From Tsukamurella sp. PLM1 (GTDB lineage Bacteria; Actinomycetota; Actinomycetes; Mycobacteriales; Mycobacteriaceae): a DNA stretch of 64,000 bases. This document shows, piece by piece, positions 1 through 64,000 of the stretch. How positions within the stretch are numbered: the first letter of the stretch is position 1; each line of letters starts with the position of its first letter. The notes under the pieces were generated by a model, which saw nothing but the letters and a program-made list of their open reading frames with translations, ran no database searches and was not told where the DNA came from. The stretch lies in the NCBI RefSeq assembly GCF_023168325.1, contig NZ_AP025688.1, positions 3,100,001 through 3,164,000 on the forward strand, in the 5' to 3' direction. The position numbers were made by a program, and so were the translations under genes.

Positions 1-633
1 CGGGCCGGGCAGCCGCATCGAGTAGCGCAGCGACACCGGCACCACGTCGACGTCGGCGTCGATGGCGGCCTGGAAGAACGCCGGCCGGAAGTCGCCGCGG
101 TGGAATCCGCAGAAGGTCGTGCCCTCGGGGAACACCGCCACGGTGCTGCCGCGGAGCAGCAGCCCGCGTACGTGCTCGACGGTGCCCGGCAGCTCGCTCA
201 GGCGCTCGCGGCGCAGCGGGATCGCGCCGAAAGCGCGCATGACGACGGCGACGCCCCGCGCGTCGAAGATGTCGGCCTTGGCGACGAAGGCGGCGGGCGC
301 GATCGATGCGATGGCGACGATGTCCAGCAGCGACTGGTGGTTCGCGACGACCAGCGCCCGCAGCGGCACGTTGCCCACCGGTTCCACGCGCACGCCCAGC
401 GCGAACAGCATCGCCCGGGCCCCGCCGCGGATGACCACGCGCCGGGCGCGGCCGCCGAAGGGGTACGCCGCGATCAGGGCGATCAGTCCGCACAGCAGCA
501 CCGTGATCAGCGCCGCCCAGCGCACGATCCGCAGCCACCGCGCCGCCTCCCGCGGCTCGCCGGCGGAACACCCGCCGTCGCAGTGGGACTGCTGCTGCCA
601 GCCGTGCCGCGGGAGCGTCGCGAGCGGGATCAT
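1..633 (-). CDS. PlsC-family 1-acylglycerol-3-phosphate acyltransferase (partial)
   Basis: Lysophospholipid acyltransferase that would acylate lysophosphatidate or a related acceptor at the inner membrane face. The frame starts at ATG 633 and leaves the window with no stop, so about 211 codons are visible. A hydrophobic segment (residues about 39-58) is followed by NHQSLLD near residue 98 (the NHx4D catalytic motif) and FPEGTTFCG near 170 (the acceptor-binding EGT motif). Three bases separate it from the stop of the upstream acyltransferase, so both are probably one transcript, as in M. tuberculosis Rv3027c-Rv3026c. Confidence 0.9.
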   Translation of the reverse strand, partial: MIPLATLPRHGWQQQSHCDGGCSAGEPREAARWLRIVRWAALITVLLCGLIALIAAYPFGGRARRVVIRGGARAMLFALGVRVEPVGNVPLRALVVANHQSLLDIVAIASIAPAAFVAKADIFDARGVAVVMRAFGAIPLRRERLSELPGTVEHVRGLLLRGSTVAVFPEGTTFCGFHRGDFRPAFFQAAIDADVDVVPVSLRYSMRLPGP

Positions 634-636
634 GGC

Positions 637-1435
637 CTAGAGGCTCCCCGCCGCCTGCTGCAGGCGTTCGAGGTAGCGGACGTTGAACCTGGTGCGGTCG
701 ATGATCATCGGGAAGTCCGCAACGTCGAACACGGGATCGTAGCTGGGCGCGCCCATGATCTCGGCGTTCATCCGCAGGTAGCCGGTGACCAGCGGCGGGA
801 AGGTGGGCGCGGGCCGCCGGCGCCGTGATCGGCTCGACGTCCCGATACGGGGTCACCGTCCACTGCGCGCGGTGCTTGGCGTCCACGAGCTCGCGGACGG
901 CCCGGACGGTGGCGCCGCGCCCGTAGCCGTCGTACTGCAGGGGCACGCTGACGGCGCCCATCGCGTACCGGATCCCGCGCAGATCGCTGTAGGCGAGGAG
1001 GCCGGCCCACATCAGGCACAGGACGCCGCCCGTGCGGTGGTCGGCGCGGACGCACGCGCGGCCCATCTCCAGGGTCTCGGGCCGGATGCCGTCGAGGGCG
1101 CCCAGTTCGAACTCCGTCGCGAGGTACAGGCCGCCGGCCGCGATGGCACCGGGCGGCGGGAGGATCCGGTAGCAGCCGACGATCTCGCCGGTGGGCTTGT
1201 GCCGGATCACGAGATGGTCGCAGAACTCATCGAAGTGATCGGCGTCGCGGCCGTCGGTGACCTGGGCCATGGACGCCTCGAAGCCGGGTTCGGAACCGAA
1301 CACCTCGTAGCGCAGCCGCTGCACCGTGTCGACGTCCTCGGCGCGGGTCGTGAGGACGACTGCGTAGTCGGCACCGTCGATCAGCGTCTCCGAAGCCGGC
1401 GTGCGGCCGGTGACCAGGGTTCCCGGTGTACTCAT
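637..1435 (-). CDS. GNAT-fold N-acyltransferase, Rv3027c-like (frameshifted)
   Basis: Acyl-transferring GNAT-like protein of the ornithine-acyl/PEP-CTERM N-acyltransferase type; its place next to plsC suggests lipid synthesis. ATG 1435 gives MSTPGTLVTG, then RLRYEVFGSEPGF, a CYRILPPPGA strand and LEMGRACVRADHRTG, which are typical of the family. Near position 810 the frame breaks in a GCG/CCC-rich stretch. The C-terminal part (PTFPPLVTGYLRMNAEI, then on to the stop at 637) continues in another frame, which fits two lost bases. The length, about 266 codons, is normal for the family, so I read this as one intact gene with a sequence error. Confidence 0.75.
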
Positions 1436-1537
1436 GGCCTCACAGTGGGCCCGTCAGGCGACCTGTCGGTGAACCCCGCCCGAGCGGGTCGGTGAACCCT
1501 TCTCCAACTCAGGTGAATAGCGGGCTACGGGACGGTA

Positions 1538-2356
1538 CTAGAGCTTCGGCGGCACGAGGTTCGCGGGCATCGAGGCCGCGTACTCCGCCGCGTCGCCGAA
1601 GCGCAGCGCGCCGATGGAACCGCCCGGCGGGAGTTCGGGCTGCACGGGCGAGATGGTCCGCTCGGCCGCTAGGAGTTCGGCGACGGTGCCCGCCTCCGCC
1701 ACCGCGCGCAGCTGCGACCACGTGGGCGGCAGCAGGAAGCACCGCCCGGCGGACCAGTCCGCCAGCGCCTGCGCCGCGGTGCACCAGCCGGCTTCCTCGA
1801 CCTCGCTGGTGCGGTCGTCGGCCTCCTGCCCGTACGGGAGCGCGGCCAGGAAGAACCGAGTGTCGTAGCGGCGCGTCTCGCCCACCGGGGTGATCCAGTG
1901 GGCCAACGGCCGCAGCAGATCGGCGCGCAGGACGAGCCCCTCCGCACGGAGGAACTCGGCCAGGTTCACCTCGCGCCGCTCGAGCCGGGCGCGGGCGGCG
2001 GCAGGCGCTGCGACGTCGGGGGCGGCACCGTCGGGACCGGTCGCGAGGAGGACCCCGCACTCCTCGTAGGTCTCCCGGACGGCCGCGCAGACCAGCTCGC
2101 GCGCCTGCCGCTCGGAGGCCCCGAACCGGTCCGCCCACCACGCGGCGCCGGGGCCCTGCCAGGCGATGTCGGCATCGCCGTCGCGTGCGTCGACGCCGCC
2201 GCCGGGGAACACCGTCATCCCGCCCGCGAACGCCATCTGCTGGACCCTGCGCTGGAGGAACACCTCGATCCCGTCGACGCCGTCGCGGATCAGGACGACG
2301 GTGGCCGCGGCCTTGAGCGGGACGTCGGTCGCGGGAGATTCGATGTTCGAAGACAT
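1538..2356 (-). CDS. Nudix hydrolase (NUDT19-like)
   Basis: Hydrolase of nucleoside-diphosphate-linked compounds; in this branch CoA or acyl-CoA is a possible substrate. The 272-residue protein has FPGGGVDARDGD near residue 51 and RETYEECGVLL near 94. These are the two halves of the Nudix box, separated by a long insert (the WQGPGAAWWADRFG region), as in NUDT19/RP2p-type enzymes. The C-terminal half has the W-x-TP...RRYDTRFFLAALP pattern shared with the Nudix protein at 27321-27944. It is the only gene between the N-acyltransferase and the divergent DUF1576 gene. The substrate is not deducible from sequence. Confidence 0.88.
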   Translation of the reverse strand: MSSNIESPATDVPLKAAATVVLIRDGVDGIEVFLQRRVQQMAFAGGMTVFPGGGVDARDGDADIAWQGPGAAWWADRFGASERQARELVCAAVRETYEECGVLLATGPDGAAPDVAAPAAARARLERREVNLAEFLRAEGLVLRADLLRPLAHWITPVGETRRYDTRFFLAALPYGQEADDRTSEVEEAGWCTAAQALADWSAGRCFLLPPTWSQLRAVAEAGTVAELLAAERTISPVQPELPPGGSIGALRFGDAAEYAASMPANLVPPKL

Positions 2357-2442
2357 CCCGCCACCGTATCCGACGGCGTCGTCCTGCAGGCCGTGCCCGG
2401 ACGGTCCACCGGATCCCGACGTCCGGTCCGTTGCACGCGCAG

Positions 2443-2448
2443 TACCGT
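2443..2448 (+). promoter_or_regulatory. -10 box of a leaderless DUF1576 transcript
   Basis: TACCGT lies 7 bases before GTG 2456, the spacing expected if transcription begins at the start codon. It fixes the start of the following gene, whose open frame extends far upstream without another convincing start. Confidence 0.5.
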
Positions 2449-2455
2449 TTCCGGG

Positions 2456-3745
2456 GTGATCGCACCTGCACAGCGGGATCGGGCGCTGCTCGCCCTGATC
2501 GCCCTCACCGCCCTCGGATTCGTCGCCTTCGGCCTCGTCATGGACGCCCCGGCCGAGGTGGCGCGCGGACTCCGCCGCATCCTCACCGCGCAGGACATGC
2601 TGATCAGCGACTTCACCGGGGTGGGCGGGGTGGGCGCGGCGTTCGTGAACGCCGGCGTGCTCACGCTGCTGGCCTGCCTCGCGTACGCCGTCACCGGCGC
2701 GAAGGTCGACGGCGCCGCGGTCGGCTGCCTGTACATGCTGCTGGGCTTCGCGCTGTTCGGGAAGTCGCTGCTCAACGTGTGGCCGATCCTGATCGGGGTC
2801 GCGCTGTACGCGATCTACCGGCGCGAGCCGCTACGGGATTACCTGACCACGGCGATCTTCGCTACGGCGCTCGCTCCGGTGGGATCGGAGATCGCGTTCA
2901 ACAGCGCCCTCGCCCGCCCGCTGTCCCTGCCGCTCGGATTCGCCGTCGGCGTGCTGATCGGTTTCGTCATCCCCACGGTCGCCCGGCAGCTGTTCCGCGC
3001 ACACAACGGCTTCACCCTCTACAACATGGGATTCGTGGCGGGCGTGCTGGGCGCGGTGGTGATCGCGGTGTGCCAGTCCTACGGGCTGGCGGCGCCGCCG
3101 CCCATGCAGTGGACGGTCGGCCACGACGCCGCGCTGTTGATCCTGACCGGGCTGGTCGTGGCGTCGATCGTCGTGGCGGCCTTCGTGTTCGACCCCCGCC
3201 CGTGGCGCGGGCTGCACGCACTGAACCGGCGCACCGGCCAGGCGCCGGCCGACTTCGTCGCCTCCGACGGTGCCGGGGCGACGCTGCTCAACATGGCCGC
3301 GCTGGGTGTGGTGGGGACCGGGTTCCTGCTCGCGATCGGCGCCGACGTGACCGGCCCCGCGGTGGGCGGCGTCCTCAGCATGATCGGGTTCGGCGCGTGC
3401 GGCAAGCACGTGCTGAACGCTGTCCCGGTGATGCTCGGCGTGGTGCTCGCCGCGCTGGTCAAATCCTTCGGGCTGACCGATCCCGGCGTCATCTGGCCGC
3501 TGCTGTTCGGCACCGCGCTTGCGCCGCTGGCGGGCCGCTTCGGGTGGCACTGGGGCCTGCTCGCCGGGTTCCTGCACCTGTCCGTCGCCCAGGTCGCGGG
3601 CGGCCTGACCGCCGGCCTGAACCTGTACGGCAACGGGTTCGCCGCCGGGCTCGTGGCCGCGGTCCTCTCCGCCATCGCGCTGATGTTCGTGGACAAGCGC
3701 GAGACCGACCGGCAGCGCGACCCGCTGGTGACTCCGTTGTCCTGA
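2456..3745 (+). CDS. DUF1576 polytopic membrane protein
   Basis: Integral membrane protein of 429 residues with about eleven hydrophobic segments and two internally similar halves. Each half carries a GFA/GFG..GK.LLNVWP(V)..GV motif (residues about 95-125 and 300-330), which suggests a duplicated transporter-like fold. The family is DUF1576; no substrate is known to me. GTG 2456 is chosen because the frame upstream overlaps the divergent Nudix gene and a -10 box sits just before this codon. The next gene starts 57 bases downstream on the same strand, so they may share a transcript. Function is unassigned. Confidence 0.8.
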   Translation: MIAPAQRDRALLALIALTALGFVAFGLVMDAPAEVARGLRRILTAQDMLISDFTGVGGVGAAFVNAGVLTLLACLAYAVTGAKVDGAAVGCLYMLLGFALFGKSLLNVWPILIGVALYAIYRREPLRDYLTTAIFATALAPVGSEIAFNSALARPLSLPLGFAVGVLIGFVIPTVARQLFRAHNGFTLYNMGFVAGVLGAVVIAVCQSYGLAAPPPMQWTVGHDAALLILTGLVVASIVVAAFVFDPRPWRGLHALNRRTGQAPADFVASDGAGATLLNMAALGVVGTGFLLAIGADVTGPAVGGVLSMIGFGACGKHVLNAVPVMLGVVLAALVKSFGLTDPGVIWPLLFGTALAPLAGRFGWHWGLLAGFLHLSVAQVAGGLTAGLNLYGNGFAAGLVAAVLSAIALMFVDKRETDRQRDPLVTPLS

Positions 3746-3802
3746 TGCGCGGACGGTGACGGCGGCGCACGGATCTGACAAGGTGGAGAGCAGGAGGGCA
3801 CG

Positions 3803-5116
3803 ATGACGCTCCATTTCCCCGCGCTGGCCGAGCGCGTGCGATCGCAGGCCGTGCTGCAGCCCGGCCTGTACGGCACCGTCGATTTCGACGATCCCCCGTA
3901 CCGGCACACCGCCGACCCGCGGGACCGGTCGACGCTGCACCCCGCGATCGGGGACCGCGCCGCGACGCTGCGCGACGAGCGACTCGTGGAACTCATCGCC
4001 ACGACCACGCTGCTCGGCGACGTGGTGGCCGACCCCTACGCCTGCCTGGAGCCGCAGTACGGCACGCGAACGCTGGTGGCGATGCTGAAGCAGGCGTGCC
4101 GCGATGGCGTCGACGCGGTCCCCGACGCGCCGCACGAGTTGCGTGCGCTCCTCGCCGCGATGGAGGACGCGCCGGACTGGCTGGACGTGGAGCTGGTCGA
4201 GGAGGGCGCCCGTCTCGCCCGCGTCGGATCCGCGCTGACCTCACCGTTCATCACGCGCGGGGTGTTCCTCGCGACGTTCCTCAACACCTACGCCGCGCTG
4301 CCGATGGCCCTCACCGGCGCCCTGTCCGGCAAACGCGCCGCCCGCCGGATCAACGAGACCGCGAACTTCTTCGCCGTCACCACGCTGCCCGGCGCGCTCG
4401 ACCGCTACGGGGAGGGGTTCGAGGCCGCGGCGATGGTGCGGCTCATGCACTCGATGGTCCGGTACCACGCGCTCACGCGGCCGGGCGCCTGGGACCGCGA
4501 GGTGTACGGCATCCCGATCCCCCAGGTCGACCAGATGCCGGCGGGCACCGTCGGTAGCTACCTCCTGGCGGTCAGGGCGCTGCGCACCGGCCGCGGGTTC
4601 GACGGTGCCGACCGCGCGATCGTCGAGTTCAACCGGTACCGCTGCTTCCTGCTCGGGTTGCCCGAGGAACTGTTGCCGACCACGCCGCGCGACATCGTCG
4701 ACGTGTTCAACGCCCGGTCCGCGCTGCTGCGCGACGACTTCGACGACGCGACCTGCGGCGAACTCGTCCGCTCATCGATGGACGCCTACCTGCGACCCGA
4801 GCGGACCCTGTTCGACCTCGCCGCGAGCCGCGTCGAGAAAGCTTGGAGCAAGACCTCCTTCGCGATCGCCTTCTGCGGCGGGAAGCCGTCCAAGGCGGCC
4901 CGAATGGGCGTCGACTTCACCGCCCAGGACGTGACGCTCGTGGCACTCACCGCCCCGTTCATCGCGGGCCGGACCATCGGCGCCGAGATCGGCGTCCGCA
5001 TCCCACTGGTGCGCGACGGCCTCGACAAGTACCTGACCCACCTGGTCCGCCGACGCCTGGCGAGTTACGGACACCCCGAATTCGTCTCCGACGGCGCGAC
5101 GTACGAGCGCACCTGA
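3803..5116 (+). CDS. MpaB/Lcp-type (DUF2236) oxygenase family protein
   Basis: Member of the DUF2236 family, which includes fungal MpaB oxygenase and the heme-dependent rubber oxygenase Lcp. The 437-residue protein has no signal peptide. It carries the helical core with RLMHSMVRYHAL (residues about 213-224), where the Arg and His fit the family's conserved heme-pocket pattern, then YGIPIPQVDQ and a conserved FNRYRCFLLGLPEELLP segment. ATG 3803 is preceded by a good ribosome site (GGAGGG at 3793-3798). Substrate unknown; many actinobacteria carry several paralogs. Confidence 0.8.
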   Translation: MTLHFPALAERVRSQAVLQPGLYGTVDFDDPPYRHTADPRDRSTLHPAIGDRAATLRDERLVELIATTTLLGDVVADPYACLEPQYGTRTLVAMLKQACRDGVDAVPDAPHELRALLAAMEDAPDWLDVELVEEGARLARVGSALTSPFITRGVFLATFLNTYAALPMALTGALSGKRAARRINETANFFAVTTLPGALDRYGEGFEAAAMVRLMHSMVRYHALTRPGAWDREVYGIPIPQVDQMPAGTVGSYLLAVRALRTGRGFDGADRAIVEFNRYRCFLLGLPEELLPTTPRDIVDVFNARSALLRDDFDDATCGELVRSSMDAYLRPERTLFDLAASRVEKAWSKTSFAIAFCGGKPSKAARMGVDFTAQDVTLVALTAPFIAGRTIGAEIGVRIPLVRDGLDKYLTHLVRRRLASYGHPEFVSDGATYERT

Positions 5117-5301
5117 CAACGCCCGGAACCACCGGATCGCCGGATTTGCGATCACTACCTGTGAACAACGTTCGGATTATTCGATTCCGTGGCTGCCCCT
5201 CCATCGTGGGGCCGGCGCAGTCGGGCTCAACCCGCGCCGCTTCCCGGCTCCCCAGAGGGAGCCGGTGTCCCAGGCGCAATTCGGCGTCCCCACAGCTGCA
5301 G
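5117..5301. other. Intergenic stretch with one hairpin
   Basis: Non-coding gap between the convergent oxygenase (+) and HXXEE (-) genes. The only structure I see is the hairpin at 5244-5265. Confidence 0.6.
5244..5265 (-). terminator. Hairpin downstream of the HXXEE gene
   Basis: Perfect 9-bp arms (CCGGCTCCC / GGGAGCCGG) with a 4-base loop, 37 bases after the stop of the minus-strand gene. No T run follows. A related GGCTCC hairpin (5332-5350) lies inside the 3' end of that gene. Confidence 0.5.
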
Positions 5302-5906
5302 CTAAGGGGACATCATCTCGGGCCGGGAGAGCGGCTCCCTACAGGAGCCGGGACACATTTGCCGGCCGTGCGCATGCCGACTGCGGCGAGCGCGTTCCCG
5401 GGCGCGGGCTCGGGCCCGGAGCGCACCGTCGAGTGCGAAGGCCGCACCGAAACACGCGACGAGCGCGCCCGCGAACAGTCCGCCGGCCTGCGGAAGCAGC
5501 TCGCGGGCCGGACGGCGCACGCCCGCGCGCTCGAGCTCGCGCGAGGCCCACCACCAGTACGGGAACACCGTGATCGGCACGGTGAGCACCCCCGGTGAGT
5601 AGCCGCGGAACACCACGGAGCTTCCGAGGTGCGAGAAGCCGTGCAGGCCGTACGCGAGCACCAGGGTCTGGTAGAACCGCGACCTGCCGCCCGTGCGGGC
5701 ACCGTCGACGGCGCCCCACGCGACCATGCCGCCCATCACCGCGATGGCGGTGTGCGCCACCCGGTCCGGGATTCCACCGGGCGCGGCACGCCGCGCCGCC
5801 GCGACCACGGCCCCATCGTGAACCACTCCTCCGCGTCGTGCACCGCCCACGCCCCGAGAAGCCCGAGCGAGACGGCTGAACCGACACCAGCTTTACGTTC
5901 CGTCAT
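5302..5906 (-). CDS. HXXEE domain membrane protein (frameshifted)
   Basis: Small integral membrane protein named for its HxxEE motif, seen here as HDAEEWFT near residue 24 after ATG 5906. Later helices carry TAIAVMGGMVAWGAV, a YGLHGFSHLGSS motif and VLTVPITVFPYWWWA. One base is missing between about 5790 and 5803 in a CGG/GCG repeat. Without it, the first frame would end prematurely and the remainder (to 5302) would lack its start. The family's role is unknown. The gene is divergent from a TetR repressor 22 bases away, which probably controls it. The basic C-terminal tail may be an artefact of a further undetected shift. Confidence 0.7.
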
Positions 5907-5916
5907 GTAACGAAAC

Positions 5917-5922
5917 TATACT
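5917..5922 (+). promoter_or_regulatory. -10 box for tetR in the tetR/HXXEE divergent region
   Basis: TATACT ends 6 bases before ATG 5929, indicating a leaderless tetR mRNA. An imperfect palindrome, CGTTACATGACGGAACG read on the minus strand, overlaps the ATG of the divergent HXXEE gene and is a candidate operator. Confidence 0.55.
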
Positions 5923-5928
5923 CGTCCC

Positions 5929-6503
5929 ATGCCCACGTCCAGCCCCGGAAGACCGCGCAGCGCGGCGGCCGAGCGTGCGATCGTCGACGCGACCCTCGCC
6001 GAACTCGACGAGGCCGGGTACCAGGGCCTCACCATCGGCGGCGTCGCCCAGCGCGCCGGGGTGGGCCGCCCCACGATCTACCGCCGCTGGCCGGACAAGG
6101 ACGCCCTCGTCGTCGGCGCCCTCATCGCGACTGTCCCGGACCTGACGACACCGTCGACCGGCGACCCCGTCGGCGACCTGCGCGCCCTGGCCACCGCCTT
6201 CCTCGACGGCATCACCGGCTCCCCGCCGCGCGCGCGGTACTCGCGGTGCACGCGGCGGGCGCGCAGCGGCCCGAGCTGCGCCGACAGCTCCACGAGCACT
6301 ACCTCGCACCGCGCGGCGAGACGCTCGCGGGGGTGATCAGCCGGGCGCGCGACGCCGGGGCGATCCGCCCCGACATCGCCGACGAGCAGGTGCGCGATCT
6401 GCTGTTCGGGCCCGCCGTGTACCGCTGGCTGCTGTTCGGGGACGTCCCAACCCCGGCGGAGCTGGGCGAGCTGTTCGACCTCGCGCTGACCGCGCTGTCC
6501 TGA
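5929..6503 (+). CDS. TetR-family transcriptional regulator (frameshifted)
   Basis: DNA-binding repressor. The N-terminal helix-turn-helix is clear (residues about 30-60: GLTIGGVAQRAGVGRPTIYRRW), with the usual TIYRRWPDKDAL recognition-helix signature. A base is missing in the CCGCCGCGCGCG stretch at about 6221-6235. The C-terminal ligand domain continues in the next frame (VLAVHAAGAQRPELRRQLHEHYL to LALTALS) and ends at 6503. Total length of about 191 residues is normal. It is divergent from the HXXEE gene and convergent with the multicopper oxidase 8 bases away. The ligand is unknown; control of the HXXEE gene is inferred from position. Confidence 0.8.
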
Positions 6504-6511
6504 CCCTGCGA

Positions 6512-8136
6512 TCAGTGGCCGCCGTGCGGCGTCGAGCGCGGACCGGCGGACGGGGACGCGGATCCGGGCGTCCCGGTCCCCGGCGTGTCCATCCCCGGCA
6601 TGTCGGCCATCTCCAGGCGCGCCGGCGCGGCCTGCCCTGGCCCGCGACGACGAACTGGCCCATCATGCCGCGGTCCTCGTGCAGGAGCAGGTGGCAGTGG
6701 TACATGTACGGCATCGTGAGATCCGTGTAGTCCGTGAACCGCATCGCGAGCACGCAGCGGTCGCCCGGCGCGAGGTAGACCGTGTCCTTCCACCCGCGCA
6801 ACGGCGCGGGCGGCGGCGCTCCGTTGACGGAGACCACCTGGAACTGCACGTCGTGGATGTGGAAGTTGTGCGGCCAGTTGTCCTTGTTGCGCACCGTCCA
6901 CACCTCGGTCGTGTCGACCGTGGGCGCGAGATCGATGCGACTCATGTCCATCCGCTCGCCGTTGATCATGTACCACTGCAGCTCGAAGGTGCGCGTGGAC
7001 GGCGACGCGCTCGTGGCCCCCGGGGCCAGCGGCGCGATCGCGGCGAGCGCGCGCGGCACGGCCCCGGCGCCGGCCTCGAGCGCGCCGGCACCGACGAGCT
7101 CGAGTACGTCCAGGGTGTCGTCCTGCCCGTACTCGCGGGCGATGTCGCCGGACATCCTGCCGCGCACCGTCGTCGGGTACGAGCGGAGCATGACGCACTC
7201 GCCGGCGGTGATCGGTACGACGATCTCGGCACGCTCGCCGGGGCTGAGCATCAGCCGGTTCAGCAGCACCGGCGCCGCGAGCAGGCCGCCGTCGGAGGCG
7301 ATCATCTCGAACCGCCGCCCGTCGGCGAACCCGAACTCGAAGCACCGCGCCGACGCACCGTTGAGCAGGCGCAGCCGAATCCGGCTGCGGCGCACGAGGA
7401 GGCTCGCTCCGGCAACGCCGTTCGTGATCACCGTCGGGCCGATCAGCCCGGCCTCGCCGGCACCGGTCTCGTCGAGCGCACCGTCGGGCGTGAACTTGCG
7501 GTCCTGCACCACGACGGGGATGTCGTCGACGCCGTACTCGGACGGCAGGCCGAGCGCGTCCTGCGCATCGTCGTCGAGCAGGAAGAATCCGGAGAGCCCG
7601 CGGTAGACGTGCTTCTCGGTGACGCCGTGGGGGTGCGGGTGATACCAGAGCGTCGAGGCCCGTTGTCGCACCGTCCATTCCGCCGTCCAGGTGCCGTTCG
7701 GCTCGATCATCTGGTGCGGACCGCCATCGGCGCGGGCCGGGACGTGCATACCGTGCCAGTGCACGCTCGTCGCCTCCGCGAGACGGTTGCGGACCGTGAT
7801 CGCGACCTTCTCGCCGTCCCGGGCGCGCAGGGTCGGACCGAGGATGTTCCCGTTGAATCCCCATGTGGCGCTCCTGCGCCCGGCGACGATCTCCGAGGAC
7901 CCTGCCTGCGCGGTGAGGTCGAAACGCCGCACCCCGTCCGCGCCGACCACCGATCTCGCGAGCGGTGGGATCGGCAGCGCGCGCCGGCCGCCGGGGAGGA
8001 CGGGCGCCGACGCCGCCGGTCCGGGGCGGCACCCGGCGAGCGCGGCCCCCACGAGCGGTGCGGCGACGAGGGCGTTGAGGAAGGTGCGGCGCGATGGGCC
8101 GACGGCGCGCGGCCGCTCGGTGACGTCGTTGATCAT
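6512..8136 (-). CDS. Tat-exported multicopper oxidase lipoprotein (frameshifted near its 3' end)
   Basis: Extracytoplasmic multicopper oxidase (laccase/CueO/bilirubin-oxidase type) that would oxidise phenols, bilirubin-like compounds or cuprous/ferrous ions with O2. The N-terminus has a twin-arginine signal (SRRTFLNAL) followed by LAGC, a lipobox. All four copper motifs are visible: HWHGMH, WYHPHPHG, HNFHIHDVQF and YMYHCHLLLHEDRGMMG, the last supplying the type-1 Cys and Met. One base is missing at about 6636-6643; the Met/His-rich tail (MADMPGMD ... STPHGGH) ends at 6512. It lies divergent to a sensor kinase. Copper resistance is a plausible role but not proven. Confidence 0.92.
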
Positions 8137-8218
8137 GCCTTCAACCTCGTCGGCGGCGGAGCCCGGCGACTCCGCCCTGCGGACGTGGTTTCGCCCGCCC
8201 GGACCATCCGGGAGGGGG

Positions 8219-8247
8219 TTGACAATCCATGACGGAACGGCTAAGCG
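8219..8247 (+). promoter_or_regulatory. Candidate sensor-kinase promoter
   Basis: TTGACA (8219-8224), 17-base spacer, TAAGCG (8242-8247). It would give a leader of about 43 bases before ATG 8297. The -10 box is a weak match, so this is tentative. Confidence 0.35.
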
Positions 8248-8296
8248 TGCAGGTCATGGCTTTTCGCGAGGCCGGACGGTGCCGTACGGTGCTGCC

Positions 8297-9411
8297 ATGT
8301 CACGCACCAGCTGGACCGTCGGTGTGCGGATCGCTCCCCTCGTGGTGGTGCCCGTCCTCCTCGCGGTGAGCGTGTACCCCGGACGGTTCCACGCCTCGCC
8401 GGAATACATCGCCGGATCGATGCTCGCCGCAGCACTCTTCGCCCTCGGCAACCGCGCTCCGTTCGCGGTCTCGCTCACGCTGTCCCTGCTCTGCGGGTGG
8501 CTGCTCTCGGTGGAGGCCTGGGGGCCCGCGGGTCTGGTCCCGTACCTCGCGGCCCTCGCCCTCGCCGAACTCGCCGCCTCGCAGAGACCGCGGTGGGCGG
8601 TCGCCGCAGCGGCCGCGGTCTGGGCCGCGAGCTACATCACCGGGTCCGTGCTCGACGACGAGCAGCACACGCCGGCGCGGATCCTCGCCGAGACGATCAG
8701 CTTCGTCGGCCTGCCGGTCCTGGGCGGGTTGTACGTGCGGGAGCGGTTCACCCAGGCGGAACGCGAGCGGCGCGAGCTGGAACGCGAGGCGCTGCACGCC
8801 CGGCGGGACGAGCGCGCGGCGCTGGCCCGGGAACTGCACGACCTGGTGGCGCATCACATGTCGGCCATCTCGCTCCGGGTGGGCGTGGCGCGCACCGTGT
8901 ACGCCGGCATCGATCCCGGGCTCGACGAGGTTCTCGCCGACATCCACGAGACGGCCACTGATTCGCTCGCCGACATCCGACGCCTGTTGGCCGCGATGCG
9001 GGAACGGGAACCGGTGGACGACCGGACGATCGACGACGCCGAGAGCGAGATCCGGCGCGCCGTGGACCGCACCCGCGACGCCGGTTTCGACGTGGACGCC
9101 CGGATCGATCTCGGCGACTCGCCTCCCGCCGCGATCGACGCGCTCACCCTCGTGCGCGTCGTCCAGGAGGCTCTGACCAACGTCATGAAGCACGCGCCCC
9201 GGAACGCCGCCGTCGCCGTCGACGTGCGCCGCACCGACCGAGCGTGGTCGGCGGTGGTGACGAGTCCGCTACCCGCACACCGGAACCGCGGACACGGCTA
9301 CGGATTGACGGGGATGGCCGAGCGCGCCGACCTCGCGGGTGGGAGCATCACCGCCGGCCCCGACGGCGACCGGTGGGTCGTCTCCTCCGGGTGCCCACCG
9401 AACGCCCGTAG
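8297..9411 (+). CDS. NarL/DesK-type sensor histidine kinase (frameshifted at the end)
   Basis: Two-component sensor. The N-terminal third is membrane-spanning (about five helices), followed by the HisKA_3 dimerisation box ARELHDLVAHHMSAISLRVG with the phosphorylated His, and a HATPase domain with the N-box EALTNVMKHA and G-box GHGYGLTGM. One base is missing near 9382: in the corrected frame the protein ends in LRVPTERP at TAG 9411. Uncorrected, the frame runs on through the opposite-strand regulator gene. The response regulator is convergent and 7 bases away rather than in an operon, which is unusual. The stimulus is unknown. Confidence 0.88.
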
Positions 9412-9418
9412 CCGGGTC

Positions 9419-10057
9419 TCACCGCCCGGACGCGAAGCGCGCCAACTCGACCCGCGAACCCGCGCCCGTCTTCTGCCGCAGGTTCGCGATGTGCGCCTTC
9501 ACCGTCGATTCGGCGACGTGCAGCCGGCTCGCGATCGCAGCGTTGCCCAGCCCCTCGGCGACGAGGGCGAGCACGTCGTGCTCCCGAGCCGTGAGCGGCA
9601 CCGCCGGCTCCGCCGCGGGCACCGGCGCCGCGGACCGGGCGCGCAGTGCGTCGCCGAGCACCCTGCGCGCGGGCCCGGGCGACATGGCGACCTCGCCGGC
9701 GACGGTGCGCCGCAAGCCGTCGAGCAGCGCCTCCGGAGCGATGTCCTTGACCAGGAACCCCGCCGCGCCCGCCGCGAGCGCGGGATACATGTGCTCATCG
9801 TCGTCGAACGTGGTCAGCACGACGATCCGCGCCGACGGATCGGCCGCGACGATCCGCTCGATGCCGTGCACCCCGTCGGTCCCCGGCATGCGCAGATCCA
9901 TGAGCACGACGTCGGGAGCGAGCTCGAGGTAGGCGCGTGCCGCCTCGTCGCCGTTGGTCGCCTCGCCGGCGACGCTGAAGTCCGGGGCGGCCGTGAGGAG
10001 CATCCTCAGACCGTCCCGGATCAGCCGTTGATCATCGACGATCAGCACACTGTGCAC
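9419..10057 (-). CDS. NarL/LuxR-type response regulator
   Basis: Response regulator of 212 residues, partner of the adjacent kinase. The receiver domain begins HSVLIVDDQRLIRDGL with the acidic pocket, VVLMDLRMPG holds the phospho-Asp, VVLTTFDDD and FLVKD the conserved Thr/Ser and Lys. A LuxR-type helix-turn-helix follows (LTAREHDVLALVAEGLGNAAIASRLHVAESTVKAHIANL, in two adjoining parts). GTG 10057 is chosen over an upstream ATG at 10099 because a -10 box (TAGGGT) sits 7 bases before it and receiver domains normally begin here. Targets are unknown; the neighbouring multicopper oxidase is a candidate. Confidence 0.9.
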   Translation of the reverse strand: MHSVLIVDDQRLIRDGLRMLLTAAPDFSVAGEATNGDEAARAYLELAPDVVLMDLRMPGTDGVHGIERIVAADPSARIVVLTTFDDDEHMYPALAAGAAGFLVKDIAPEALLDGLRRTVAGEVAMSPGPARRVLGDALRARSAAPVPAAEPAVPLTAREHDVLALVAEGLGNAAIASRLHVAESTVKAHIANLRQKTGAGSRVELARFASGR

Positions 10058-10064
10058 GCGATCG

Positions 10065-10070
10065 ACCCTA
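10065..10070 (-). promoter_or_regulatory. -10 box for the response regulator
   Basis: TAGGGT on the minus strand, 7 bases before GTG 10057, indicates a leaderless transcript and supports that start. Confidence 0.5.
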
Positions 10071-10152
10071 GACGGGCGGTTCTCCGAATGCACCACCACG
10101 ACGGCGCGCGACGCCGCAGGATCGGACGAGCGCGGGGTGAAGCGGATACGAC

Positions 10153-10185
10153 CGAGCCCCGCCCGAAGGATCCGGGCGGGGCTCG
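10153..10185 (-). terminator. Terminator of the etfB-etfA operon
   Basis: Perfect 13-bp stem (CGAGCCCCGCCCG with its complement) and a 7-base loop, 27 bases after the etfA stop. There is no T tract, which is usual for this group. Confidence 0.75.
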
Positions 10186-10211
10186 TCGCGTGCGGTGCTA
10201 GCGGTGGCCCG

Positions 10212-11168
10212 TCAGCCCTTGTGCGCCTTGACCGCCTCGGTCAGCTGCGGAGCGACGTCGAACAGGTCGCCCACAATGCCGTAGTCGGCGATCTCGAAGA
10301 TCGGGGCCTCTTCGTCCTTGTTGACGGCCACGATGGTCTTCGAGGTCTGCATGCCGGCGCGGTGCTGGATGGCGCCCGAGATACCCAGGGCGATGTACAG
10401 CTGCGGCGACACGGTCTTGCCGGTCTGGCCGACCTGGAACTGGCCCGGGTAGTAGCCCGAGTCGACGGCGGCGCGCGAGGCGCCCACGGCTGCGCCGAGC
10501 GAGTCGGCGAGCGCCTCGACCACGGCGAACTTCTCCGCCGAGCCCACACCACGACCGCCGGAGACGACGATCGAGGCCTCGGTGAGCTCCGGGCGGCTGC
10601 CGCCCTGGATCGGGTTGCGCGAGGTGATCTTCACCGCGTTCTCGGCCTCGGCCGGGACCGCGACGTCCACGATCTCACCGGCGCCGGCGGCACCGTCGGC
10701 CTCGATGGCGCCGGGGCGCAGCGAGACGACGGGGGTCTCGCCACCCGCGGTGACGTCGACGGTGAACGAGCCACCGAAGATCGAGTGCGTGGCGGCGCCA
10801 CCGGGGCCGAACGCGATCGCGTCGGCGACCAGGCCCGAGCCCAGGCGCGCGGCGAGGCGACCGGCGACTTCCTTACCCTCGAAGGTCGCGGCGGTGAGGA
10901 CCGCAGCGGCGCCCTGGTTCTCCGCCAGCTCGGCGAGAACGCCGACCTTGGGGGTGATCAGGAAGGCGTCGGCGTCGGCCGACTCCGCGCGGTAGATCTT
11001 GGCGGCGCCGGCGGCCTTGAGCTGATCGGCGATCGCGTCGGTGGTGCCGGGGGCGCCCACGACGACGGCGGCGGGCTCACCCAGTGCCTTGGCGGCGGTC
11101 AGCAGCTCAGCCGTGACCTTCTTCAGCTTCCCGTCGACCTGCTCGACGAGGACGAGTACGTCTGCCAT
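10212..11168 (-). CDS. etfA: Electron transfer flavoprotein alpha subunit
   Basis: Alpha subunit of ETF, which takes electrons from acyl-CoA dehydrogenases and passes them to the membrane quinone pool; it holds the FAD. The 318-residue protein starts [10 protein letters not shown] and has the C-terminal FAD-binding domain with SGGRGVGS (about residue 200), [28 protein letters not shown] and [20 protein letters not shown]. It follows etfB by 37 bases and the pair matches M. tuberculosis fixB/fixA (Rv3028c/Rv3029c). Length and motifs are complete. Confidence 0.97.
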
Positions 11169-11205
11169 AACGGCTTCTCTCCTTAAGAGTGGGGTTCGAG
11201 GGGTC

Positions 11206-11985
11206 TTAGATGATCTTCTGGCCGATGAGGAACTGCGCCACCTTGGTGCCGCCGTCGCCCTCGTCGACGACCTTCTCGCCCGCTTCCTTGGCCGGCTTCG
11301 GGGTGACGCCCGAGACGCTGGTGCCGGCGTTCGCGCCGCCGACCTCGTCGAGCTCCACGCCGATCTCCGCGAGGGAGAGCACGGAGATCTCCTTCTTCTT
11401 CGCGGCCATGATGCCCTTGAAGGACGGGAAGCGCGGCTCGTTGATCTTCTCGTTCACCGACACGATGGCCGGGAGCGACGCCTCGAGCTCGAAGATGCCC
11501 TCGTCCGTCTCGCGCTCACCCTTGAGCGAGTCACCGTCGACGGTGAGCTTGCGCAGGTGCGTGAGCTGCGGCAGACCCAGGTACTCGGCCAGGATGGCCG
11601 GCACGGCGCCGACGCGGCCGTCGGTGGCCTCGTTGCCGGCGATGACCAGCTCGACGCCCTCGATGGTGCCAAGGGCGCGCGCGATGACCCACGCGGTCTG
11701 GATGGCGTCGGAGCCGTGCAGCGCATCGTCCTGGACGTGGACGGCCTTGTCGGCGCCCATCGACAGCGCCTTGCGGATCGCGTCCGTGGAGCTCGACGGG
11801 CCGACGGTCAGCACCGTGACCTCGCCGCCGTGGGCCTCCTTGATCTGGAGGGCCTCCTCGACCGCACGCTCGTTGATCTCGTCCAGCACCGGGTCGATCG
11901 ACCGGTCGAGGCTGAAGTCATCGGCCAGCTTGCGCTCGGAACCCGTGTCAGGGACCTGCTTGATCAGTACGACTACGTTCGTCAT
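11206..11985 (-). CDS. etfB: Electron transfer flavoprotein beta subunit
   Basis: Beta subunit of the heterodimeric ETF, carrying AMP and the dehydrogenase recognition loop. The 259-residue protein begins with the family signature VVLIKQVPDTGSERKL. It includes ALQIKEAHGGEVTVLTVG, the ATDGRVGAVPAILAEYLGLPQLTHL segment next to the recognition loop, and PRFPSFKGIMAAKKKEI near the end. It is first in the minus-strand operon with etfA. The upstream region (11986-12203) is shared with the divergent methyltransferase gene. Confidence 0.97.
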   Translation of the reverse strand: MTNVVVLIKQVPDTGSERKLADDFSLDRSIDPVLDEINERAVEEALQIKEAHGGEVTVLTVGPSSSTDAIRKALSMGADKAVHVQDDALHGSDAIQTAWVIARALGTIEGVELVIAGNEATDGRVGAVPAILAEYLGLPQLTHLRKLTVDGDSLKGERETDEGIFELEASLPAIVSVNEKINEPRFPSFKGIMAAKKKEISVLSLAEIGVELDEVGGANAGTSVSGVTPKPAKEAGEKVVDEGDGGTKVAQFLIGQKII

Positions 11986-12138
11986 TGGTCTTCGTCGACC
12001 TCCTGGATCTGGATTACTCGTAGGACATACCTGTAGGGCACATTCTCACACTGCCGTGGCGAGGCGCGAATCACCGCCCCAGCGCAGGCTTTGCCACGAA
12101 CTTAGCACCGCCTCACGACACTGTTTAACGCCAGAGTA

Positions 12139-12156
12139 AGTTACCGTGGGGTAACT
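12139..12156. promoter_or_regulatory. Palindrome AGTTACC-N4-GGTAACT in the etfB/methyltransferase divergent region
   Basis: Perfect 7-bp inverted repeat with a 4-base centre, 48 bases before the ATG of the plus-strand methyltransferase and 154 bases before etfB. It looks like a dimeric-repressor operator. I do not recognise the cognate regulator. Confidence 0.5.
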
Positions 12157-12190
12157 GTCCATGTGGGCTGGCCCACCCGCCGCCGGAGAC

Positions 12191-12196
12191 TAGGCT
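12191..12196 (+). promoter_or_regulatory. -10 box of the methylglucose-lipopolysaccharide operon
   Basis: TAGGCT is 7 bases before ATG 12204, so the transcript is probably leaderless. Confidence 0.55.
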
Positions 12197-12203
12197 GACA
12201 AGA

Positions 12204-12950
12204 ATGTGTGATCCGCTGCCCCTGACCGGTGAGCGAACCGTCCCCGGCATCCCCGAGGAGAACTACTGGTTCCGCCGGCACGAGATCGCCTACCTGGCGA
12301 TCGCCGACCGCTACGCCGGCACGACCGTGTTCGAGGCGGGAAGCGGTGAGGGCTACGGCGCCGCCATGCTGGCCGAGGCCGGCGCGCGGGTGACGGCTCT
12401 CGACTACGACGAGTCCGCCGTCGCGCACGTGCGCGCCGCGTACCCGGACGTGACGATGCTGCACGGCAACCTGGCCGAGCTGCCGCTCGAGGACGCGTCG
12501 GTGGACGCCGTCGTGAACTTCCAGGTGATCGAGCACCTATGGGACCAGCCGCAGTTCCTCCGCGAGGTGGCGCGCATCCTGCGCCCCGGTGGCGAGCTGG
12601 CGATCTCCACCCCCAATCGCGTCACCTTCTCCCCCGGCCGCGACACCCCGCTCAATCCGTTCCACACGCGCGAGCTCAACTCGGCCGAGCTGACCGAGCT
12701 GCTCAAGGACGCGGGCCTGACGGTGACCGAGAAGCTGGGCGTGTTCCACGGGCCGCGCCTCGCCGAACTGGATCGAACCCACGGAGGCTCGTTCATCGAC
12801 GCCCAGATCGAACGTTCCTTGGCCGGCGAGCCCTGGCCCGAGCAACTGTCGAACGACGTCGCCGCTGTCGCGGCGACGGACTTCGACCTGCGCGCCGACG
12901 CTCCCGACAGCCTGGACCTGTTCTTCTACGCGAAGAAGCCGGACGCGTGA
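12204..12950 (+). CDS. SAM-dependent methyltransferase, Rv3030-like
   Basis: Class I methyltransferase of 248 residues. In M. tuberculosis the ortholog Rv3030 is implicated in methylglucose lipopolysaccharide (MGLP) synthesis, probably methylating glucose hydroxyls. SAM-binding motifs are visible: VFEAGSGEGYGAAMLAEAG (motif I, residues about 36-54), VTALDYDESAV, and VDAVVNFQVIEHLWD. It is the first gene of an operon: its TGA overlaps the GTG of the GH57 gene by 4 bases (GTGA), and the GT4 glucosyltransferase follows. Transcription probably starts at its ATG. Confidence 0.93.
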   Translation: MCDPLPLTGERTVPGIPEENYWFRRHEIAYLAIADRYAGTTVFEAGSGEGYGAAMLAEAGARVTALDYDESAVAHVRAAYPDVTMLHGNLAELPLEDASVDAVVNFQVIEHLWDQPQFLREVARILRPGGELAISTPNRVTFSPGRDTPLNPFHTRELNSAELTELLKDAGLTVTEKLGVFHGPRLAELDRTHGGSFIDAQIERSLAGEPWPEQLSNDVAAVAATDFDLRADAPDSLDLFFYAKKPDA

Positions 12951-14482
12951 GCGCACCGTCGGCCTCGCGGCGCGAGCCGGGCATGCTCGCGTTCGTCCTG
13001 CACTCCCACCTGCCGTGGCTCGCGCACCACGGCGCGTGGCCCGTGGGCGAGGAATGGCTCTACCAGTCCTGGGCGGCGTCGTACCTGCGCGTGACCGAGG
13101 TACTGGAAACCCTTACGGCCGAGGGCCGTACCGATCAGCTCACGCTCGGCGTGACCCCCGTCCTCGCGGCCCAGCTCGACGATCCGTACTGCCTCGAAGC
13201 CATGCACCACTACCTCGGCAACTGGCAGCTCCGGGCCCACGAGGCGGCGCTCTCCGGCCGGCGGGCCGCGGCGGAGCTCGGCGCGCGCGAGCACCGCAAC
13301 GCCGCACACGCACTCGAGCGGTTCGAGACCCGGTGGCGCCACGGCGGCACCCCGTGCTGCGCCGCCGGCCGACGCCGGCACCGTCGAACTACTGGGAGGG
13401 CCACTCGCGCACCCGTTCCAGCCCCTGCTCGACCCGCGTCTGCGCGAGCTGTCGCTGCGGGAGGGCCTCGCGTACGGGCGGGCCCGACTGGGATCGCCCG
13501 CGCGCACCGGCATCTGGGCACCCGAGTGCGCCTACAAGCCCGGCATGGAGACCGGGTACGAGGCCGCCGGCGTCACGCACTTCATGGTCGACGGACCCAC
13601 CCTCGGTGGCGATACCGCGCTGGCCCGCCCGGTCGGGGATTCGACGGTGCTCGCCTTCGGCCGGGACCTGCCCGTCAGCTACCGGGTGTGGTCGCCCAGG
13701 TCCGGCTACCCCGGCCACGCCGCGTACCGCGACTTCTACGCGCACGACCACGCGACCGGCCTCAAGCCGAGCCGCGTCACCGGCAAGAAGGTCGCCGAGG
13801 CGGACAAGGCGCCGTACGACCCGCGCGCGCCGACGCCGCGATCGACAAGCACGTCGCGGACTTCGTGGACACCGTGGTCGCACGGGTGCGGTCGGAGAGC
13901 GCACGGATCGGCCGGGACGCCCTGGTGGTCGCGGCCTTCGACACGGAGCTGTTCGGCCACTGGTGGTACGAGGGCCCTATCTGGCTCGAGCGGGTCCTGC
14001 GCGCCCTGCCCGAGGCGGGCGTCCGGGTGGGCACGCTGCGCTCCGCCGCCGAGGCCGGCTACGTGGGCGCCGCCCGGGAGATCCCCGCGAGCTCCTGGGG
14101 CTCGGGCAAGGACTGGCACGTCTGGGACGGCCCGCAGGTACGCGAGTTCGTGGACCTCAACGACGAGATCACCACGACGGTGCTGCGCGTCCTGGACAAG
14201 CGCCGCGGACGGGTCCGCGACGTGGTGTCCGACCAGGTCCTGCAGGAGGGGCTGATGTGCCTGCAGTCGGACTGGCCGTTCATGGTCTCCAAGGACACCG
14301 CCGCCGGATACGCGCGTGACCGCGCCTACAAGCACGCGCACGCACTCCGCGAGATCGCCGAGGCCGCCGAGCGCGGCGACGAGGGCCGGGCCGTCGCGCT
14401 GGCGCGGGCGTGGAAGCGGGCCGACGACCCCTTCCCGGGCTCGACGCACGGCGCCTCCCCGCGCCGCTGGGAGGCCACTGAC
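12947..14482 (+). CDS. GH57/DUF1957 glycoside hydrolase, Rv3031-like (multiple frameshifts)
   Basis: Family GH57 alpha-glucan-branching-type enzyme, next to the MGLP glucosyltransferase as in M. tuberculosis Rv3031-Rv3032. The N-terminus (MLAFVLHSHLPWLAHHG, near GTG 12947) holds the GH57 HxH-type block. The middle frame carries GIWAPECAYKPGMET with the expected nucleophile Glu. The third frame has FDTELFGHWWYEGP with the acid Asp. The frame shifts near 13366 and again near 13825. No in-frame stop separates the last frame from the next gene, although a TGA lies one frame over at 14479-14481, which suggests a third loss before 14480. Total length of about 512 codons fits the family. Confidence 0.85.
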
Positions 14483-15750
14483 ATGCGCGTACTCCTCGTC
14501 TCCTGGGAATACCCTCCGGTCGTGGTCGGCGGGCTCGGCCGGCACGTACACCACCTGGCGCTGCAGCTGCGGGACCAGGGTCACGAGGTCGTCGTGCTCT
14601 CGCGGCAGCCCACCGGCACCGACCCGCGGACCCACCCGACCACCGACGCGAGCGTCGACGGCATCCGCGTGATCATGGCCGCCGAGGACCCGCTGGCCCT
14701 CGACTTCGGCACGGACATGATGCCGTGGGTGCTCTCGATGGGGCACTCCATGCTGCGGGCGGGGCTGCGCCTGGCCGGGTTCAACCCGACCGCGGGCGAG
14801 GACGCCCTGCACGGGGCGGGCTCCGTGGGCCGGCCGTGGGTGCCCGACGTGGTGCACGCGCACGACTGGCTCGCCGCGCACGCCGCCGTCGGGCTCGCCG
14901 AGGCCTTCGACGCGCCGCTCGTCGCGACCGTCCACGCCACCGAGGCCGGGCGGCACAGCGGTTGGGTGTCCGGTCCCGTCAATCGGCAGGTGCACTCCAC
15001 CGAGATGTGGCTTGCCAACGAGGCCGACGCCGTGATCACGTGCTCGCGCTCGATGTCCGACGAGGTCAATCGCCTGTTCGGGCCCGGCCTCGCGCAGCTG
15101 CACGTGATCGCGAACGGCATCGACTCGTCGCTGTGGCCCTTCCGGGACCGGTCCGCGGCGGTCCGGTCCGGGGCCCGACGGGGCGCCCCCGCCTGCTGTA
15201 CGTCGGCCGGCTGGAGTACGAGAAGGGGGTGCAGGACCTGGTCGCCGCGCTGGCCCGGGTGCGCCGCACGCACCCCGGGACCACGCTGACGGTGGCCGGG
15301 GACGGCACGCAGGCGGCGTGGCTGCGCGACGTCGCCCGCGAGCACCGGGTCCTGCGCGCCGTGGAGTTCACGGGCGCACTCGACCACGAGGAGCTGGTCG
15401 CGCAGTTGCACTCGGCCGACGCGCTGGTGATCCCGTCGCGGTACGAGCCGTTCGGGATCGTCGCGCTCGAGGGCGCCGCCACCGGGATTCCGGTGATCGC
15501 GACGACCGCGGGCGGCCTCGCCGACTTCATCCGGTCCGGCGAGACCGGGGAGTCGGTCGAACCCGCCGACGTGCCGGGGCTGACGGCCGCGATCCGTGGC
15601 GTGCTCGACGACCCGGCCGCCGCGCACCGTCGGGCCGCCGCGGCGCGGGTCGAAGTCGAGGAGCTGACCTGGGAGGCCGTTGCCCGCGAGACCGTCCAGG
15701 TGTACCTGGCTGCGAAGCGGCGCCCCGGAACCCGTTGGGCCGCCGCGTGA
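14483..15750 (+). CDS. GT4 alpha-1,4-glucosyltransferase, Rv3032-like (frameshifted)
   Basis: Retaining glycosyltransferase of the glycogen-synthase-like GT4 family. Rv3032 of M. tuberculosis elongates the alpha-1,4-glucan of methylglucose lipopolysaccharides and contributes to glycogen. The N-domain has WEYPPVVVGGLGRHVHHLA (donor-loop glycines) and VVHAHDWLAAHA. The C-domain has LLYVGRLEYEKGVQDL and the EX7E block SRYEPFGIVALEGAATG. One base is missing at about 15170-15177 in GGGGCCCG. ATG 14483 lies directly after the GH57 gene, so the three genes act as one transcript. Confidence 0.92.
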
Positions 15751-15833
15751 TCGACGAACGTCCGCTCCCCGAACGGGACCCGACGAACCCGGTGTGAGGT
15801 GCCGACACCGGCGACCCGTGGCATCGTCGGGGC

Positions 15834-16097
15834 ATGACGACGCGACCGGAAGACGTCCTGCCCGACGACCAGAACTCCGCCGATTTCGGCGGCGTTCCGC
15901 TGCGCAAGGGGACGGTGGCCGCGTTCGTGCGGAACGCACAGGCCCTGGAGGCCGCGCCGGAGGGCTCGCCTGAGGCCGGCGAGCTCGTCGCCGCGCTGGC
16001 CGACGCCGTACCGCAGCTCCGCGCGATCGGTGTCCTCGACGTCTTCGCCCCCGTCTCGCCCCGCCTCCGGGCGGTGGTGGACGCCGCGGAGGGCTGA
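15834..16097 (+). CDS. Small hypothetical protein (87 aa)
   Basis: Acidic 87-residue protein with no recognised domain. It contains VPLRKGTVAAFVRNAQAL and a hydrophobic heptad-like stretch (ELVAALADAVPQLRAIGVLDVF), which suggests helices. A CATCGT -10-like box ends 6 bases before ATG 15834. Its TGA is two bases before the GTG of the GNAT gene, so the two are cotranscribed. Codon use matches its neighbours, which supports it being real. Function unknown. Confidence 0.65.
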   Translation: MTTRPEDVLPDDQNSADFGGVPLRKGTVAAFVRNAQALEAAPEGSPEAGELVAALADAVPQLRAIGVLDVFAPVSPRLRAVVDAAEG

Positions 16098-16099
16098 GC

Positions 16100-16627
16100 G
16101 TGCTGATCCGGAACGAGACTCCGGAGGACCACGCGGCGGTCGCGGGTGTGCATCGGAGCGCGTTCGCGCCGATGACGCCGCCGGGCCGGACGGAGCCGGT
16201 CGAGGTCGCCCTGATCGCGGCGTTGCGCCGCAGTGGCGCGTGGATCGACGAGCTGTCCTTCGTCGCCGAAGACGACGACGGCGCCGTGATCGGCCACGTC
16301 TGCCTCACCCGCGCGACCGTCGGCGAGGTGCCCGTCCTCGCCCTGGGGCCGCTGGGCGTCCGGTCGGACCTGCACGCGCGGGGCGCCGGTTCGGCCCTCA
16401 TGCTGGCCTCGCTCGGCGCGGCCGATGCCCTCGGCGAGCGGCTCGTCGCGCTGCTCGGGCACAGCGGCTACTACCCGCGATTCGGCTTCGTCCCGGGCGC
16501 GGACCTCGGCGTGACACCCGACGTCGCGGAGTGGTCCGGAGACTCGTTCATGGTGTGCACGCTGGGCGCGTACACACCGGACCTGCGCGGCGAATTCCAC
16601 TACGCGCGACCGTTCTACGAGCTGTGA
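16100..16627 (+). CDS. GNAT family N-acetyltransferase
   Basis: Acetyltransferase of 175 residues resembling YhbS-type GNAT enzymes. Motif A, which binds acetyl-CoA, is LGPLGVRSDLHARGAGSALM (residues about 83-102), followed by ALLGHSGYYPRFGFVPG, the typical C-terminal GHxxYYxRFGF block. The GTG start at 16100 is two bases after the preceding stop. The substrate, whether small molecule or protein, cannot be told from sequence. Its 3' end faces the Uma2 gene. Confidence 0.85.
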   Translation: MLIRNETPEDHAAVAGVHRSAFAPMTPPGRTEPVEVALIAALRRSGAWIDELSFVAEDDDGAVIGHVCLTRATVGEVPVLALGPLGVRSDLHARGAGSALMLASLGAADALGERLVALLGHSGYYPRFGFVPGADLGVTPDVAEWSGDSFMVCTLGAYTPDLRGEFHYARPFYEL

Positions 16628-16631
16628 ACCC

Positions 16632-16647
16632 GACCGCCCGGGCGGTC
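16632..16647. terminator. GC-rich palindrome between convergent genes
   Basis: Perfect 16-base palindrome GACCGCCCGGGCGGTC, 5 bases after the GNAT stop and touching the Uma2 stop on the other strand. It could act as a bidirectional terminator or pause. Confidence 0.45.
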
Positions 16648-17206
16648 AGCGCGCGGTCAGCGCCGTCAGATCCAGCCTGACCGGGTGCCCTGCGACATGC
16701 AGCACCTGGATGCCCGAGAACTCCCCGTCGAGCTCGTACATCCCGTCCACCAGGGTGAAGGCCCGAAGTGAGATGGGCGGATCGAGGTCGATGATCCAGT
16801 ACTGCGCGATGCCCGCCTCGGCGTACTCGGCGAACTTCATCACCCGATCGACCCGCCGGGTGCCTTCCGAAAGCACTTCGACCGCCAACCGGACGTCGGC
16901 GCCGAACAACCGCGGGGGATTCGCATCGACGACGGCGGAATCGGCGACCACGATGTCGGGGATCCGCACGGTGAGCGGCTTCTTGCTCAGCACGACGTCA
17001 ACCTCGGCGAGCGGCGACCATCGGCGCGGTAGATCCTCCTCCAACCGGGCGAGCAGCCGGTGCAGCGCGCGCTGATGAAAGGCGTATCCCCTGGGTGACA
17101 CGGTGCGAACCCCTTCGACGACCTCGATCTTCAGTCGCTCGTCCTCGGGAAGCTCACGCCACTCGTCGAAGGTGTACAGGTGATCGCTCATCACCGGCAT
17201 CGTCAT
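16646..17206 (-). CDS. Uma2 family (DUF820) PD-(D/E)XK-fold protein
   Basis: 186-residue protein of the Uma2 family, which has a restriction-endonuclease-like fold but no settled function. The putative active-site elements are present: VRIPDIVVAD, LAVEVLSEGTRRVDRVMKFAEYAEAGIAQYW (read in parts) and WIIDLDPPISLRAF. ATG 17206 is preceded by GGGGGAG at a proper distance, and the protein begins MTMPVMSDHLYTFDEW. The family is common in actinobacteria and cyanobacteria, often as scattered single genes. It interrupts the otherwise M. tuberculosis-like order. Confidence 0.85.
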   Translation of the reverse strand: MTMPVMSDHLYTFDEWRELPEDERLKIEVVEGVRTVSPRGYAFHQRALHRLLARLEEDLPRRWSPLAEVDVVLSKKPLTVRIPDIVVADSAVVDANPPRLFGADVRLAVEVLSEGTRRVDRVMKFAEYAEAGIAQYWIIDLDPPISLRAFTLVDGMYELDGEFSGIQVLHVAGHPVRLDLTALTAR

Positions 17207-17301
17207 GGTCTCCCCCTCGCCTTGCGACGTCACTGCAGGGTTGCACGGCCCACTGACGAGTTTAGATCGTCCTCGGATCCGCGGCCGGGCACAGCGCGTG
17301 A

Positions 17302-18054
17302 TCATTCCGCGGGCAGTCCGCGGGCCTCGGCCTTCTTGCGCTCGATGTCGGCCAGCGCCCGCTCGAGCTCGGCGCGCTCGGCGACGGACGCCTCCCACAT
17401 GTCCTTGCGGTTCTTCACCACGCGCGCGGGCGAGCCGACCGCGATCGAGTACGGCGGGATCTCGCCGCGGACCACGGCGTGCGCGCCGAGGACGGTGCCG
17501 TGCCCGATCAGGGTGTTGCGGGTGACGGTGACCTTCGTGCCGACCCAGGTGTCGCCGCCGATGCGCACCGGCCCCTTGACGATCCCCTGGTCCTTGATGG
17601 GGACGTTGATGTCGTCCATCTTGTGGTCGAAGTCGCAGATGTAGCACCAGTCGGCGACCAGCGACGCCGGCCCGAACTCGATGTCGAGGTAGCAGTTGAC
17701 CACGTTGTCGCGGCCGAACACCGACTTGTCGCTGATGCGCAGCGAGCCCTCGTGGCAGCGGATCTTGTTGGAGTCGCCGATGTGCACCCAGCGGCCGATC
17801 TCCATGCGCCCGAGCCCGGGCGTCGCGTGGATCTCGACGTTCTTGCCGAGGAACACCATCCCCTTGAGCACGATGTGCGGGTTCGCCAGCCGGAACTTGG
17901 CGAGCCGGAGGTACCGCACCAGGTACCAGGGCGTGTACGCCTTGTTCTTCAGGACCCAGCGCAGCGACGCGAGGGTGAGGAAACGCGCCTGCACGTCGGC
18001 CTGGCGCGCGTGACGCCAGCGCGACCGGTACGGGGCGTTCCACATGCTCGTCAT
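17302..18054 (-). CDS. Left-handed beta-helix acyltransferase, Rv3034c-like
   Basis: Acetyl/acyltransferase of 250 residues with hexapeptide repeats, for example IGRWVHIGDSNKIRC, ISDKSVFGRDNVVNC and IGGDTWVGTKVTVTRNTLIGHGTVLGAHAVVRG (in adjoining pieces), then the LbH capping motif PPYSIAVGSPARVVK. The ortholog lies in the MGLP gene region of M. tuberculosis and may add short acyl groups to the polysaccharide; that role is inferred from context. A charged helical tail (ERAELERALADIERKKAEA) ends the protein. Confidence 0.88.
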   Translation of the reverse strand: MTSMWNAPYRSRWRHARQADVQARFLTLASLRWVLKNKAYTPWYLVRYLRLAKFRLANPHIVLKGMVFLGKNVEIHATPGLGRMEIGRWVHIGDSNKIRCHEGSLRISDKSVFGRDNVVNCYLDIEFGPASLVADWCYICDFDHKMDDINVPIKDQGIVKGPVRIGGDTWVGTKVTVTRNTLIGHGTVLGAHAVVRGEIPPYSIAVGSPARVVKNRKDMWEASVAERAELERALADIERKKAEARGLPAE

Positions 18055-18061
18055 GTCGGTG

Positions 18062-18067
18062 AGCCTA
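18062..18067 (-). promoter_or_regulatory. -10 box for the hexapeptide acyltransferase
   Basis: TAGGCT on the minus strand, 7 bases before ATG 18054, indicates a leaderless start. Confidence 0.5.
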
Positions 18068-18146
18068 TCCGGCGGTGCGCCCCGCGGGTCCCGGAAGGTC
18101 GCCGCGATACTCTGTGGGGCGATAACGCGACGAGGCGAGGAGACAC

Positions 18147-19489
18147 ATGCGGTTGGGTAGGCGCGCGCTCACACTGGGCGCGACGATGGCTGCCGCTGCG
18201 GTCCTGGTCTCGTGCTCCCCCGACGACACCTGGGTGTACGCCGACGATTCCGCGGCCTGGCCCGGCATGTACGGCGATTCGCGCAACAACTCGTATTCGG
18301 ACCGGGACGCGGCACCGTCGTTGGTCCCGGCCTGGAACCGGGCGCTCGTCGGCACCAACCTGGCGCAGCCCGCGATCACCAACCGGGGCACCGTCGCCGT
18401 CACCGCCGCCACCGAGACGGGCTGCACCACGTTCACGCTCGAGCTCACCGTGGGCCGCAAGAAGTACTGCCGGCGCGATGCGCCCGGCGCCGACCTGCAG
18501 GCCCCCGTCGTCGATCAGTTCGAGTACTCCTATCTCGGCATCCCCGGCTGGCTCTACAGCTTCAACCCCGACAACCAGGTGCGCTGGCGCTACCCACCGC
18601 GGGTGCGCCACTGTGGATCAAACTCGCGGGCGACAACACGGTGCTCGCCGTGACCCACCTCGGCCAGATGGTCCTGGTCGACTCACACGACGGGGTCGCC
18701 GCGGGCGCCGCGATCGGCCTGCTGCCGAAGATCTCCGCGGACTACAACGGCGCCGGCCTCGGCGACTGCGCGAAGAACGGCCCCGCGTGCCCGGTCTCCG
18801 GCCCACCGGCGGTCGACACCGAGGCCGAGCGCGCCTACGTGATCGTGGGCGGGGGCACCGGGCCGGGCGCGGCACCGTCGAAGGTGATGGCGGTGGCGTA
18901 CGACAAGAACGGCGGCACCCGCCACGACCTGCGGTACGCGTGGGAGCGCACGGACATCGCCGACGGTGCGGTCGGCTCGCCCGCGCTGTCCGACGACCGG
19001 TCGACGCTGTACGTGAACCTGCGCTCGGGCGAACTCGCGGCCCTCGACGCCGAGACCGGTAAGACGAAGTGGACGTACGACCTGGGCTACGAGACGGCGG
19101 TCCCGCCGTCGGTCTCGCCGGACGGGATCATCATCCCCGCCGCTCCCGGGCTGCAGCGCGCCTCGTTCGTCGCGCTTCGCGACGAGGGCGACAAGGCCAC
19201 GGAGGTGTTCAAGCGCACCGACGTCGCGATGATCTCGCCCGTCACCCAGATCCGCGGCGGCATCGGCTACGCGGTGGTCCGCTCGTGGGCGCGGGTCCAG
19301 TCGCAGCTGCTCGAATTCCGCACCGACACCGGCACCACGCTGCGGACGTTCGCCCTCCCGGACTCCGTCGAGTCGTCGTCCGGCGTGTCGATCGGTCCCG
19401 ACGGTGAGCTCGTCACCGTCGGCCAGGACGGCACCGTCTTCGCCTTCACCTCCGGTCGCCGGATCGGCGACAGCGTCGCCAAGGAGTGA
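18147..19489 (+). CDS. PQQ-like beta-propeller lipoprotein, Rv3035-like (frameshifted)
   Basis: Secreted lipoprotein: MRLGRRALTLGATMAAAAVLVSC is a signal peptide (seen in two blocks) with lipobox LVSC. The mature part contains PQQ-type propeller blades, for example TLYVNLRSGELAALDAETGKT and ELVTVGQDGTVFAF. A base is missing at about 18592-18597 within TACCCACCG. Before it the frame reads QVRWRYP, after it TAGAPLWIKLAGDN. The combined length is about 447 residues. ATG 18147 has a GAGGAG ribosome site. Function is unknown; the propeller may be structural rather than PQQ-binding. Confidence 0.85.
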
Positions 19490-19648
19490 CGCGCCGCGCG
19501 GTCTCCGCGCGGGGCGGTGTTACGCCCGGATGACCGGCCCGGTTACCTCCCGATCACCGAGTCCTCATCGCGCTCCCCGGTCCGCAGTGCGTTCGCGGCC
19601 CCCGCCACGATGGTGCGATCCGCTCACCGCCTGCAAAGGAGCCCGCCC
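19490..19648. other. Intergenic stretch
   Basis: 159 bases between same-strand genes. I see no hairpin or small gene, only the ribosome site AAAGGAG just before GTG 19649. Confidence 0.5.
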
Positions 19649-20611
19649 GTGCCCATCACCGATCGCCGGATCACCCTGCGGTTCCTGGCCGCCCCCACCG
19701 ACGTCGCCACCCTCGGCGGCGGCGTCCGGGGCGGCCGCATCCTCGAGTGGATCGACAAGGCGGCGTACGCGTGCGCCGCCGCCTGGTCGGGCGGCTACTC
19801 GGTGACCGCCTACGTCGGCAACATCGGCTTCGGCCGCGATATCGCGTCGGGCGACGTCGTCGAGGTGCGCGCCACGCTGGTCCACACCGGCCGCAGCAGC
19901 ATGCACATCCAGTGCGAGGTCGCCTCCGCCGATCCGCGGGTGGGGACGTTCACCGTCGCCAGCACATGTCTGCTCGTCTTCGTCGCGGTGGACGAGGCCG
20001 GGAAGCCGAAACCCGTGCGGCAGTGGCAGCCGGTCCTCGCCGAGGACGTCCGCGCCGCCGAGGAGGCCGAGGTCCGCACCGACGTTCGGCAGCGGATCGC
20101 CGCGGCGATGAGCGGGGCGGACTACTCGCTGCCGACCGAGGCGGAGCGGCGCACCACCCGCTTCCTCGCCGCTCCCACGGACATCAACTGGGGCGGCAAG
20201 GCCCACGGCGGGCGGGTGATGGGCTGGATGGACGACGCCGCCTACCTGTGCGCGGCGGGCTGGAGCGGCGGCGAAGCCGTCACCGTCTACGTCGGCGGCG
20301 TGCGCTTCTACCGCCCCGTGCAGATCGGGCAGGTCATCGAGGTCTCGGCGCGCCTATTGCACACGGGCCGGCAGACGATGCACGTCTCCGTGCACCTCGC
20401 GACGTGCTGGCCGCACGAGCACACCCCGCAGCCCGCGGCGCACGCCCTGCACGTGCTGGCGGCGCTCGACGCCGGCGGCGACGCCACGGCTGTGCGACGG
20501 TGGACGCCGCGCCTGCCCGGCGACGTGGCCCTCGACGCGCACGCCCGCGAGCTGATCGCCATCCGCGGCCGGCGCACCGCCTCGGCCGCGACCAGGATGG
20601 TGGCCATCTGA
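19649..20611 (+). CDS. Double-hotdog acyl-CoA thioesterase
   Basis: Acyl-CoA hydrolase of 320 residues built from two hotdog domains. Each repeats the pattern RFLAAPTD...GG(R)VxxWxDxAAYxCAAxWSGG...TxYVGxxxF: residues about 10-130 and 165-290. The active-site Asp lies in EWIDKAAY in the first domain and in GWMDDAAY in the second. This resembles the eukaryotic brown-fat thioesterase/YciA arrangement. GTG 19649 is chosen for its ribosome site (AAAGGAG, 19635-19641) and because the protein aligns from VPITDRRITLRF. Confidence 0.9.
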   Translation: MPITDRRITLRFLAAPTDVATLGGGVRGGRILEWIDKAAYACAAAWSGGYSVTAYVGNIGFGRDIASGDVVEVRATLVHTGRSSMHIQCEVASADPRVGTFTVASTCLLVFVAVDEAGKPKPVRQWQPVLAEDVRAAEEAEVRTDVRQRIAAAMSGADYSLPTEAERRTTRFLAAPTDINWGGKAHGGRVMGWMDDAAYLCAAGWSGGEAVTVYVGGVRFYRPVQIGQVIEVSARLLHTGRQTMHVSVHLATCWPHEHTPQPAAHALHVLAALDAGGDATAVRRWTPRLPGDVALDAHARELIAIRGRRTASAATRMVAI

Positions 20612-20616
20612 CCGCG

Positions 20617-20622
20617 TAGAAT
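20617..20622 (+). promoter_or_regulatory. -10 box for map
   Basis: TAGAAT ends 7 bases before GTG 20630, favouring that codon over the ATG immediately after it as a leaderless start. Confidence 0.6.
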
Positions 20623-20629
20623 CTCGCCC

Positions 20630-21397
20630 GTGATGGAGCTCAAGACCCCTGCCGAGATCGCGAAGATGCGCACGACCGGTATTTTCATCGCCGAGCTGCT
20701 CGAGGAGCTGACCGGCATGGCAGAGGTCGGCATGAACGCGATGGAGCTCGAACACCGCGCGCGGAAGATGATCGCCGACCGCGGTGCCGTCTCGTGCTAC
20801 TGGGACTACGCCCCGTCGTTCGGCAGCGGACCGTTCCGCAACGTCACGTGCATCTCCATCAACGACGCCTGCCTGCACGGGCTGCCGCCCGACCACGTGT
20901 TCGCCGACGGCGACCTGCTGACCGTCGACATCGCGGTGTCGATCGACGGCTGGGTCGCCGACGCCGCCCGGTCGGTCAGCGTGGGCACGCCCCGCCCCGA
21001 GGACACCCGGCTCATCCGGGCGACCCGCGAGGCGCTCGACGCCGCCATCGACCACATGCGCCCCGGCACGAGGCTGGGCACGGTCTCCGCTGCGATCGGC
21101 GCCGTGGCCAAGCAGTACGGCTACCCGGTGAACACGCAGTTCGGCGGGCACGGCCTGGGCCGGACGATGCACGAGGACCCGCACGTACCCAACGCCGGGA
21201 AGGCGCGCAAGGGCATGCTCCTGCAGACCGGCACGACGCTCGCGCTGGAGCCGTGGTTCTGCGCCACGACCGACAAGATCGTCTTCGACCCCGACGGCTG
21301 GACCCTGCGGTCCGCCGACGGTTCCCGTGCCGCGCACAGCGAACACACCGTCGCCATCACCGAGGACGGCCCGTTCGTTCTCACTGCGCCGAAGTAA
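20630..21397 (+). CDS. map: Methionine aminopeptidase, type I
   Basis: Removes the initiator methionine from nascent proteins; a cytosolic dinuclear metalloenzyme. The 255-residue protein has all five metal ligands in order: Asp in LTVDIAVSIDG, Asp in WVADAARSV, His in GGHGLGRTMHEDP, Glu in TLALEPWF and Glu in HSEHTVAI. The substrate-binding His lies in SINDACLHGLPP. There is no N-terminal extension. The stop overlaps the end of the convergent TetR gene by 17 bases. Confidence 0.96.
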   Translation: MMELKTPAEIAKMRTTGIFIAELLEELTGMAEVGMNAMELEHRARKMIADRGAVSCYWDYAPSFGSGPFRNVTCISINDACLHGLPPDHVFADGDLLTVDIAVSIDGWVADAARSVSVGTPRPEDTRLIRATREALDAAIDHMRPGTRLGTVSAAIGAVAKQYGYPVNTQFGGHGLGRTMHEDPHVPNAGKARKGMLLQTGTTLALEPWFCATTDKIVFDPDGWTLRSADGSRAAHSEHTVAITEDGPFVLTAPK

Positions 21398-21962
21398 CCG
21401 ACCTCTGTGCCCCCATGAGCACCCGGGCGGCCTGCCGCGCACCGTCGACGACGCCGTCCGGGCCGAGGATGGCGGCGGTGGTGAGCGCCCCCTCGGTGAG
21501 CAGCCCGATCTGGACCGCGACGCGCTCCGGCAGGCCCGCCTCTGCGACGAGTGCCGCGAGTTCGTCCTGGTAGCAGGCCTTGTTGCGCACGGCGGCGTCG
21601 GCGACGGTCGATGATGTGGCGCCGAGCTCGCCGTAGCTGTTGATGAACGAGCAGCCGCGGAAGTCGTTCTCGGCGAACATCTCGTCGAGCCAGTCGAAAA
21701 CCGCGAGGACCCGCTCCTCCGGCCCGCCGGCCCGGTCCACGTACTTGTGCAGCCCGTCGGTCCAGCGCCGGTCACGGATCGTCAGCACCTCGGCGACGAG
21801 CGCATCCTTCGACGGGAAGAGCTTGTAGATCGCCTTGAGGGAGACGCCGGCGGCGGCGCGGATCTCGTCCATCCCGACAGCCTGGATCCCCTTGCCGTAG
21901 AACAGCTTCTCCGCCGCCTCCAGCACGGCGACGCGCTGCTGATCCGCATCCATCTTCCACAT
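21381..21962 (-). CDS. TetR-family repressor of the adjacent esterase gene
   Basis: 193-residue TetR regulator. The helix-turn-helix is at residues about 27-52 (GMDEIRAAAGVSLKAIYKLFPSKDALVAEVL, in two parts), with the KAIYKLFPSKDAL recognition signature. The C-terminal domain includes FAENDFRGCSFINSYGELG, a pattern seen in regulators related to AcrR/NemR types. It is divergent from an alpha/beta hydrolase, and the shared region carries two near-identical GAACGWWCGTTC operators, so autoregulation and control of the hydrolase are likely. The effector is unknown. Confidence 0.9.
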   Translation of the reverse strand: MWKMDADQQRVAVLEAAEKLFYGKGIQAVGMDEIRAAAGVSLKAIYKLFPSKDALVAEVLTIRDRRWTDGLHKYVDRAGGPEERVLAVFDWLDEMFAENDFRGCSFINSYGELGATSSTVADAAVRNKACYQDELAALVAEAGLPERVAVQIGLLTEGALTTAAILGPDGVVDGARQAARVLMGAQRSVTSAQ

Positions 21963-21967
21963 ACCCC

Positions 21968-22025
21968 TTGACGAGAGAACGATCGTTCCCCTACTCTAAC
22001 ACCCAGCGAGAGAACGAACGTTCTC
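21968..22025 (+). promoter_or_regulatory. Esterase promoter with two TetR operators
   Basis: -35 TTGACG (21968-21973), 18-base spacer, -10 TACTCT (21992-21997). Operator 1 (GAACGATCGTTC, 21977-21988) fills the spacer. Operator 2 (GAGAACGAACGTTCTC, 22010-22025) lies just after the expected start point. Centres are 35 bp apart. Confidence 0.75.
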
Positions 22026-22049
22026 CGCGAAGCCGACAAGGAGCAGATC

Positions 22050-23002
22050 ATGAGCAAGACCATCCTCGAGCCCGCCGCCCAGGCCTTCTCCGACGCCACC
22101 GCGAATCCGCCCTACCTGTTCGACCTCGGCCCCGTCGACGGCCGGAAGACCGTCGATGAGGTCCAGTCGGGCGACGGCGTCACCTTCCCCGAGGTCGACG
22201 AGGAGTGGATCACCGTGCCCGGCGGCCCCACCGGCGAGGTGCGCACCCGCATCGTCCGCCCGAAGGGCGCCACCGGCGTCCTGCCCGTCATCCTCTACGT
22301 CCACGGCGCGGGCTGGGTCTTCGGCAACGCCCACACGCACGACCGCCTGGTCCGCGAGTTCGCCGTCGGCACCGGTGCGGCCGTGGTCTTCCCGGAGTAC
22401 GACCTCTCCCCCGAGGCGCGGTACCCGATCGCGATCGAGCAGAACTACGCCGTCGCGCAGTGGGTCGTGAGCTCGGGCGCGGAGAAGAACCTCGACGGCA
22501 CCCGCATCGCGGTCTCCGGCGATTCCGTCGGCGGCGACATGGCGGCCGTGCTCGCCCTCCAGGCCAAGGCCCGCGGCGACGTGTCGCTGGCCGCTCAGGT
22601 CCTGCTGTACCCCGTGGTGGACGCGGACTTCGAGACCGGCTCGTACCACGAGTTCGCCGAGGGCTACTTCCTGCGCCGCGACGCCATGCAGTGGTTCTGG
22701 GACCAGTACACGAACGACGAGGCGCAGCGCGCCGAGATCTTCGCCTCACCGCTGAATGCCACCGTCGAGCAGCTTCGGGACCTGCCGCCCGCCACCGTCA
22801 TCACCGCCGAGGCCGACGTGCTGCGCGACGGCGGCGAGGCCTACGCCGCGAAGCTCCGCGAAGCGGAAACGAGGTGACCGCCGTGCGTATCGGCGGGGTC
22901 ATCCACGACTTCATGATGCTCAACGCCCTGCGCGAGACCCACGGCGCACAGGCCGGATTCGACCTCGCGATCGCGGCCTTCCGCCGCGCTCTCACCGTCT
23001 GA
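22050..23002 (+). CDS. HSL-type alpha/beta hydrolase (esterase; frameshifted)
   Basis: Carboxylesterase/lipase of the hormone-sensitive lipase family. The oxyanion motif is HGAGWVFGN (residues about 90-98, Ala replacing a Gly of HGGGW). The nucleophile elbow is GDSVGG, the acid ADVLRDGGEAY, and the His GVIHDFMML. One G is missing near 22864-22866: the first frame reads to KLREAETR, and the true continuation is AGNEVTAVRIGGVIHDF to RRALTV, ending at 23002. Length of about 317 residues is normal. Repressed by the divergent TetR, by inference from the operators. Confidence 0.9.
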
Positions 23003-23006
23003 AGTC

Positions 23007-24167
23007 TCACCGCCTGAAGACGGGCGCCAACCGGTGCAGCGCTTCCTCGATCTCGGCGCTCGCGCCGGCGAAGCTGAGGCGGACGGTGCGGTTGCCCCGG
23101 GCCGTGTCGAAGTCCAGGCCCGGGGTGATCGCCACGCCGGTCTCGTCGAGAACGCGTGCGCACCAGGACAACGAGTCGTCGGTGAGGTGACCGATGTCGG
23201 CGTAGGCGTAGAAGGCACCGTCGGGCGGAGCGACGCGGGTCACGCCGAGGTCCGTGAGCCCGGCGAGCACGATCTCGCGGTTGCGCGCGTACCCGGCCAC
23301 ATGCGCGTCGAGCTCGGCCCGGGCCTCGTCGGTGAAGGCGGCGATCGCGGCGTACTGGCTGATCGCGGGCGGGCAGATCGTCATGTTCGCCGTGAGTCGC
23401 TCGACGGGCCGCTGCAGGTACTCGGGCAGCAGCATCCAGCCGAGCCGCCAGCCGGTCATGGCGAAGTACTTCGACACCGAGCCCATCACCACCTGCTCGC
23501 GGGAGGTCTCCCACGCGCACGACGTCGGCCGGCCGTAGCTCACGCCGTGGTAGATCTCGTCCGAGATGAGCAGCGTGCCGTGCGCCGCGCACCAGCGCGC
23601 CAGGTCGGCGAGGTCGGACGGTGCCAGGATGGTCCCCGTCGGGTTCGCCGGGCTCGCGACGATGAGCCCCTTCGGCGGCTCCGGCAGCGCGTCCAGCATG
23701 GCGACGGTCGGCTGGAACCGCGAGTCCGGGCCGCAGTCGAGCTCGACCACCCGGCAGCCGAGGGCCTTCAGGGTGTTCCGGTAGGCGGGATACCCGGGCC
23801 GGGCCATGACGACGGTGTCCCCCGGGTCGAAGGCCGCGAGGAACACGAGCGTGAACGCGCCCGACGACCCCGTCGTGATCGCCACCGCGCCCGGCGCGAC
23901 GTCCAGCCCGTACGCACGGCCGTAGTGCGCGGCAATGGTCTCCCGCAGCGGCGCGATCCCCATCGCCTCGGTGTAGCCGAGCGGCCCGGCGTCCAGCGCG
24001 GCGTGCGCCGCGGCGAGCACCGGCTTCGGCGCCCCCGCACTCGGCTGCCCCGCGGCCAGCGAGATCACGTCGCCGTGGGTCTCGCGGCGCCGCGCCGCCG
24101 CCGCCAGCACGTCCATGACGTGGAACATCTCGACATCCGACCGCCGCGCTTCCTGCATGCGCTCCAT
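23007..24167 (-). CDS. PLP-dependent aminotransferase, class I/II
   Basis: Fold-type I aminotransferase of 386 residues. The Schiff-base lysine is in SVSKYFAMTGWRLGWM (residues about 232-247). Cofactor and substrate motifs include TGSSGAFTLVFLAAFDPGD, SPANPTGTI and the C-terminal Arg in GNRTVRLSFAG. It resembles aspartate- or aromatic-type aminotransferases, but the substrate cannot be assigned. It converges on the esterase gene 4 bases away and follows the Rv3037c-like methyltransferase after 76 bases on the same strand. Confidence 0.9.
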   Translation of the reverse strand: MERMQEARRSDVEMFHVMDVLAAAARRRETHGDVISLAAGQPSAGAPKPVLAAAHAALDAGPLGYTEAMGIAPLRETIAAHYGRAYGLDVAPGAVAITTGSSGAFTLVFLAAFDPGDTVVMARPGYPAYRNTLKALGCRVVELDCGPDSRFQPTVAMLDALPEPPKGLIVASPANPTGTILAPSDLADLARWCAAHGTLLISDEIYHGVSYGRPTSCAWETSREQVVMGSVSKYFAMTGWRLGWMLLPEYLQRPVERLTANMTICPPAISQYAAIAAFTDEARAELDAHVAGYARNREIVLAGLTDLGVTRVAPPDGAFYAYADIGHLTDDSLSWCARVLDETGVAITPGLDFDTARGNRTVRLSFAGASAEIEEALHRLAPVFRR

Positions 24168-24243
24168 GGTGTCATCCGCGCCTCCGGCTGCCGCGGGAAC
24201 CGACTGCTCGACGAGGAGGCCCAGGAGAGCGAAGACCGCCTGA

Positions 24244-25395
24244 TCACCGCGTCGGGCGGGTGAGGAACGCGGTGACCTCCCGGCCGATCCGGGTGATCAC
24301 CACCGTCATCGCCTGCGAGCCCTGCAGTTTGAGCCGCTTACGCAGCACGTCCGGGTCGACGCCCGCCCCGCGGGTGAGGATCTCGACGGTGCCGACATCG
24401 CGGGCGCGGAGCTCGGCACGCAGCACCTTCTCCGTGAACCGGAACTCGTCGAGAACCTCGAACCCGCGCACCCCGTCCGGCACGACGTCGCCGGTCAGGT
24501 ACGCGATGTGCGGGTCGAGCTGCCAGAGGTCGTGCCGCGCCGCGTAGTGCCGCACCAGCCCGGCGCGGATGACGGCACCGTCGGGCTCGAGCAGGAAGCG
24601 CCCTGCCGGGCCGGGGTCGACGTCGTGCGGGGCGCTGGAAACCACCTCGAATCCCGTATCGCCACTGCGTAACACAGTCGCCCGGGTGAGCCCGGGGACC
24701 GCGACGGGACCGGACCACAGGCAGGCCTCGCGGACGCCGCCGTCGAGCGAGACGATCTCGACCTCCCCGTCGAAGCCGTCGCGCCGCAGCCCGTCGTAGT
24801 CGATGCCCGGCGCGGTCTTGACCGCGAGCGACCGGCCCGCGTACGCGGCGCGCAATGCCGAGAGCGCGGGCGACATCTGCTCCGGGTCGACGATGCGCCT
24901 GCCGCCGGACCGGCGCGCGGGGTCGGCGATCACGACGTCGGCCGTGGTGGTGGGGGTCAGCGCGTCGGCGACGTAGACGAGGGCGCGCGGCACGTTGTGG
25001 GCGGCCATCCGCGCGCGGACCGGGTCGATGTCGCTGCCGACCACCCGGGGGCACACCTGCACGAGGGCGCGCAGTTCCGCACCGATGGAGCAGGTGACGT
25101 CGTGCACCGAGAGCCAGGCGAGCCGGCGCGCGCGGTGCTCCGCGACGGCGGCGGGGGTGGCCTGCTGCACGGCCTCGTCGGTGAGCAGCCAGCCGGTCAC
25201 CTCGCCCAGCTTGGCGGCAGCGCGGCGGCGGGCCCGGACCTGTTCGATGACCACGGGGGCGTGCGGACCGGCGAGGCTCCGCACCGTCGACACGTCGGCC
25301 AGCAGGGACGCGTCGGTCAGGGCCAGACGGTCCGCCGCCGCGACCGCGGCGGCGCCCTCGTCCGACCGGAGGTAGGACAGCCCCGCCGCGTCCAC
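24244..25395 (-). CDS. Class I methyltransferase with THUMP-like domain, Rv3037c-like
   Basis: 383-residue SAM-dependent methyltransferase. The SAM site includes VHDVTCSIGAELRAL (residues about 94-108), VVGSDIDPVRARMAAHNVP and VVIADPARRSGGRR; DPARR is characteristic of this group. The C-terminal THUMP-like part (VEILTRGAGVDPDVLRKRL, then GREVTAFLTR) suggests RNA binding. The ortholog Rv3037c lies in the MGLP gene region of M. tuberculosis, so a polysaccharide role has been considered; the THUMP-like domain argues for RNA instead. GTG 25395 shares one base with the upstream stop (TAGTG). Confidence 0.85.
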   Translation of the reverse strand: MDAAGLSYLRSDEGAAAVAAADRLALTDASLLADVSTVRSLAGPHAPVVIEQVRARRRAAAKLGEVTGWLLTDEAVQQATPAAVAEHRARRLAWLSVHDVTCSIGAELRALVQVCPRVVGSDIDPVRARMAAHNVPRALVYVADALTPTTTADVVIADPARRSGGRRIVDPEQMSPALSALRAAYAGRSLAVKTAPGIDYDGLRRDGFDGEVEIVSLDGGVREACLWSGPVAVPGLTRATVLRSGDTGFEVVSSAPHDVDPGPAGRFLLEPDGAVIRAGLVRHYAARHDLWQLDPHIAYLTGDVVPDGVRGFEVLDEFRFTEKVLRAELRARDVGTVEILTRGAGVDPDVLRKRLKLQGSQAMTVVITRIGREVTAFLTRPTR

Positions 25396-26357
25396 TACCG
25401 GGGCTTGGTACCCGTGATCGCGAGGTTGTAGAAGAACTTGCGCGGCACGACGCGACGCAGCAGGTTCTCGTCGAGCGCCGACAGCTTCTTCCAGCCGCCG
25501 AACGCGAACCCGGCCCAGCCGAAGCCCAGTTTCTCGGGCGGCACGGCCGCCTCGAAGGTGCGGACCGGCCAGCCGAGGAAGGCGGCGGTGAACTCGTCGG
25601 TGCTCGCCTGGACGTCGACGGCGCCGGCGCGGGCGGCCATGGCCTCCATCTCGTCCGGGTCGAACGTGTGGATGTCCACGACGGCCTCGAGCGCGGCCGC
25701 CCGCGACGACTCGTCGAGCTCCGCCTGCGGGCGGCGCCAGTCGGCGAGGAACGGCAGCTTCGTCACGTTGGTGGTGACGCCCCAGGTGATGCGTCCGAGC
25801 CAGCGGGCGTAGAAGTCGCCGATCGTGGTGGGCTCGCCGGCGAACACGAACCGGCCACCGGGCTTGAGCACCCGCAGCACCTCGCGCAGCGACTGCTCGA
25901 CGTCCGGGATGTGGTGCAGCACCGCATGCCCGACGACCAGGTCGAACGTGTCGTCCTCGTACGGGATGGTCTCGGCGTCGGCGACCCGGCCGTCGACGGT
26001 GTGACCGAGCGCCTCGCCGTTGCGCAGCGCGACCTTCACCATGCCGGGCGAGAGGTCGGTGACCGAGCCGGTCTCCGCGACCCCCGCCGACATGAGGTTG
26101 AGCAGGAAGAAGCCGGTGCCGCAGCCCAGCTCCAGGGCGCGCCCGTAGGGCTTCTCGTTGTCGCCGTGCGTCGCCGCCTCGAACCGGTCACGGGCGTAGT
26201 CGATGCACCGCTCGTCGAAGCTGATGTGCCACTTCTCGTCGTAGGTCTCGGCCTCCCAGTCGTGGTAGAGCACCTGGGCGAGCTTCGTGTCGGAGAATGC
26301 GGCCGCAACCTCGTCCGCCGTGGCGTGCGGGTTGGGGGCCGGCTGCTGGTCGGTCAT
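25395..26357 (-). CDS. Class I SAM-dependent methyltransferase, Rv3038c-like
   Basis: 320-residue methyltransferase. Motif I is ALELGCGTGFFLLNLMSAG (residues about 70-88), then VTDLSPGMVKVA, DLVVGHAVLHHIPD and VLKPGGRFVFAGEP. The C-terminal extension (ASTDEFTAAFLGWPVRTFEAAVPP) is a conserved feature of mycobacterial Rv3038c homologs, whose substrate is unknown. ATG 26357 has a GAAAGG ribosome site. It is translationally coupled to the THUMP-like methyltransferase through TAGTG. Confidence 0.9.
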   Translation of the reverse strand: MTDQQPAPNPHATADEVAAAFSDTKLAQVLYHDWEAETYDEKWHISFDERCIDYARDRFEAATHGDNEKPYGRALELGCGTGFFLLNLMSAGVAETGSVTDLSPGMVKVALRNGEALGHTVDGRVADAETIPYEDDTFDLVVGHAVLHHIPDVEQSLREVLRVLKPGGRFVFAGEPTTIGDFYARWLGRITWGVTTNVTKLPFLADWRRPQAELDESSRAAALEAVVDIHTFDPDEMEAMAARAGAVDVQASTDEFTAAFLGWPVRTFEAAVPPEKLGFGWAGFAFGGWKKLSALDENLLRRVVPRKFFYNLAITGTKPR

Positions 26358-26468
26358 TCGGGCCTTTCGAGATGATGTTCCCGCCAGGTTACCGCCCAGT
26401 CAGGTCCAGGCCCAACCCGCGTGATGAGAACACGTTCTGCCGCGACCGGCCGACTCCGGCCGACCGGA

Positions 26469-27257
26469 CTACTTGCCTGTGAACTTCGCCTTGCCCGGAC
26501 CGTTCTCGATGAACGAGGTCATGCCGATCGTGCGGTCCTCGGTGGCGAACAGCCCGGCGAACAGGTGCCGCTCGATGGCGAGGCCGGTGTTCAGGTCGGC
26601 GTCCAGCCCCTGGTCGATCGCCTGCTTCGCCGCACGCAGCGCCTGCGAGGCGGCACCCGCGAACTGGCCGGCCCACTTCAGGGCGGCGTTGTAGACCTCG
26701 TCGGGGGCGACGACCTCATCGACGAGCCCGATCTCCAGGGCCTCCTCGGCGCCCACGAACCGCCCGGTGAACACCATGTCCTTGGCCTTCGACGGGCCCA
26801 CGAGCCGGGCCAGGCGCTGCGTGCCGCCGCCGCCGGGGATCACGCCGAGCAGGATCTCCGGGACCCCCACCTTGGCGTTGTCGCCGACGATCCGGCGGTC
26901 GGCGCCCAGTGCCACCTCGAGGCCGCCACCGAGGGCGTACCCGGTGATCGCGGCGACGGTCGGCTTGGTGATCGACGCGATCGCCGACAGGCCGCCCTGG
27001 AGCAGTGCGATGGCCTCGCTCATGTCCGTGTAGCCCATCGCCTGCATCTCCTTGATGTCGGCGCCGGCGGCGAACACCTTGGGACCGCCGTACACGACGA
27101 CGGCCTTGATGTCGTCGCGCTCGTTCACCTCGGCGGCGAGGGCGATGAGCTCGTCCTGGACCCGCGCGTTGATCGCGTTCATCGGCGGCCGGTTCAGCCG
27201 GATCGTGCCGATGCCGGGGTGCTCGTCGCTGGTCTCCAGGGTCACGAATTCAGTCAT
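26469..27257 (-). CDS. Enoyl-CoA hydratase/isomerase (EchA17-like)
   Basis: Crotonase-fold enzyme of 262 residues, probably in fatty-acid beta-oxidation. The oxyanion-hole motifs are FAAGADIKEM (residues about 63-72) and GYALGGGLEVALGADRRI. The catalytic Glu pair lies around GVPEILLGVIPGGGGTQRL. ATG 27257 is preferred to the upstream in-frame ATG because a -10 box ends 7 bases before it and homologs begin near MTEFVTLE. It matches M. tuberculosis Rv3039c in context. The next gene upstream is the Nudix protein. Confidence 0.94.
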   Translation of the reverse strand: MTEFVTLETSDEHPGIGTIRLNRPPMNAINARVQDELIALAAEVNERDDIKAVVVYGGPKVFAAGADIKEMQAMGYTDMSEAIALLQGGLSAIASITKPTVAAITGYALGGGLEVALGADRRIVGDNAKVGVPEILLGVIPGGGGTQRLARLVGPSKAKDMVFTGRFVGAEEALEIGLVDEVVAPDEVYNAALKWAGQFAGAASQALRAAKQAIDQGLDADLNTGLAIERHLFAGLFATEDRTIGMTSFIENGPGKAKFTGK

Positions 27258-27264
27258 GCCCGAG

Positions 27265-27270
27265 AGGTTA
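27265..27270 (-). promoter_or_regulatory. -10 box for echA
   Basis: TAACCT on the minus strand, 7 bases before ATG 27257, sets the start and indicates a leaderless mRNA separate from the upstream Nudix transcript. Confidence 0.5.
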
Positions 27271-27320
27271 CCGGGTGTTCGACAATTTAGTTGGACGTCC
27301 ACGTATCCGCGGCCGGACGC

Positions 27321-27944
27321 TCAGTAGATCGTCGACCCCTCGGCGTACTCGGCCCAGCCGGGGAACCGTCGGTCCTCACGCGTCATGCCGTCGACGATCG
27401 CCACCGGGGTCAGGTCCGCCGCCTCGGCGGCCCAGCCCAGCGCGTCCTCCGTGGTCTCGAACGGCAGCAGCTGGAAGAGCTGCGAGTAGGTGGGCGCCAT
27501 CAGTTTGTTGCGGCCCGCGAGCCACTCGTCGATCACGGCCTGCGGCGTCCGCCAGCCCGCGGAGACGGCCTCGGTGGTCCGCAGGTCCGCCTCCTGCCCG
27601 GCGGGCAGCGCGGCGAGGTAGAACATCGTGTCGTAGCGCCGCGGCCGCCCGGGCAGGGTCACCCACCGCGAGAGCGGCACCAGCGCGTCGGGGTCCACCC
27701 GCACGCCGCACTCCTCGAGCGTCTCGCGCGCGGCGGTCACCGTCAGGTCCCCCTCGTCCGACGGCTCGATACCGCCGCCCGGGAACACCGTGACGCCGGG
27801 CGCGAACTCCATCCCACTCGCGCGGGTCTGCACGAAGACCTCCAGGCCGGACGGTGCCGTCCGCAGCAGCAGGACCGTGGCGGCGAGCCTGATCGGGACG
27901 TCGGCGAGATCGCGCCGGTGCCCGGCGCCCTGTCCCCCGCTCAT
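27321..27944 (-). CDS. Nudix hydrolase, Rv3040c-like
   Basis: 207-residue Nudix protein. The box reads GGGIEPSDEGDLTVTAARETLEECGVRV, shown here as GGGIEPSDEG (residues about 53-62) and RETLEECG (about 70-77). It carries the WVTLPGRPRRYDTMFYLAALP segment also seen in the protein at 1538-2356, so the two are paralogs. ATG 27944 overlaps the TGA of the ABC ATPase gene (ATGA), so they are cotranscribed. The substrate is unknown; CoA or nucleotide derivatives are possible. Confidence 0.9.
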   Translation of the reverse strand: MSGGQGAGHRRDLADVPIRLAATVLLLRTAPSGLEVFVQTRASGMEFAPGVTVFPGGGIEPSDEGDLTVTAARETLEECGVRVDPDALVPLSRWVTLPGRPRRYDTMFYLAALPAGQEADLRTTEAVSAGWRTPQAVIDEWLAGRNKLMAPTYSQLFQLLPFETTEDALGWAAEAADLTPVAIVDGMTREDRRFPGWAEYAEGSTIY

Positions 27945-28828
27945 GCCTGCAACCTCCGCCGCCCGGGGCGCGCGGCGCGCCGGGCGAAGAACCGCCCGTC
28001 CACCTCGTCCAGCAGGATGCGCTGGCTGAACGTCTCCGACAGCACCTCCGCGGTGAGCACGTCGCCGATCAGGCCCTGCGCCACGACGCCGCCCTCCTTG
28101 AGGAGCAAGGCGTGGGTGAACCCCGGCGGGATCTCCTCCACGTGGTGGGTCACCAGCACCGTCGCGGGGGCGTCCGGATCATGGGCGAGCGTGTCGAGCC
28201 GGGCGACCAGTTCCTCGCGGCCGCCCAGGTCCAGCCCGGCGGCCGGCTCGTCGAGCAGCATCAGTTCCGGGTCGGTCATCAGGGCGCGGGCAATGAGCAC
28301 GCGCTTGCGCTCGCCCTCGGACAGCGTGCCGAAGCGGCGGTTCGCCAGGTGCTCGGCGCCCATCGACTCCAGGACGTCCACGGCGCGGCTGATGTCCACC
28401 TCGTCGTACCGCTCCCGCCAGCGCCCGAGCACGGCGTACCCCGCCGACACCACGAGGTCGGTCACCAGCTCGTCGTCGGGGATCCGTGAGGCCAGCGCCG
28501 CGGTGCTCACCCCGATCCGGGCCGTGAGGTCCTGCACCACCGTCTTCCCCAGGACCTCCCCCAGGATGTGCGCGGTACCCGCGGTCGGAAACACCTGCGC
28601 CGACGCGAGCCGCATGAGCGAGGTCTTGCCGGCGCCGTTCGGGCCGATGACCACCCACCGCTCGTCCAGTTCCACCCGCCAGTCGATCGGCCCGACGAGG
28701 GTGCGGCCGTCGCGCCGCAGCACGACGTCGTGGAAGTCGACGAGCAGATCCTGGTCGGGTTCGGCGATGTCGGCGGGGGCGGAGCCCGGTGCGGGAGCGG
28801 GCGCGGAAGTGGCGGCGGGATCGGACAC
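27941..28828 (-). CDS. ABC transporter ATP-binding protein, Rv3041c-like
   Basis: Soluble ABC ATPase of 295 residues. Walker A is GPNGAGKTS (residues about 62-70), signature LSEGERKRVLIAR, Walker B LMLLDEPAAGLD, and the H-loop THHVEE. No permease gene is adjacent, so its membrane partner or an alternative cytosolic role is not evident. The best start is GTG 28828, 6 bases after a -10 box (CAGGAT); an in-frame GTG at 28846 is the alternative. The N-terminal 25 residues are Ala/Pro-rich and probably disordered. Confidence 0.9.
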   Translation of the reverse strand: MSDPAATSAPAPAPGSAPADIAEPDQDLLVDFHDVVLRRDGRTLVGPIDWRVELDERWVVIGPNGAGKTSLMRLASAQVFPTAGTAHILGEVLGKTVVQDLTARIGVSTAALASRIPDDELVTDLVVSAGYAVLGRWRERYDEVDISRAVDVLESMGAEHLANRRFGTLSEGERKRVLIARALMTDPELMLLDEPAAGLDLGGREELVARLDTLAHDPDAPATVLVTHHVEEIPPGFTHALLLKEGGVVAQGLIGDVLTAEVLSETFSQRILLDEVDGRFFARRAARPGRRRLQA

Positions 28829-28831
28829 ATC

Positions 28832-28873
28832 ACCATCCTGCCGCACGGGTCAGGTCGCGGTTGGCAGGATGGT
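28832..28873. promoter_or_regulatory. Mirror-image divergent promoters (ABC ATPase / glgX)
   Basis: An 11-bp inverted repeat (ACCATCCTGCC ... GGCAGGATGGT, 20-base spacer) places a CAGGAT -10 box for each direction: 28835-28840 for the minus-strand gene and 28865-28870 for glgX, 6 and 7 bases before their GTG starts. It could also be an operator. Confidence 0.55.
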
Positions 28874-28877
28874 CACC

Positions 28878-31026
28878 GTGTCCACAGACCACCCCACCCC
28901 GTCCCCCGGCGCGTACACCCCCCTCGGCGCCGTCCCGCAGCCCGGCGGCGTGAACTTCGCCGTCCACGCTCCCCGCGCCACCGACGTCTGGGTGTGCCTC
29001 GTCGATGTTGCCGAGGACGGCACGCGCCAGGAGCGGCGCCTCCTGTTGCCCGCCCGGACGGCGGGGGTGCACCACGGCTTCGTGCCCGGGATCGGCGAGG
29101 GGACGCGCTACTGCCTCCGCGCGGCGGGCCCGTGGGACCCCGGGGCGGGGCTGCGCTTCAACGAGTACAAGGCGCTCATCGACCCGTACGCCCGCAGGCT
29201 CGACGGTGGCTTCCCCGGCGATGCCGCCGACGGCGCCGCCCTCCTGCCGTACGGCGAGGACGGCGGACCGTCGGACATCGATTCGCTCCCCGACATCCCC
29301 CTGAGCGTGGTCACGGGCGCCCCGCCCGCGCCCGAGCCCGGCCCCGGAGTCCCGTGGGACCGCACGGTGATCTGCGAGGTGCACGTGGGCTCGTACACGG
29401 CCCGGCACCCCGGCGTGCCCGAGGAGCTGCGCGGCACGTACCTCGGCCTCGCCCAGCCGGCGATCCTCGAGCACCTGCGGCGCATCGGCGTGACCGCGGT
29501 GGAGCTACTGCCCGTGCAGGCCTGCCTCACCGAGCCGGGCGTGCGCGCGCGGGGCATGCGCAACCACTGGGGCTACTCGACGGGGGCCTACTTCGCCCCG
29601 GACCCGCGGTACGCCGCGCGCCCCGGTCACGAGGTCGAGGAGTTCTCGGAGATGGTCTCGGCGCTGCACTCGGCCGGCCTCGAGGTGCTCATGGACGTGG
29701 TCTACAACCACACCGCCGAGGAGTCGGTGGCCGGCCCGTCGCTGTCGTGGCGCGGCCTCGACGCCCCCGGCTACTACCTGCTGGAGAACGGCGAGGACCT
29801 CGACTACACGGGGTGCGGCAACACCATCGACTGCGCGTCGCCCGCGGCGCTGCGCATGGTGCTCGACAGTCTGCGGTACTTCGCCGGCGAGTTCGGTGTC
29901 GACGGCTTCCGGTTCGACCTGGCCAGCGTGCTCGGCCGCGGGCGCACGGCGACGGGGCCCAGGGCCCGGTGATCCCGTTCGACCACCGGGCGCCGCTGCT
30001 GTCGGCGATCGCCGCCGACCCGCTGCTCGCCACCCGCAAACTCATCGCCGAGCCGTGGGACGCCACCGGCGAGGGTACCGAGTGGGAGGCTTCCCGCCGG
30101 TCTGGGCGGAGTGGAACGACCGCTACCGCGACACGGTGCGAACCTTCTTCGCCGGTGCCGGCACGGTCGGCGATCTTGCCTCGCGGGTGTCCGGCAGCCA
30201 GGACCTGTTCGGCGCTCAGGGCCGCTCGCCGTTCTCATCGATCAACTTCGTCACGGCCCACGACGGCTTCACCGCCCGCGACCTGGTCAGCTACGAGCGC
30301 AAGCACAACGAGGCCAACGGCGAGAAGAACCGCGACGGCACCGACAACAACCGGTCGGTGAACCACGGCTTCGAGGGCGGCACCACCGATCCCGCGATCC
30401 TCGCGGCGCGCGCCGCGCACGTCCGTGCCCTGCTCGCCACGCTGCTGCTGTCGACGGGCACGCCGATGCTGCTGGGCGGCGACGAGATCGGGCACACGCA
30501 GTACGGCAACAACAACGCCTACTGCGTGCCGGAGGGAACCCGCGCAGCCGACGCCTTCGCCGTCGACTGGGACGCCGCAGACGCCGACCTCACCGCGTTC
30601 GTCGCGCGGGTGGCCATGGTCCGGCGCGCCGCGCCGGTGCTGCGCCAGCACGAGTTCTTCGACGGTCGCGCCACTCGGGACGGCGAGCCCGATCTCGCGT
30701 GGTTCGCCGCCGACGGCGCCGAGATGCCCGGCGACGCGTGGCAGTCGCCCGAGGTCCGGACACTCCAGGCCTGGGTCGACGGTTCCGACGTCCGCGCGCC
30801 CGGCCACGACCGGGCGGTGCCCGACAAGGACGCGCTCATCATCTGGCACGCCGGCGGCGACGCCGAGATCACGCTCGGCGGCCCCGAGTCGTGCACGCAC
30901 GGCTGGGAGCTGATCGTCGACACGTCGCGGCCCACCGGCGAGCCCGCGGAGGGCACCGCGTTCTACGCGTCGCGCGCGCGGGTCAGGGTCTCGGGCCCGA
31001 CGGTGCTGGCCTTCCAGGAGGCCTGA
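28878..31026 (+). CDS. glgX: Glycogen debranching enzyme GlgX (two frameshifts)
   Basis: GH13 isoamylase-type debranching enzyme that cleaves alpha-1,6 branches of glycogen. An N-terminal CBM48 domain (GGVNFAVHAPRATDVWVCL) precedes the catalytic barrel. Conserved regions visible are DVVYNHTAE, GFRFDLAS (nucleophile Asp), LIAEPWDA (acid Glu) and NFVTAHDGFT. A G is missing near 29944 and another near 30072-30075, so the gene reads in three frames. GTG 28878 follows a -10 box by 7 bases. The length of about 716 codons is normal. Its product may supply glucan metabolism linked to the MGLP/glycogen enzymes upstream. Confidence 0.92.
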
Positions 31027-31030
31027 GAGC

Positions 31031-34306
<3,276 letters not shown>

Positions 34307-35251
34307 GTGAACAGGGTCGGAAGTTCTTCGGCGGGCGCGGCGATCGCGACCGTAGCGCTCGTCGGCACCCTGCTGTCCGCGTGCGGCGGGCAGGAGCCCA
34401 TCCAGCAGCCCTTCGCGTCGATCGCCACCACGACGACGCGCCTGGCCTCCGCGAACATCATCGGCCTCGATCGCAAGGCCGACGAGGCCTGCGCGGCCCC
34501 TGTCACCGGCGGCCCCGCGCCCGCCTCCATCGTCGTCGCCGATCCCGACCTGCTCGACGGACTGTGCGCCCTCGGCCTGCAGAACCGGGTCAAGGCGGTC
34601 GGCGGCGCGGCACCGTCGTACCTGGGCGCGACGCTCGCGAAAGTCCCGCAGCTGGGTGACGATGCCCGCGCCGAAGTGTCCGTGGGCACCGCCGCGTCCG
34701 CCGACGCGAACCGCCGCGCCGGCCGGACGGTGGTCGTCCCGGCACCGTCGGGCGACTGGCGGCGTAGCTTCCTCGCCCTGGCCGACGCGGTGCGGATGCC
34801 CGCAGAGGGCCGCGCGGTGATCGACCGCTACCAGCGCGACGTGGCGGACAAGTCCGTCAAGATCGACGCGATCCACACCGTGGTCTCGCTGGTCCGGTTC
34901 ACCGCGGACGGGAAGTCGCTGGCCGAGGGGACCCGCGGCCTCGCAGCACAGGTCCTCGCGGATCTCGACGTGGTGCGCCCGGAGGCGCAACGCAAGCCCG
35001 AGCCCGTCGAGATGCCCGACGCCGACTACTCCGCGGCCGAGGCGGACCTGATCTACGTGGGCTACGAGGGCGACAAGGGACGCGCGTCCGGCATGTCGGT
35101 GATGACCTCGACCGCCTGGAAGGACCTGCGCGCGGTCACGGCGAAGCGCCAGTTCCTGGTCGAGGACGCGGCCTGGTTCTCGGCGGGCGGCCCCGTCGCG
35201 GCCGGGATCGTCGTGCACGACGTCGCGAACACCATCAAGTCGACGTCCTGA
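34307..35251 (+). CDS. FecB-like periplasmic binding lipoprotein, Rv3044-like
   Basis: Substrate-binding lipoprotein of the iron-siderophore (PBP2, FecB) class. GTG 34307 gives a signal peptide with lipobox LLSACGG near residue 26; a GTG at 34292 is an alternative start. The mature protein has two lobes (SIVVADPDLLDGLCALGLQNRVKAV and DLIYVGYEGDKGRASGMSVM, in part) joined by a long helix around AEGRAVIDRYQRDVADKS. It is the ortholog of M. tuberculosis Rv3044 (fecB), which has been linked to cell-envelope integrity and siderophore binding. No transporter genes are adjacent. Confidence 0.88.
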   Translation: MNRVGSSSAGAAIATVALVGTLLSACGGQEPIQQPFASIATTTTRLASANIIGLDRKADEACAAPVTGGPAPASIVVADPDLLDGLCALGLQNRVKAVGGAAPSYLGATLAKVPQLGDDARAEVSVGTAASADANRRAGRTVVVPAPSGDWRRSFLALADAVRMPAEGRAVIDRYQRDVADKSVKIDAIHTVVSLVRFTADGKSLAEGTRGLAAQVLADLDVVRPEAQRKPEPVEMPDADYSAAEADLIYVGYEGDKGRASGMSVMTSTAWKDLRAVTAKRQFLVEDAAWFSAGGPVAAGIVVHDVANTIKSTS

Positions 35252-35507
35252 CGGTCGCCGCCGCGTCGCTTCGACGGTGACGCCCCTCACATTCACCACG
35301 GAAAACCGCAGGCCCAGAGCTCGGTGTACACCTGTGCACGAATTCGGCCCGGAAGACCCTTCATTCATGCTTGTTTCAAGTGATAGCCTGAAGGCGGTTG
35401 AATCTCACACACGGCTTCTACCTGCAGAGATACCTGTGGGATTTCCCACAGGACACTGAGGGACATCGCAGGAACGAGCCGGACGGTGTGCCACGAAAGG
35501 AACCATC
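35252..35507. other. Long leader region upstream of the AurF-like gene
   Basis: 256 bases without a gene. The stretch 35340-35420 is A+T-richer than its surroundings and contains CTTGTTTCAAG (an 11-base inverted repeat) and TAGCCT, a possible -10 box. The strong palindrome at 35433-35452 is listed separately. Confidence 0.5.
35433..35452. promoter_or_regulatory. 20-bp palindrome before the AurF-like gene
   Basis: CCTGTGGGA-TT-TCCCACAGG: perfect 9-bp arms and a 2-base centre, 55 bases upstream of ATG 35508. Too tight for a hairpin terminator; an operator is more likely. Confidence 0.55.
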
Positions 35508-36527
35508 ATGGCCCTGATGAACATGCCGCGGATGACGCACATGGCGCGCATGCGCGGTCGCTCCTTCCCCGGCCAGGCCGAGTACGAGCAGACACTGCAC
35601 GACCTCTCCGAGGCATCGGTGCGCCGGAACTTCGACCCCTACGTCGACATCGACTGGGACTCGCCCGAGCTCGCGATCGTCCCCGACGACCCGCGCTGGG
35701 TGTGCAACCCCCGCTTCGATCCGATCGGTCGCCACCCCTGGTACCAGGCGCAGCCGCTGGCCAAGCAGATCGAGATCGGCATGTGGCGCCAGGCCAACGT
35801 GGCCAAGGTCGGCCTGCAGTTCGAGTCGATCCTGATCCGCGGGATCATGCAGTACACCGCGGTCCAGCCGAACAACTCCCCCGAGTTCCGCTACGCCACG
35901 CACGAGGCGAAGGAGGAGTGCCAGCACACGCTGATGTTCCAGGAGTTCGTCAACCGCGTGGGCATGGACGTGCCCGGTGGCGCCTGGTGGTTCCGCCGCC
36001 TCTCGCCGATCATCCCGCTCGCGGCCACCACGTTCCCGAACATCTTCTACATGGGCGTGCTGGCCGGCGAGGAGCCGATCGACCACCTGCAGAAGCAGTT
36101 CCTGCGCTCCGCGGACACGCAGCACCCGGCGATGACCTCGGTGATGCAGATCCACGTGGCTGAGGAGGCCCGCCACATCTCGTTCGCGCACCAGCTGCTC
36201 GAGCACAAGGTGCCCACCCGCGGCCCGATTCCCCGGTTCCTGCTGTCGCTGGCGATGCCGCTGGTCATGCGCGTCCTGCTGGGCGCCATCATGGTTCCGC
36301 CGAAGCAGTTCTGGGACACCTTCGACATCCCGCGGTCGGTGAAGAAGGACATCTTCTGGCGATCACCCGAGTCGAAGGCCATGCGCCAGGAGATCTTCGG
36401 CGACGTGCGCCTGCTCGCCGAGCGCACCGACCTGATGAACCCGATCTCCCGCCTGCTGTGGCGCGCCCTGGGCATCCACGGCCGCACCTCGCGGTTCCGC
36501 AGCGAGCCCTCGTACGCCGCGCAGTAG
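35508..36527 (+). CDS. AurF-type diiron oxygenase
   Basis: Member of the AurF/CmlI-related diiron oxygenase family (p-aminobenzoate N-oxygenase type), ferritin-like. The 339-residue protein has helices carrying the iron ligands: FESILIRGIMQY, HEAKEECQHTLMFQEFV (ExxH), GEEPIDHLQK and HVAEEARHISFAHQLL (ExxH). ATG 35508 is preceded by AAAGGA. The gene ends in a strong hairpin and is followed by a ferredoxin-ferredoxin reductase fusion, a plausible electron donor. In mycobacteria such proteins often accompany lipid metabolism; the substrate is unknown. Confidence 0.85.
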   Translation: MALMNMPRMTHMARMRGRSFPGQAEYEQTLHDLSEASVRRNFDPYVDIDWDSPELAIVPDDPRWVCNPRFDPIGRHPWYQAQPLAKQIEIGMWRQANVAKVGLQFESILIRGIMQYTAVQPNNSPEFRYATHEAKEECQHTLMFQEFVNRVGMDVPGGAWWFRRLSPIIPLAATTFPNIFYMGVLAGEEPIDHLQKQFLRSADTQHPAMTSVMQIHVAEEARHISFAHQLLEHKVPTRGPIPRFLLSLAMPLVMRVLLGAIMVPPKQFWDTFDIPRSVKKDIFWRSPESKAMRQEIFGDVRLLAERTDLMNPISRLLWRALGIHGRTSRFRSEPSYAAQ

Positions 36528-36546
36528 TCTCGAACAACCCCGATGA

Positions 36547-36576
36547 TCCGGCTCGGCGGTCACCCGCCGAGCCGGA
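36547..36576 (+). terminator. Terminator of the AurF-like gene
   Basis: 13-bp perfect stem (TCCGGCTCGGCGG with its complement) and TCAC loop, 19 bases after the stop. Confidence 0.75.
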
Positions 36577-36578
36577 CC

Positions 36579-36599
36579 CGTATCCGGGGCCCGGATACG
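36579..36599. repeat. Second inverted repeat before the FprB-like gene
   Basis: CGTATCCGGG-G-CCCGGATACG, 10-bp arms around a single base, directly after the terminator hairpin and 24 bases before the next ATG. It may be an operator or an extra pause hairpin. Confidence 0.5.
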
Positions 36600-36622
36600 A
36601 ACACCCCGGAGGAGCCTCCTCG

Positions 36623-38145
36623 ATGCCCCACGTGATCACCCAGTCCTGCTGCAGCGACGCGTCGTGCACGTTCGCGTGCCCGTCAACTGCATCCACCCGA
36701 CGCCCGACGAGCCGGGCTTCGCAACGGCCGAGATGCTCTACGTGGATCCCACCACCTGCGTCGACTGCGGTGCCTGCGTGACCGCGTGCCCCGTCGACGC
36801 CATCGGCCCGGCGCATCGCCTGCCCGAGGAGCACAAGGTCTACATCGAGCTCAACCGCTCTCTCGCAGCCGCCGACCCGGCGAACTCGAGCCTCGGCGGC
36901 CCGAACCCCCAGGAACGCAGCCGCCCGCCGATGGCCCACACGGTGCCGCCGAAGGTGCTGCCGATCGCCGACGGGACCGTCGTCAGCGTGGGCGTGATCG
37001 GCAGCGGCCCGGCCGCGATGTACGCGGCCGACGAGCTGCTCCGCTACCCGGGCGTCACCGTCGACGTGTACGAGAAGCTGTCCACGCCGTACGGTCTGGC
37101 CCGATTCGGCGTCGCACCCGATCACACCCGGACCCGCAAGGTCTCGGGCCTGTTCGACAAGGTCGCGGCCGATCCGAACTTCCGGATCCACCTGAACACC
37201 GAGGTGGGTCGGGACGTCTCCCTCGAGGAGCTGCGGAAGCGGCACGACGCGATCGTCGTCGCCGTGGGCGCCAGCACCGACAAGAAGCTGGGCATCACCG
37301 GCGAGGACCTGCCGGGCGTGCGCAGCGCCACCGACTTCGTCGCCTGGTACAACGGCCACCCCGAGCACCGGGGCGACGCCGTGGATTTCACGCACGACCG
37401 CATCGTCGTCATCGGCAACGGCAACGTCGCGCTGGACGCGGCCCGCATTCTCACGGCCGAGCCGAAGGAGCTCGAGGGCACCACCATCTCTCCCGCGGCC
37501 CTGGCCGCCCTGCGCGAGTCGAAGGTCGAGGAGGTCGTGATCGTGGCGCGCCGCGGCCCGGAGCACGCCGCCTTCACTCTGCCCGAGGCGCTGGGCCTCG
37601 CGGACGAGCGCACCGTCATCGTCCACCCGGACCCGGACGTCGCCGAGACCATCGTCGCGGGCAGCGACTCCGAGCTCGTCGGGCACAAGCTCGCGCTGCT
37701 CGAGTCGCTGGAGACCCAGTCCGACGCGCCCCGCCGCATCCGCCTGCGGTTCCTCACCACCCCCGAGTCGATCGAGGCCACCGACGACGGCCTCGTCCTG
37801 CACGCGAAGCACACCGTCACCGGCGAGGCGATCGACCTCCCCGTCGGCATGGTGTTCACCTCGGTCGGCTACCGCGGTGTCCCGGTGCCGGGCCTCCCCT
37901 TCGACGAGCGCCGCGCGGTGCTGCCGAACGAGGCCGGCCGCGTCCTCGGGGACGACGGTGCGCCCCTGCCCGGCGTGTACGTCACGGGCTGGATCAAGCG
38001 CGGCCCCAACGGCTTCATCGGCACCAACAAGACCGACTCCCAGGAGACGGTGGAGAGGTTCGCCGAGGACGTCGTGGCCGGGATCGTCAAGGCCCGTCCC
38101 ACCGGTAAGCGCAAGCGTTCCCTGAGCAGGATCCTCGGCGCGTAA
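36623..38145 (+). CDS. 7Fe ferredoxin-NADP reductase fusion, FprB-like (frameshifted)
   Basis: Transfers electrons between NADPH and iron-sulfur or heme partners. The N-terminal ferredoxin (residues 1-80) has CCSDASCTFACP and CVDCGACVTACPVDAI, typical of 3Fe-4S/4Fe-4S ferredoxins. The C-terminal adrenodoxin-reductase-like domain begins VGVIGSGPAAMYAADELLR (FAD) and has VVIGNGNVALDAARIL (NADP) and GWIKRGPNGFIGTNK. One G is missing at 36677-36683 (TGCCCGTC). ATG 36623 has a GGAGGAG ribosome site. It matches mycobacterial FprB; pairing with the preceding diiron oxygenase is inferred. Confidence 0.92.
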
Positions 38146-38148
38146 CCT
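38143..38148 (+). promoter_or_regulatory. -10 box for ligD-pol, overlapping the previous stop
   Basis: TAACCT is 7 bases before GTG 38156, and its TAA is the stop codon of the ferredoxin reductase gene. Confidence 0.55.
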
Positions 38149-38155
38149 CGTCGCC

Positions 38156-39103
38156 GTGGCCTCCTCCGAGCACGGCGCGCCGATCGAACTCACCGTCGGT
38201 GAGCGGGTGGTCCGCGTGTCCAGCCCGGACCGGGTCTACTTCCCGCAGGTCGGCGCGACGAAGCTCGACGTCGTGCGGTACTACGAGTCCGTGGGACCCG
38301 GCATCGTCCGGGCACTGCGCGACCGCCCGACGATGCTGCACCGCTACCCCAAGGGCGTCGACGGCGCGAAGGTGCACCAGAAGCGGATCCCCGCGGGTGC
38401 GCCCGACTGGCTGGAGACCGTGGAGATCTACTTCCCGCGGTTCGGCCGTACCGCCGACGAGGTGGTGGTGACCGAACTCGGCTCGGTGATCTGGGCCGCC
38501 CAGATGTCGACGGTCGAGTTCCACCCGTGGAACTGCCGCGCCGGCGACCTGGAGCACCCCGACGAGTGGCGCATCGACCTCGACCCGATGCCCGACTGCT
38601 CGTGGTCGCGCGTGCAGTCCGTGGCCGCGGTGGTGCACGAGGTTCTGGACGAGCTGGGCATCCGCGGCTTCCCCAAGACCTCGGGCGGCTCCGGGCTGCA
38701 CGTGTACGTGCGGATCGAGCCCCGCTGGACGTTCTCGGAGGTCCGACGGTGCGCCCTCGCCTTCGCCCGGGAGGTGGAGCGCCGGGCACCGTCCGACGTC
38801 ACGACGGTGTGGTGGCGCAAGGACCGCGACCCGTCGGCGGTCTTCCTCGACTACAATCAGAACGCGCGCGACCACACCATCGCGTGCGCGTACTCGCTGC
38901 GCGGCACGCCGATCGCCACCGCGTCCGCCCCGATCACGTGGGACGAGGTGCCCGACGTGCACCCCGACGACTTCACGATCCGCACCCTCCCGGCGCGCTT
39001 CGCGGATCTCGGCGACCTGCATGCATCCATCGACGACGAGGCGTTCACCCTCGACACGCTCGTCGAGTGGGCCGACCGCGACGACCTCCCCCTCGCCGAT
39101 TGA
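38156..39103 (+). CDS. Stand-alone LigD polymerase domain (AEP primase-polymerase)
   Basis: Archaeo-eukaryotic primase-superfamily polymerase of the LigD type, involved in non-homologous end joining or gap filling. The 315-residue protein has only the polymerase domain, with no ligase or phosphoesterase. Catalytic acids are in EWRIDLDPMPDCSW and AVFLDYNQNARD; substrate-binding residues lie in FPKTSGGSGLHVYVRI. Phosphate-binding residues are probably in LHRYPKGVDGAKVHQKRIP. Mycobacteria encode such single-domain paralogs (PolD1/PolD2). Transcription probably starts at GTG 38156. A long inverted repeat begins at its stop codon. Confidence 0.92.
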   Translation: MASSEHGAPIELTVGERVVRVSSPDRVYFPQVGATKLDVVRYYESVGPGIVRALRDRPTMLHRYPKGVDGAKVHQKRIPAGAPDWLETVEIYFPRFGRTADEVVVTELGSVIWAAQMSTVEFHPWNCRAGDLEHPDEWRIDLDPMPDCSWSRVQSVAAVVHEVLDELGIRGFPKTSGGSGLHVYVRIEPRWTFSEVRRCALAFAREVERRAPSDVTTVWWRKDRDPSAVFLDYNQNARDHTIACAYSLRGTPIATASAPITWDEVPDVHPDDFTIRTLPARFADLGDLHASIDDEAFTLDTLVEWADRDDLPLAD

Positions 39104-39159
39104 ACGACGTTCTGGAGAATCCGACCTGCGGTTTCCCTCTCCAGAACGTCGTTCAATCG
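39097..39159. repeat. Long perfect inverted repeat at the ligD-pol stop codon
   Basis: 22-base arms (39097-39118 and 39138-39159, beginning CGATTGAACGACG) with a 19-base centre that can pair further (AATCCG/CGGTTT). The arms contain the TGA of ligD-pol. It sits between convergent genes and may end both transcripts, but it is A+T-richer and longer than other terminators here and could be a small mobile-element relic. Confidence 0.8.
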
Positions 39160-39287
39160 CGGTGGGTCAGGCCCACATTCCCCGACGGCCGCGACCAGGA
39201 CGACGCCCATCGCGACGAACAGCAGCGGCCCCATGATCATCTGCAGGAGAGCAAGGACGGTGGGGCGCTGCCACGCTTCGAACGGGA
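39160..39287. other. Gap with a possible membrane-protein remnant
   Basis: On the minus strand, one frame over from nrdF, the stretch reads MIMGPLLFVAMGVVLVAAVG, a good transmembrane helix starting at ATG 39241. The frame then runs through the inverted repeat and antisense to ligD-pol until 38857 without a stop. It may be a small protein truncated by insertion of the repeat, or chance. Confidence 0.25.
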
Positions 39288-40380
<1,093 letters not shown>

Positions 40381-40404
40381 ATTGCGCCAGTTCGGCGTGT
40401 CGGC

Positions 40405-41145
40405 TCAGATGATCACCACGTCCAGCAGTCCGGTCAGCACGCCGGCGTCACCCTCCAGGTCGACGGTGCCCGGTTCCGCCCGGCGCCACAGCACGAGATC
40501 CAGGTCCGACGCCGCGCCGCGCACCGTCAGGTCCGCCGGCACCCGCCCGTCGAGGACGTCGATCCCGTCCGCACGCAGCCGCAACGTCCACGTGTCGCCG
40601 GTGTCGGTCGCCGCGATCACGATGACCTTCCCCGCCAGCGCGTCGGGCAGCCCCTTCCTGCCGACGATGAGCGGGATCTGCATCTGCGTGAGCTCGGTGA
40701 CGCCGTCGGCGGCGGTCCACGCGGGGAGCGGCTCGGCGCCGCCGGGCAGCGAGTTCTGCAGGTCCCAGCGGTGGATCGACACCTCCTGCGTCATGCGACG
40801 CATCCAGAACGCGGCGACGGTGCGGCCGATGAAGGCGCGCGCGGGCGCGTCGGGCTCGTGCCGGCGGAGCTCGTCGAGCAGCGCGGCGTTGACGCCCGCG
40901 TACCAGCCGAGGACGGCGTCGCCGTCGGGCGCGTCGGAAACGTCGGGGATGAAGCGCTCCGTCGATTCCGGCCCGGCCTGCAGGAAGGCGGTGGCCCAGC
41001 GGTGCGCGCCGGCGGTGTGGACGACGCCGTCGCGCACCGTCCAGCCCGGGCAGCTGGGAACGGGAAGACCTAGGTGGGTGGGGTCGATCGCGGCGATCCG
41101 GGCGCCGTCGGCGGCGATGGACTCGAGCCAGAGCTGCTTCGTCAT
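40405..41145 (-). CDS. Mycothiol-dependent maleylpyruvate-isomerase-family enzyme
   Basis: 246-residue protein of the MDMPI/DinB-related family, whose members use mycothiol in isomerisation or conjugation. The N-terminal helical domain contains VPSCPGWTVRDGVVHTAGAHRWA (in parts, residues about 29-50) with the first metal-site His, and EVSIHRWDLQN with the later His, consistent with the His3 metal centre. The C-terminal domain (RLRADGIDVLDG, PADLTVRG) is the SCP2-like part. The substrate is unknown. It is an accessory gene between the two nrd loci. Confidence 0.85.
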   Translation of the reverse strand: MTKQLWLESIAADGARIAAIDPTHLGLPVPSCPGWTVRDGVVHTAGAHRWATAFLQAGPESTERFIPDVSDAPDGDAVLGWYAGVNAALLDELRRHEPDAPARAFIGRTVAAFWMRRMTQEVSIHRWDLQNSLPGGAEPLPAWTAADGVTELTQMQIPLIVGRKGLPDALAGKVIVIAATDTGDTWTLRLRADGIDVLDGRVPADLTVRGAASDLDLVLWRRAEPGTVDLEGDAGVLTGLLDVVII

Positions 41146-41163
41146 GGACTCGAGACTACGAAT

Positions 41164-41679
41164 TCACGCCAGTCCCGCGAGGCGATACAGCACGAGCGAC
41201 CCCGCGACCGCGACGTTGAGGCTCGCACCCCGCCCGATCATCGGGATTTCGACCGCCTCGTCGAGCAGGTGCAGGGTGTCACTGGGGATCCCGGAGAACT
41301 CGTGCCCGAGGACCACGACGGTGCGCCCCCGCGCGGGCGGCAGGTCGCCGAGGCGCGTCGCGCCTTCGGCCAGCTCCACCCCGATGATGTGCGAGCCGCG
41401 CTCGCGCTGCTTGAGGAGCCAGTTCTGCGGATTGCCGACGCGGTGGATGCAGCTGGGCCCGGGCAGCGTATTGCCCTTGCGCAGTGCATTCTTCACCCAG
41501 TCGTGCGACGGGACCGCCATGCAGGCGCCGACCGCGTCGCAGGTACGGAGCAGAGTCCCGAGGTTCGCACCGTGCTGCGCCCAGAGCGGGGCGACGATGA
41601 GGTGGTCCCAGCAGGAGTGACCCTGACGCCGCCGTGCACGGCGCAGTTCGGAGCGGGACTTCACCCGCAACTCGGCCAT
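41164..41679 (-). CDS. TrmH-family (SPOUT) RNA methyltransferase
   Basis: SPOUT-class 2'-O-methyltransferase acting on tRNA or rRNA. 171 residues from ATG 41679. The N-terminal RNA-facing part has DHLIVAPLWAQHGANLGTLLRTCDAVGA (two blocks), and the trefoil-knot SAM site is VVLGHEFSGIP ... VEIPMIGRGASLNVAVAGSLVLYR. ATG 41679 (MAELRVKSRSEL) overlaps the stop of a 13-codon upstream ORF (TGATG). An in-frame upstream extension exists but contains no convincing start. The target nucleotide is unknown. Confidence 0.85.
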   Translation of the reverse strand: MAELRVKSRSELRRARRRQGHSCWDHLIVAPLWAQHGANLGTLLRTCDAVGACMAVPSHDWVKNALRKGNTLPGPSCIHRVGNPQNWLLKQRERGSHIIGVELAEGATRLGDLPPARGRTVVVLGHEFSGIPSDTLHLLDEAVEIPMIGRGASLNVAVAGSLVLYRLAGLA

Positions 41680-41720
41680 CAGACGGTGTGAGGCGCGGCG
41701 CCCCTTCCATGAGTGTGCAT
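41679..41720 (-). CDS. Leaderless 13-codon upstream ORF before trmH
   Basis: ATG 41720 begins MHTHGRGAAPHTV and ends at a TGA sharing its A with the ATG of the methyltransferase gene. A TACTCT -10 box is 6 bases before ATG 41720, so ribosomes would load on this short, His-rich frame first and reach trmH by termination-reinitiation. Real expression is inferred. A lost base that split one longer frame is an alternative, given the error rate elsewhere. Confidence 0.4.
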   Translation of the reverse strand: MHTHGRGAAPHTV

Positions 41721-41726
41721 CACCCC

Positions 41727-41732
41727 AGAGTA
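41727..41732 (-). promoter_or_regulatory. -10 box for the uORF-trmH transcript
   Basis: TACTCT on the minus strand, 6 bases before ATG 41720. Confidence 0.5.
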
Positions 41733-41843
41733 CCGGGGCCGCTCGCGATGTCGGGTTCTGTGCCGTCACGAGTGCGCCACGACACCTGTGCCTCACACAG
41801 ACCCGACATCGTGAAGCACTCGGCGCTTATGCATGCTGGAGCG

Positions 41844-42460
41844 GTGACCGAACTGCCGATGTTCCCACTCGGAGCGGTGCTGCTGCCCGGAGAGGAACTA
41901 CCGCTGCGCATCTTCGAGCCCCGCTACCGCGCGATGATCGAGCACTGCCTCGCCGCCGACGGACGGTTCGGGGTGGTGCTGATCGAGCGCGGCAGCGAGG
42001 TCGGCGGCGGCGATGTGCGCACGGACGTGGGGACGGTCGCCGTGATCGATCGGTACGTCCGCAAGCCCGACGGTGGCTACACCCTCACGTGCCTGGGGAC
42101 GGACCGGTTGCGCGTCGTGCAGTGGCTGCCCGACGATCCGTATCCGCGCGCCGACGTGGAGATCTGGCCCGACGACGTCCAGCCCGCCGTCGACCTGATC
42201 CCGCTGCTGGGCAAACGCGACGAGATCGAGCGCCTGGCCGCGCGACTGGCGCGGGCCCAGGGGTTCGGCCCCGCGCATGGCCGAAGCTGAAGCTCCCGGA
42301 GAACCCGGTGGAGCGCAGCTACTACCTGGCCCGGGCGCTGCCGTTGCCGGACGCGGACCGTCATCGCGCGCTCGCCGCGCCCGGCCCTGCGGACCGCGTG
42401 CACGTCCTCACCGATGCCCTCGACGACGTGATCGCCTCGCTGCGATTCCGCCTGCAGTAG
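41844..42460 (+). CDS. LON peptidase substrate-binding (LON-SB) domain protein (frameshifted)
   Basis: Stand-alone LON N-terminal domain protein of about 205 residues with no protease domain. It begins VTELPMFPLGAVLLPGEELPLRIFEPRYRAM, in two parts, the typical LON-SB opening. GTG 41844 is preferred; ATG 41829 is in frame upstream. One base is missing near 42272-42280. After it the sequence continues WPKLKLPENPVERSYYLA to DDVIASLRFRLQ and TAG 42460. Such proteins are conserved in mycobacteria; the function is unknown but may involve binding unfolded protein. Confidence 0.85.
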
Positions 42461-42463
42461 CGT
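42458..42463 (+). promoter_or_regulatory. -10 box for the Cys-rich mini-ORF, overlapping the previous stop
   Basis: TAGCGT is 7 bases before GTG 42471; its TAG is the stop codon of the LON-domain gene, the same arrangement as at 38143. Confidence 0.45.
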
Positions 42464-42470
42464 CGGCCCG

Positions 42471-42557
42471 GTGTCCGGCTTCGCGGACTGCGGCAGCGAG
42501 CACGGCGATCCGTGCGACTTCTGTTCCCGCGACAGGGACGGCTACGCGCCCAGGTGA
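42471..42557 (+). CDS. 28-residue Cys-rich mini-protein
   Basis: GTG 42471 to TGA 42557 encodes VSGFADCGSEHGDPCDFC followed by SRDRDGYAPR. The pattern Cx3Hx3Cx2C resembles a zinc knuckle. A correctly spaced -10 box precedes it and codon usage is like the neighbours (G/C in third positions). It is below usual gene-calling length. No homolog is recognised, and expression is inferred only from the promoter match and composition. Confidence 0.45.
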   Translation: MSGFADCGSEHGDPCDFCSRDRDGYAPR

Positions 42558-42617
42558 CGCGGTCGATGTGCCGGCGCGCCCCGACGGGTCGCCTTGCTGC
42601 GGATCGCCGACCTGTCC

Positions 42618-42623
42618 CATACT
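42618..42623 (+). promoter_or_regulatory. -10 box for the CBS-domain gene
   Basis: CATACT, 6 bases before GTG 42630; it favours that start over a TTG at 42594. Confidence 0.5.
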
Positions 42624-42629
42624 GAGCAG

Positions 42630-43061
42630 GTGACGGCCGACGCAACGGTGAACGACGTGATGCTGCGTCGTCCGACGGTGCACCCCGCGGACGTCACCAT
42701 CGGTGCCGCGCGGGCCGCTCTCGAGGCCGCCCCCAAGCTGCACCTGCTCCTGCTGATCCGCGACGGCCGGGTGATCGGGACGCTCGACCGGGGCGATCTT
42801 TCGGATCCGGCCCTGGCCGGCGACTCCCCCGCGTTGGCGCTGGCGGAGCTGGACGGCCGCACCGTCGCGCCGGACGTCCCCGCGGAGCGATTGCGGAAAG
42901 ACATGCTCGCCACCGGGATCCGGCGGCTCGCGGTGGTCGACGACGAGATGCGCCTGCTCGGCCTGCTCTGTCTCAAGTCGAGCGGCACCGGTTTCTGCTC
43001 CGACGACGGCGTCGCCGACATGCGGCGCGCGCGATCAGCCTCGAACGTCCCCCGTCCCTAG
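42630..43061 (+). CDS. CBS-domain protein
   Basis: 143-residue protein consisting of a pair of CBS motifs. The first is VNDVMLRRPTVHPADVTIGAARAALEA (residues about 7-33, in parts) with LLLIRDGRVIGTLDRGDL; the second is RKDMLATGIRRLAVVDDEMRLLGLLCL. CBS pairs bind adenosine nucleotides and act as regulatory modules; no catalytic partner domain is attached. The C-terminal CSDDGVADMRRARS tail is short and polar. Target unknown. Confidence 0.85.
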   Translation: MTADATVNDVMLRRPTVHPADVTIGAARAALEAAPKLHLLLLIRDGRVIGTLDRGDLSDPALAGDSPALALAELDGRTVAPDVPAERLRKDMLATGIRRLAVVDDEMRLLGLLCLKSSGTGFCSDDGVADMRRARSASNVPRP

Positions 43062-43081
43062 CGCCGCGTACCGGTCTCGTC

Positions 43082-44026
43082 TCAGGCCGCCATGAGTCGC
43101 TGCATGTCGGCGAGGACGCGGTCGGCGGCCACGGTGGAGGCGTTGAGGAACCACGGGTCGACGTCCACCTCGAAGGCGCGTCCCCGCGAGACCACCGGCA
43201 GGTCCCGCCACAGCGCCGCCTCGGTGAAGTCGCCCGACGATCCGGGGAACGAGTAGAACAACCAGTCCGCGTCGAGCAGCGCCACCTGTTCCAGCGACAG
43301 GGGACGGCTCGCAGTGTCCGAGAACCGCTGCGTGGCAGGCCGGGTCAGGCCGGCGTCGGTCGCCACGATGCTCGCCAGCGCGAGCGTGCCGAAGTACAGG
43401 TACTGGTCCCCTTCCCGCGCACGAGCGAGACCGTCTCGAAGTTCCGCGCGACGCTCCCCACGCCTTAGCGCGCCCCTCGTACGCGGCCAGCACGCCCGCG
43501 CCCTCGCCGGACTTGCCCAGCGCGTCCGCGACGATGGCGAGATCGTCCTTGAACCGCTCGGAGCCACCGTTGGTGCGGACGGTGGGCGCGATCTTCGCGA
43601 GTTGCTCCGCGAGGCTCTTCTCCGCCCGATTGTTGGACAGGATCAGATCGGGCTTCAGGCCGGCCACCTTCTCGAGGTCGGGGCTCATCCGCTGCCCCAC
43701 CACCTGGATCGCGTCGAGGTCGTACCGGTCCCCGAACGCCTTCCTGAGATACTCGGGCACGCCTCTGCTATCGGTCGACTCCGACACCGCGACCGCCAGA
43801 CCGACGGGGACCACGCCCAGGGCCAGGCAGTGGTCGAGATGCCCGGTCGACAGCGCCACCACGCGCTTCTGCGCGCCGATCACGCTGCCGGAGCCCGACG
43901 GTGCCGCCCCTCCGTCGGGCCGTCGCCGCACGCGGCGAGCAGCGCGGCCCCACCAAGGGCGGCCGCGCCGCCGAAGAACCGCCGCCGGCTGACCCCGCGT
44001 CGACTACCCATCGCTTCCATGACCAT
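43082..44026 (-). CDS. Siderophore-binding Tat lipoprotein, FecB/FepB type (frameshifted)
   Basis: Periplasmic-binding lipoprotein for an iron-siderophore complex. From ATG 44026 the N-terminus has SRRRFFGGAAALGGAALLAAC, in parts: a twin-arginine signal with lipobox LAAC. The mature part has VVALSTGHLDHCLALGVVPVG, LKPDLILSNNRAEKSLAEQL and, after the breaks, DQYLYFGTLALASIVATDAGL. Bases are missing near 43915-43925 and twice at 43430-43470. An IdeR-like iron box covers the promoter, supporting an iron role. The P450-fusion and Rieske genes lie directly upstream on the same strand. Confidence 0.85.
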
Positions 44027-44032
44027 CCGACG

Positions 44033-44054
44033 ATATTAGGCCATGCTAACCTCC
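44033..44054 (-). promoter_or_regulatory. IdeR-type iron box over the siderophore-lipoprotein promoter
   Basis: Read on the plus strand, 44036-44054 matches the IdeR/DtxR consensus TTAGGTTAGCCTAACCTAA at 13 of 19 positions (TTAGG...CTAACCT). It overlaps the minus-strand -10 TAATAT (44033-44038), which is 6 bases before ATG 44026. Iron-dependent repression is the expected outcome. Confidence 0.65.
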
Positions 44055-44099
44055 ATGGCGAGCGATTGGGCGTCCCGCACCCGTGCGCCGCTGCCCGGC

Positions 44100-45149
44100 C
44101 TAGATCCCCTGCTCGTCTTCCACCATCGCCATCAGGATCCGACGCGCGCGCACGGCCGCCCGGTCCGCCTTGACGTTGACGTAACGCCGCGGGATCGGGT
44201 CCTGGTCGAGGCACTGCTGCACGGTCTCGAGGACGGCGATGTCCCGGTCGGCCATCGCGTGGAAGACCTCGATCAACCGCTCGCCGATGTCGGGCGAGAC
44301 CGACGGGCCCCGCCACGAGATCTGCAGGAAGACATCGGTGACTCCGGAGGACTGGGGCGTGAAACCGTGCGTCCGCACGAGTTCCAGCTCCGGACCGGTC
44401 GCACCGATGATGGTGTAGGTCTGCTTGTGCAGGCCCGGCGTCACGAACGTGCCCGTCTCCGTCCGGCCGAACGATGCGGACGGGTTGGTATGGTCCAGCC
44501 CGGTGACAGTGGCCTCCCACGGAGCCAGCGGCGCCTCGGGCAGTTCGCGCCTGTATGACACTGAAAGCTCGGAGACCTCGACGTCCTCCAGCGGGGGCAG
44601 CGCCTCGATGCCGGGCGGCACCATCTCCGGATGCATTGCGAAGACGTTGGTCAGGTCGAGGTAGTGCTCGTGGAGCAACTGGAGGTTGGCGGCCACCTCG
44701 CGCCGTTCCCCGACACTCGCCCAGCCGTCATCGTGCAACCACGGCGTCGCCGGCGGTGGCCGCAGCCGCTCACCGCCGGGCGTTCCCGCCCAGATCCAGA
44801 CGAAGGGTCCGCGCTCGACGACAGGGAAGGCTCGCACCCGCGCGGACGGGGGCGGGTTGTCCTGAGACGGCACGCTCACCCAGCGTCCCGTCGCGTCGTA
44901 GGTGCAGCCGTGGTAGCCGCACACGATGTAGTCGTCCTCGCGGCGTCCCGCCGAGAGCGGGTAGGGCCGGTGCGCGCAGCGGTCCTCCAGCGCGGCGATC
45001 GCGCCGTCGGAAAGGCGGTAGAGCACGACCGGTGTATCGAGGACGCGCCGCGCAGTGAATCCGTATCCGACCTCGGCGGTGGTGGCGACGACGTACCAGC
45101 AGTCCCTCGGATAGTCGGCGGTGGGTTGGTTCCGAGCGATGTCGTTCAT
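44100..45149 (-). CDS. Rieske non-heme iron oxygenase, VanA-like
   Basis: Oxygenase component of a Rieske system (vanillate demethylase/phthalate type), 349 residues. The 2Fe-2S ligands are Cys58, His60, Cys77 and His80 (CAHRPYPLSAG, CGYHGCTY). The mononuclear-iron region reads HEHYLDLTNVFAMH (160-173). The usual motif is (D/E)NxLDL(S/T)HxxxxH, so Asn and His appear exchanged. ATG 45149 overlaps the stop of the P450-reductase fusion by 4 bases, so the two are translationally coupled. The reductase/ferredoxin arm of that fusion is of the class that normally serves VanA-type oxygenases. Substrate unknown. Confidence 0.9.
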   Translation of the reverse strand: MNDIARNQPTADYPRDCWYVVATTAEVGYGFTARRVLDTPVVLYRLSDGAIAALEDRCAHRPYPLSAGRREDDYIVCGYHGCTYDATGRWVSVPSQDNPPPSARVRAFPVVERGPFVWIWAGTPGGERLRPPPATPWLHDDGWASVGERREVAANLQLLHEHYLDLTNVFAMHPEMVPPGIEALPPLEDVEVSELSVSYRRELPEAPLAPWEATVTGLDHTNPSASFGRTETGTFVTPGLHKQTYTIIGATGPELELVRTHGFTPQSSGVTDVFLQISWRGPSVSPDIGERLIEVFHAMADRDIAVLETVQQCLDQDPIPRRYVNVKADRAAVRARRILMAMVEDEQGI

Positions 45150-47566
45150 ACGTCCAGCACCAGCTTCTTCGACAGGGAGCGGGAAACGCAGAGCATGATC
45201 GTTTCGCCGCGCTCCCTTTCCGCCTTGGACAGGATCGAGTCACGGTGCTCGGGTGTGCCCTCGAGCACGTCGGCCTCACAGGTGCCACAGATCCCTTCCA
45301 TGCAGGATCCGAGGACGTCGACGCCGGCCTTCTCGACCGCGTCGAAGATCGTGGTGCCTTCCGGGACGGTCACGGTCACTCCCGAGCGCGAGCACACGAC
45401 TTCGAACGAGTCGAGCGCATCCTCGGATGCCGCGACCTCCTTGGCCGCGAAGCGCTCTATGTGCAGGCTGCCCTCGGGCCACGGCGCGCACGCCTCCTCC
45501 ACGGCGTCGAGGAAGGCGCCCGGGCCGCAACAGTAGACCACGGTGTCCGGCGTAGGCTTCCCGAGCTCGGCCGCCAGGTCGATCCGGCCGTTCTCGCTGC
45601 TCGGCCAGATCGTGACCCGGTCGGAGTCCTCGAATCGGTCCAGGAACGCCATCGACTCGCGTGAGCGGCCGCAGTAGAGCAGGCTCCACTGCGCCCCGCG
45701 CGCCTCGGCGGCCTCGATCATCGGGAGAATCGGGGTGATCCCGATGCCGCCCGCGACGAATCGGTAGTTCGTGGAGGCGACCAAGGGGAAATGATTGCGC
45801 GGACCTCGCACGCGGACCGTCGCACCCTCCGTCAGCTTCTCGTGGACGTACGCCGAGCCACCTCGGCTGTCCGGGTCGCGAAGGACGCCGATCTTCCACG
45901 ACGACTCGTCCGAGGCGCTGCCGCACAGCGAGTACTGCCGCGTCAGCGACGGCTCCAGTAGAAGGTCGATATGGGCCCCGGCAGTCCACGCCGGGAGCGG
46001 TGCACCCGCAGGGGCGCTGAGGGTGAGCTCGACGACCCCGTCCGCCACCTCGCGCCGGCTCGCTACCTGTACCTCGACCTCGGTCTCGGTGGTGATGGTC
46101 TCTTCGCGGGAGCGACGAATCGGTGGACGAGCGGGAGTCCGTGCCGCGGCGGGCTGCACGGCCCGTTCGCCGCGGGGGCGGGCCTTCTGCCCGATCGGCG
46201 TCAACGTGACCATCATCTTCGTGTAGCCGCGGACGAAGTTCGACTGGAGGTATTCCGGCTCCTCGACCACTTCGATGTCCTCGAACCGCGCGAGCAGTTC
46301 CTCCCAGAGGATCCGCAGCTGGAGTTCCGCCACCCGACTGCCCATGCAGCGGTGCACGCCGATACCGAACGAGAGATGGTGGCGGGCGTTGTGCCGGTCG
46401 ATGATGAATTCGTCCGGATTCTCGAAGGTGCGCTCGTCCCGGTTCGCCGACGCGTACCACATGACGACCTTGTCGCCCTTGCGGATGAACTGACCGTTAA
46501 GGACGGTGTCCTTCTTGGCGATGCGCCGCATGTAGGCCAGCGGCGTCTGCCAGCGGATGTTCTCGTGGACGAACTTCGGGATCAGGCTGTGATCGGCTTT
46601 GAGCCGGTCGAACTGGTCCGGGAACAGGTTCAGTGCGTACACGCCGCCCGACATCGAGTTGCGGGTGGTGTCGTTGCCGCCCACGACGAGCAGGATCAGA
46701 TTGCCGAGGAACTCCATCGGCCGGTTGATCAGGTCCTTGGTGTCCTCAGACATCTGCATCAAGGTGATCAGGTCGTATCCCGGCTTTTCGCCCGCCTTGA
46801 GGCGCGCCGCCTTGTCGTGCCACAGGTCGCTGAAGCTCTTCGCCATCTCGGCGACGCCCCTGTACATCTCGTCCATGTCGACGTCGCCGCCGGTGGCTGC
46901 GGCGCTGGCACCTGCCAGCTCGGTCCAGCGCACGAGCTTGCGCCGTTCCGCATAGGGGAAGTCGAGCAGGGTGGCGAGCATCCGGGACGTCAGCTCGATG
47001 CTGACCCTGTCCACCCAGTCGAAGGGTTCGTTCACCGGCAGGTCGTCGAGGACCTCTTGGACGCGCGACCGGATCAGGCCCTGCATCTCCTCGAGGTTCT
47101 GCGGTGCGACGACTCCCTGCACCGCTCCGCGCTGCACGTCGTGGCGTGGCGGGTCCATCGCGATGAACATCTCGATGTCCAGGCCTTCCGGCGGTACGCC
47201 GATGACGATCTGCGGCTCGGCCGAGTAGGTCTCGAAGTCGCGGTCCACCGTGACGATGTCGTCGTACCGCGTGACCGACCAGTACGGCCCGAATTCGCTC
47301 GACGCCCGGAAGTGGACCGGCGCCTCGTTGCGCAGGCGCTCGAAGTAGGGGCGCCACTGGCCCTGCCGCCACATGAACGGATTGCTCATGTCGATCTCGG
47401 TCAGCGCCACCGCGTCGACGTCGGGGATCTCCTGCTCGACGAAGTCGGGCTGCCGGTCACCCAGAGCCAGTTTCTTGGCCTTCTGGAAGAGGTGCAGGCC
47501 CTGGACCTGCCTCTCCATCGGGATGGTCGCCTGGGCCTTGTTGATGACCCGGTCGAGGAAGTTCAT
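45146..47566 (-). CDS. Natural CYP153 P450-reductase-ferredoxin fusion
   Basis: Self-sufficient monooxygenase of 806 residues. Residues 1-458 are a CYP153-family P450, the group that hydroxylates alkane or fatty-acid termini: EFGPYWSVTRYDDI (91-104), MFIAMDPPRHD (133-143), I-helix VGGNDTT (295-301), ExxR Glu335-Arg338 and heme loop FGIGVHRCMG with Cys407. A 35-residue Ala/Pro/Arg linker follows. A phthalate-dioxygenase-reductase-type domain (about 494-710) has RQYSLCG for flavin and AGGIGITPIL for NAD. The C-terminal 2Fe-2S ferredoxin has Cys755, Cys760, Cys763 and Cys793. ATG 47566 is preferred; an in-frame start at 47608 is weaker. The domain order is that of P450RhF (CYP116B), but the heme domain is CYP153. 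Confidence 0.93.
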   Translation of the reverse strand: MNFLDRVINKAQATIPMERQVQGLHLFQKAKKLALGDRQPDFVEQEIPDVDAVALTEIDMSNPFMWRQGQWRPYFERLRNEAPVHFRASSEFGPYWSVTRYDDIVTVDRDFETYSAEPQIVIGVPPEGLDIEMFIAMDPPRHDVQRGAVQGVVAPQNLEEMQGLIRSRVQEVLDDLPVNEPFDWVDRVSIELTSRMLATLLDFPYAERRKLVRWTELAGASAAATGGDVDMDEMYRGVAEMAKSFSDLWHDKAARLKAGEKPGYDLITLMQMSEDTKDLINRPMEFLGNLILLVVGGNDTTRNSMSGGVYALNLFPDQFDRLKADHSLIPKFVHENIRWQTPLAYMRRIAKKDTVLNGQFIRKGDKVVMWYASANRDERTFENPDEFIIDRHNARHHLSFGIGVHRCMGSRVAELQLRILWEELLARFEDIEVVEEPEYLQSNFVRGYTKMMVTLTPIGQKARPRGERAVQPAAARTPARPPIRRSREETITTETEVEVQVASRREVADGVVELTLSAPAGAPLPAWTAGAHIDLLLEPSLTRQYSLCGSASDESSWKIGVLRDPDSRGGSAYVHEKLTEGATVRVRGPRNHFPLVASTNYRFVAGGIGITPILPMIEAAEARGAQWSLLYCGRSRESMAFLDRFEDSDRVTIWPSSENGRIDLAAELGKPTPDTVVYCCGPGAFLDAVEEACAPWPEGSLHIERFAAKEVAASEDALDSFEVVCSRSGVTVTVPEGTTIFDAVEKAGVDVLGSCMEGICGTCEADVLEGTPEHRDSILSKAERERGETIMLCVSRSLSKKLVLDV

Positions 47567-47748
47567 AGTCCAACCGCCTTGCGGACGAAGATGTGTGGAC
47601 GCCACCAACCTAGGCCGTCCATCACGTCGCGCGGGCGGATTGCTGGGATTCGATCGGCCACCGAGCCTGCGAACCGGTTAGCACCTCACGCGCATCGCTG
47701 CGACTCACCTCCGCGGCCGCCGCACCTTCCCCGCGACCTCGGCGGCCC
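47567..47748. other. Intergenic stretch upstream of the P450 fusion gene
   Basis: 182 bases holding the promoter of the fusion gene, but no box I can place with confidence. AACCGGTT (near 47674) and CCTAGG (near 47610) are short palindromes of uncertain meaning. Confidence 0.4.
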
Positions 47749-48078
47749 CTACGCCACGCGCGGCGGCGCGTCGAGATCGTCACAGAAGTAGAACGCGACG
47801 GCCTCGGGGTCGGCGTCGGCCGCAGGCGGGTGAGTCGTCAATCGCGACAACGTCGCCGAGTGATGGAACGGCAGATCGGCCCGATCGGCCAAGTCGGCAC
47901 TGCCTCCCGCGACCGGGTGCCACGTCTCGTCACCGACGGTGCGGCAGCGCATGGTGGCCCGTCCGGACGGGGTGCATTCAGTGACCACTTCCACCCTCCC
48001 GACGACGCGGGCGCCGTCCTCGGTGGGCAGCGGGCGCGTGATGTCGATGGTCGCGGTGAGTCGATGCAGATTTCTCAC
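47749..48078 (-). CDS. Hypothetical protein (109 aa)
   Basis: Small protein with no recognised domain, beginning VRNLHRLTATIDITRPLP at GTG 48078, which has GAGGACGA upstream; a longer frame reaches 48165 without a good ribosome site. The first half predicts beta strands (GARVVGRVEVVTECT, ATMRCRTVGDE) and the C-terminus is acidic (AVAFYFCDDLDAPP). It lies upstream of the P450 fusion gene on the same strand and may be cotranscribed or under separate control. Unknown function. Confidence 0.6.
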   Translation of the reverse strand: MRNLHRLTATIDITRPLPTEDGARVVGRVEVVTECTPSGRATMRCRTVGDETWHPVAGGSADLADRADLPFHHSATLSRLTTHPPAADADPEAVAFYFCDDLDAPPRVA

Positions 48079-48137
48079 GTGTTCGTCCTCATGGACTCCA
48101 AGGGGCCGGTCGAAACAGGCGGAAACACAAGGGAGTC

Positions 48138-48179
48138 GGGTCGGGGGCTCCGACCAGCCCGTCAAGGAACCCCCGACCC
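48138..48179 (-). terminator. Hairpin downstream of the 58-aa gene
   Basis: Perfect 10-bp arms (GGGTCGGGGG and its complement) around 22 bases that can pair further, 33 bases after the stop at 48212. Confidence 0.5.
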
Positions 48180-48211
48180 TCGCGGTGCGGTCTGCGGCGA
48201 TGAACCGACGA

Positions 48212-48388
48212 CTAGACGAAGAAGCGCCGGCCGTCGATGATCAGCACTTCGTCGCGACGCACCCACGGATAGTCGTCGATCAGTGTGTCGAGGTCGACCG
48301 TGCGCACCTGCTCGGCGACATCTGCTGGATCGGCTTGAGGCACTCCGTCTCCCATACCGTGGAGACGGTCGTCGCTGCGGTACAGCAT
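48212..48388 (-). CDS. Small hypothetical protein (58 aa)
   Basis: ATG 48388, with GGAGAAAG just upstream, to TAG 48212. It encodes MLYRSDDRLHGMGDGVPQ ... TVDLDTLIDDYPWVRRDEV, then LIIDGRRFFV. The C-terminal end looks like a beta-hairpin. Acidic, with no Cys and no membrane segment. It is just under the usual length cut-off. It lies between hsp20 and the 109-aa gene, same strand, and may be part of the heat-shock transcript. Function unknown. Confidence 0.6.
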   Translation of the reverse strand: MLYRSDDRLHGMGDGVPQADPADVAEQVRTVDLDTLIDDYPWVRRDEVLIIDGRRFFV

Positions 48389-48460
48389 GCGCTTTCTCCG
48401 TTCGTGCTGGCGGTGCGGTGGCGAGGCCGGCGAAGGCCCTGGCCCCGCCGCCGCGCCCGG

Positions 48461-48952
48461 TCAACCGGCTACATCGATGCGGGATTCGTCGTCGGACGCG
48501 CTCGACTCGACTGCGAGCTGCTCGCACTGCGGTTCGTCGGAGCTCTGCTCCACGACGATCCGCCTGGGTTTCGCGCGCTCGGCGATAGGAATCGTCACTG
48601 TGAGAACACCGTTGTCGTAGCGCGCGGCGATTCCCGCAGTGTCGATACTGTCGCCCAGGGCCAACTGCCGACGATAGACGCCGGAGAACCGCTCGCTGGT
48701 CAGCCACCGGACCCCGGAATCGGACATGGCCGTGCGCCGGCCGGTGAGAGTGAGAACGCCGTTCTCGACGTCGACGTCGATCGAGCCGGGGTCCGCGCCC
48801 GGCAGGTCGGCGGTGAGGACGTAGTGGTCGTCCACCTGGTAGAGATCCATCGGCATGAACCGCGGCGATCGCGGCGATCCGGTTTCCCGGCCGGCGGAGA
48901 GCAGGCCCCGGGCCACGACATCCAACTCGGAGAATGGATCGAACCTCAGCAC
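48461..48952 (-). CDS. Hsp20 / alpha-crystallin small heat-shock protein
   Basis: ATP-independent holdase chaperone, 163 residues. The alpha-crystallin domain runs from about residue 35: MDLYQVDDHYVLTADLPGAD, VENGVLTLTGRR, ERFSGVYRRQLALGDSID and YDNGVLTVTIPIAERAKPRRI, ending in the IPI-type motif. GTG 48952 (LRFDPFSELDVVARG) is preferred for its GGGAGGTG ribosome site. A CIRCE operator lies 74 bases upstream, implying HrcA control. The C-terminal tail is acidic (SSDEPQCEQLAVES). Confidence 0.93.
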   Translation of the reverse strand: MLRFDPFSELDVVARGLLSAGRETGSPRSPRFMPMDLYQVDDHYVLTADLPGADPGSIDVDVENGVLTLTGRRTAMSDSGVRWLTSERFSGVYRRQLALGDSIDTAGIAARYDNGVLTVTIPIAERAKPRRIVVEQSSDEPQCEQLAVESSASDDESRIDVAG

Positions 48953-49025
48953 AGCAAACACCTCCCGTGAACTCCAGGCCGCCCGCCGCTCTGACGGGCG
49001 ACTCATCAACTGTGCACCATCAGTT

Positions 49026-49052
49026 CTAGCACTCTCCGTGCCCGAGTGCTAG
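49026..49052 (-). promoter_or_regulatory. CIRCE element (HrcA operator) for hsp20
   Basis: CTAGCACTC-N9-GAGTGCTAG, matching the CIRCE consensus TTAGCACTC-N9-GAGTGCTAA at 16 of 18 arm positions with the exact 9-base spacer. It lies between the nrdE terminator and the hsp20 start. Confidence 0.88.
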
Positions 49053-49079
49053 AGGTCCGCGACCGATTCCGGAACCGAA

Positions 49080-49111
49080 AAATGCCGGCCAGGAATCCCT
49101 GGCCGGCATTT
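49080..49111 (-). terminator. Intrinsic terminator of the nrdHIE operon
   Basis: Perfect 14-bp stem (AAATGCCGGCCAGG and its complement) with a 4-base loop, followed on the minus strand by TTTTTC, 12 bases after the nrdE stop. The only classical T-tailed terminator in the window. Confidence 0.88.
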
Positions 49112-49123
49112 AGTTCGCTTCGG

Positions 49124-51304
49124 TCACAACATGCAGCTGACGCAGCCCTCCACCTCGGTCCCCTCGAGGGCCATCTGGCGCAGGCGGATGTAGTACAGCG
49201 TCTTGATGCCCTTGCGCCAGGCGTAGATCTGCGCGCGGTTCACGTCGCGGGTGGTGGCGGTGTCCTTGAAGAACAGCGTCAGTGACAGGCCCTGGTCCAC
49301 GTGCTGCGTGGCGGCCGCGTACGTGTCGATGATCTTCTCGTAGCCGATCTCGTACGCGTCCTGGTAGTACTCCAGGTTGTCGTTGTCCATGTACGGCGCC
49401 GGGTAGTACACGCGGCCGATCTTGCCCTCCTTGCGGATCTCGACCTTCGCCGCGACGGGGTGGATCGAGCTCGTGGAGTGGTTGATGTAGCTGATCGAGC
49501 CGGTGGGCGGCACTGCCTGCAGGTTCTGGTTGTACAGCCCGTACTGCTGCACATCGGACTTGAGTGCGCGCCAGTCGTCCTGGGTCGGAACGTGGATCTC
49601 CGCATCGGCGAACAGCTGGGCCACCTTGGCAGTGGCGGGCTTCCACGCCTGATCGGTGTACTTGTCGAAGAACTCGCCGCTCGCGTACTTGCTCTCCGCG
49701 AATCCGCCGAACGACTGGCCCCGTTCGCGCGCAATGCGATTCGACGCGCGGATCGCGTGGTAGACCACGGTGTAGAAGTAGATGTTGGTGAAGTCGACAC
49801 CCTCCTCCGAGCCGTAGAAGACGCGCTCGCGGGCCAGGTAGCCGTGCAGGTTCATCTGCCCGAGGCCGATGGCGTGGGAGAGGTTGTTGCCCTTCTCGAT
49901 CGACGGCACGGAGCTGATGTCCGTCTGATCGGACACGGCGGTCAGGCCGCGGATCGCGGTCTCGATCGTGGCGCCGAAGTCGGGGCTGTCCATCGTCTTC
50001 GCGATGTTCAGCGAGCCCAGGTTGCAGGAGATGTCCTTGCCCACCTCGGCGTACGACAGGTCGTCGTTGTAGGTCGACGGAGTCGACACCTGCAGGATCT
50101 CGCTGCACAGGTTGGAGTGCGTGATCTTGCCTGCGATGGGGTTGGCGCGGTTCACGGTGTCCTCGTACATGATGTACGGGTAGCCGGACTCGAACTGCAG
50201 CTCGGCGAGGGTCTGGAAGAACTCGCGGGCGTTGATCTTGGTCTTGCGGATCCGCGAGTCGTCGACCATCTCGTGGTACTTCTCGCTCACGTTCACGTCG
50301 GCGAACGGCACGCCGTACACCCGCTCGACGTCGTACGGGGAGAACAGGTACATGTCGTCGTTGTTCTTGGCGAGCTCGAACGTGATGTCCGGAATGACCA
50401 CGCCCAGCGACAGCGTCTTGATGCGGATCTTCTCGTCCGCGTTCTCACGCTTGGTGTCCAGGAAGCGGTAGATGTCGGGGTGGTGCGCGTGCAGGTACAC
50501 CGCGCCCGCTTCCTGCCGGGCGCCGAGCTGGTTGGCGTAGCTGAACGAGTCCTCGAGCAGCTTCATGATGGGGATGACGCCCGAGCTCTGGTTCTCGATC
50601 TTCTTGATCGGTGCGCCGTGCTCACGGATGTTGCTGAGCAGCAGGGCCACTCCGCCGCCGCGCTTGGACAGCTGCAGGGCGGAGTTGATCGACCGGCCGA
50701 TCGACTCCATGTTGTCCTCGATGCGCAGCAGGAAGCACGACACCGGCTCTCCGCGCTGCTTCTTGCCCGAGTTGAGGAAGGTGGGGGTGGCCGGCTGGAA
50801 GCGACCGGCGATGATCTCGTCCACGAGCGAGACGGCCAGCTTCTCGTCGCCGTCGGCGAGCGTCAACGCGACCATGCACACGCGGTCCTCAAACCGCTCG
50901 AGGTAGCGCTTACCGTCGAACGTCTTGAGCGTGTACGAGGTGTAGTACTTGAACGCGCCGAGGAAGGTGGGGAACCGGAACTTCTTCGCGTAGGCACCGT
51001 CGAACAGGCTCTTGACGAACTCGCGGCTGTACTTGTCCAGCACCTCGGGCTCGTAGTAGTTCTCTTCGACCAAGTAGTCGAGCTTCTCGTCCAGATTGTG
51101 GAAGAAGACCGTGTTCTGGTTGACGTGCTGCAGGAAGTACTGCCGCGCGGCCTCGCGGTCCTTGTCGAACTGGATGCGTCCGTCCCGGTCGTACAGGTTC
51201 AGCATCGCGTTCAGGGCGTGGAAATCCAGCTCGCTGTGGCCGGGCCCCGTGTGGACGCCCGACTGGCTGGCCGAGGGGACGAGGTCTTCCTGTGTAGCGG
51301 TCAC
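49124..51304 (-). CDS. nrdE: Ribonucleotide reductase class Ib, alpha subunit
   Basis: Catalytic large subunit that reduces ribonucleoside diphosphates. 726 residues, complete. Active-site elements include [28 protein letters not shown] (second redox Cys) and the C-terminal GCVSCML with the shuttle CxxC used with NrdH. The start is GTG 51304, overlapping the nrdI stop (GTGA); homologous sequence begins just after ([10 protein letters not shown]). It forms an operon nrdH-nrdI-nrdE on the minus strand. Confidence 0.98.
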
Positions 51305-51741
51305 GCGCTTTCCTTGCTGTCGTTGCGGGAGAAGAAGTCGACGAGCCCGGACCGGACGCGCTGCACGTCCTCGGTGGTGCCCATCAGCTCGAAGCGGTAC
51401 AGGTACGGGACCCGGCATTTGCGGGATATGACGTCTCCCGCGTAGCAGAACTCTTCGCCGAAGTTGGTGTTCCCCGCCGCGATGACTGCGCGGATCAGGG
51501 AGCGGTTGTGCTGGTCGTTGAGGAAGCGGATCACCTGCTTGGGGACGTATCCCCCGCCGGAGACCGCGGTGGCCTGCTTGCCCCCGCCGTACGTGGGGGT
51601 GATCAGGACGAACGGCTCATCGACGGTGAGCGTTTCCTCCGCTCGCGTCACCGGGATGCGCACCGCGCGCAGGCCCAGCTTCTTCACGAATCGGTGCGTG
51701 TTCTCCGACACCGATGAGAAGTAGACGACGAGCGGGGCCAT
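51301..51741 (-). CDS. nrdI: NrdI flavodoxin-like protein
   Basis: FMN protein that supplies the oxidant for assembling the NrdF metal-radical cofactor. 146 residues from ATG 51741: [21 protein letters not shown] (the flavodoxin phosphate loop, in parts), [19 protein letters not shown] and [19 protein letters not shown], all family signatures. It is 5 bases after nrdH and overlaps nrdE by 4 bases, as in other class Ib operons. Confidence 0.97.
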
Positions 51742-51746
51742 CGCTA

Positions 51747-51995
51747 CTACGCCGTGGCGGCCACGCCGACGAGCGCCTTGACCCGGTCCGGCCGGAAGCC
51801 GGACCAGTGCACGTCGCCCGCGACGACGACGGGGGCCTGCAGGTAGCCCAGGGCCATCACGTAGTCCCGCGCATCCGAGTCCTCCGTGATGTCCACCACG
51901 CGGTACTCGAGACCGGCCTTGTCCAGAGCCTTGTAGGTGGCGTTGCACTGCACGCACGCGGGCTTCGTGTAGACGGTGATCTCGACCTGGCTCAT
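51747..51995 (-). CDS. nrdH: NrdH redoxin
   Basis: Glutaredoxin-like thiol donor for NrdE, reduced by thioredoxin reductase. 82 residues beginning [20 protein letters not shown] with the CVQC active site; [19 protein letters not shown] is the conserved substrate-side segment. ATG 51995 has GGGGAG upstream; longer upstream frames are not supported. It is the first gene of the operon, behind a leader of roughly 180 bases that carries tandem NrdR boxes. Confidence 0.97.
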
Positions 51996-52358
51996 GGACG
52001 GCTCCCCTTCGTTCGACTCGAGTCCGTTGGCGACCCCGGACTCCCAGTATGGACCTGGCGACTGACAAGTTCTTCGCCACGTTTGCCTGCGTGAACTCGG
52101 TCGGCGTTCAGACCCTCCAGCGGCGCCTCGATGCCTCCCGGACGCCTTCCGGGCCGTCCGCTCGCGCAGTGGAGTGAACACTACACCTAGTGGTACCCGC
52201 CTGGAAGCGACACAACCACTTGCGAACAACATTCGTGGAATTACCAGGTCGAAAGACGGCCGGAAGGGCGTTTTCATCGTGAATCCCCAGGACACGCCGA
52301 GGATCCACGACACGCCCAGCCGACACGCCGGGCACCGCCGAAACCGCGCCGGAACCGG
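51996..52358. other. nrdH upstream region and gap to the FMN reductase
   Basis: 363 bases without a convincing gene. It holds the NrdR boxes (52178-52225). It also has three GGCGTGTC-type short repeats read on the minus strand (52290-52335), just after the FMN reductase stop. Open frames here have poor codon use. Confidence 0.6.
52178..52225 (-). promoter_or_regulatory. Tandem NrdR boxes upstream of nrdHIE
   Basis: Core 1 CACTA-CACC-TAGTG (52179-52192, perfect) and core 2 CACAA-CCAC-TTGCG (52211-52224, one mismatch), 32 bp apart, the three-turn spacing of NrdR sites. Confidence 0.75.
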
Positions 52359-52892
52359 TCAGCGGACCGGTGCCACGAGCCGCTCCAGCAGATCCCCGGC
52401 GCGCTGCGCGACGGCGGCGTGCTCGCGCACGGACTGGCCGTCGAGGCCCGCGATCGGGAACTCCTCGACGAGCCCCTCGGGAACCTCGCCACCGGCGATG
52501 GTGACCGCGCGCTCGGCGTCCGCCAGCGTGGTGTCCAGACGGTGCCCGACGCCGGCCAGCGCGACCCGCTTGCCGGACAGCGCGCTCGCGCCGTAGGGGC
52601 GTGAGCCCCAGTCGATGACGTTCTTGAGCACGGCGCTGAGGGTGCCGTTGTTCGGCGGGGCGAGCAGCAACACGGCATCGGCGCCGGCGATCTTCTCGCG
52701 AAGCGCGGCAGCGGTGACCGGTGCCTCGTCACCGTCGATGTCCTCGTTGTAGAAGGGCACCTCTCCGATCCCCTCGGCGATCTCGACCCGGACGCCCGCC
52801 GGCGCGTTCGCGACGGCGACCTCGGCGAGCTCGTGGTTGAGCGAGCTGGTGCGCAGCGACCCGACCACGGCCAGCACAGTGATGTCAGACAT
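52359..52892 (-). CDS. NADPH-dependent FMN reductase, Rv3054c-like
   Basis: Flavodoxin-fold NAD(P)H:FMN/quinone reductase, 177 residues. The FMN phosphate loop is GSLRTSSLNHELAE (residues about 11-24), then VPFYNEDIDGD and LAPPNNGTLSAVLKNVIDWGSRPYG (in parts), the conserved region that binds the isoalloxazine. ATG 52892 is divergent from a TetR gene. It is the ortholog, by position, of M. tuberculosis Rv3054c. The physiological acceptor (quinone, chromate, azo compound) is not deducible. Confidence 0.93.
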   Translation of the reverse strand: MSDITVLAVVGSLRTSSLNHELAEVAVANAPAGVRVEIAEGIGEVPFYNEDIDGDEAPVTAAALREKIAGADAVLLLAPPNNGTLSAVLKNVIDWGSRPYGASALSGKRVALAGVGHRLDTTLADAERAVTIAGGEVPEGLVEEFPIAGLDGQSVREHAAVAQRAGDLLERLVAPVR

Positions 52893-52953
52893 ATCCGAAT
52901 CCGTTTCCTCTGTCGTTCATGGCGGCCCTGCCGAACCGCACTGGACAAGATAA

Positions 52954-53015
52954 CGGACTTCGGTCCGAATTTCTTCCCAGGACTCATCGTGAGTCCGAAT
53001 CCGGCCGGGTAGGCT
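52954..53015. promoter_or_regulatory. Operator and tetR promoter in the FMN reductase/tetR region
   Basis: CGGAC-TTCG-GTCCG (52954-52967) is a candidate TetR operator that overlaps a minus-strand TTATCT. TAGGCT (53010-53015) is 7 bases before ATG 53023. TCCGAAT recurs three times in this region. Confidence 0.5.
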
Positions 53016-53022
53016 CGATCCG

Positions 53023-53618
53023 ATGACCGGCCACACCCTCCCCCTCGCGCAGCCCGCCGCCGAACCGCGGCGCGATGCCGCGCGCAATCGTGAGCTCCTC
53101 ATCGCCGCCGCGCAGAAGCTGTTCGCCGAGCGCGGCGTGGACGCGGTGAGCATGGACGCGGTGGCCCAGGAGGCCGGCGTGGGAAAGGGCACCGTCTTCC
53201 GCAGGTTCGGCTCGCGCGCGGCCTCCTGCAGTCCCTCCTCGACGCGGACGAGGTGGAACTGCAGCAGCGGTTCATGTTCGGGCCGCCACCGCTCGGCCCC
53301 GGAGGGGATCCGGTGCACCGCCTCACCGAGTACGGCAAGGCCCGCATGCACCTCATCTCCCGCCACGGCGACCTGCTGCTCGGCGCCGAGCAGGCGGCAC
53401 GCGACCCCTACGGCTCGCCCCCGTGGCGCGTCTCCACCACGACGGTGCGGGCCATGCTCGTCGAGGCCGGGTACGCCGAGAACGCCGGCGTGTGGGCGGC
53501 CACCCCAATGGCCACGCTCAGCCCCGGATGGGTGCTGCACCAGCTGGACTCCGGCGTCTCCGAAGAGACGCTCGAGGCCGTCTGGGTCGAGCACGTGGAG
53601 CTACTGACCGCGCGCTGA
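53023..53618 (+). CDS. TetR-family regulator, Rv3055-like (frameshifted)
   Basis: TetR regulator divergent from the FMN reductase gene. The helix-turn-helix is VSMDAVAQEAGVGKGTVFRRFGSR (residues about 43-66, in parts). One G is missing at 53216-53224: the correct continuation is AGLLQSLLDADEVELQQRF and on to VEHVELLTAR at 53618. Total about 199 residues. The stop overlaps the convergent SDR gene by 18 bases. The position and order equal Rv3054c-Rv3055-Rv3057c, but the DinB-type polymerase (Rv3056) of M. tuberculosis is absent here. Confidence 0.88.
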
Positions 53619-54492
53619 GATCTTCGCGAGGTAGGCGAACCGGTCGTTCGCGATGCGCATCGCGATCTCGTAGGGCAGCGCGAACTTCCGCTTCCAGAAG
53701 TAGCCGAACCGCGTGTCGAACGACGTGTACACGATGAACCGGTTATGCAGGACCCCGTCGATGATCGCACGCGCCGCCTTCTCGGCGGTGACCTTCGGAA
53801 ACGCGTCGATCCCCTTGTTCACCTTGGGGTTCGACCGGTCCACGCCGTTGATCTGCACGGTCTTGACCAGGCCCGTCTCGACGGCGCCCGGAACCACGAC
53901 CGAGACGCCGATGCCGTGCCGGCGCAGGTCGTAGCGGAGCACCTCTGACACGCCGACGAGGCCGAACTTCGCGGCGGAGTACGCGGCGTGCCAGGGCAGT
54001 GCGATGAGCCCGGCGGTGGACGAGACGTTCACCAGCTGGCCACCGCGTCCGGCGGCGATCATCGGCGGGACGAAGGTCTCGATCACGTGGATCGGCCCCA
54101 TGAGGTTCACGTCCACGGTGGTGCGCCACTGCTCGTGCGTGAGGTTCTCGACGGTGCCCCACACCGCGATCCCGGCGACGTTCATCACCACGTCCAGCGA
54201 TCCGGTCAGCGCGTGGACCTCTTCGCCGAACGCCACCACCTCGTCGTAGTCGGACACGTCGAAGGCCCTGGCCGCGATGACGTTCGCGCCCAGGGCCTCG
54301 ATGTGACGGACGGTGGCGTCGAGCTGTTCGGCGTTGATGTCGGTCAACACCAGCTCGGCGCCGTGCGCCGCGAAGATTCGCGGTAGCGCGGCCGATCCCG
54401 CTGGCCGCGCCGGTGACGAGGACCTTCTTCCCCTTCAGGTCCTCGACCGGCGTGGCCATGTGGACGAGCCGGACGATATTGCGGAGTGCCAT
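53601..54492 (-). CDS. Short-chain dehydrogenase/reductase, Rv3057c-like (frameshifted)
   Basis: Classical SDR oxidoreductase. NAD(P) motif VLVTGAASGIGRATA (residues about 25-39), NNAG-equivalent MNVAGIAVWG, catalytic NVSSTAGLIALPWHAAYSAAKFG (Ser, Tyr and Lys, in parts), and a basic C-terminus. Two bases are lost near 54383 (GCGCG to GCG): after RATA the correct frame reads RIFAAHGAELVLTDINAEQ. ATG 54492 is used; an internal ATG at 54459 (MATPVEDLKGKK) is equally possible. The substrate is unknown. Confidence 0.9.
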
Positions 54493-54577
54493 ATCAACCA
54501 GCTTGCCAGATCGGTCCGCGCTACCGCTTCCCGCCGGGGCGTGACGTCCCCGGCGGAAGTCGGTGCGGTGCGGGTGG

Positions 54578-56011
54578 CTACTTCGGCAGGATCGCGCCGG
54601 CGCTCAGGATCGCCTTGAGGATCTCCTGGGCTGCGGCCGGCCCCTGCGCGCTCTGCAGCGAGTTGAACGCCTGCGGGCTCGAGAGCAGCGTCGTCACCAG
54701 CTGCTGCCCCTGCGAGCTGCTCAGGAACTCGGTGGCCTTCGGCCCCATCTCGAACAGCGTGTTCACGCCGAGCGACTGGGTCTGCCCGTTCGCGCCGGGG
54801 ATCGTGATCTGCGGTAGCTGCGGCAGCGAGACCTGGCCCACGCCCGGGATGTTCACCGAGGTGCCCTGCTGTGCGGTGGCCGCGGGGGCCGTCGCCTGTG
54901 GAGCGGTGGTGCTGCCGGGGGTGGCACCGCCCTGCAGCATCGGGACGCCCGCCACGATGGGCGAGGCCCCGGTACCCGTCGACGGGGTCGCGGGTGCCGT
55001 CGCGGCGGGCGCGGCGGCGCCCGGGACGGCCGGGACGATCGGGGTCTGAGCGGGAGCGGTCGGCGCCGTCGCCGCGGGGCCGTCGCGGCCGGAGCCGCGG
55101 GGGCTGCCGGGGTCGCGGGTGCCGCCGGGGTGGCCGGGACCACCGGGTCGACCTGCGGGGCCACGGGCTGCGCGGCGACGGGCTCGGCCACGGCCGCGGC
55201 CGGTGTCACCTTGCCGGTCAGCTGCTGGATCACACCGTTGGCGAGCGCGGACGCGTACCGCGTCTGCCCGGCGCGCGAGGTGAGAGCCGCCGCATCGTCG
55301 GCGTTCGCGAAGTTGCCGAGGTTGGCGTACACGAGCGGGATGTTGACCAGCGACGCGAAAGCGTTGGTGGTCTTGGCGATCCCGTCCTGGCCGCCCAGGT
55401 ACTGGGCCGGGACGAAGCCGCCCGCCCGGGTCGCGTCCCGCACCACGGTCGCAGCCGGGGCGCTGACGGCCTGCTGCGCCGTCACCTTGGGATCGGTGGC
55501 ACCGGCAGCGGGGTCTCGAGCAGGAACCCGCGCTGCGCGGCCTCCTGGACGGCGGTGTTGATGCTCAGGGCGAGGTCGGCGCCGGACTTGTTGGCGGCGG
55601 CGGCGCGGTCGGTGACGCATCCGCCGAAGCCGGCGTCGTTCGCGCGGGACATGATGACCTTGGCGCCCTGGCTCTGGAGCGCGGCCTCGACCATCTTGGC
55701 CACGGCGAAGTTGACGCTGTGGTCGGCGGTGCCGTTGGAGGCGACGGCCACGGGGTTCGCACACGCGACTTCACCGCCGCGGCCGTCGGCGACCTTGCGG
55801 GCCTGCTCCGCGGCGGAGGCGATGGATGATCCGGCGTCGAGGAACACGGTCTTGCCGTCGAGGGGCTTGGTGGGGGCGGCGGGGGCGGGGTCCGCTGCGG
55901 CCGGGCCGGGCGCTGCGAACAGCGCGACGGTCGCGGTCGCGAGCGAGCCTGCGAAGAGGGCAAGGCGGGGGTGCCCGGGGCGGAGCCCCCGAGGGGACGG
56001 GTCTTGATCAT
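54578..56011 (-). CDS. Secreted amidase_3-like protein lacking zinc ligands (three frameshifts)
   Basis: Exported protein with the fold of N-acetylmuramoyl-L-alanine amidase. The corrected N-terminus (from ATG 56011) reads MIKTRPLGGSAPG then a signal segment RLALFAGSLATATVALFAA. The amidase-like domain starts KTVFLDAGSSIAS, where active enzymes have DxGHGG, and SINTAV stands where SxHxN is usual. The Glu motif near PLVYANLGNFANADDA is also absent, so hydrolysis is unlikely. A long Ala/Pro linker leads to a C-terminal helical part (LFEMGPKATEFLSSSQGQQ ... ILKAILSAGAILPK). Bases are missing near 55966, 55498 and 55078. Confidence 0.75.
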
Positions 56012-56170
56012 GGGCAGCTGGGCACCGGGGAAGTGGTGCCGCTCTCCTTCCAACGTCTCTTGTGCAACTTTCGTCACATCAGTCACACGAGAAACAGTCA
56101 ACCATCAATTGAGACTTGAGAGAAATCCCGAACCCGATCGTTACCGATTCGTTATCTTCGGAGCCGGTGC

Positions 56171-57241
56171 TCAGTTCTCGAGGATCGTCGAATCCGACTG
56201 CGCCGCTTCGGAGAAGCGCAGCAGCGACAGGATCGACTGCGGATCCGGTGCGGCCTCGGGGTCCGCGATCGCGGCGTCGACGCGGCGCCGGACCTCGGCC
56301 TCGTCGATCCCCACGCCGAGGAAGACGAGCACGGTGGCGGCACCGCCCCGTCGCGCCCGCTCCGGCGCGGTGCGCACGTACCGGCCCACCGTGTGCACCG
56401 TCAGGCGCGTTCCGTCGGCCGCGGTCACGAAGCCCTTGACGCGGAACACGCCGCGGGGCGGATCCGTCAGGAGCGCGGCCGCGGCCCGCGCGTCGAGCGG
56501 CCCCGTCGAGACGTCCACGGCCGCGTAGCCGTCGTGCAGGTGCGGGTGCGCGTGATGCTGGTCGTGGTCGTGCTCGCGCAGCGCCTCGTCCAGCGTGAGC
56601 TGCCGGGCCGTGCCGGCGCGGTCCGCGGCCCGCCGGGCGAGCACGTCGGCGTCGATGAGCAGTTCCAGGGGCACGACCGCCTCGACGGTCGCGATCACGG
56701 GCGCCGACGGTGCCTGCTCCCGCACCAGCGCCCGGGCCCCGTCGGGATCCTCGCTGAGGTCGATCTTGTTGAGCACCACCAGGTCCGCGAGGGCGAGGTG
56801 GTGGCGCAACGAGGGATGTCGCTCCATCGTTGCGGCGAGATGCGCCGCATCGGCGACGTACACCAGGCCGCCGTAGTCGAAGCCCGGGTCGGGCGCGAGC
56901 ACCACGCGCCGCACCATCGCCGCCGGCTCGGCGAGGCCCGACGCCTCGACGACGATCAGGTCGAGGTCGCGGGCCGCGAGCGCGCCGAGGACGTCCTCGA
57001 GTTCGTCGTCGTCGACGGTGCAGCACACGCACCCGTTGCTGAGCGACACCGTCTGCACCGGCCCTTGCCCGCCGGCCCCGGCCACCAGCAGCGCGTCGAT
57101 GTTCACCGCGCCGAAGTCGTTGACCACCACGCCGATCCGCGCTCCATCCGCGCCGGACAGCAGGTGGTTGAGCAGCGTCGACTTCCCCGCCCCCAGATAC
57201 CCGGCGACGACGACCACCGGCACCGGGCCCCGGCGGCTCAC
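56171..57241 (-). CDS. COG0523 (CobW-family) metal-chaperone GTPase
   Basis: G3E-family GTPase that inserts or traffics metal ions, often zinc. 356 residues: Walker [16 protein letters not shown] (residues about 14-28), the metal-binding GCxCC motif in [13 protein letters not shown], Walker B-like [12 protein letters not shown] and NKID. A His-rich stretch ([15 protein letters not shown]) lies between the GTPase and C-terminal domains and probably binds metal. GTG 57241 overlaps the TGA of the upstream trhO gene. I see no Zur box before it. Confidence 0.92.
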
Positions 57242-58070
57242 GGCGCGCACGCCTCACACAGCACCGCGAGGTCGCGGTCGTGCGGCGGCGCGAGGTTCGC
57301 GACGCGCGAGGTCGGTGCACCGCACTCGCGGCACCGCCCGATCCGCGCGGCGGAGCCCGAGAAGTCCACGCTCATCCGGCGGTCGAAGACGTACATCGAG
57401 CCCTCCCAGAGCCCGCGGTCGCCGAACCGCTCGCCGTACCGGGCGATCCCGCCGTCCAGCTGGTAGACCTCGCCGAAGCCACGCCGGCGCATCAGCGCGC
57501 TGAGCACCTCGCAGCGCACGCCGCCCGTGCAGTAGGTGATCACGGGCCGGTCCTTGAGGTGGTCGTACTCCCCGAATCCAGCAACGTCACGAAATCACGG
57601 GTCGTCTTCGCCGGAGTCACCACCGCGCCGGCGAACCGGCCGATCTCCGCTTCGATCGCGTTCCGCCCGTCGAAGAACACCGCGTCCGGCTTCTCGGCCA
57701 CGAGCGCGTGCACCTCGTCGGGGGTCAGGTGCACCTCCCCGCGCACGCCGCCACCGTCGACCTCGATCTCGTCGGGGACGCCGAACGTGACGATCTCGTC
57801 GCGCACCTTCACCGACAGCTTCGGGAAGTCCTCCGCGGCGCCGTCGGACCACTTGACGTCGACGCGGGCGAACGCCGGGTACTCCCTGGTGGCGCGCAGG
57901 TACCGCTTGACCGCGCGGATCTCGCCACCGACGGTGACATTGATCCCGTGCCGGGACACCAGGATCCGGCCGCGGAGGCCGTTCGCCTCACACAGCGCCC
58001 GCTGCCACAACCGGATCGCGTCCGGATCGGCGAGCGGGGCGAACACGTAGAACAGCACGATCTTGCCCAT
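57238..58070 (-). CDS. trhO: tRNA uridine(34) hydroxylase TrhO (YceA; frameshifted)
   Basis: Rhodanese-like enzyme that hydroxylates uridine 34 of tRNA. The N-terminal domain is [19 protein letters not shown] to [10 protein letters not shown]. The rhodanese domain has the catalytic loop YCTGGVRCE and [19 protein letters not shown]. The C-terminus has CRECGAP and LCEACAP, a Cys pair typical of the family. One G is missing at 57570-57574 (GGGGG read as GGGG), splitting the gene into two frames. ATG 58070 begins the conserved sequence; TAGACT lies 10 bases upstream. It is coupled to the GTPase gene through GTGA. Confidence 0.9.
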
Positions 58071-58182
58071 GACGGCCGCCAGTCTATCCGCCGCCGCATT
58101 GCGCCCGCGCTGAGCGCAACCCTGGTGCGCGGGGCCCGCGAGGAGTGTTCTGGAGGCACGACGCCCGACGAGGAAGGCCCCC

Positions 58183-59097
58183 ATGACCGCGATACTCGAG
58201 CCCACCACCACCAGCGAGATCACCGTGACCGAGCTGGGCGAGCACATCGGCGCGATCGTGCACGGGGTCCGGCTGGGCGGCGACCTCGACGACGCGACCG
58301 CCGACCGGGTGCTGGACCTGCTGGCCGAGCACGAGGTGATCTTCTTCCGCGACCAGCACCACCTCGACGACGCCGGCCAGCACGCCCTCGCGCGGCGCCT
58401 GGGCGTACCCACCGCCCCGCACCCGACGGTGCGCTCGGACTCGGACCTGCTCCCGATCGAGGGCGCGGCCAACAGCTGGCACACCGACGTGTCGTTCGTC
58501 GACCGCGTGCCGAAGGCGTCGATCCTGCGGCCCGTCGTACTGCCGCCGCACGGTGGGAACACCGTGTGGGCGTCGACCACCCGCGCCTACGACCGGCTAC
58601 CGGAGCCGCTCAAGGCGCTCGCCGAGAACCTGCGCGCGATCCACACGAACGACTACGACTACGCCGGGCACAACGCCACCTACCAGCGTGCCGAGTACCA
58701 CGAGGAGTTCATCCGCATCCTGTTCGAGGCCGAGCATCCGGTGGTGCGGGTCCACCCCGAAACGGGACGCCGCTCCCTACTGCTGGGCCACTTCGTGAAG
58801 TCGTTCGCCGGCCTGAGCACGCAGGACTCGGCGCCGATCCTCGCGCTGCTGCAGCGTCGGATCGAGAACCCGGACAACACCGTCCGCTGGGCGTGGCGGC
58901 CGGGCGACGTGGCGATCTGGGACAATCGTTCCACGCAGCACTTCGGCGTCAACGACTACGGCGATCACCCGCGAGTGCTGCGCCGCGTGACCCTGGCGGG
59001 CGACCTGCCCGTCGGCGTCGACGGCCGGGAGGGCGTGGCGCTCAAGGGCGATGCCTCCGACTACTCGCCCGTGACCCCGGCGCGCTCGCGAGACTGA
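58183..59097 (+). CDS. TauD/TfdA-family Fe(II)/2-oxoglutarate dioxygenase
   Basis: 304-residue dioxygenase like taurine or alkylsulfate dioxygenases. The iron facial triad is His and Asp in SWHTDVSF (residues about 98-105) and the distal His in STQHFGVND (about 250). The 2-oxoglutarate Arg is in [13 protein letters not shown], and the [13 protein letters not shown] segment is typical. ATG 58183 has GAGGAAGG upstream. The 3' end overlaps the convergent lipase-like gene by 37 bases. The substrate is unknown; sulfur-scavenging genes are not adjacent. Confidence 0.93.
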
Positions 59098-60347
59098 TCC
59101 AGCCAGCCCAGGATCCGCTCGTAGACGGCGTCCGAGCGGAGCAGGGTGAAGTGATGGGCTCCGCCGAGGTGCATCCCGCCCTCCTCCGCGAAGCCGACTC
59201 GGCGCGCCGTTCCGCGCCCGGCGGCGCTCGCGGGCAGGACGAGCCCGTCACCCAGGAGCCGGCCCAGCGGATGCCGGGCGTCGCGGGTGAACGTGGCCGT
59301 GACGAAGTAGTGGTCGGCGCCCGGGTGCAACGGCACCTCCGCCGCGGCCGCCCGTCCCAGCGCGTCCGCGTCGCGCCCGCGCCAGTCCCCGTCCACGAGG
59401 GAGCCGCCGCGCAGGGTCCGGATCCCCGCGCTGCGGCGCCGCAGCAGCCGCCCGAACGGCGCGGTCTCCGGCACGCGCACGAGCGCGGCACTGCCGTAGT
59501 GCGCGGCCTGTTCCAGCGGGGCTCCCAGGTGCGGGGTGCCCAGGCTGACGGTGGCCGTGACCGCGCCCGGCCACGCCATCGCGCGCTCCACCGCCTGATG
59601 CGCCGCGCTGCGGGCCACCAGCCCGCCCATCGAGTGCCCGATGAGGGTGAGGTCGGTGACGGGGACCGGCCACACCGCGGCGAGCCGCTCGAGCAGCTCG
59701 GCCACGTCCCGGCCGGTGTCGCTGATGTGCCGGCCGCTGTTGTACCGCACGTACACCGGTGTGGCGCCAAGGTCCACCGCGAGTCGCACGCCGTAGTCGT
59801 CGGCCTCCAGTCCGCCCGCGCCCCACGCGTACTCGGTCTCGGTGAGCCCGTGCAGGAGCACGACGACCCGGCCGGTCGCACCGTCGAACACGTCGGCCGA
59901 ATCCAGCCGGCCGGGCGGAACCGGCCCCTCGCCCACGTGGACGACGGCACCGTCGACCCGGACGGTGACCGGGTCCGCGGCCAGCGGCGAGCCCTGGTCC
60001 TCGAGGTCGTCTCCGATCAGCCCGAGGACCGCGCCGATCAGGGCGGCCCCGCGGGGCGTCTCCGACGGTGGCCGGTCCCCGGGCCAGTCCGCACCGACCG
60101 ACGCGACCCGCCCGACGGTCTGTGCGACGGTGCCGATCGTCGCGTAGACCCCGTCGGTGATGCCGTCGTGCAGGGCCTGCACCGGCAGCGCGAGCGGCCC
60201 GACACCGTGGCCGACGCACCGGAACACCCGGTCGGAGATCGCCCGGTGCACGCGATGCACCCCACCGGCGGTCCCCGCTATCTCGCTACAGCCCAGCTCA
60301 GCGAGAGCACGGACCTCTGCGCGACGGCGCTCCTCGACTGCATTCAT
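59061..60347 (-). CDS. Lipase-like alpha/beta hydrolase
   Basis: 428-residue hydrolase of the PGAP1/triacylglycerol-lipase type. The oxyanion strand is VVVLLHGLTETEYAW (residues about 160-174), nucleophile elbow LIGHSMGGLVARSA, then SLGTPHLGAPLEQAA; the catalytic His is probably in LGGAHHFTLL near the C-terminus. The first 130 residues are a family-specific helical region with no recognised domain. A 24-bp near-palindrome covers the promoter, so a repressor probably controls it. No signal peptide is seen. Confidence 0.85.
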   Translation of the reverse strand: MNAVEERRRAEVRALAELGCSEIAGTAGGVHRVHRAISDRVFRCVGHGVGPLALPVQALHDGITDGVYATIGTVAQTVGRVASVGADWPGDRPPSETPRGAALIGAVLGLIGDDLEDQGSPLAADPVTVRVDGAVVHVGEGPVPPGRLDSADVFDGATGRVVVLLHGLTETEYAWGAGGLEADDYGVRLAVDLGATPVYVRYNSGRHISDTGRDVAELLERLAAVWPVPVTDLTLIGHSMGGLVARSAAHQAVERAMAWPGAVTATVSLGTPHLGAPLEQAAHYGSAALVRVPETAPFGRLLRRRSAGIRTLRGGSLVDGDWRGRDADALGRAAAAEVPLHPGADHYFVTATFTRDARHPLGRLLGDGLVLPASAAGRGTARRVGFAEEGGMHLGGAHHFTLLRSDAVYERILGWLDQSRERAGVTGE

Positions 60348-60352
60348 GAAGT

Positions 60353-60376
60353 TTGAGTGTACGCATGTGCACTCAA
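60353..60376. promoter_or_regulatory. Operator-like inverted repeat TTGAGTG-N10-CACTCAA
   Basis: 7-bp perfect outer arms plus two inner pairs (9 of 12). It overlaps the minus-strand -10 TACACT (60356-60361), 8 bases before ATG 60347. Confidence 0.6.
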
Positions 60377-60392
60377 GCTGTCCAGCTGCAGG

Positions 60393-61697
60393 TCAGGCGC
60401 AGCAGACCCAACCCGCGGCGACCCACTCGGCGGTGGGCATGCAGTTGCGGCCGTCGAGCAGCACCGGATTCCGCACGACGGCGCCGACCACGGCGGGGTC
60501 CAGCTCGCGGAACTGCGTCCACTCGGTGAGCACCAGCACCACGTCGGCGCCCTCGCAGGCCTCGAGCGCGGTGGTGGCGTAGTCCAGCGTGGGGAACACC
60601 CGGCGCGAGTTGTCCATCGCCTCGGGGTCGTAGACCGTCACGGCCGCGCCCTGCAGCTGGATCTGGCCGGCGATGTTCAGGGCCGGCGAGTCGCGCACGT
60701 CGTCCGAATCGGGCTTGAAGGCGGCGCCGAGCACCGCGACCTTCGCACCCAGCAGGGACCCGCCGCACGCCTCCCGGGCCAGGTCCACCATGCGGGTGCG
60801 GCGGCTCATGTTGATCGCATCCACCTCGCGCAGCAGGCCGTGCATGTGGCCGGCGCCCAGCTCGCCCGAGCGGGCCATGAAGGCGCGGATGTCCTTGGGC
60901 AGGCAGCCGCCGCCGAAGCCGATGCCGGCACCGAGGAACTTGCGGCCGATGCGGGAGTCCACGCCGATCGCGTCGGCGAGCGCCACCACGTCGGCGCCCG
61001 CCGCCTCGCACACCTCCGCGACCGCGTTGATGAACGAGATCTTGGTAGCCAGGAAGGCGTTCGCGGAGATCTTCACCAGCTCCGCGGTCGCGGTGTCGGT
61101 GATGAAGAACGAGGTGTCCCGGGCGAGGATCTCCGCGTACAGCTCGCGGGCGGCCTCCTCGGCGCGGCCGCCGGGTTCGACGCCGATCACGAGGCGATCG
61201 GGCTCGAGGGTGTCCTTGACGGCGTGGCCCTCGCGCAGGAACTCGGGGTTCCAGGCGAATTCGACGGTGACGCCGGCCGGCGTCAGCTCGGCGGCGCGGG
61301 CGCGCAGCAGGTCGGTGGTGCCGACGGGCACCGTCGACTTGCCCAGGATCACGGCGTCGCGCCGCAGGTGCGGCACGAGCGAATCGACCACGGAGTTCAC
61401 GTACGTGAGGTCGGCGGCGAACTCGCCCTTGCGCTGCGGGGTGCCCACCGCGATGAAGTGCACGTCGCCGAACGCCCCGGCCTCCTCGTACGAGTCCGTG
61501 AAGCGCAGCCGGCCCGCCTCGATGTTCCGCTTGAGCACGGCGGGGAGCCCCGGCTCGTGGAACGGCACCTTGCCCTCGGAGAGCGCCGCGATCTTGCCGA
61601 GGTCGACGTCGACGCCGAGCACCTCGTGGCCCAGCTCCGCCATGCACGCCGCATGCGTGGCTCCCAGGTAGCCCGTACCCAGCACTGTGATCTTCAT
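60393..61697 (-). CDS. ugd: UDP-glucose 6-dehydrogenase
   Basis: Oxidises UDP-glucose to UDP-glucuronate for envelope polysaccharides. 434 residues. NAD motif GTGYLGATHAA (residues about 7-17), VGTPQRKGE, KSTVPVGTTD, the catalytic Cys in GIGFGGGCLPKDIRAF, and the C-terminal UDP-binding LGAAFKPDSDDVRDSPAL. ATG 61697 follows a TATTTT -10 box by 6 bases. The gene is complete. It is separated from the lipase-like gene by 45 bases that include the operator. Confidence 0.96.
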   Translation of the reverse strand: MKITVLGTGYLGATHAACMAELGHEVLGVDVDLGKIAALSEGKVPFHEPGLPAVLKRNIEAGRLRFTDSYEEAGAFGDVHFIAVGTPQRKGEFAADLTYVNSVVDSLVPHLRRDAVILGKSTVPVGTTDLLRARAAELTPAGVTVEFAWNPEFLREGHAVKDTLEPDRLVIGVEPGGRAEEAARELYAEILARDTSFFITDTATAELVKISANAFLATKISFINAVAEVCEAAGADVVALADAIGVDSRIGRKFLGAGIGFGGGCLPKDIRAFMARSGELGAGHMHGLLREVDAINMSRRTRMVDLAREACGGSLLGAKVAVLGAAFKPDSDDVRDSPALNIAGQIQLQGAAVTVYDPEAMDNSRRVFPTLDYATTALEACEGADVVLVLTEWTQFRELDPAVVGAVVRNPVLLDGRNCMPTAEWVAAGWVCCA

Positions 61698-61703
61698 GTG
61701 CCG

Positions 61704-61709
61704 AAAATA
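61704..61709 (-). promoter_or_regulatory. -10 box for ugd
   Basis: TATTTT on the minus strand, 6 bases before ATG 61697; leaderless start. Confidence 0.55.
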
Positions 61710-61836
61710 GGTCGGCGCCGGCGCGACACGGAAGGGCCGCGCGCCCGAATTGGGCAAGGGTTACGCGGAGATTCACGAGCGCGCCCGCCGTGAACCCCCG
61801 CGTTCGCCTCGTCGTGGCCCCGGGTTCGCCTCGGCG

Positions 61837-62829
61837 TTACTGGGCCGGAGTGGCGGGATCGTCAGCCTCGGGCGCCGCGACGCCGGGCGACGGCGCACCG
61901 TCGTACGAGGCGGAACCGCGCCTGGACTCCCGACCCTCACGGCCCTTGAGGATGCGCTTGGGCAGGCGGTTGACGAGGTCGCTCATCGGATTCACGGCGG
62001 CGGTCATCAGGGCGACGGCCTCGTTGAGCTCGGCCACGACGTCCGGCAGTTGTGAGACGGCGTCCAGCGTGCCGCCCGGTGCGATGGCCCGCTCGATGGC
62101 TCCCTCCTGGCCCAGCAACTGGTCGACGAGGCCACCGGGCGCGATGGCGCGGTCGATCACACCGTCGGGCTCGGTGAGCTTGTCGATCAAGCCGTCCTGG
62201 CCGGTCAGCTTGTCGAGCACACCGTCCTTGGCGGCCAGCTTGTCGAGCACACCGCCCTTCTCGGTGAGCTTGTCCAGCACGCCGTCCTTGGACATGAGCT
62301 TCTCGAGCACGCCGTCCGGCGCGGTGAGCTTGTCGATCACGCCGCCCTCGGAGGTCAGCCGCTCGAGCACGCCCTCGGACTCGGTGATCTGATCGACGAC
62401 GCCGCCGGGGCGGGTCAGCCGGTCCAGCGGGCCGCCCTCCTCGGTGAGCCGCGTGACCGGGCTGTCCTCCTTGGTGGCCTGGTCCAACAGGCCGCCGGGT
62501 GCCGTGAGCTTCTCCAGCATGCCGCCGGGCTCGGTCAGCCGGTCCACCACGCCGCCCTGCTTGAGCACGCGGTCGAGCGGCCCGCCGCGCGAGAGGATGA
62601 TGCCGACGGGGCGGTCGGGCTCGAGCAGGGCGGCGAGCCGCTGCAGCAGCTGCATCGGCGTGGCGGAGGACATACCCGCCTCCACGTGCAGCGCGTTGCT
62701 CACCTCCGAGTCCACGTTCTGCACGGCGAATCGAGTGACGGCCACGCCGCCCTCGATCGCCGAAATCGCGGCGTCAGCGGTCGAGAACGCGACGCGCAGC
62801 GGCGTGGTGACGATGCCCTTGAGGTCCAT
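61837..62829 (-). CDS. Decapeptide-repeat protein of unknown function (330 aa)
   Basis: From ATG 62829 the first 80 residues form a helical domain (MDLKGIVTTPLRVAFSTAD ... LLQRLAALLEPDRP). Residues about 81-260 are 18 tandem 10-residue repeats in uninterrupted register, consensus GVLDKLTxPG with D/E at position 4, K/R/Q at 5 and G/D at 10. The tail contains ELNEAVALMTAAVNPMSDLVNRLPKRIL, in parts, then a disordered end. No signal peptide. I do not recognise the family. The regular spacing suggests a solenoid or extended amphipathic structure. It is cotranscribed with nothing obvious. Confidence 0.8.
   Translation of the reverse strand: MDLKGIVTTPLRVAFSTADAAISAIEGGVAVTRFAVQNVDSEVSNALHVEAGMSSATPMQLLQRLAALLEPDRPVGIILSRGGPLDRVLKQGGVVDRLTEPGGMLEKLTAPGGLLDQATKEDSPVTRLTEEGGPLDRLTRPGGVVDQITESEGVLERLTSEGGVIDKLTAPDGVLEKLMSKDGVLDKLTEKGGVLDKLAAKDGVLDKLTGQDGLIDKLTEPDGVIDRAIAPGGLVDQLLGQEGAIERAIAPGGTLDAVSQLPDVVAELNEAVALMTAAVNPMSDLVNRLPKRILKGREGRESRRGSASYDGAPSPGVAAPEADDPATPAQ
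62050..62589 (-). repeat. 30-bp tandem coding repeats (18 copies)
   Basis: DNA encoding the decapeptide array. Third positions and codons differ between copies, but the 30-base period is exact, with blocks such as GAGCTTGTC and AGCACACCGTC recurring on the plus strand. Not a CRISPR array: there are no unique spacers. Confidence 0.85.
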
Positions 62830-62928
62830 AGCCGCCCATCGTAGGCGGCGGAGTGAGAGGATCAGAGCCGAATCCACTCATTGAGCGACGGTTGGGGCGG
62901 GCCGCGAACCCGGACGTGTCGGAGAAAG

Positions 62929-62958
62929 TTGACACGTCGGAGATCTCCGACATATCCT
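62929..62958 (+). promoter_or_regulatory. arsR promoter with a palindromic operator in the spacer
   Basis: TTGACA (62929-62934), 18-base spacer, TATCCT (62953-62958), then GTG 62966 after 7 bases. GTCGGAGATCTCCGAC (62936-62951), a perfect 16-bp palindrome, fills the spacer; a third GTCGGAG half-site lies at 62918-62924. Confidence 0.78.
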
Positions 62959-62965
62959 CGACGGC

Positions 62966-63289
62966 GTGACCACCGAGACGGAGAACACCGATCGCGTCTT
63001 CCTCGCGCTCGCCAATCCTGTTCGCCGCGAACTGCTCCGGATACTCGCCGCGGGTCCGCTCGCCGCGGGCGAGCTCAGCGAGCGGTTCACCCTGAGCCGC
63101 CCCGCCGTGGCGGAGCACCTCAAGGTGTTGCGCGATGCGGGGCTCGTCGCCGACTCCCCGGCCGGCCGTCGCCGGATCTACCGGCTCACGGCCGAACCTC
63201 TGGCCGACCTCGGCGAGTGGTTGCACCCGTTCGAGAAGTTCTGGCGCGCACGACTGTCCGCGCTCGCCGTGGTCGCAGAGGAGTTGTGA
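62966..63289 (+). CDS. ArsR-family regulator (SRPBCC-linked type)
   Basis: 107-residue winged-helix repressor: LANPVRRELLRILAAGPLAAGELSERF (in parts), recognition helix LSRPAVAEHLKVLRDAGLV, wing GRRRIYRLTAEPL. It has no Cys, so metal sensing by the classical ArsR site is excluded. Regulators of this subgroup are regularly followed by an AHSA1/SRPBCC gene, as here; the stop TGA directly abuts the next ATG. A palindrome in its own promoter points to autoregulation. Confidence 0.9.
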   Translation: MTTETENTDRVFLALANPVRRELLRILAAGPLAAGELSERFTLSRPAVAEHLKVLRDAGLVADSPAGRRRIYRLTAEPLADLGEWLHPFEKFWRARLSALAVVAEEL

Positions 63290-63680
63290 ATGGCCGTCAT
63301 CACCCTGGATCAGTTCGTCGCCGCGCCGCCCGCCACCGTGTGGCGGGCGCTCACGGAACCCGAGCTGGTGGCCCGCTGGTGGGCCGCGGGCGACATCGGG
63401 CCCGGGGTGGGCCACGAGTTCACCCTGGACATGCCGGGATTCGGCCCGCAGCCGTGCCGTGTCCTCGAATCGACAGCCCCGGAACGCTTCGTCTACACCT
63501 TCACGACCGAGTGGACGCTGGCCTGGACGTTGCGCGCCGAAGGGCGCGGCACGCGTCTTCCTGGAGCACAGCGGGTTCGATCTGGACGACAAGCGCATGG
63601 CAGCCGCCTTCGACCGCATGAGCCCGGGCTGGCGCGACGTGGTCCTGCCACGCCTCGCGGACACCGCCGCCGGGCTCTGA
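63290..63680 (+). CDS. SRPBCC (AHSA1-like) domain protein (frameshifted)
   Basis: Helix-grip-fold protein of the AHSA1/CalC group that binds hydrophobic ligands. It begins MAVITLDQFVAAPPATVWRALTEPELVARWW (in parts), the usual START-like opening, followed by GVGHEFTLDMPGFGPQPCRVLE. Two bases are lost at 63551-63557 (CGCG to CG). The real C-terminus is VFLEHSGFDLDD ... GWRDVVLPRLADTAAGL, ending at 63680. About 131 residues. Coexpressed with the ArsR regulator. The ligand is unknown. Confidence 0.85.
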
Positions 63681-63696
63681 CTTCGCACGGATCTGC

Positions 63697-63702
63697 CATG
63701 AT
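63697..63702 (+). promoter_or_regulatory. -10 box for the last gene
   Basis: CATGAT, 6 bases before GTG 63709; supports a leaderless start. Confidence 0.4.
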
Positions 63703-63708
63703 CGGCTC

Positions 63709-64000
63709 GTGACCGAGCGCACCGTCCTCGCCGACCCCGTCAACGCCGCCCTCTCGGGCCCGCACGCGCGGTTCCGGCTGTCCGCGGGCAGGATCCAGCG
63801 GTACCACCCGGACGTCTCCGTGTTCTACGGACACCCGCGCGAGCTCACCGGCGAGGATTACGCCGACGTCGCCCGCCTGGCCGGCGCGGACCGGATCGTG
63901 CTGCTGCGCGACCGCGCGACGCCGCTCCCCGCGGGGTGGACCGTGGTCGAGACGATCGGCCTCGTGCAGTACGACGGCAGCACGGTGGAGACCGCGCCCG
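63709..64000 (+). CDS. Probable GNAT-family N-acetyltransferase (partial)
   Basis: Open frame from GTG 63709 to the window edge, 97 codons. It starts VTERTVLADPVNAALSGPHA and continues RFRLSAGRIQRYHPDVSVFYGHP, then RIVLLRDRATPLPAGWTVVETIGLVQY. This resembles the N-terminal half of actinobacterial FR47-like acetyltransferases. The acetyl-CoA motif would lie beyond the window, so the family call is tentative. No frameshift is seen in the visible part. Confidence 0.5.
   Translation, partial: MTERTVLADPVNAALSGPHARFRLSAGRIQRYHPDVSVFYGHPRELTGEDYADVARLAGADRIVLLRDRATPLPAGWTVVETIGLVQYDGSTVETAP

Follow-up and report, generated by a model that had tools for sequence, protein, structure and literature searches.

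A CYP153 cytochrome P450 fused to a reductase and ferredoxin in Tsukamurella, followed by a Rieske protein with an altered iron site

Fusions between CYP153 cytochromes P450 and redox partners are already on record. According to the accessible part of a 2022 review (PMC8918992), an analysis by Nie et al. in 2014 found three Gordonia CYP153 proteins that carry a reductase and a ferredoxin domain beside the P450, and BLAST has turned up numerous further CYP153 fusions. The 2014 fusions (from Gordonia polyisoprenivorans and Gordonia araii) have the same order of CYP153, ferredoxin reductase and ferredoxin as the protein reported here, a likeness drawn from their description only, and they are apparently known from bioinformatics alone. 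We found no mention of a Rieske neighbour of such fusions in the part of the review open to us. Our literature search, with most subscription papers outside its range, returned neither biochemical work on any natural CYP153 fusion nor a P450-reductase-Rieske operon nor a triad swap.

Two other types of enzyme are useful for comparison. The CYP153A protein of structure 5fyf is a terminal hydroxylase that has separate partners and no fused reductase. CYP116B enzymes (P450RhF and CYP116B46; structures 6kbh and 6laa) combine a heme domain, an FMN/NAD(P)H domain and a 2Fe-2S domain in one chain, with a tail of the phthalate-dioxygenase-reductase (PDR) type and an RSR motif. For CYP116B46, the accessible text of PMC7260179 indicates that this heme-PDR-ferredoxin layout supplies the heme.

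The window analysed here is a stretch of 64,000 nucleotides from Tsukamurella sp. PLM1. Translation of positions 45146-47566 on the minus strand gives one protein of 806 amino acids without an internal stop, in which the three expected P450 signatures (MFIAMDPPRHD, VGGNDTTRN and FGIGVHRCMG) are all present; the plus-strand reading is interrupted by stops. Use of an upstream TTG would extend the protein to 820 amino acids, and all eight relatives inspected have an equivalent of the ATG at 47566. The original prediction, which described this frame, gave no strand and missed a downstream gene for a Rieske protein, whose ATG overlaps the TGA of the fusion (ATGA). The features are collected in the table.

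Features of the fusion gene and the Rieske gene behind it (positions in the window)
Feature	Position	Strand	Evidence
CYP153 heme domain, residues 1-458	46193..47566	-	Cys407 heme ligand, I-helix VGGNDTTRN, ExxR Glu335/Arg338; 5fyf match; tree
Ala/Pro/Arg-rich linker, ~residues 459-496, poorly conserved	46079..46192	-	dN/dS, length variation
PDR-type flavin and nicotinamide domain, ~residues 497-712, borders approximate	45431..46078	-	RQYSLCG, GGIGITP, CGRSRESMAF, CGP; 6kbh, 6laa, 2pia, 7ylr
Plant-type 2Fe-2S ferredoxin domain and stop codon	45146..45430	-	Pfam Fer2; Cys755, Cys760, Cys763, Cys793
VanA/DdmC-type (dicamba-monooxygenase-type) Rieske protein, 349 aa	44100..45149	-	Pfam Rieske and VanA_C; alignments; model and fold match

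The chain runs from a CYP153 heme domain through a variable linker to a PDR domain and a plant-type 2Fe-2S domain, with Pfam matches to p450, NAD_binding_1 and Fer2. The best solved relative of the heme domain is 5fyf, presumably from Marinobacter (E 7.4e-208, 697 bits, residues 5-457). The reductase half (~residues 498-806) matches 6kbh and 6laa, both of which are P450 fusions and its best solved relatives, as well as the PDR of structure 2pia, so that the predicted tail is borne out. In an alignment of nine fusions, the heme ligand, the I-helix motif and the ExxR pair of CYP153 are invariant, as are the four cysteines of the 2Fe-2S domain. Thus, the self-sufficient layout that had been proposed is found with its motifs intact, in the order heme, flavin/nicotinamide, ferredoxin that defines Class VII. 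The coenzyme motif RSR, which would decide between NADPH and NADH in favour of the former, is like that of 6kbh and 6laa, whereas 2pia has TRD instead. The flavin of the PDR domain is predicted from its family to be FMN. The Ala/Pro/Arg linker of the original prediction is present, although neither its sequence nor its length is fixed: between flanking motifs it measures 34-62 amino acids in 24 fusion sequences, 22 of which are distinct. A model of the full-length fusion built from the nine-row alignment was poor (mean pLDDT 46.8).

The fusion is not peculiar to one assembly. It was found at full length in 27 of 401 sampled genomes of the family, covering 7 of 31 genera, and among 80 loci listed it also occurs in at least 11 named genomes. 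Comparison with six relatives gave dN/dS values of 0.065-0.131 for the P450, 0.119-0.161 for the reductase and 0.155-0.243 for the downstream Rieske gene, as against 0.59-1.40 for the linker, and both halves of the fusion are thus under purifying selection. Because the join is repeated across independent assemblies and both halves are constrained, an assembly error or a chance open frame is ruled out, and the fusion is natural, as had been suggested. Other Gordonia species, namely malaquae, oryzae and jinhuaensis, carry fusions homologous to that of the window.

Phylogeny places the heme half within CYP153. In a quick P450 tree, whose long branches outside CYP153 were not used for their order, 21 fused sequences form a single clade (SH-aLRT 99) nested within 90 CYP153 rows (SH-aLRT 100). 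Five loci that we call CYP116B-type from layout and identity rather than from family assignment lie outside the 112-row group that contains CYP153 (SH-aLRT 97, midpoint root), and their heme domains are only 27-29% identical to that of the window. Membership of the heme domain in CYP116, which would have undone the original assignment, is ruled out by this tree; by the evidence of its sequence, the domain is CYP153.

The reductase half has a different set of nearest relatives. In a careful tree of 57 of 90 dereplicated rows (a quick tree took all 90), 17 fusion reductases form one clade (100/99), and this clade groups at 96/96 with 16 PDRs of the kind found beside Rieske genes, with the CYP116B-type rows outside. 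The PDRs of unfused operons are 56-65% identical to the fused reductase, compared with 43-49% for the five CYP116B-type loci. A shared clade of fusion and CYP116B-type reductases was borderline in the AU test (p 0.061 when five rows were included, 0.039 when four were), and the separation of the two in the tree is not firm. Sequence comparison therefore suggests, though not firmly, that the fused PDR is closer to those of unfused P450-PDR-Rieske operons than to that of CYP116B. Accordingly, the CYP116B-like architecture of the original prediction stands for domain order but not for the nearest reductase relatives. A single origin of the CYP153 fusions and another fusion (L102), between a reductase and a P450 from a different family, was rejected, since a single clade of their reductases is excluded (AU p 3e-5).

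Unfused operons with the gene order P450-PDR-Rieske were found at nine loci (L124, L220, L222-L225, L228, L241 and L245), and their P450s belong to families other than CYP153. A Rieske search of 301 genomes gave 27 family matches, all of which adjoin a PDR gene; in four genomes the PDR-Rieske pair has no adjoining P450. These same four genomes, two of which belong to one genus, carry the nearest unfused CYP153s (74-80% identical among 236 genomes; next best at most 68%), with the pair and the CYP153 on different contigs. In genome G016, genes for a Fer2 ferredoxin and a reductase of its own adjoin the nearest unfused CYP153, and co-occurrence with the PDR-Rieske pair therefore need not mean partnership. 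Genomic context gives no indication of the substrate: the upstream nrdE and other neighbours of the fusion differ between genera, and the proteins scanned around four unfused operons (L124, L220, L125 and L225), among them PucR-type regulators and AMP-binding (acyl-CoA ligase-like), FMO-like, GMC oxidoreductase-like and aldehyde dehydrogenase proteins, point to no clear substrate.

The downstream protein has the VanA/DdmC-type fold with a VanA_C domain, as judged from Pfam, the model and the fold match, and retains the Rieske cluster ligands CxH..CxxH (C58, H60, C77 and H80). Its mononuclear iron site is altered, with His162, Asp165, Asn168 at a position that is normally His, His173 and Asp303. 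Alignment with DdmC (3gb4), whose 2-His-1-carboxylate triad we take to be H160, H165 and D294, and with the guaiacol demethylase GdmA (7qwt) shows that Asn168 takes the place of the first triad His, and that His162 occupies the position of an Asn at DdmC-154. Asn and His are thus exchanged in the window protein, and the canonical triad is lost. The first triad His is replaced in 32 of the 36 proteins of this Rieske clade. Proximity to a P450 alone does not track this loss, given that canonical Rieske proteins also occur close to a PDR and a P450 at L213 (= L251) and L214. The Rieske proteins beside fusions form one clade (12 rows in the quick tree, 10 in the careful one), which is sister in both trees to the Rieske proteins of the same unfused operons. 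As this agrees with the PDR tree, the two genes seem to have moved as a pair.

A Rieske gene lies directly behind 12 of the 27 fusions and is absent there in the other 15. Two genomes of the latter group (G020 and G021) have no match at E <= 1e-60 anywhere, so the Rieske protein is not needed there. In a first count, the Rieske gene was kept in 14 of 16 rows without and 7 of 17 rows with a fusion (Fisher p 0.010). This count was biased, as the Rieske protein had served as the query by which most of the unfused rows were found. When only places found by other searches were recounted, the proportions were 5 of 7 unfused and 12 of 27 fused (p 0.40). The unbiased count thus shows no difference, and the proposal that the Rieske gene became dispensable after fusion was dropped.

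We think it probable that the fusion is a self-sufficient CYP153 whose reductase was captured from a P450-PDR-Rieske operon, with the Rieske protein as an accessory. Electrons from NAD(P)H would pass to the flavin of the PDR domain and from there singly to the C-terminal 2Fe-2S cluster, and the tethered heme would use them for terminal hydroxylation of an alkane, a fatty acid or a comparable chain, the reaction being predicted, as in the original proposal, from family membership. An actinobacterial CYP153 would have been joined to the operon's PDR in place of its other-family P450. The Rieske protein would descend from a VanA-type oxygenase and, its iron site having changed, would now assist the P450-PDR pair, most likely as an electron relay or docking scaffold.

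A working Rieske oxygenase with a rebuilt iron site is a distinctly less probable reading, but the most serious of the alternatives. Here His162 would take over as ligand, and the fused PDR would feed both heme and Rieske protein for two oxidations of one substrate. PDR is by name the donor to a Rieske oxygenase (2pia is phthalate dioxygenase reductase), and the gene is under purifying selection; all 12 fusion neighbours of a dereplicated set retain Asp165, His173, Asp303 and the full set of four Rieske ligands. On a 43-row tree, one change suffices for the His at the DdmC-154 position, and two rows (L184 and L185) carry the two histidines together, which is what an intermediate should look like. 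Nonetheless, there are relatives within the clade that lack His173 (4 of 54 rows have Tyr) or more than one triad residue, and in some of them Rieske ligands are gone as well, which looks more like relaxed catalysis; moreover, 15 of the 27 fusions are not directly followed by such a gene.

Descent of the reductase from an RhF-type enzyme, with the fusion arising as a CYP116B-like protein whose heme domain was exchanged for CYP153, appears unlikely. The identical domain order, the RSR motif shared with 6kbh and 6laa and not 2pia, the rank of these two structures as best solved relatives and the borderline AU test are all consistent with it, but the grouping with PDR-Rieske operons in the careful tree and the higher identity to unfused PDRs argue otherwise. 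Least probable, and by a wide measure improbable in itself, is that free ferredoxins mainly feed the heme while the tethered reductase chiefly serves the Rieske protein in trans, making the fusion a device for co-regulation. The regular pairing of PDR and Rieske genes would fit such a role; however, the reductase frame is kept in fusions without an adjoining Rieske gene, and CYP116B46 demonstrates, in the accessible text of PMC7260179, that the same layout can feed the heme.

More broadly, and with slightly less than even confidence, we suggest an actinobacterial three-part system in which a P450 of one of several families, CYP153 among them, works with a PDR-type reductase and a Rieske protein whose triad has been dismantled or rewired. 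The Rieske protein might act as relay, scaffold, regulator or new-ligand oxygenase. P450 and reductase would have fused separately in CYP153 and at L102, and for both fusions the Rieske gene adjoins some or all of the loci found. Such a system is undescribed in the literature searched, most subscription papers being outside it. The novelty that the original prediction attached to the fusion architecture does not hold, given the earlier Gordonia fusions in the accessible part of PMC8918992.

The natural fusions of the 27 sampled genomes offer alternatives, shaped by selection and with many linker lengths to compare, to engineered chimeras. Chimeras of CYP153 and reductases are used for making omega-hydroxy acids and diols. 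The occurrence within one family of split and fused states of what seems to be a single system also provides a way to study how P450s change redox partners and what benefit tethering brings. The altered Rieske protein, possibly a P450 helper of a new type, poses the question of whether an oxygenase has turned into such a helper or has had its iron site rebuilt.

The heme half of the fusion (residues 5-457) matches 5fyf, the structure of a CYP153A, at E 7.4e-208, and the reductase half (residues about 498-806) matches the P450 fusions 6kbh and 6laa as well as phthalate dioxygenase reductase, 2pia. These matches, with the Pfam domains p450, NAD_binding_1 and Fer2, bear out the original prediction of a single frame holding a CYP153-type P450, a reductase of the phthalate-dioxygenase-reductase (PDR) type and a 2Fe-2S ferredoxin. 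Heme Cys 407, the I-helix, ExxR and all four ferredoxin cysteines are invariant in nine aligned fusions. Comparison of the window with six relatives gives dN/dS values of 0.065-0.131 in the heme domain, 0.119-0.161 in the reductase and 0.59-1.40 in the linker, whose length ranges from 34 to 62 amino acids across the printed fusions. The two halves are constrained machines joined by a loose tether. Among 13 matches at E <= 1e-10 in the source genome (one contig, 4.39 Mb, completeness given as 83.88%), the fusion is the sole CYP153; a separate PDR-like reductase, 52% identical, is also encoded there. A nearby periplasmic-binding-protein gene is split over two frames relative to an intact relative, a frameshift that lies either in the genome itself or in the assembly.

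Coordinates of the fusion gene, its neighbours and related loci
Feature	Sequence	Position	Strand	Product
Fusion ORF	window	45146-47566	minus	806 aa, ATG start
Rieske gene	window	44100-45149	minus	349 aa
Periplasmic-binding-protein gene	window	43035-43931	minus	
Fusion locus of Gordonia malaquae	L045	8001-11464		
P450-PDR fusion and Rieske-like gene, Actinomycetota MAG	L102	7992-11268		
Single open frame encoding P450 and PDR	L211 / L249	5376-7523		

Our survey of 401 genomes from the host's family, with a cut-off of E <= 1e-245, returned 29 matches: two unfused P450s (genomes G065 and G080) and 27 full-length fusions spread over 7 of 31 genera. This distribution, together with low dN/dS in both halves, confirms that the fusion is natural, as had been proposed. 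Only two of 396 genomes from the phylum carry a full-length fusion, both from the host's family. A contig scan identified at least 11 named full-length fusions among the 80 loci listed, several from genomes already in our samples; the carriers among these loci are Tsukamurella pseudospumae, Gordonia malaquae, G. oryzae and G. jinhuaensis, Nocardioides, Marmoricola, Williamsia, Jongsikchunia, Rhodococcoides (two) and Rhodococcus (one). The architecture is not new but already on record, since PMC8918992 credits Nie et al. 2014 with three CYP153s that have P450, ferredoxin reductase and ferredoxin domains, two of them from strains of Gordonia polyisoprenivorans and one from G. araii, and describes numerous others as retrievable by BLAST. 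A homologue of a P450 alkane 1-monooxygenase is reported for T. tyrosinosolvens PS2 in PMC6486250.

In the G. malaquae locus, the fusion and Rieske gene are 93% and 89% identical to those of the window, versus 85% and 69% for the adjoining nrdE and trmH, which makes recent horizontal transfer likely. Within a plasmid collection, T. tyrosinosolvens NCTC13231 carries a 94% match to the fusion. In L043 (NZ_LR134451.1), a T. tyrosinosolvens record labelled plasmid 9, nrdE adjoins the fusion as it does on the window's chromosome-sized contig, and this "plasmid" may be a piece of chromosome.

For the descent of the reductase, 158 PDR rows from searches with the fusion, reductase and Rieske protein were dereplicated to 90 and classed by same-strand neighbours within 700 bp. 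In a careful tree of 57 hand-chosen rows, the 17 fusions form a single clade (100/99) that unites at 96/96 with 16 operon-type PDRs, all but two of which are adjoined by a Rieske gene; a quick tree of the full set of 90 is in agreement. Of the five CYP116B-type reductases, from fusion loci so labelled by layout and identity, four form a clade of their own. A tree constrained to unite CYP116B-type rows with the fusions is 21 log units worse (AU p 0.061 for five rows, 0.039 for four), and a joint clade appears disfavoured. A single clade of CYP153 fusion reductases and the reductase of L102, where a P450 of another family is fused to a PDR and followed by a triad-less Rieske-like protein with Cys in place of the second Rieske His, was rejected (AU p 3e-5); by this test L102 would be a separate fusion event. 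The P450-PDR frame of L211 / L249 also lies outside CYP153, and its reductase does not group with the CYP116B-type.

The unfused operons have the order P450-PDR-Rieske (L124, L220, L222-L225, L228, L241, L245), with 6-56 bp between the PDR and Rieske domain ends. Their P450s fall outside CYP153 in the P450 tree, that of L223 being nearest to CYP125, CYP124 and other non-CYP153 families. Across 301 family genomes, a PDR gene adjoins all 27 Rieske matches (E <= 1e-60; 23 genomes), and a same-strand P450, in ten cases a fusion, lies within about 1.1 kb of 23. Nine matches (E <= 1e-50) were found in eight of 296 class genomes, three of them common to the family survey; on the fetched stretches PDR adjoins all nine and a same-strand P450 seven.

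The remaining four family matches, in G016, G065, G070 and G080, are PDR-Rieske pairs with no P450 on the fetched ~14 kb. Among 236 genomes drawn from the family, a set that overlaps the Rieske survey without being identical to it, these same four are the only ones with unfused CYP153s sharing 74-80% identity with the window heme domain, the next best unfused one being at 68%. In the P450 tree, built without G070, those of G065, G016 and G080 are the closest relatives of the fusions. This coincidence argues, with moderate confidence, that CYP153 and the PDR-Rieske pair were partners before fusion. G016 and G070 belong to the same genus, all four genomes are drafts with the pair and the CYP153 on different contigs, and the G016 CYP153 is adjoined by Fer2 and reductase genes of its own.

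Fusion-side Rieske proteins form one clade, whose sister group comprises those from the same operons, both in a 54-row tree (12 proteins) and in a 43-row tree (10 proteins) from which 11 rows, mainly near-copies or long branches, were dropped. The agreement of the PDR and Rieske trees points to a common history of the two genes. The Rieske gene was probably present when the fusion arose and then lost from part of the fusions; its gain by one part is a less simple account. The idea that fusion renders this gene dispensable gains no support from the counts: it is kept in 7 of 17 fused versus 14 of 16 unfused rows (Fisher p 0.010), most of the latter found via the Rieske protein, and among places found without a Rieske query there is no difference (12 of 27 fusions versus 5 of 7 unfused, p 0.40).

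The Rieske protein has an altered iron site. In an ungapped alignment to dicamba monooxygenase (DdmC), window His162, Asp165, Asn168 and His173 correspond to N154, D157, H160 and H165, and the family alignment places Asp303 at the position of the third ligand; we take H160, H165 and the third-ligand Asp of DdmC to be its mononuclear-iron ligands. Over these five positions, 54 dereplicated proteins (out of 99) divide into N-D-H-H-D (18), H-D-N-H-D (16, among them every one of the 12 fusion neighbours, the other four being operon proteins), H-D-D-H-D (four, one with an altered Rieske ligand), H-D-Y-H-D (three), H-D-N-Y-D (three), H-D-Y-Y-D (one), forms with several residues altered (seven) and H-D-H-H-D (two, L184 and L185). 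In five Rieske-like proteins (L195, L201, L203, L206, L102), CxH..CxxC replaces CxH..CxxH and the triad is absent.

The main rival for the role of this protein is an iron site rebuilt with His162 as ligand, performing a second oxidation. L184 and L185, which have a histidine at the old position as well as the new, are possible intermediates of such a ligand swap. On the 43-row tree, a single change accounts for His at position 154, while position 160 requires two and position 165 three. Within a clade of 36 Rieske proteins, 34 no longer have the canonical triad and 32 lack its first His, and the genes remain linked to PDR and usually also to P450. Neighbourhood alone does not explain this loss, as the canonical relatives L213 and L214 also lie near PDR and P450. 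The Rieske protein would most likely aid the P450-PDR pair, and the most probable function of the fusion itself is that of a self-sufficient terminal hydroxylase resembling class VII.
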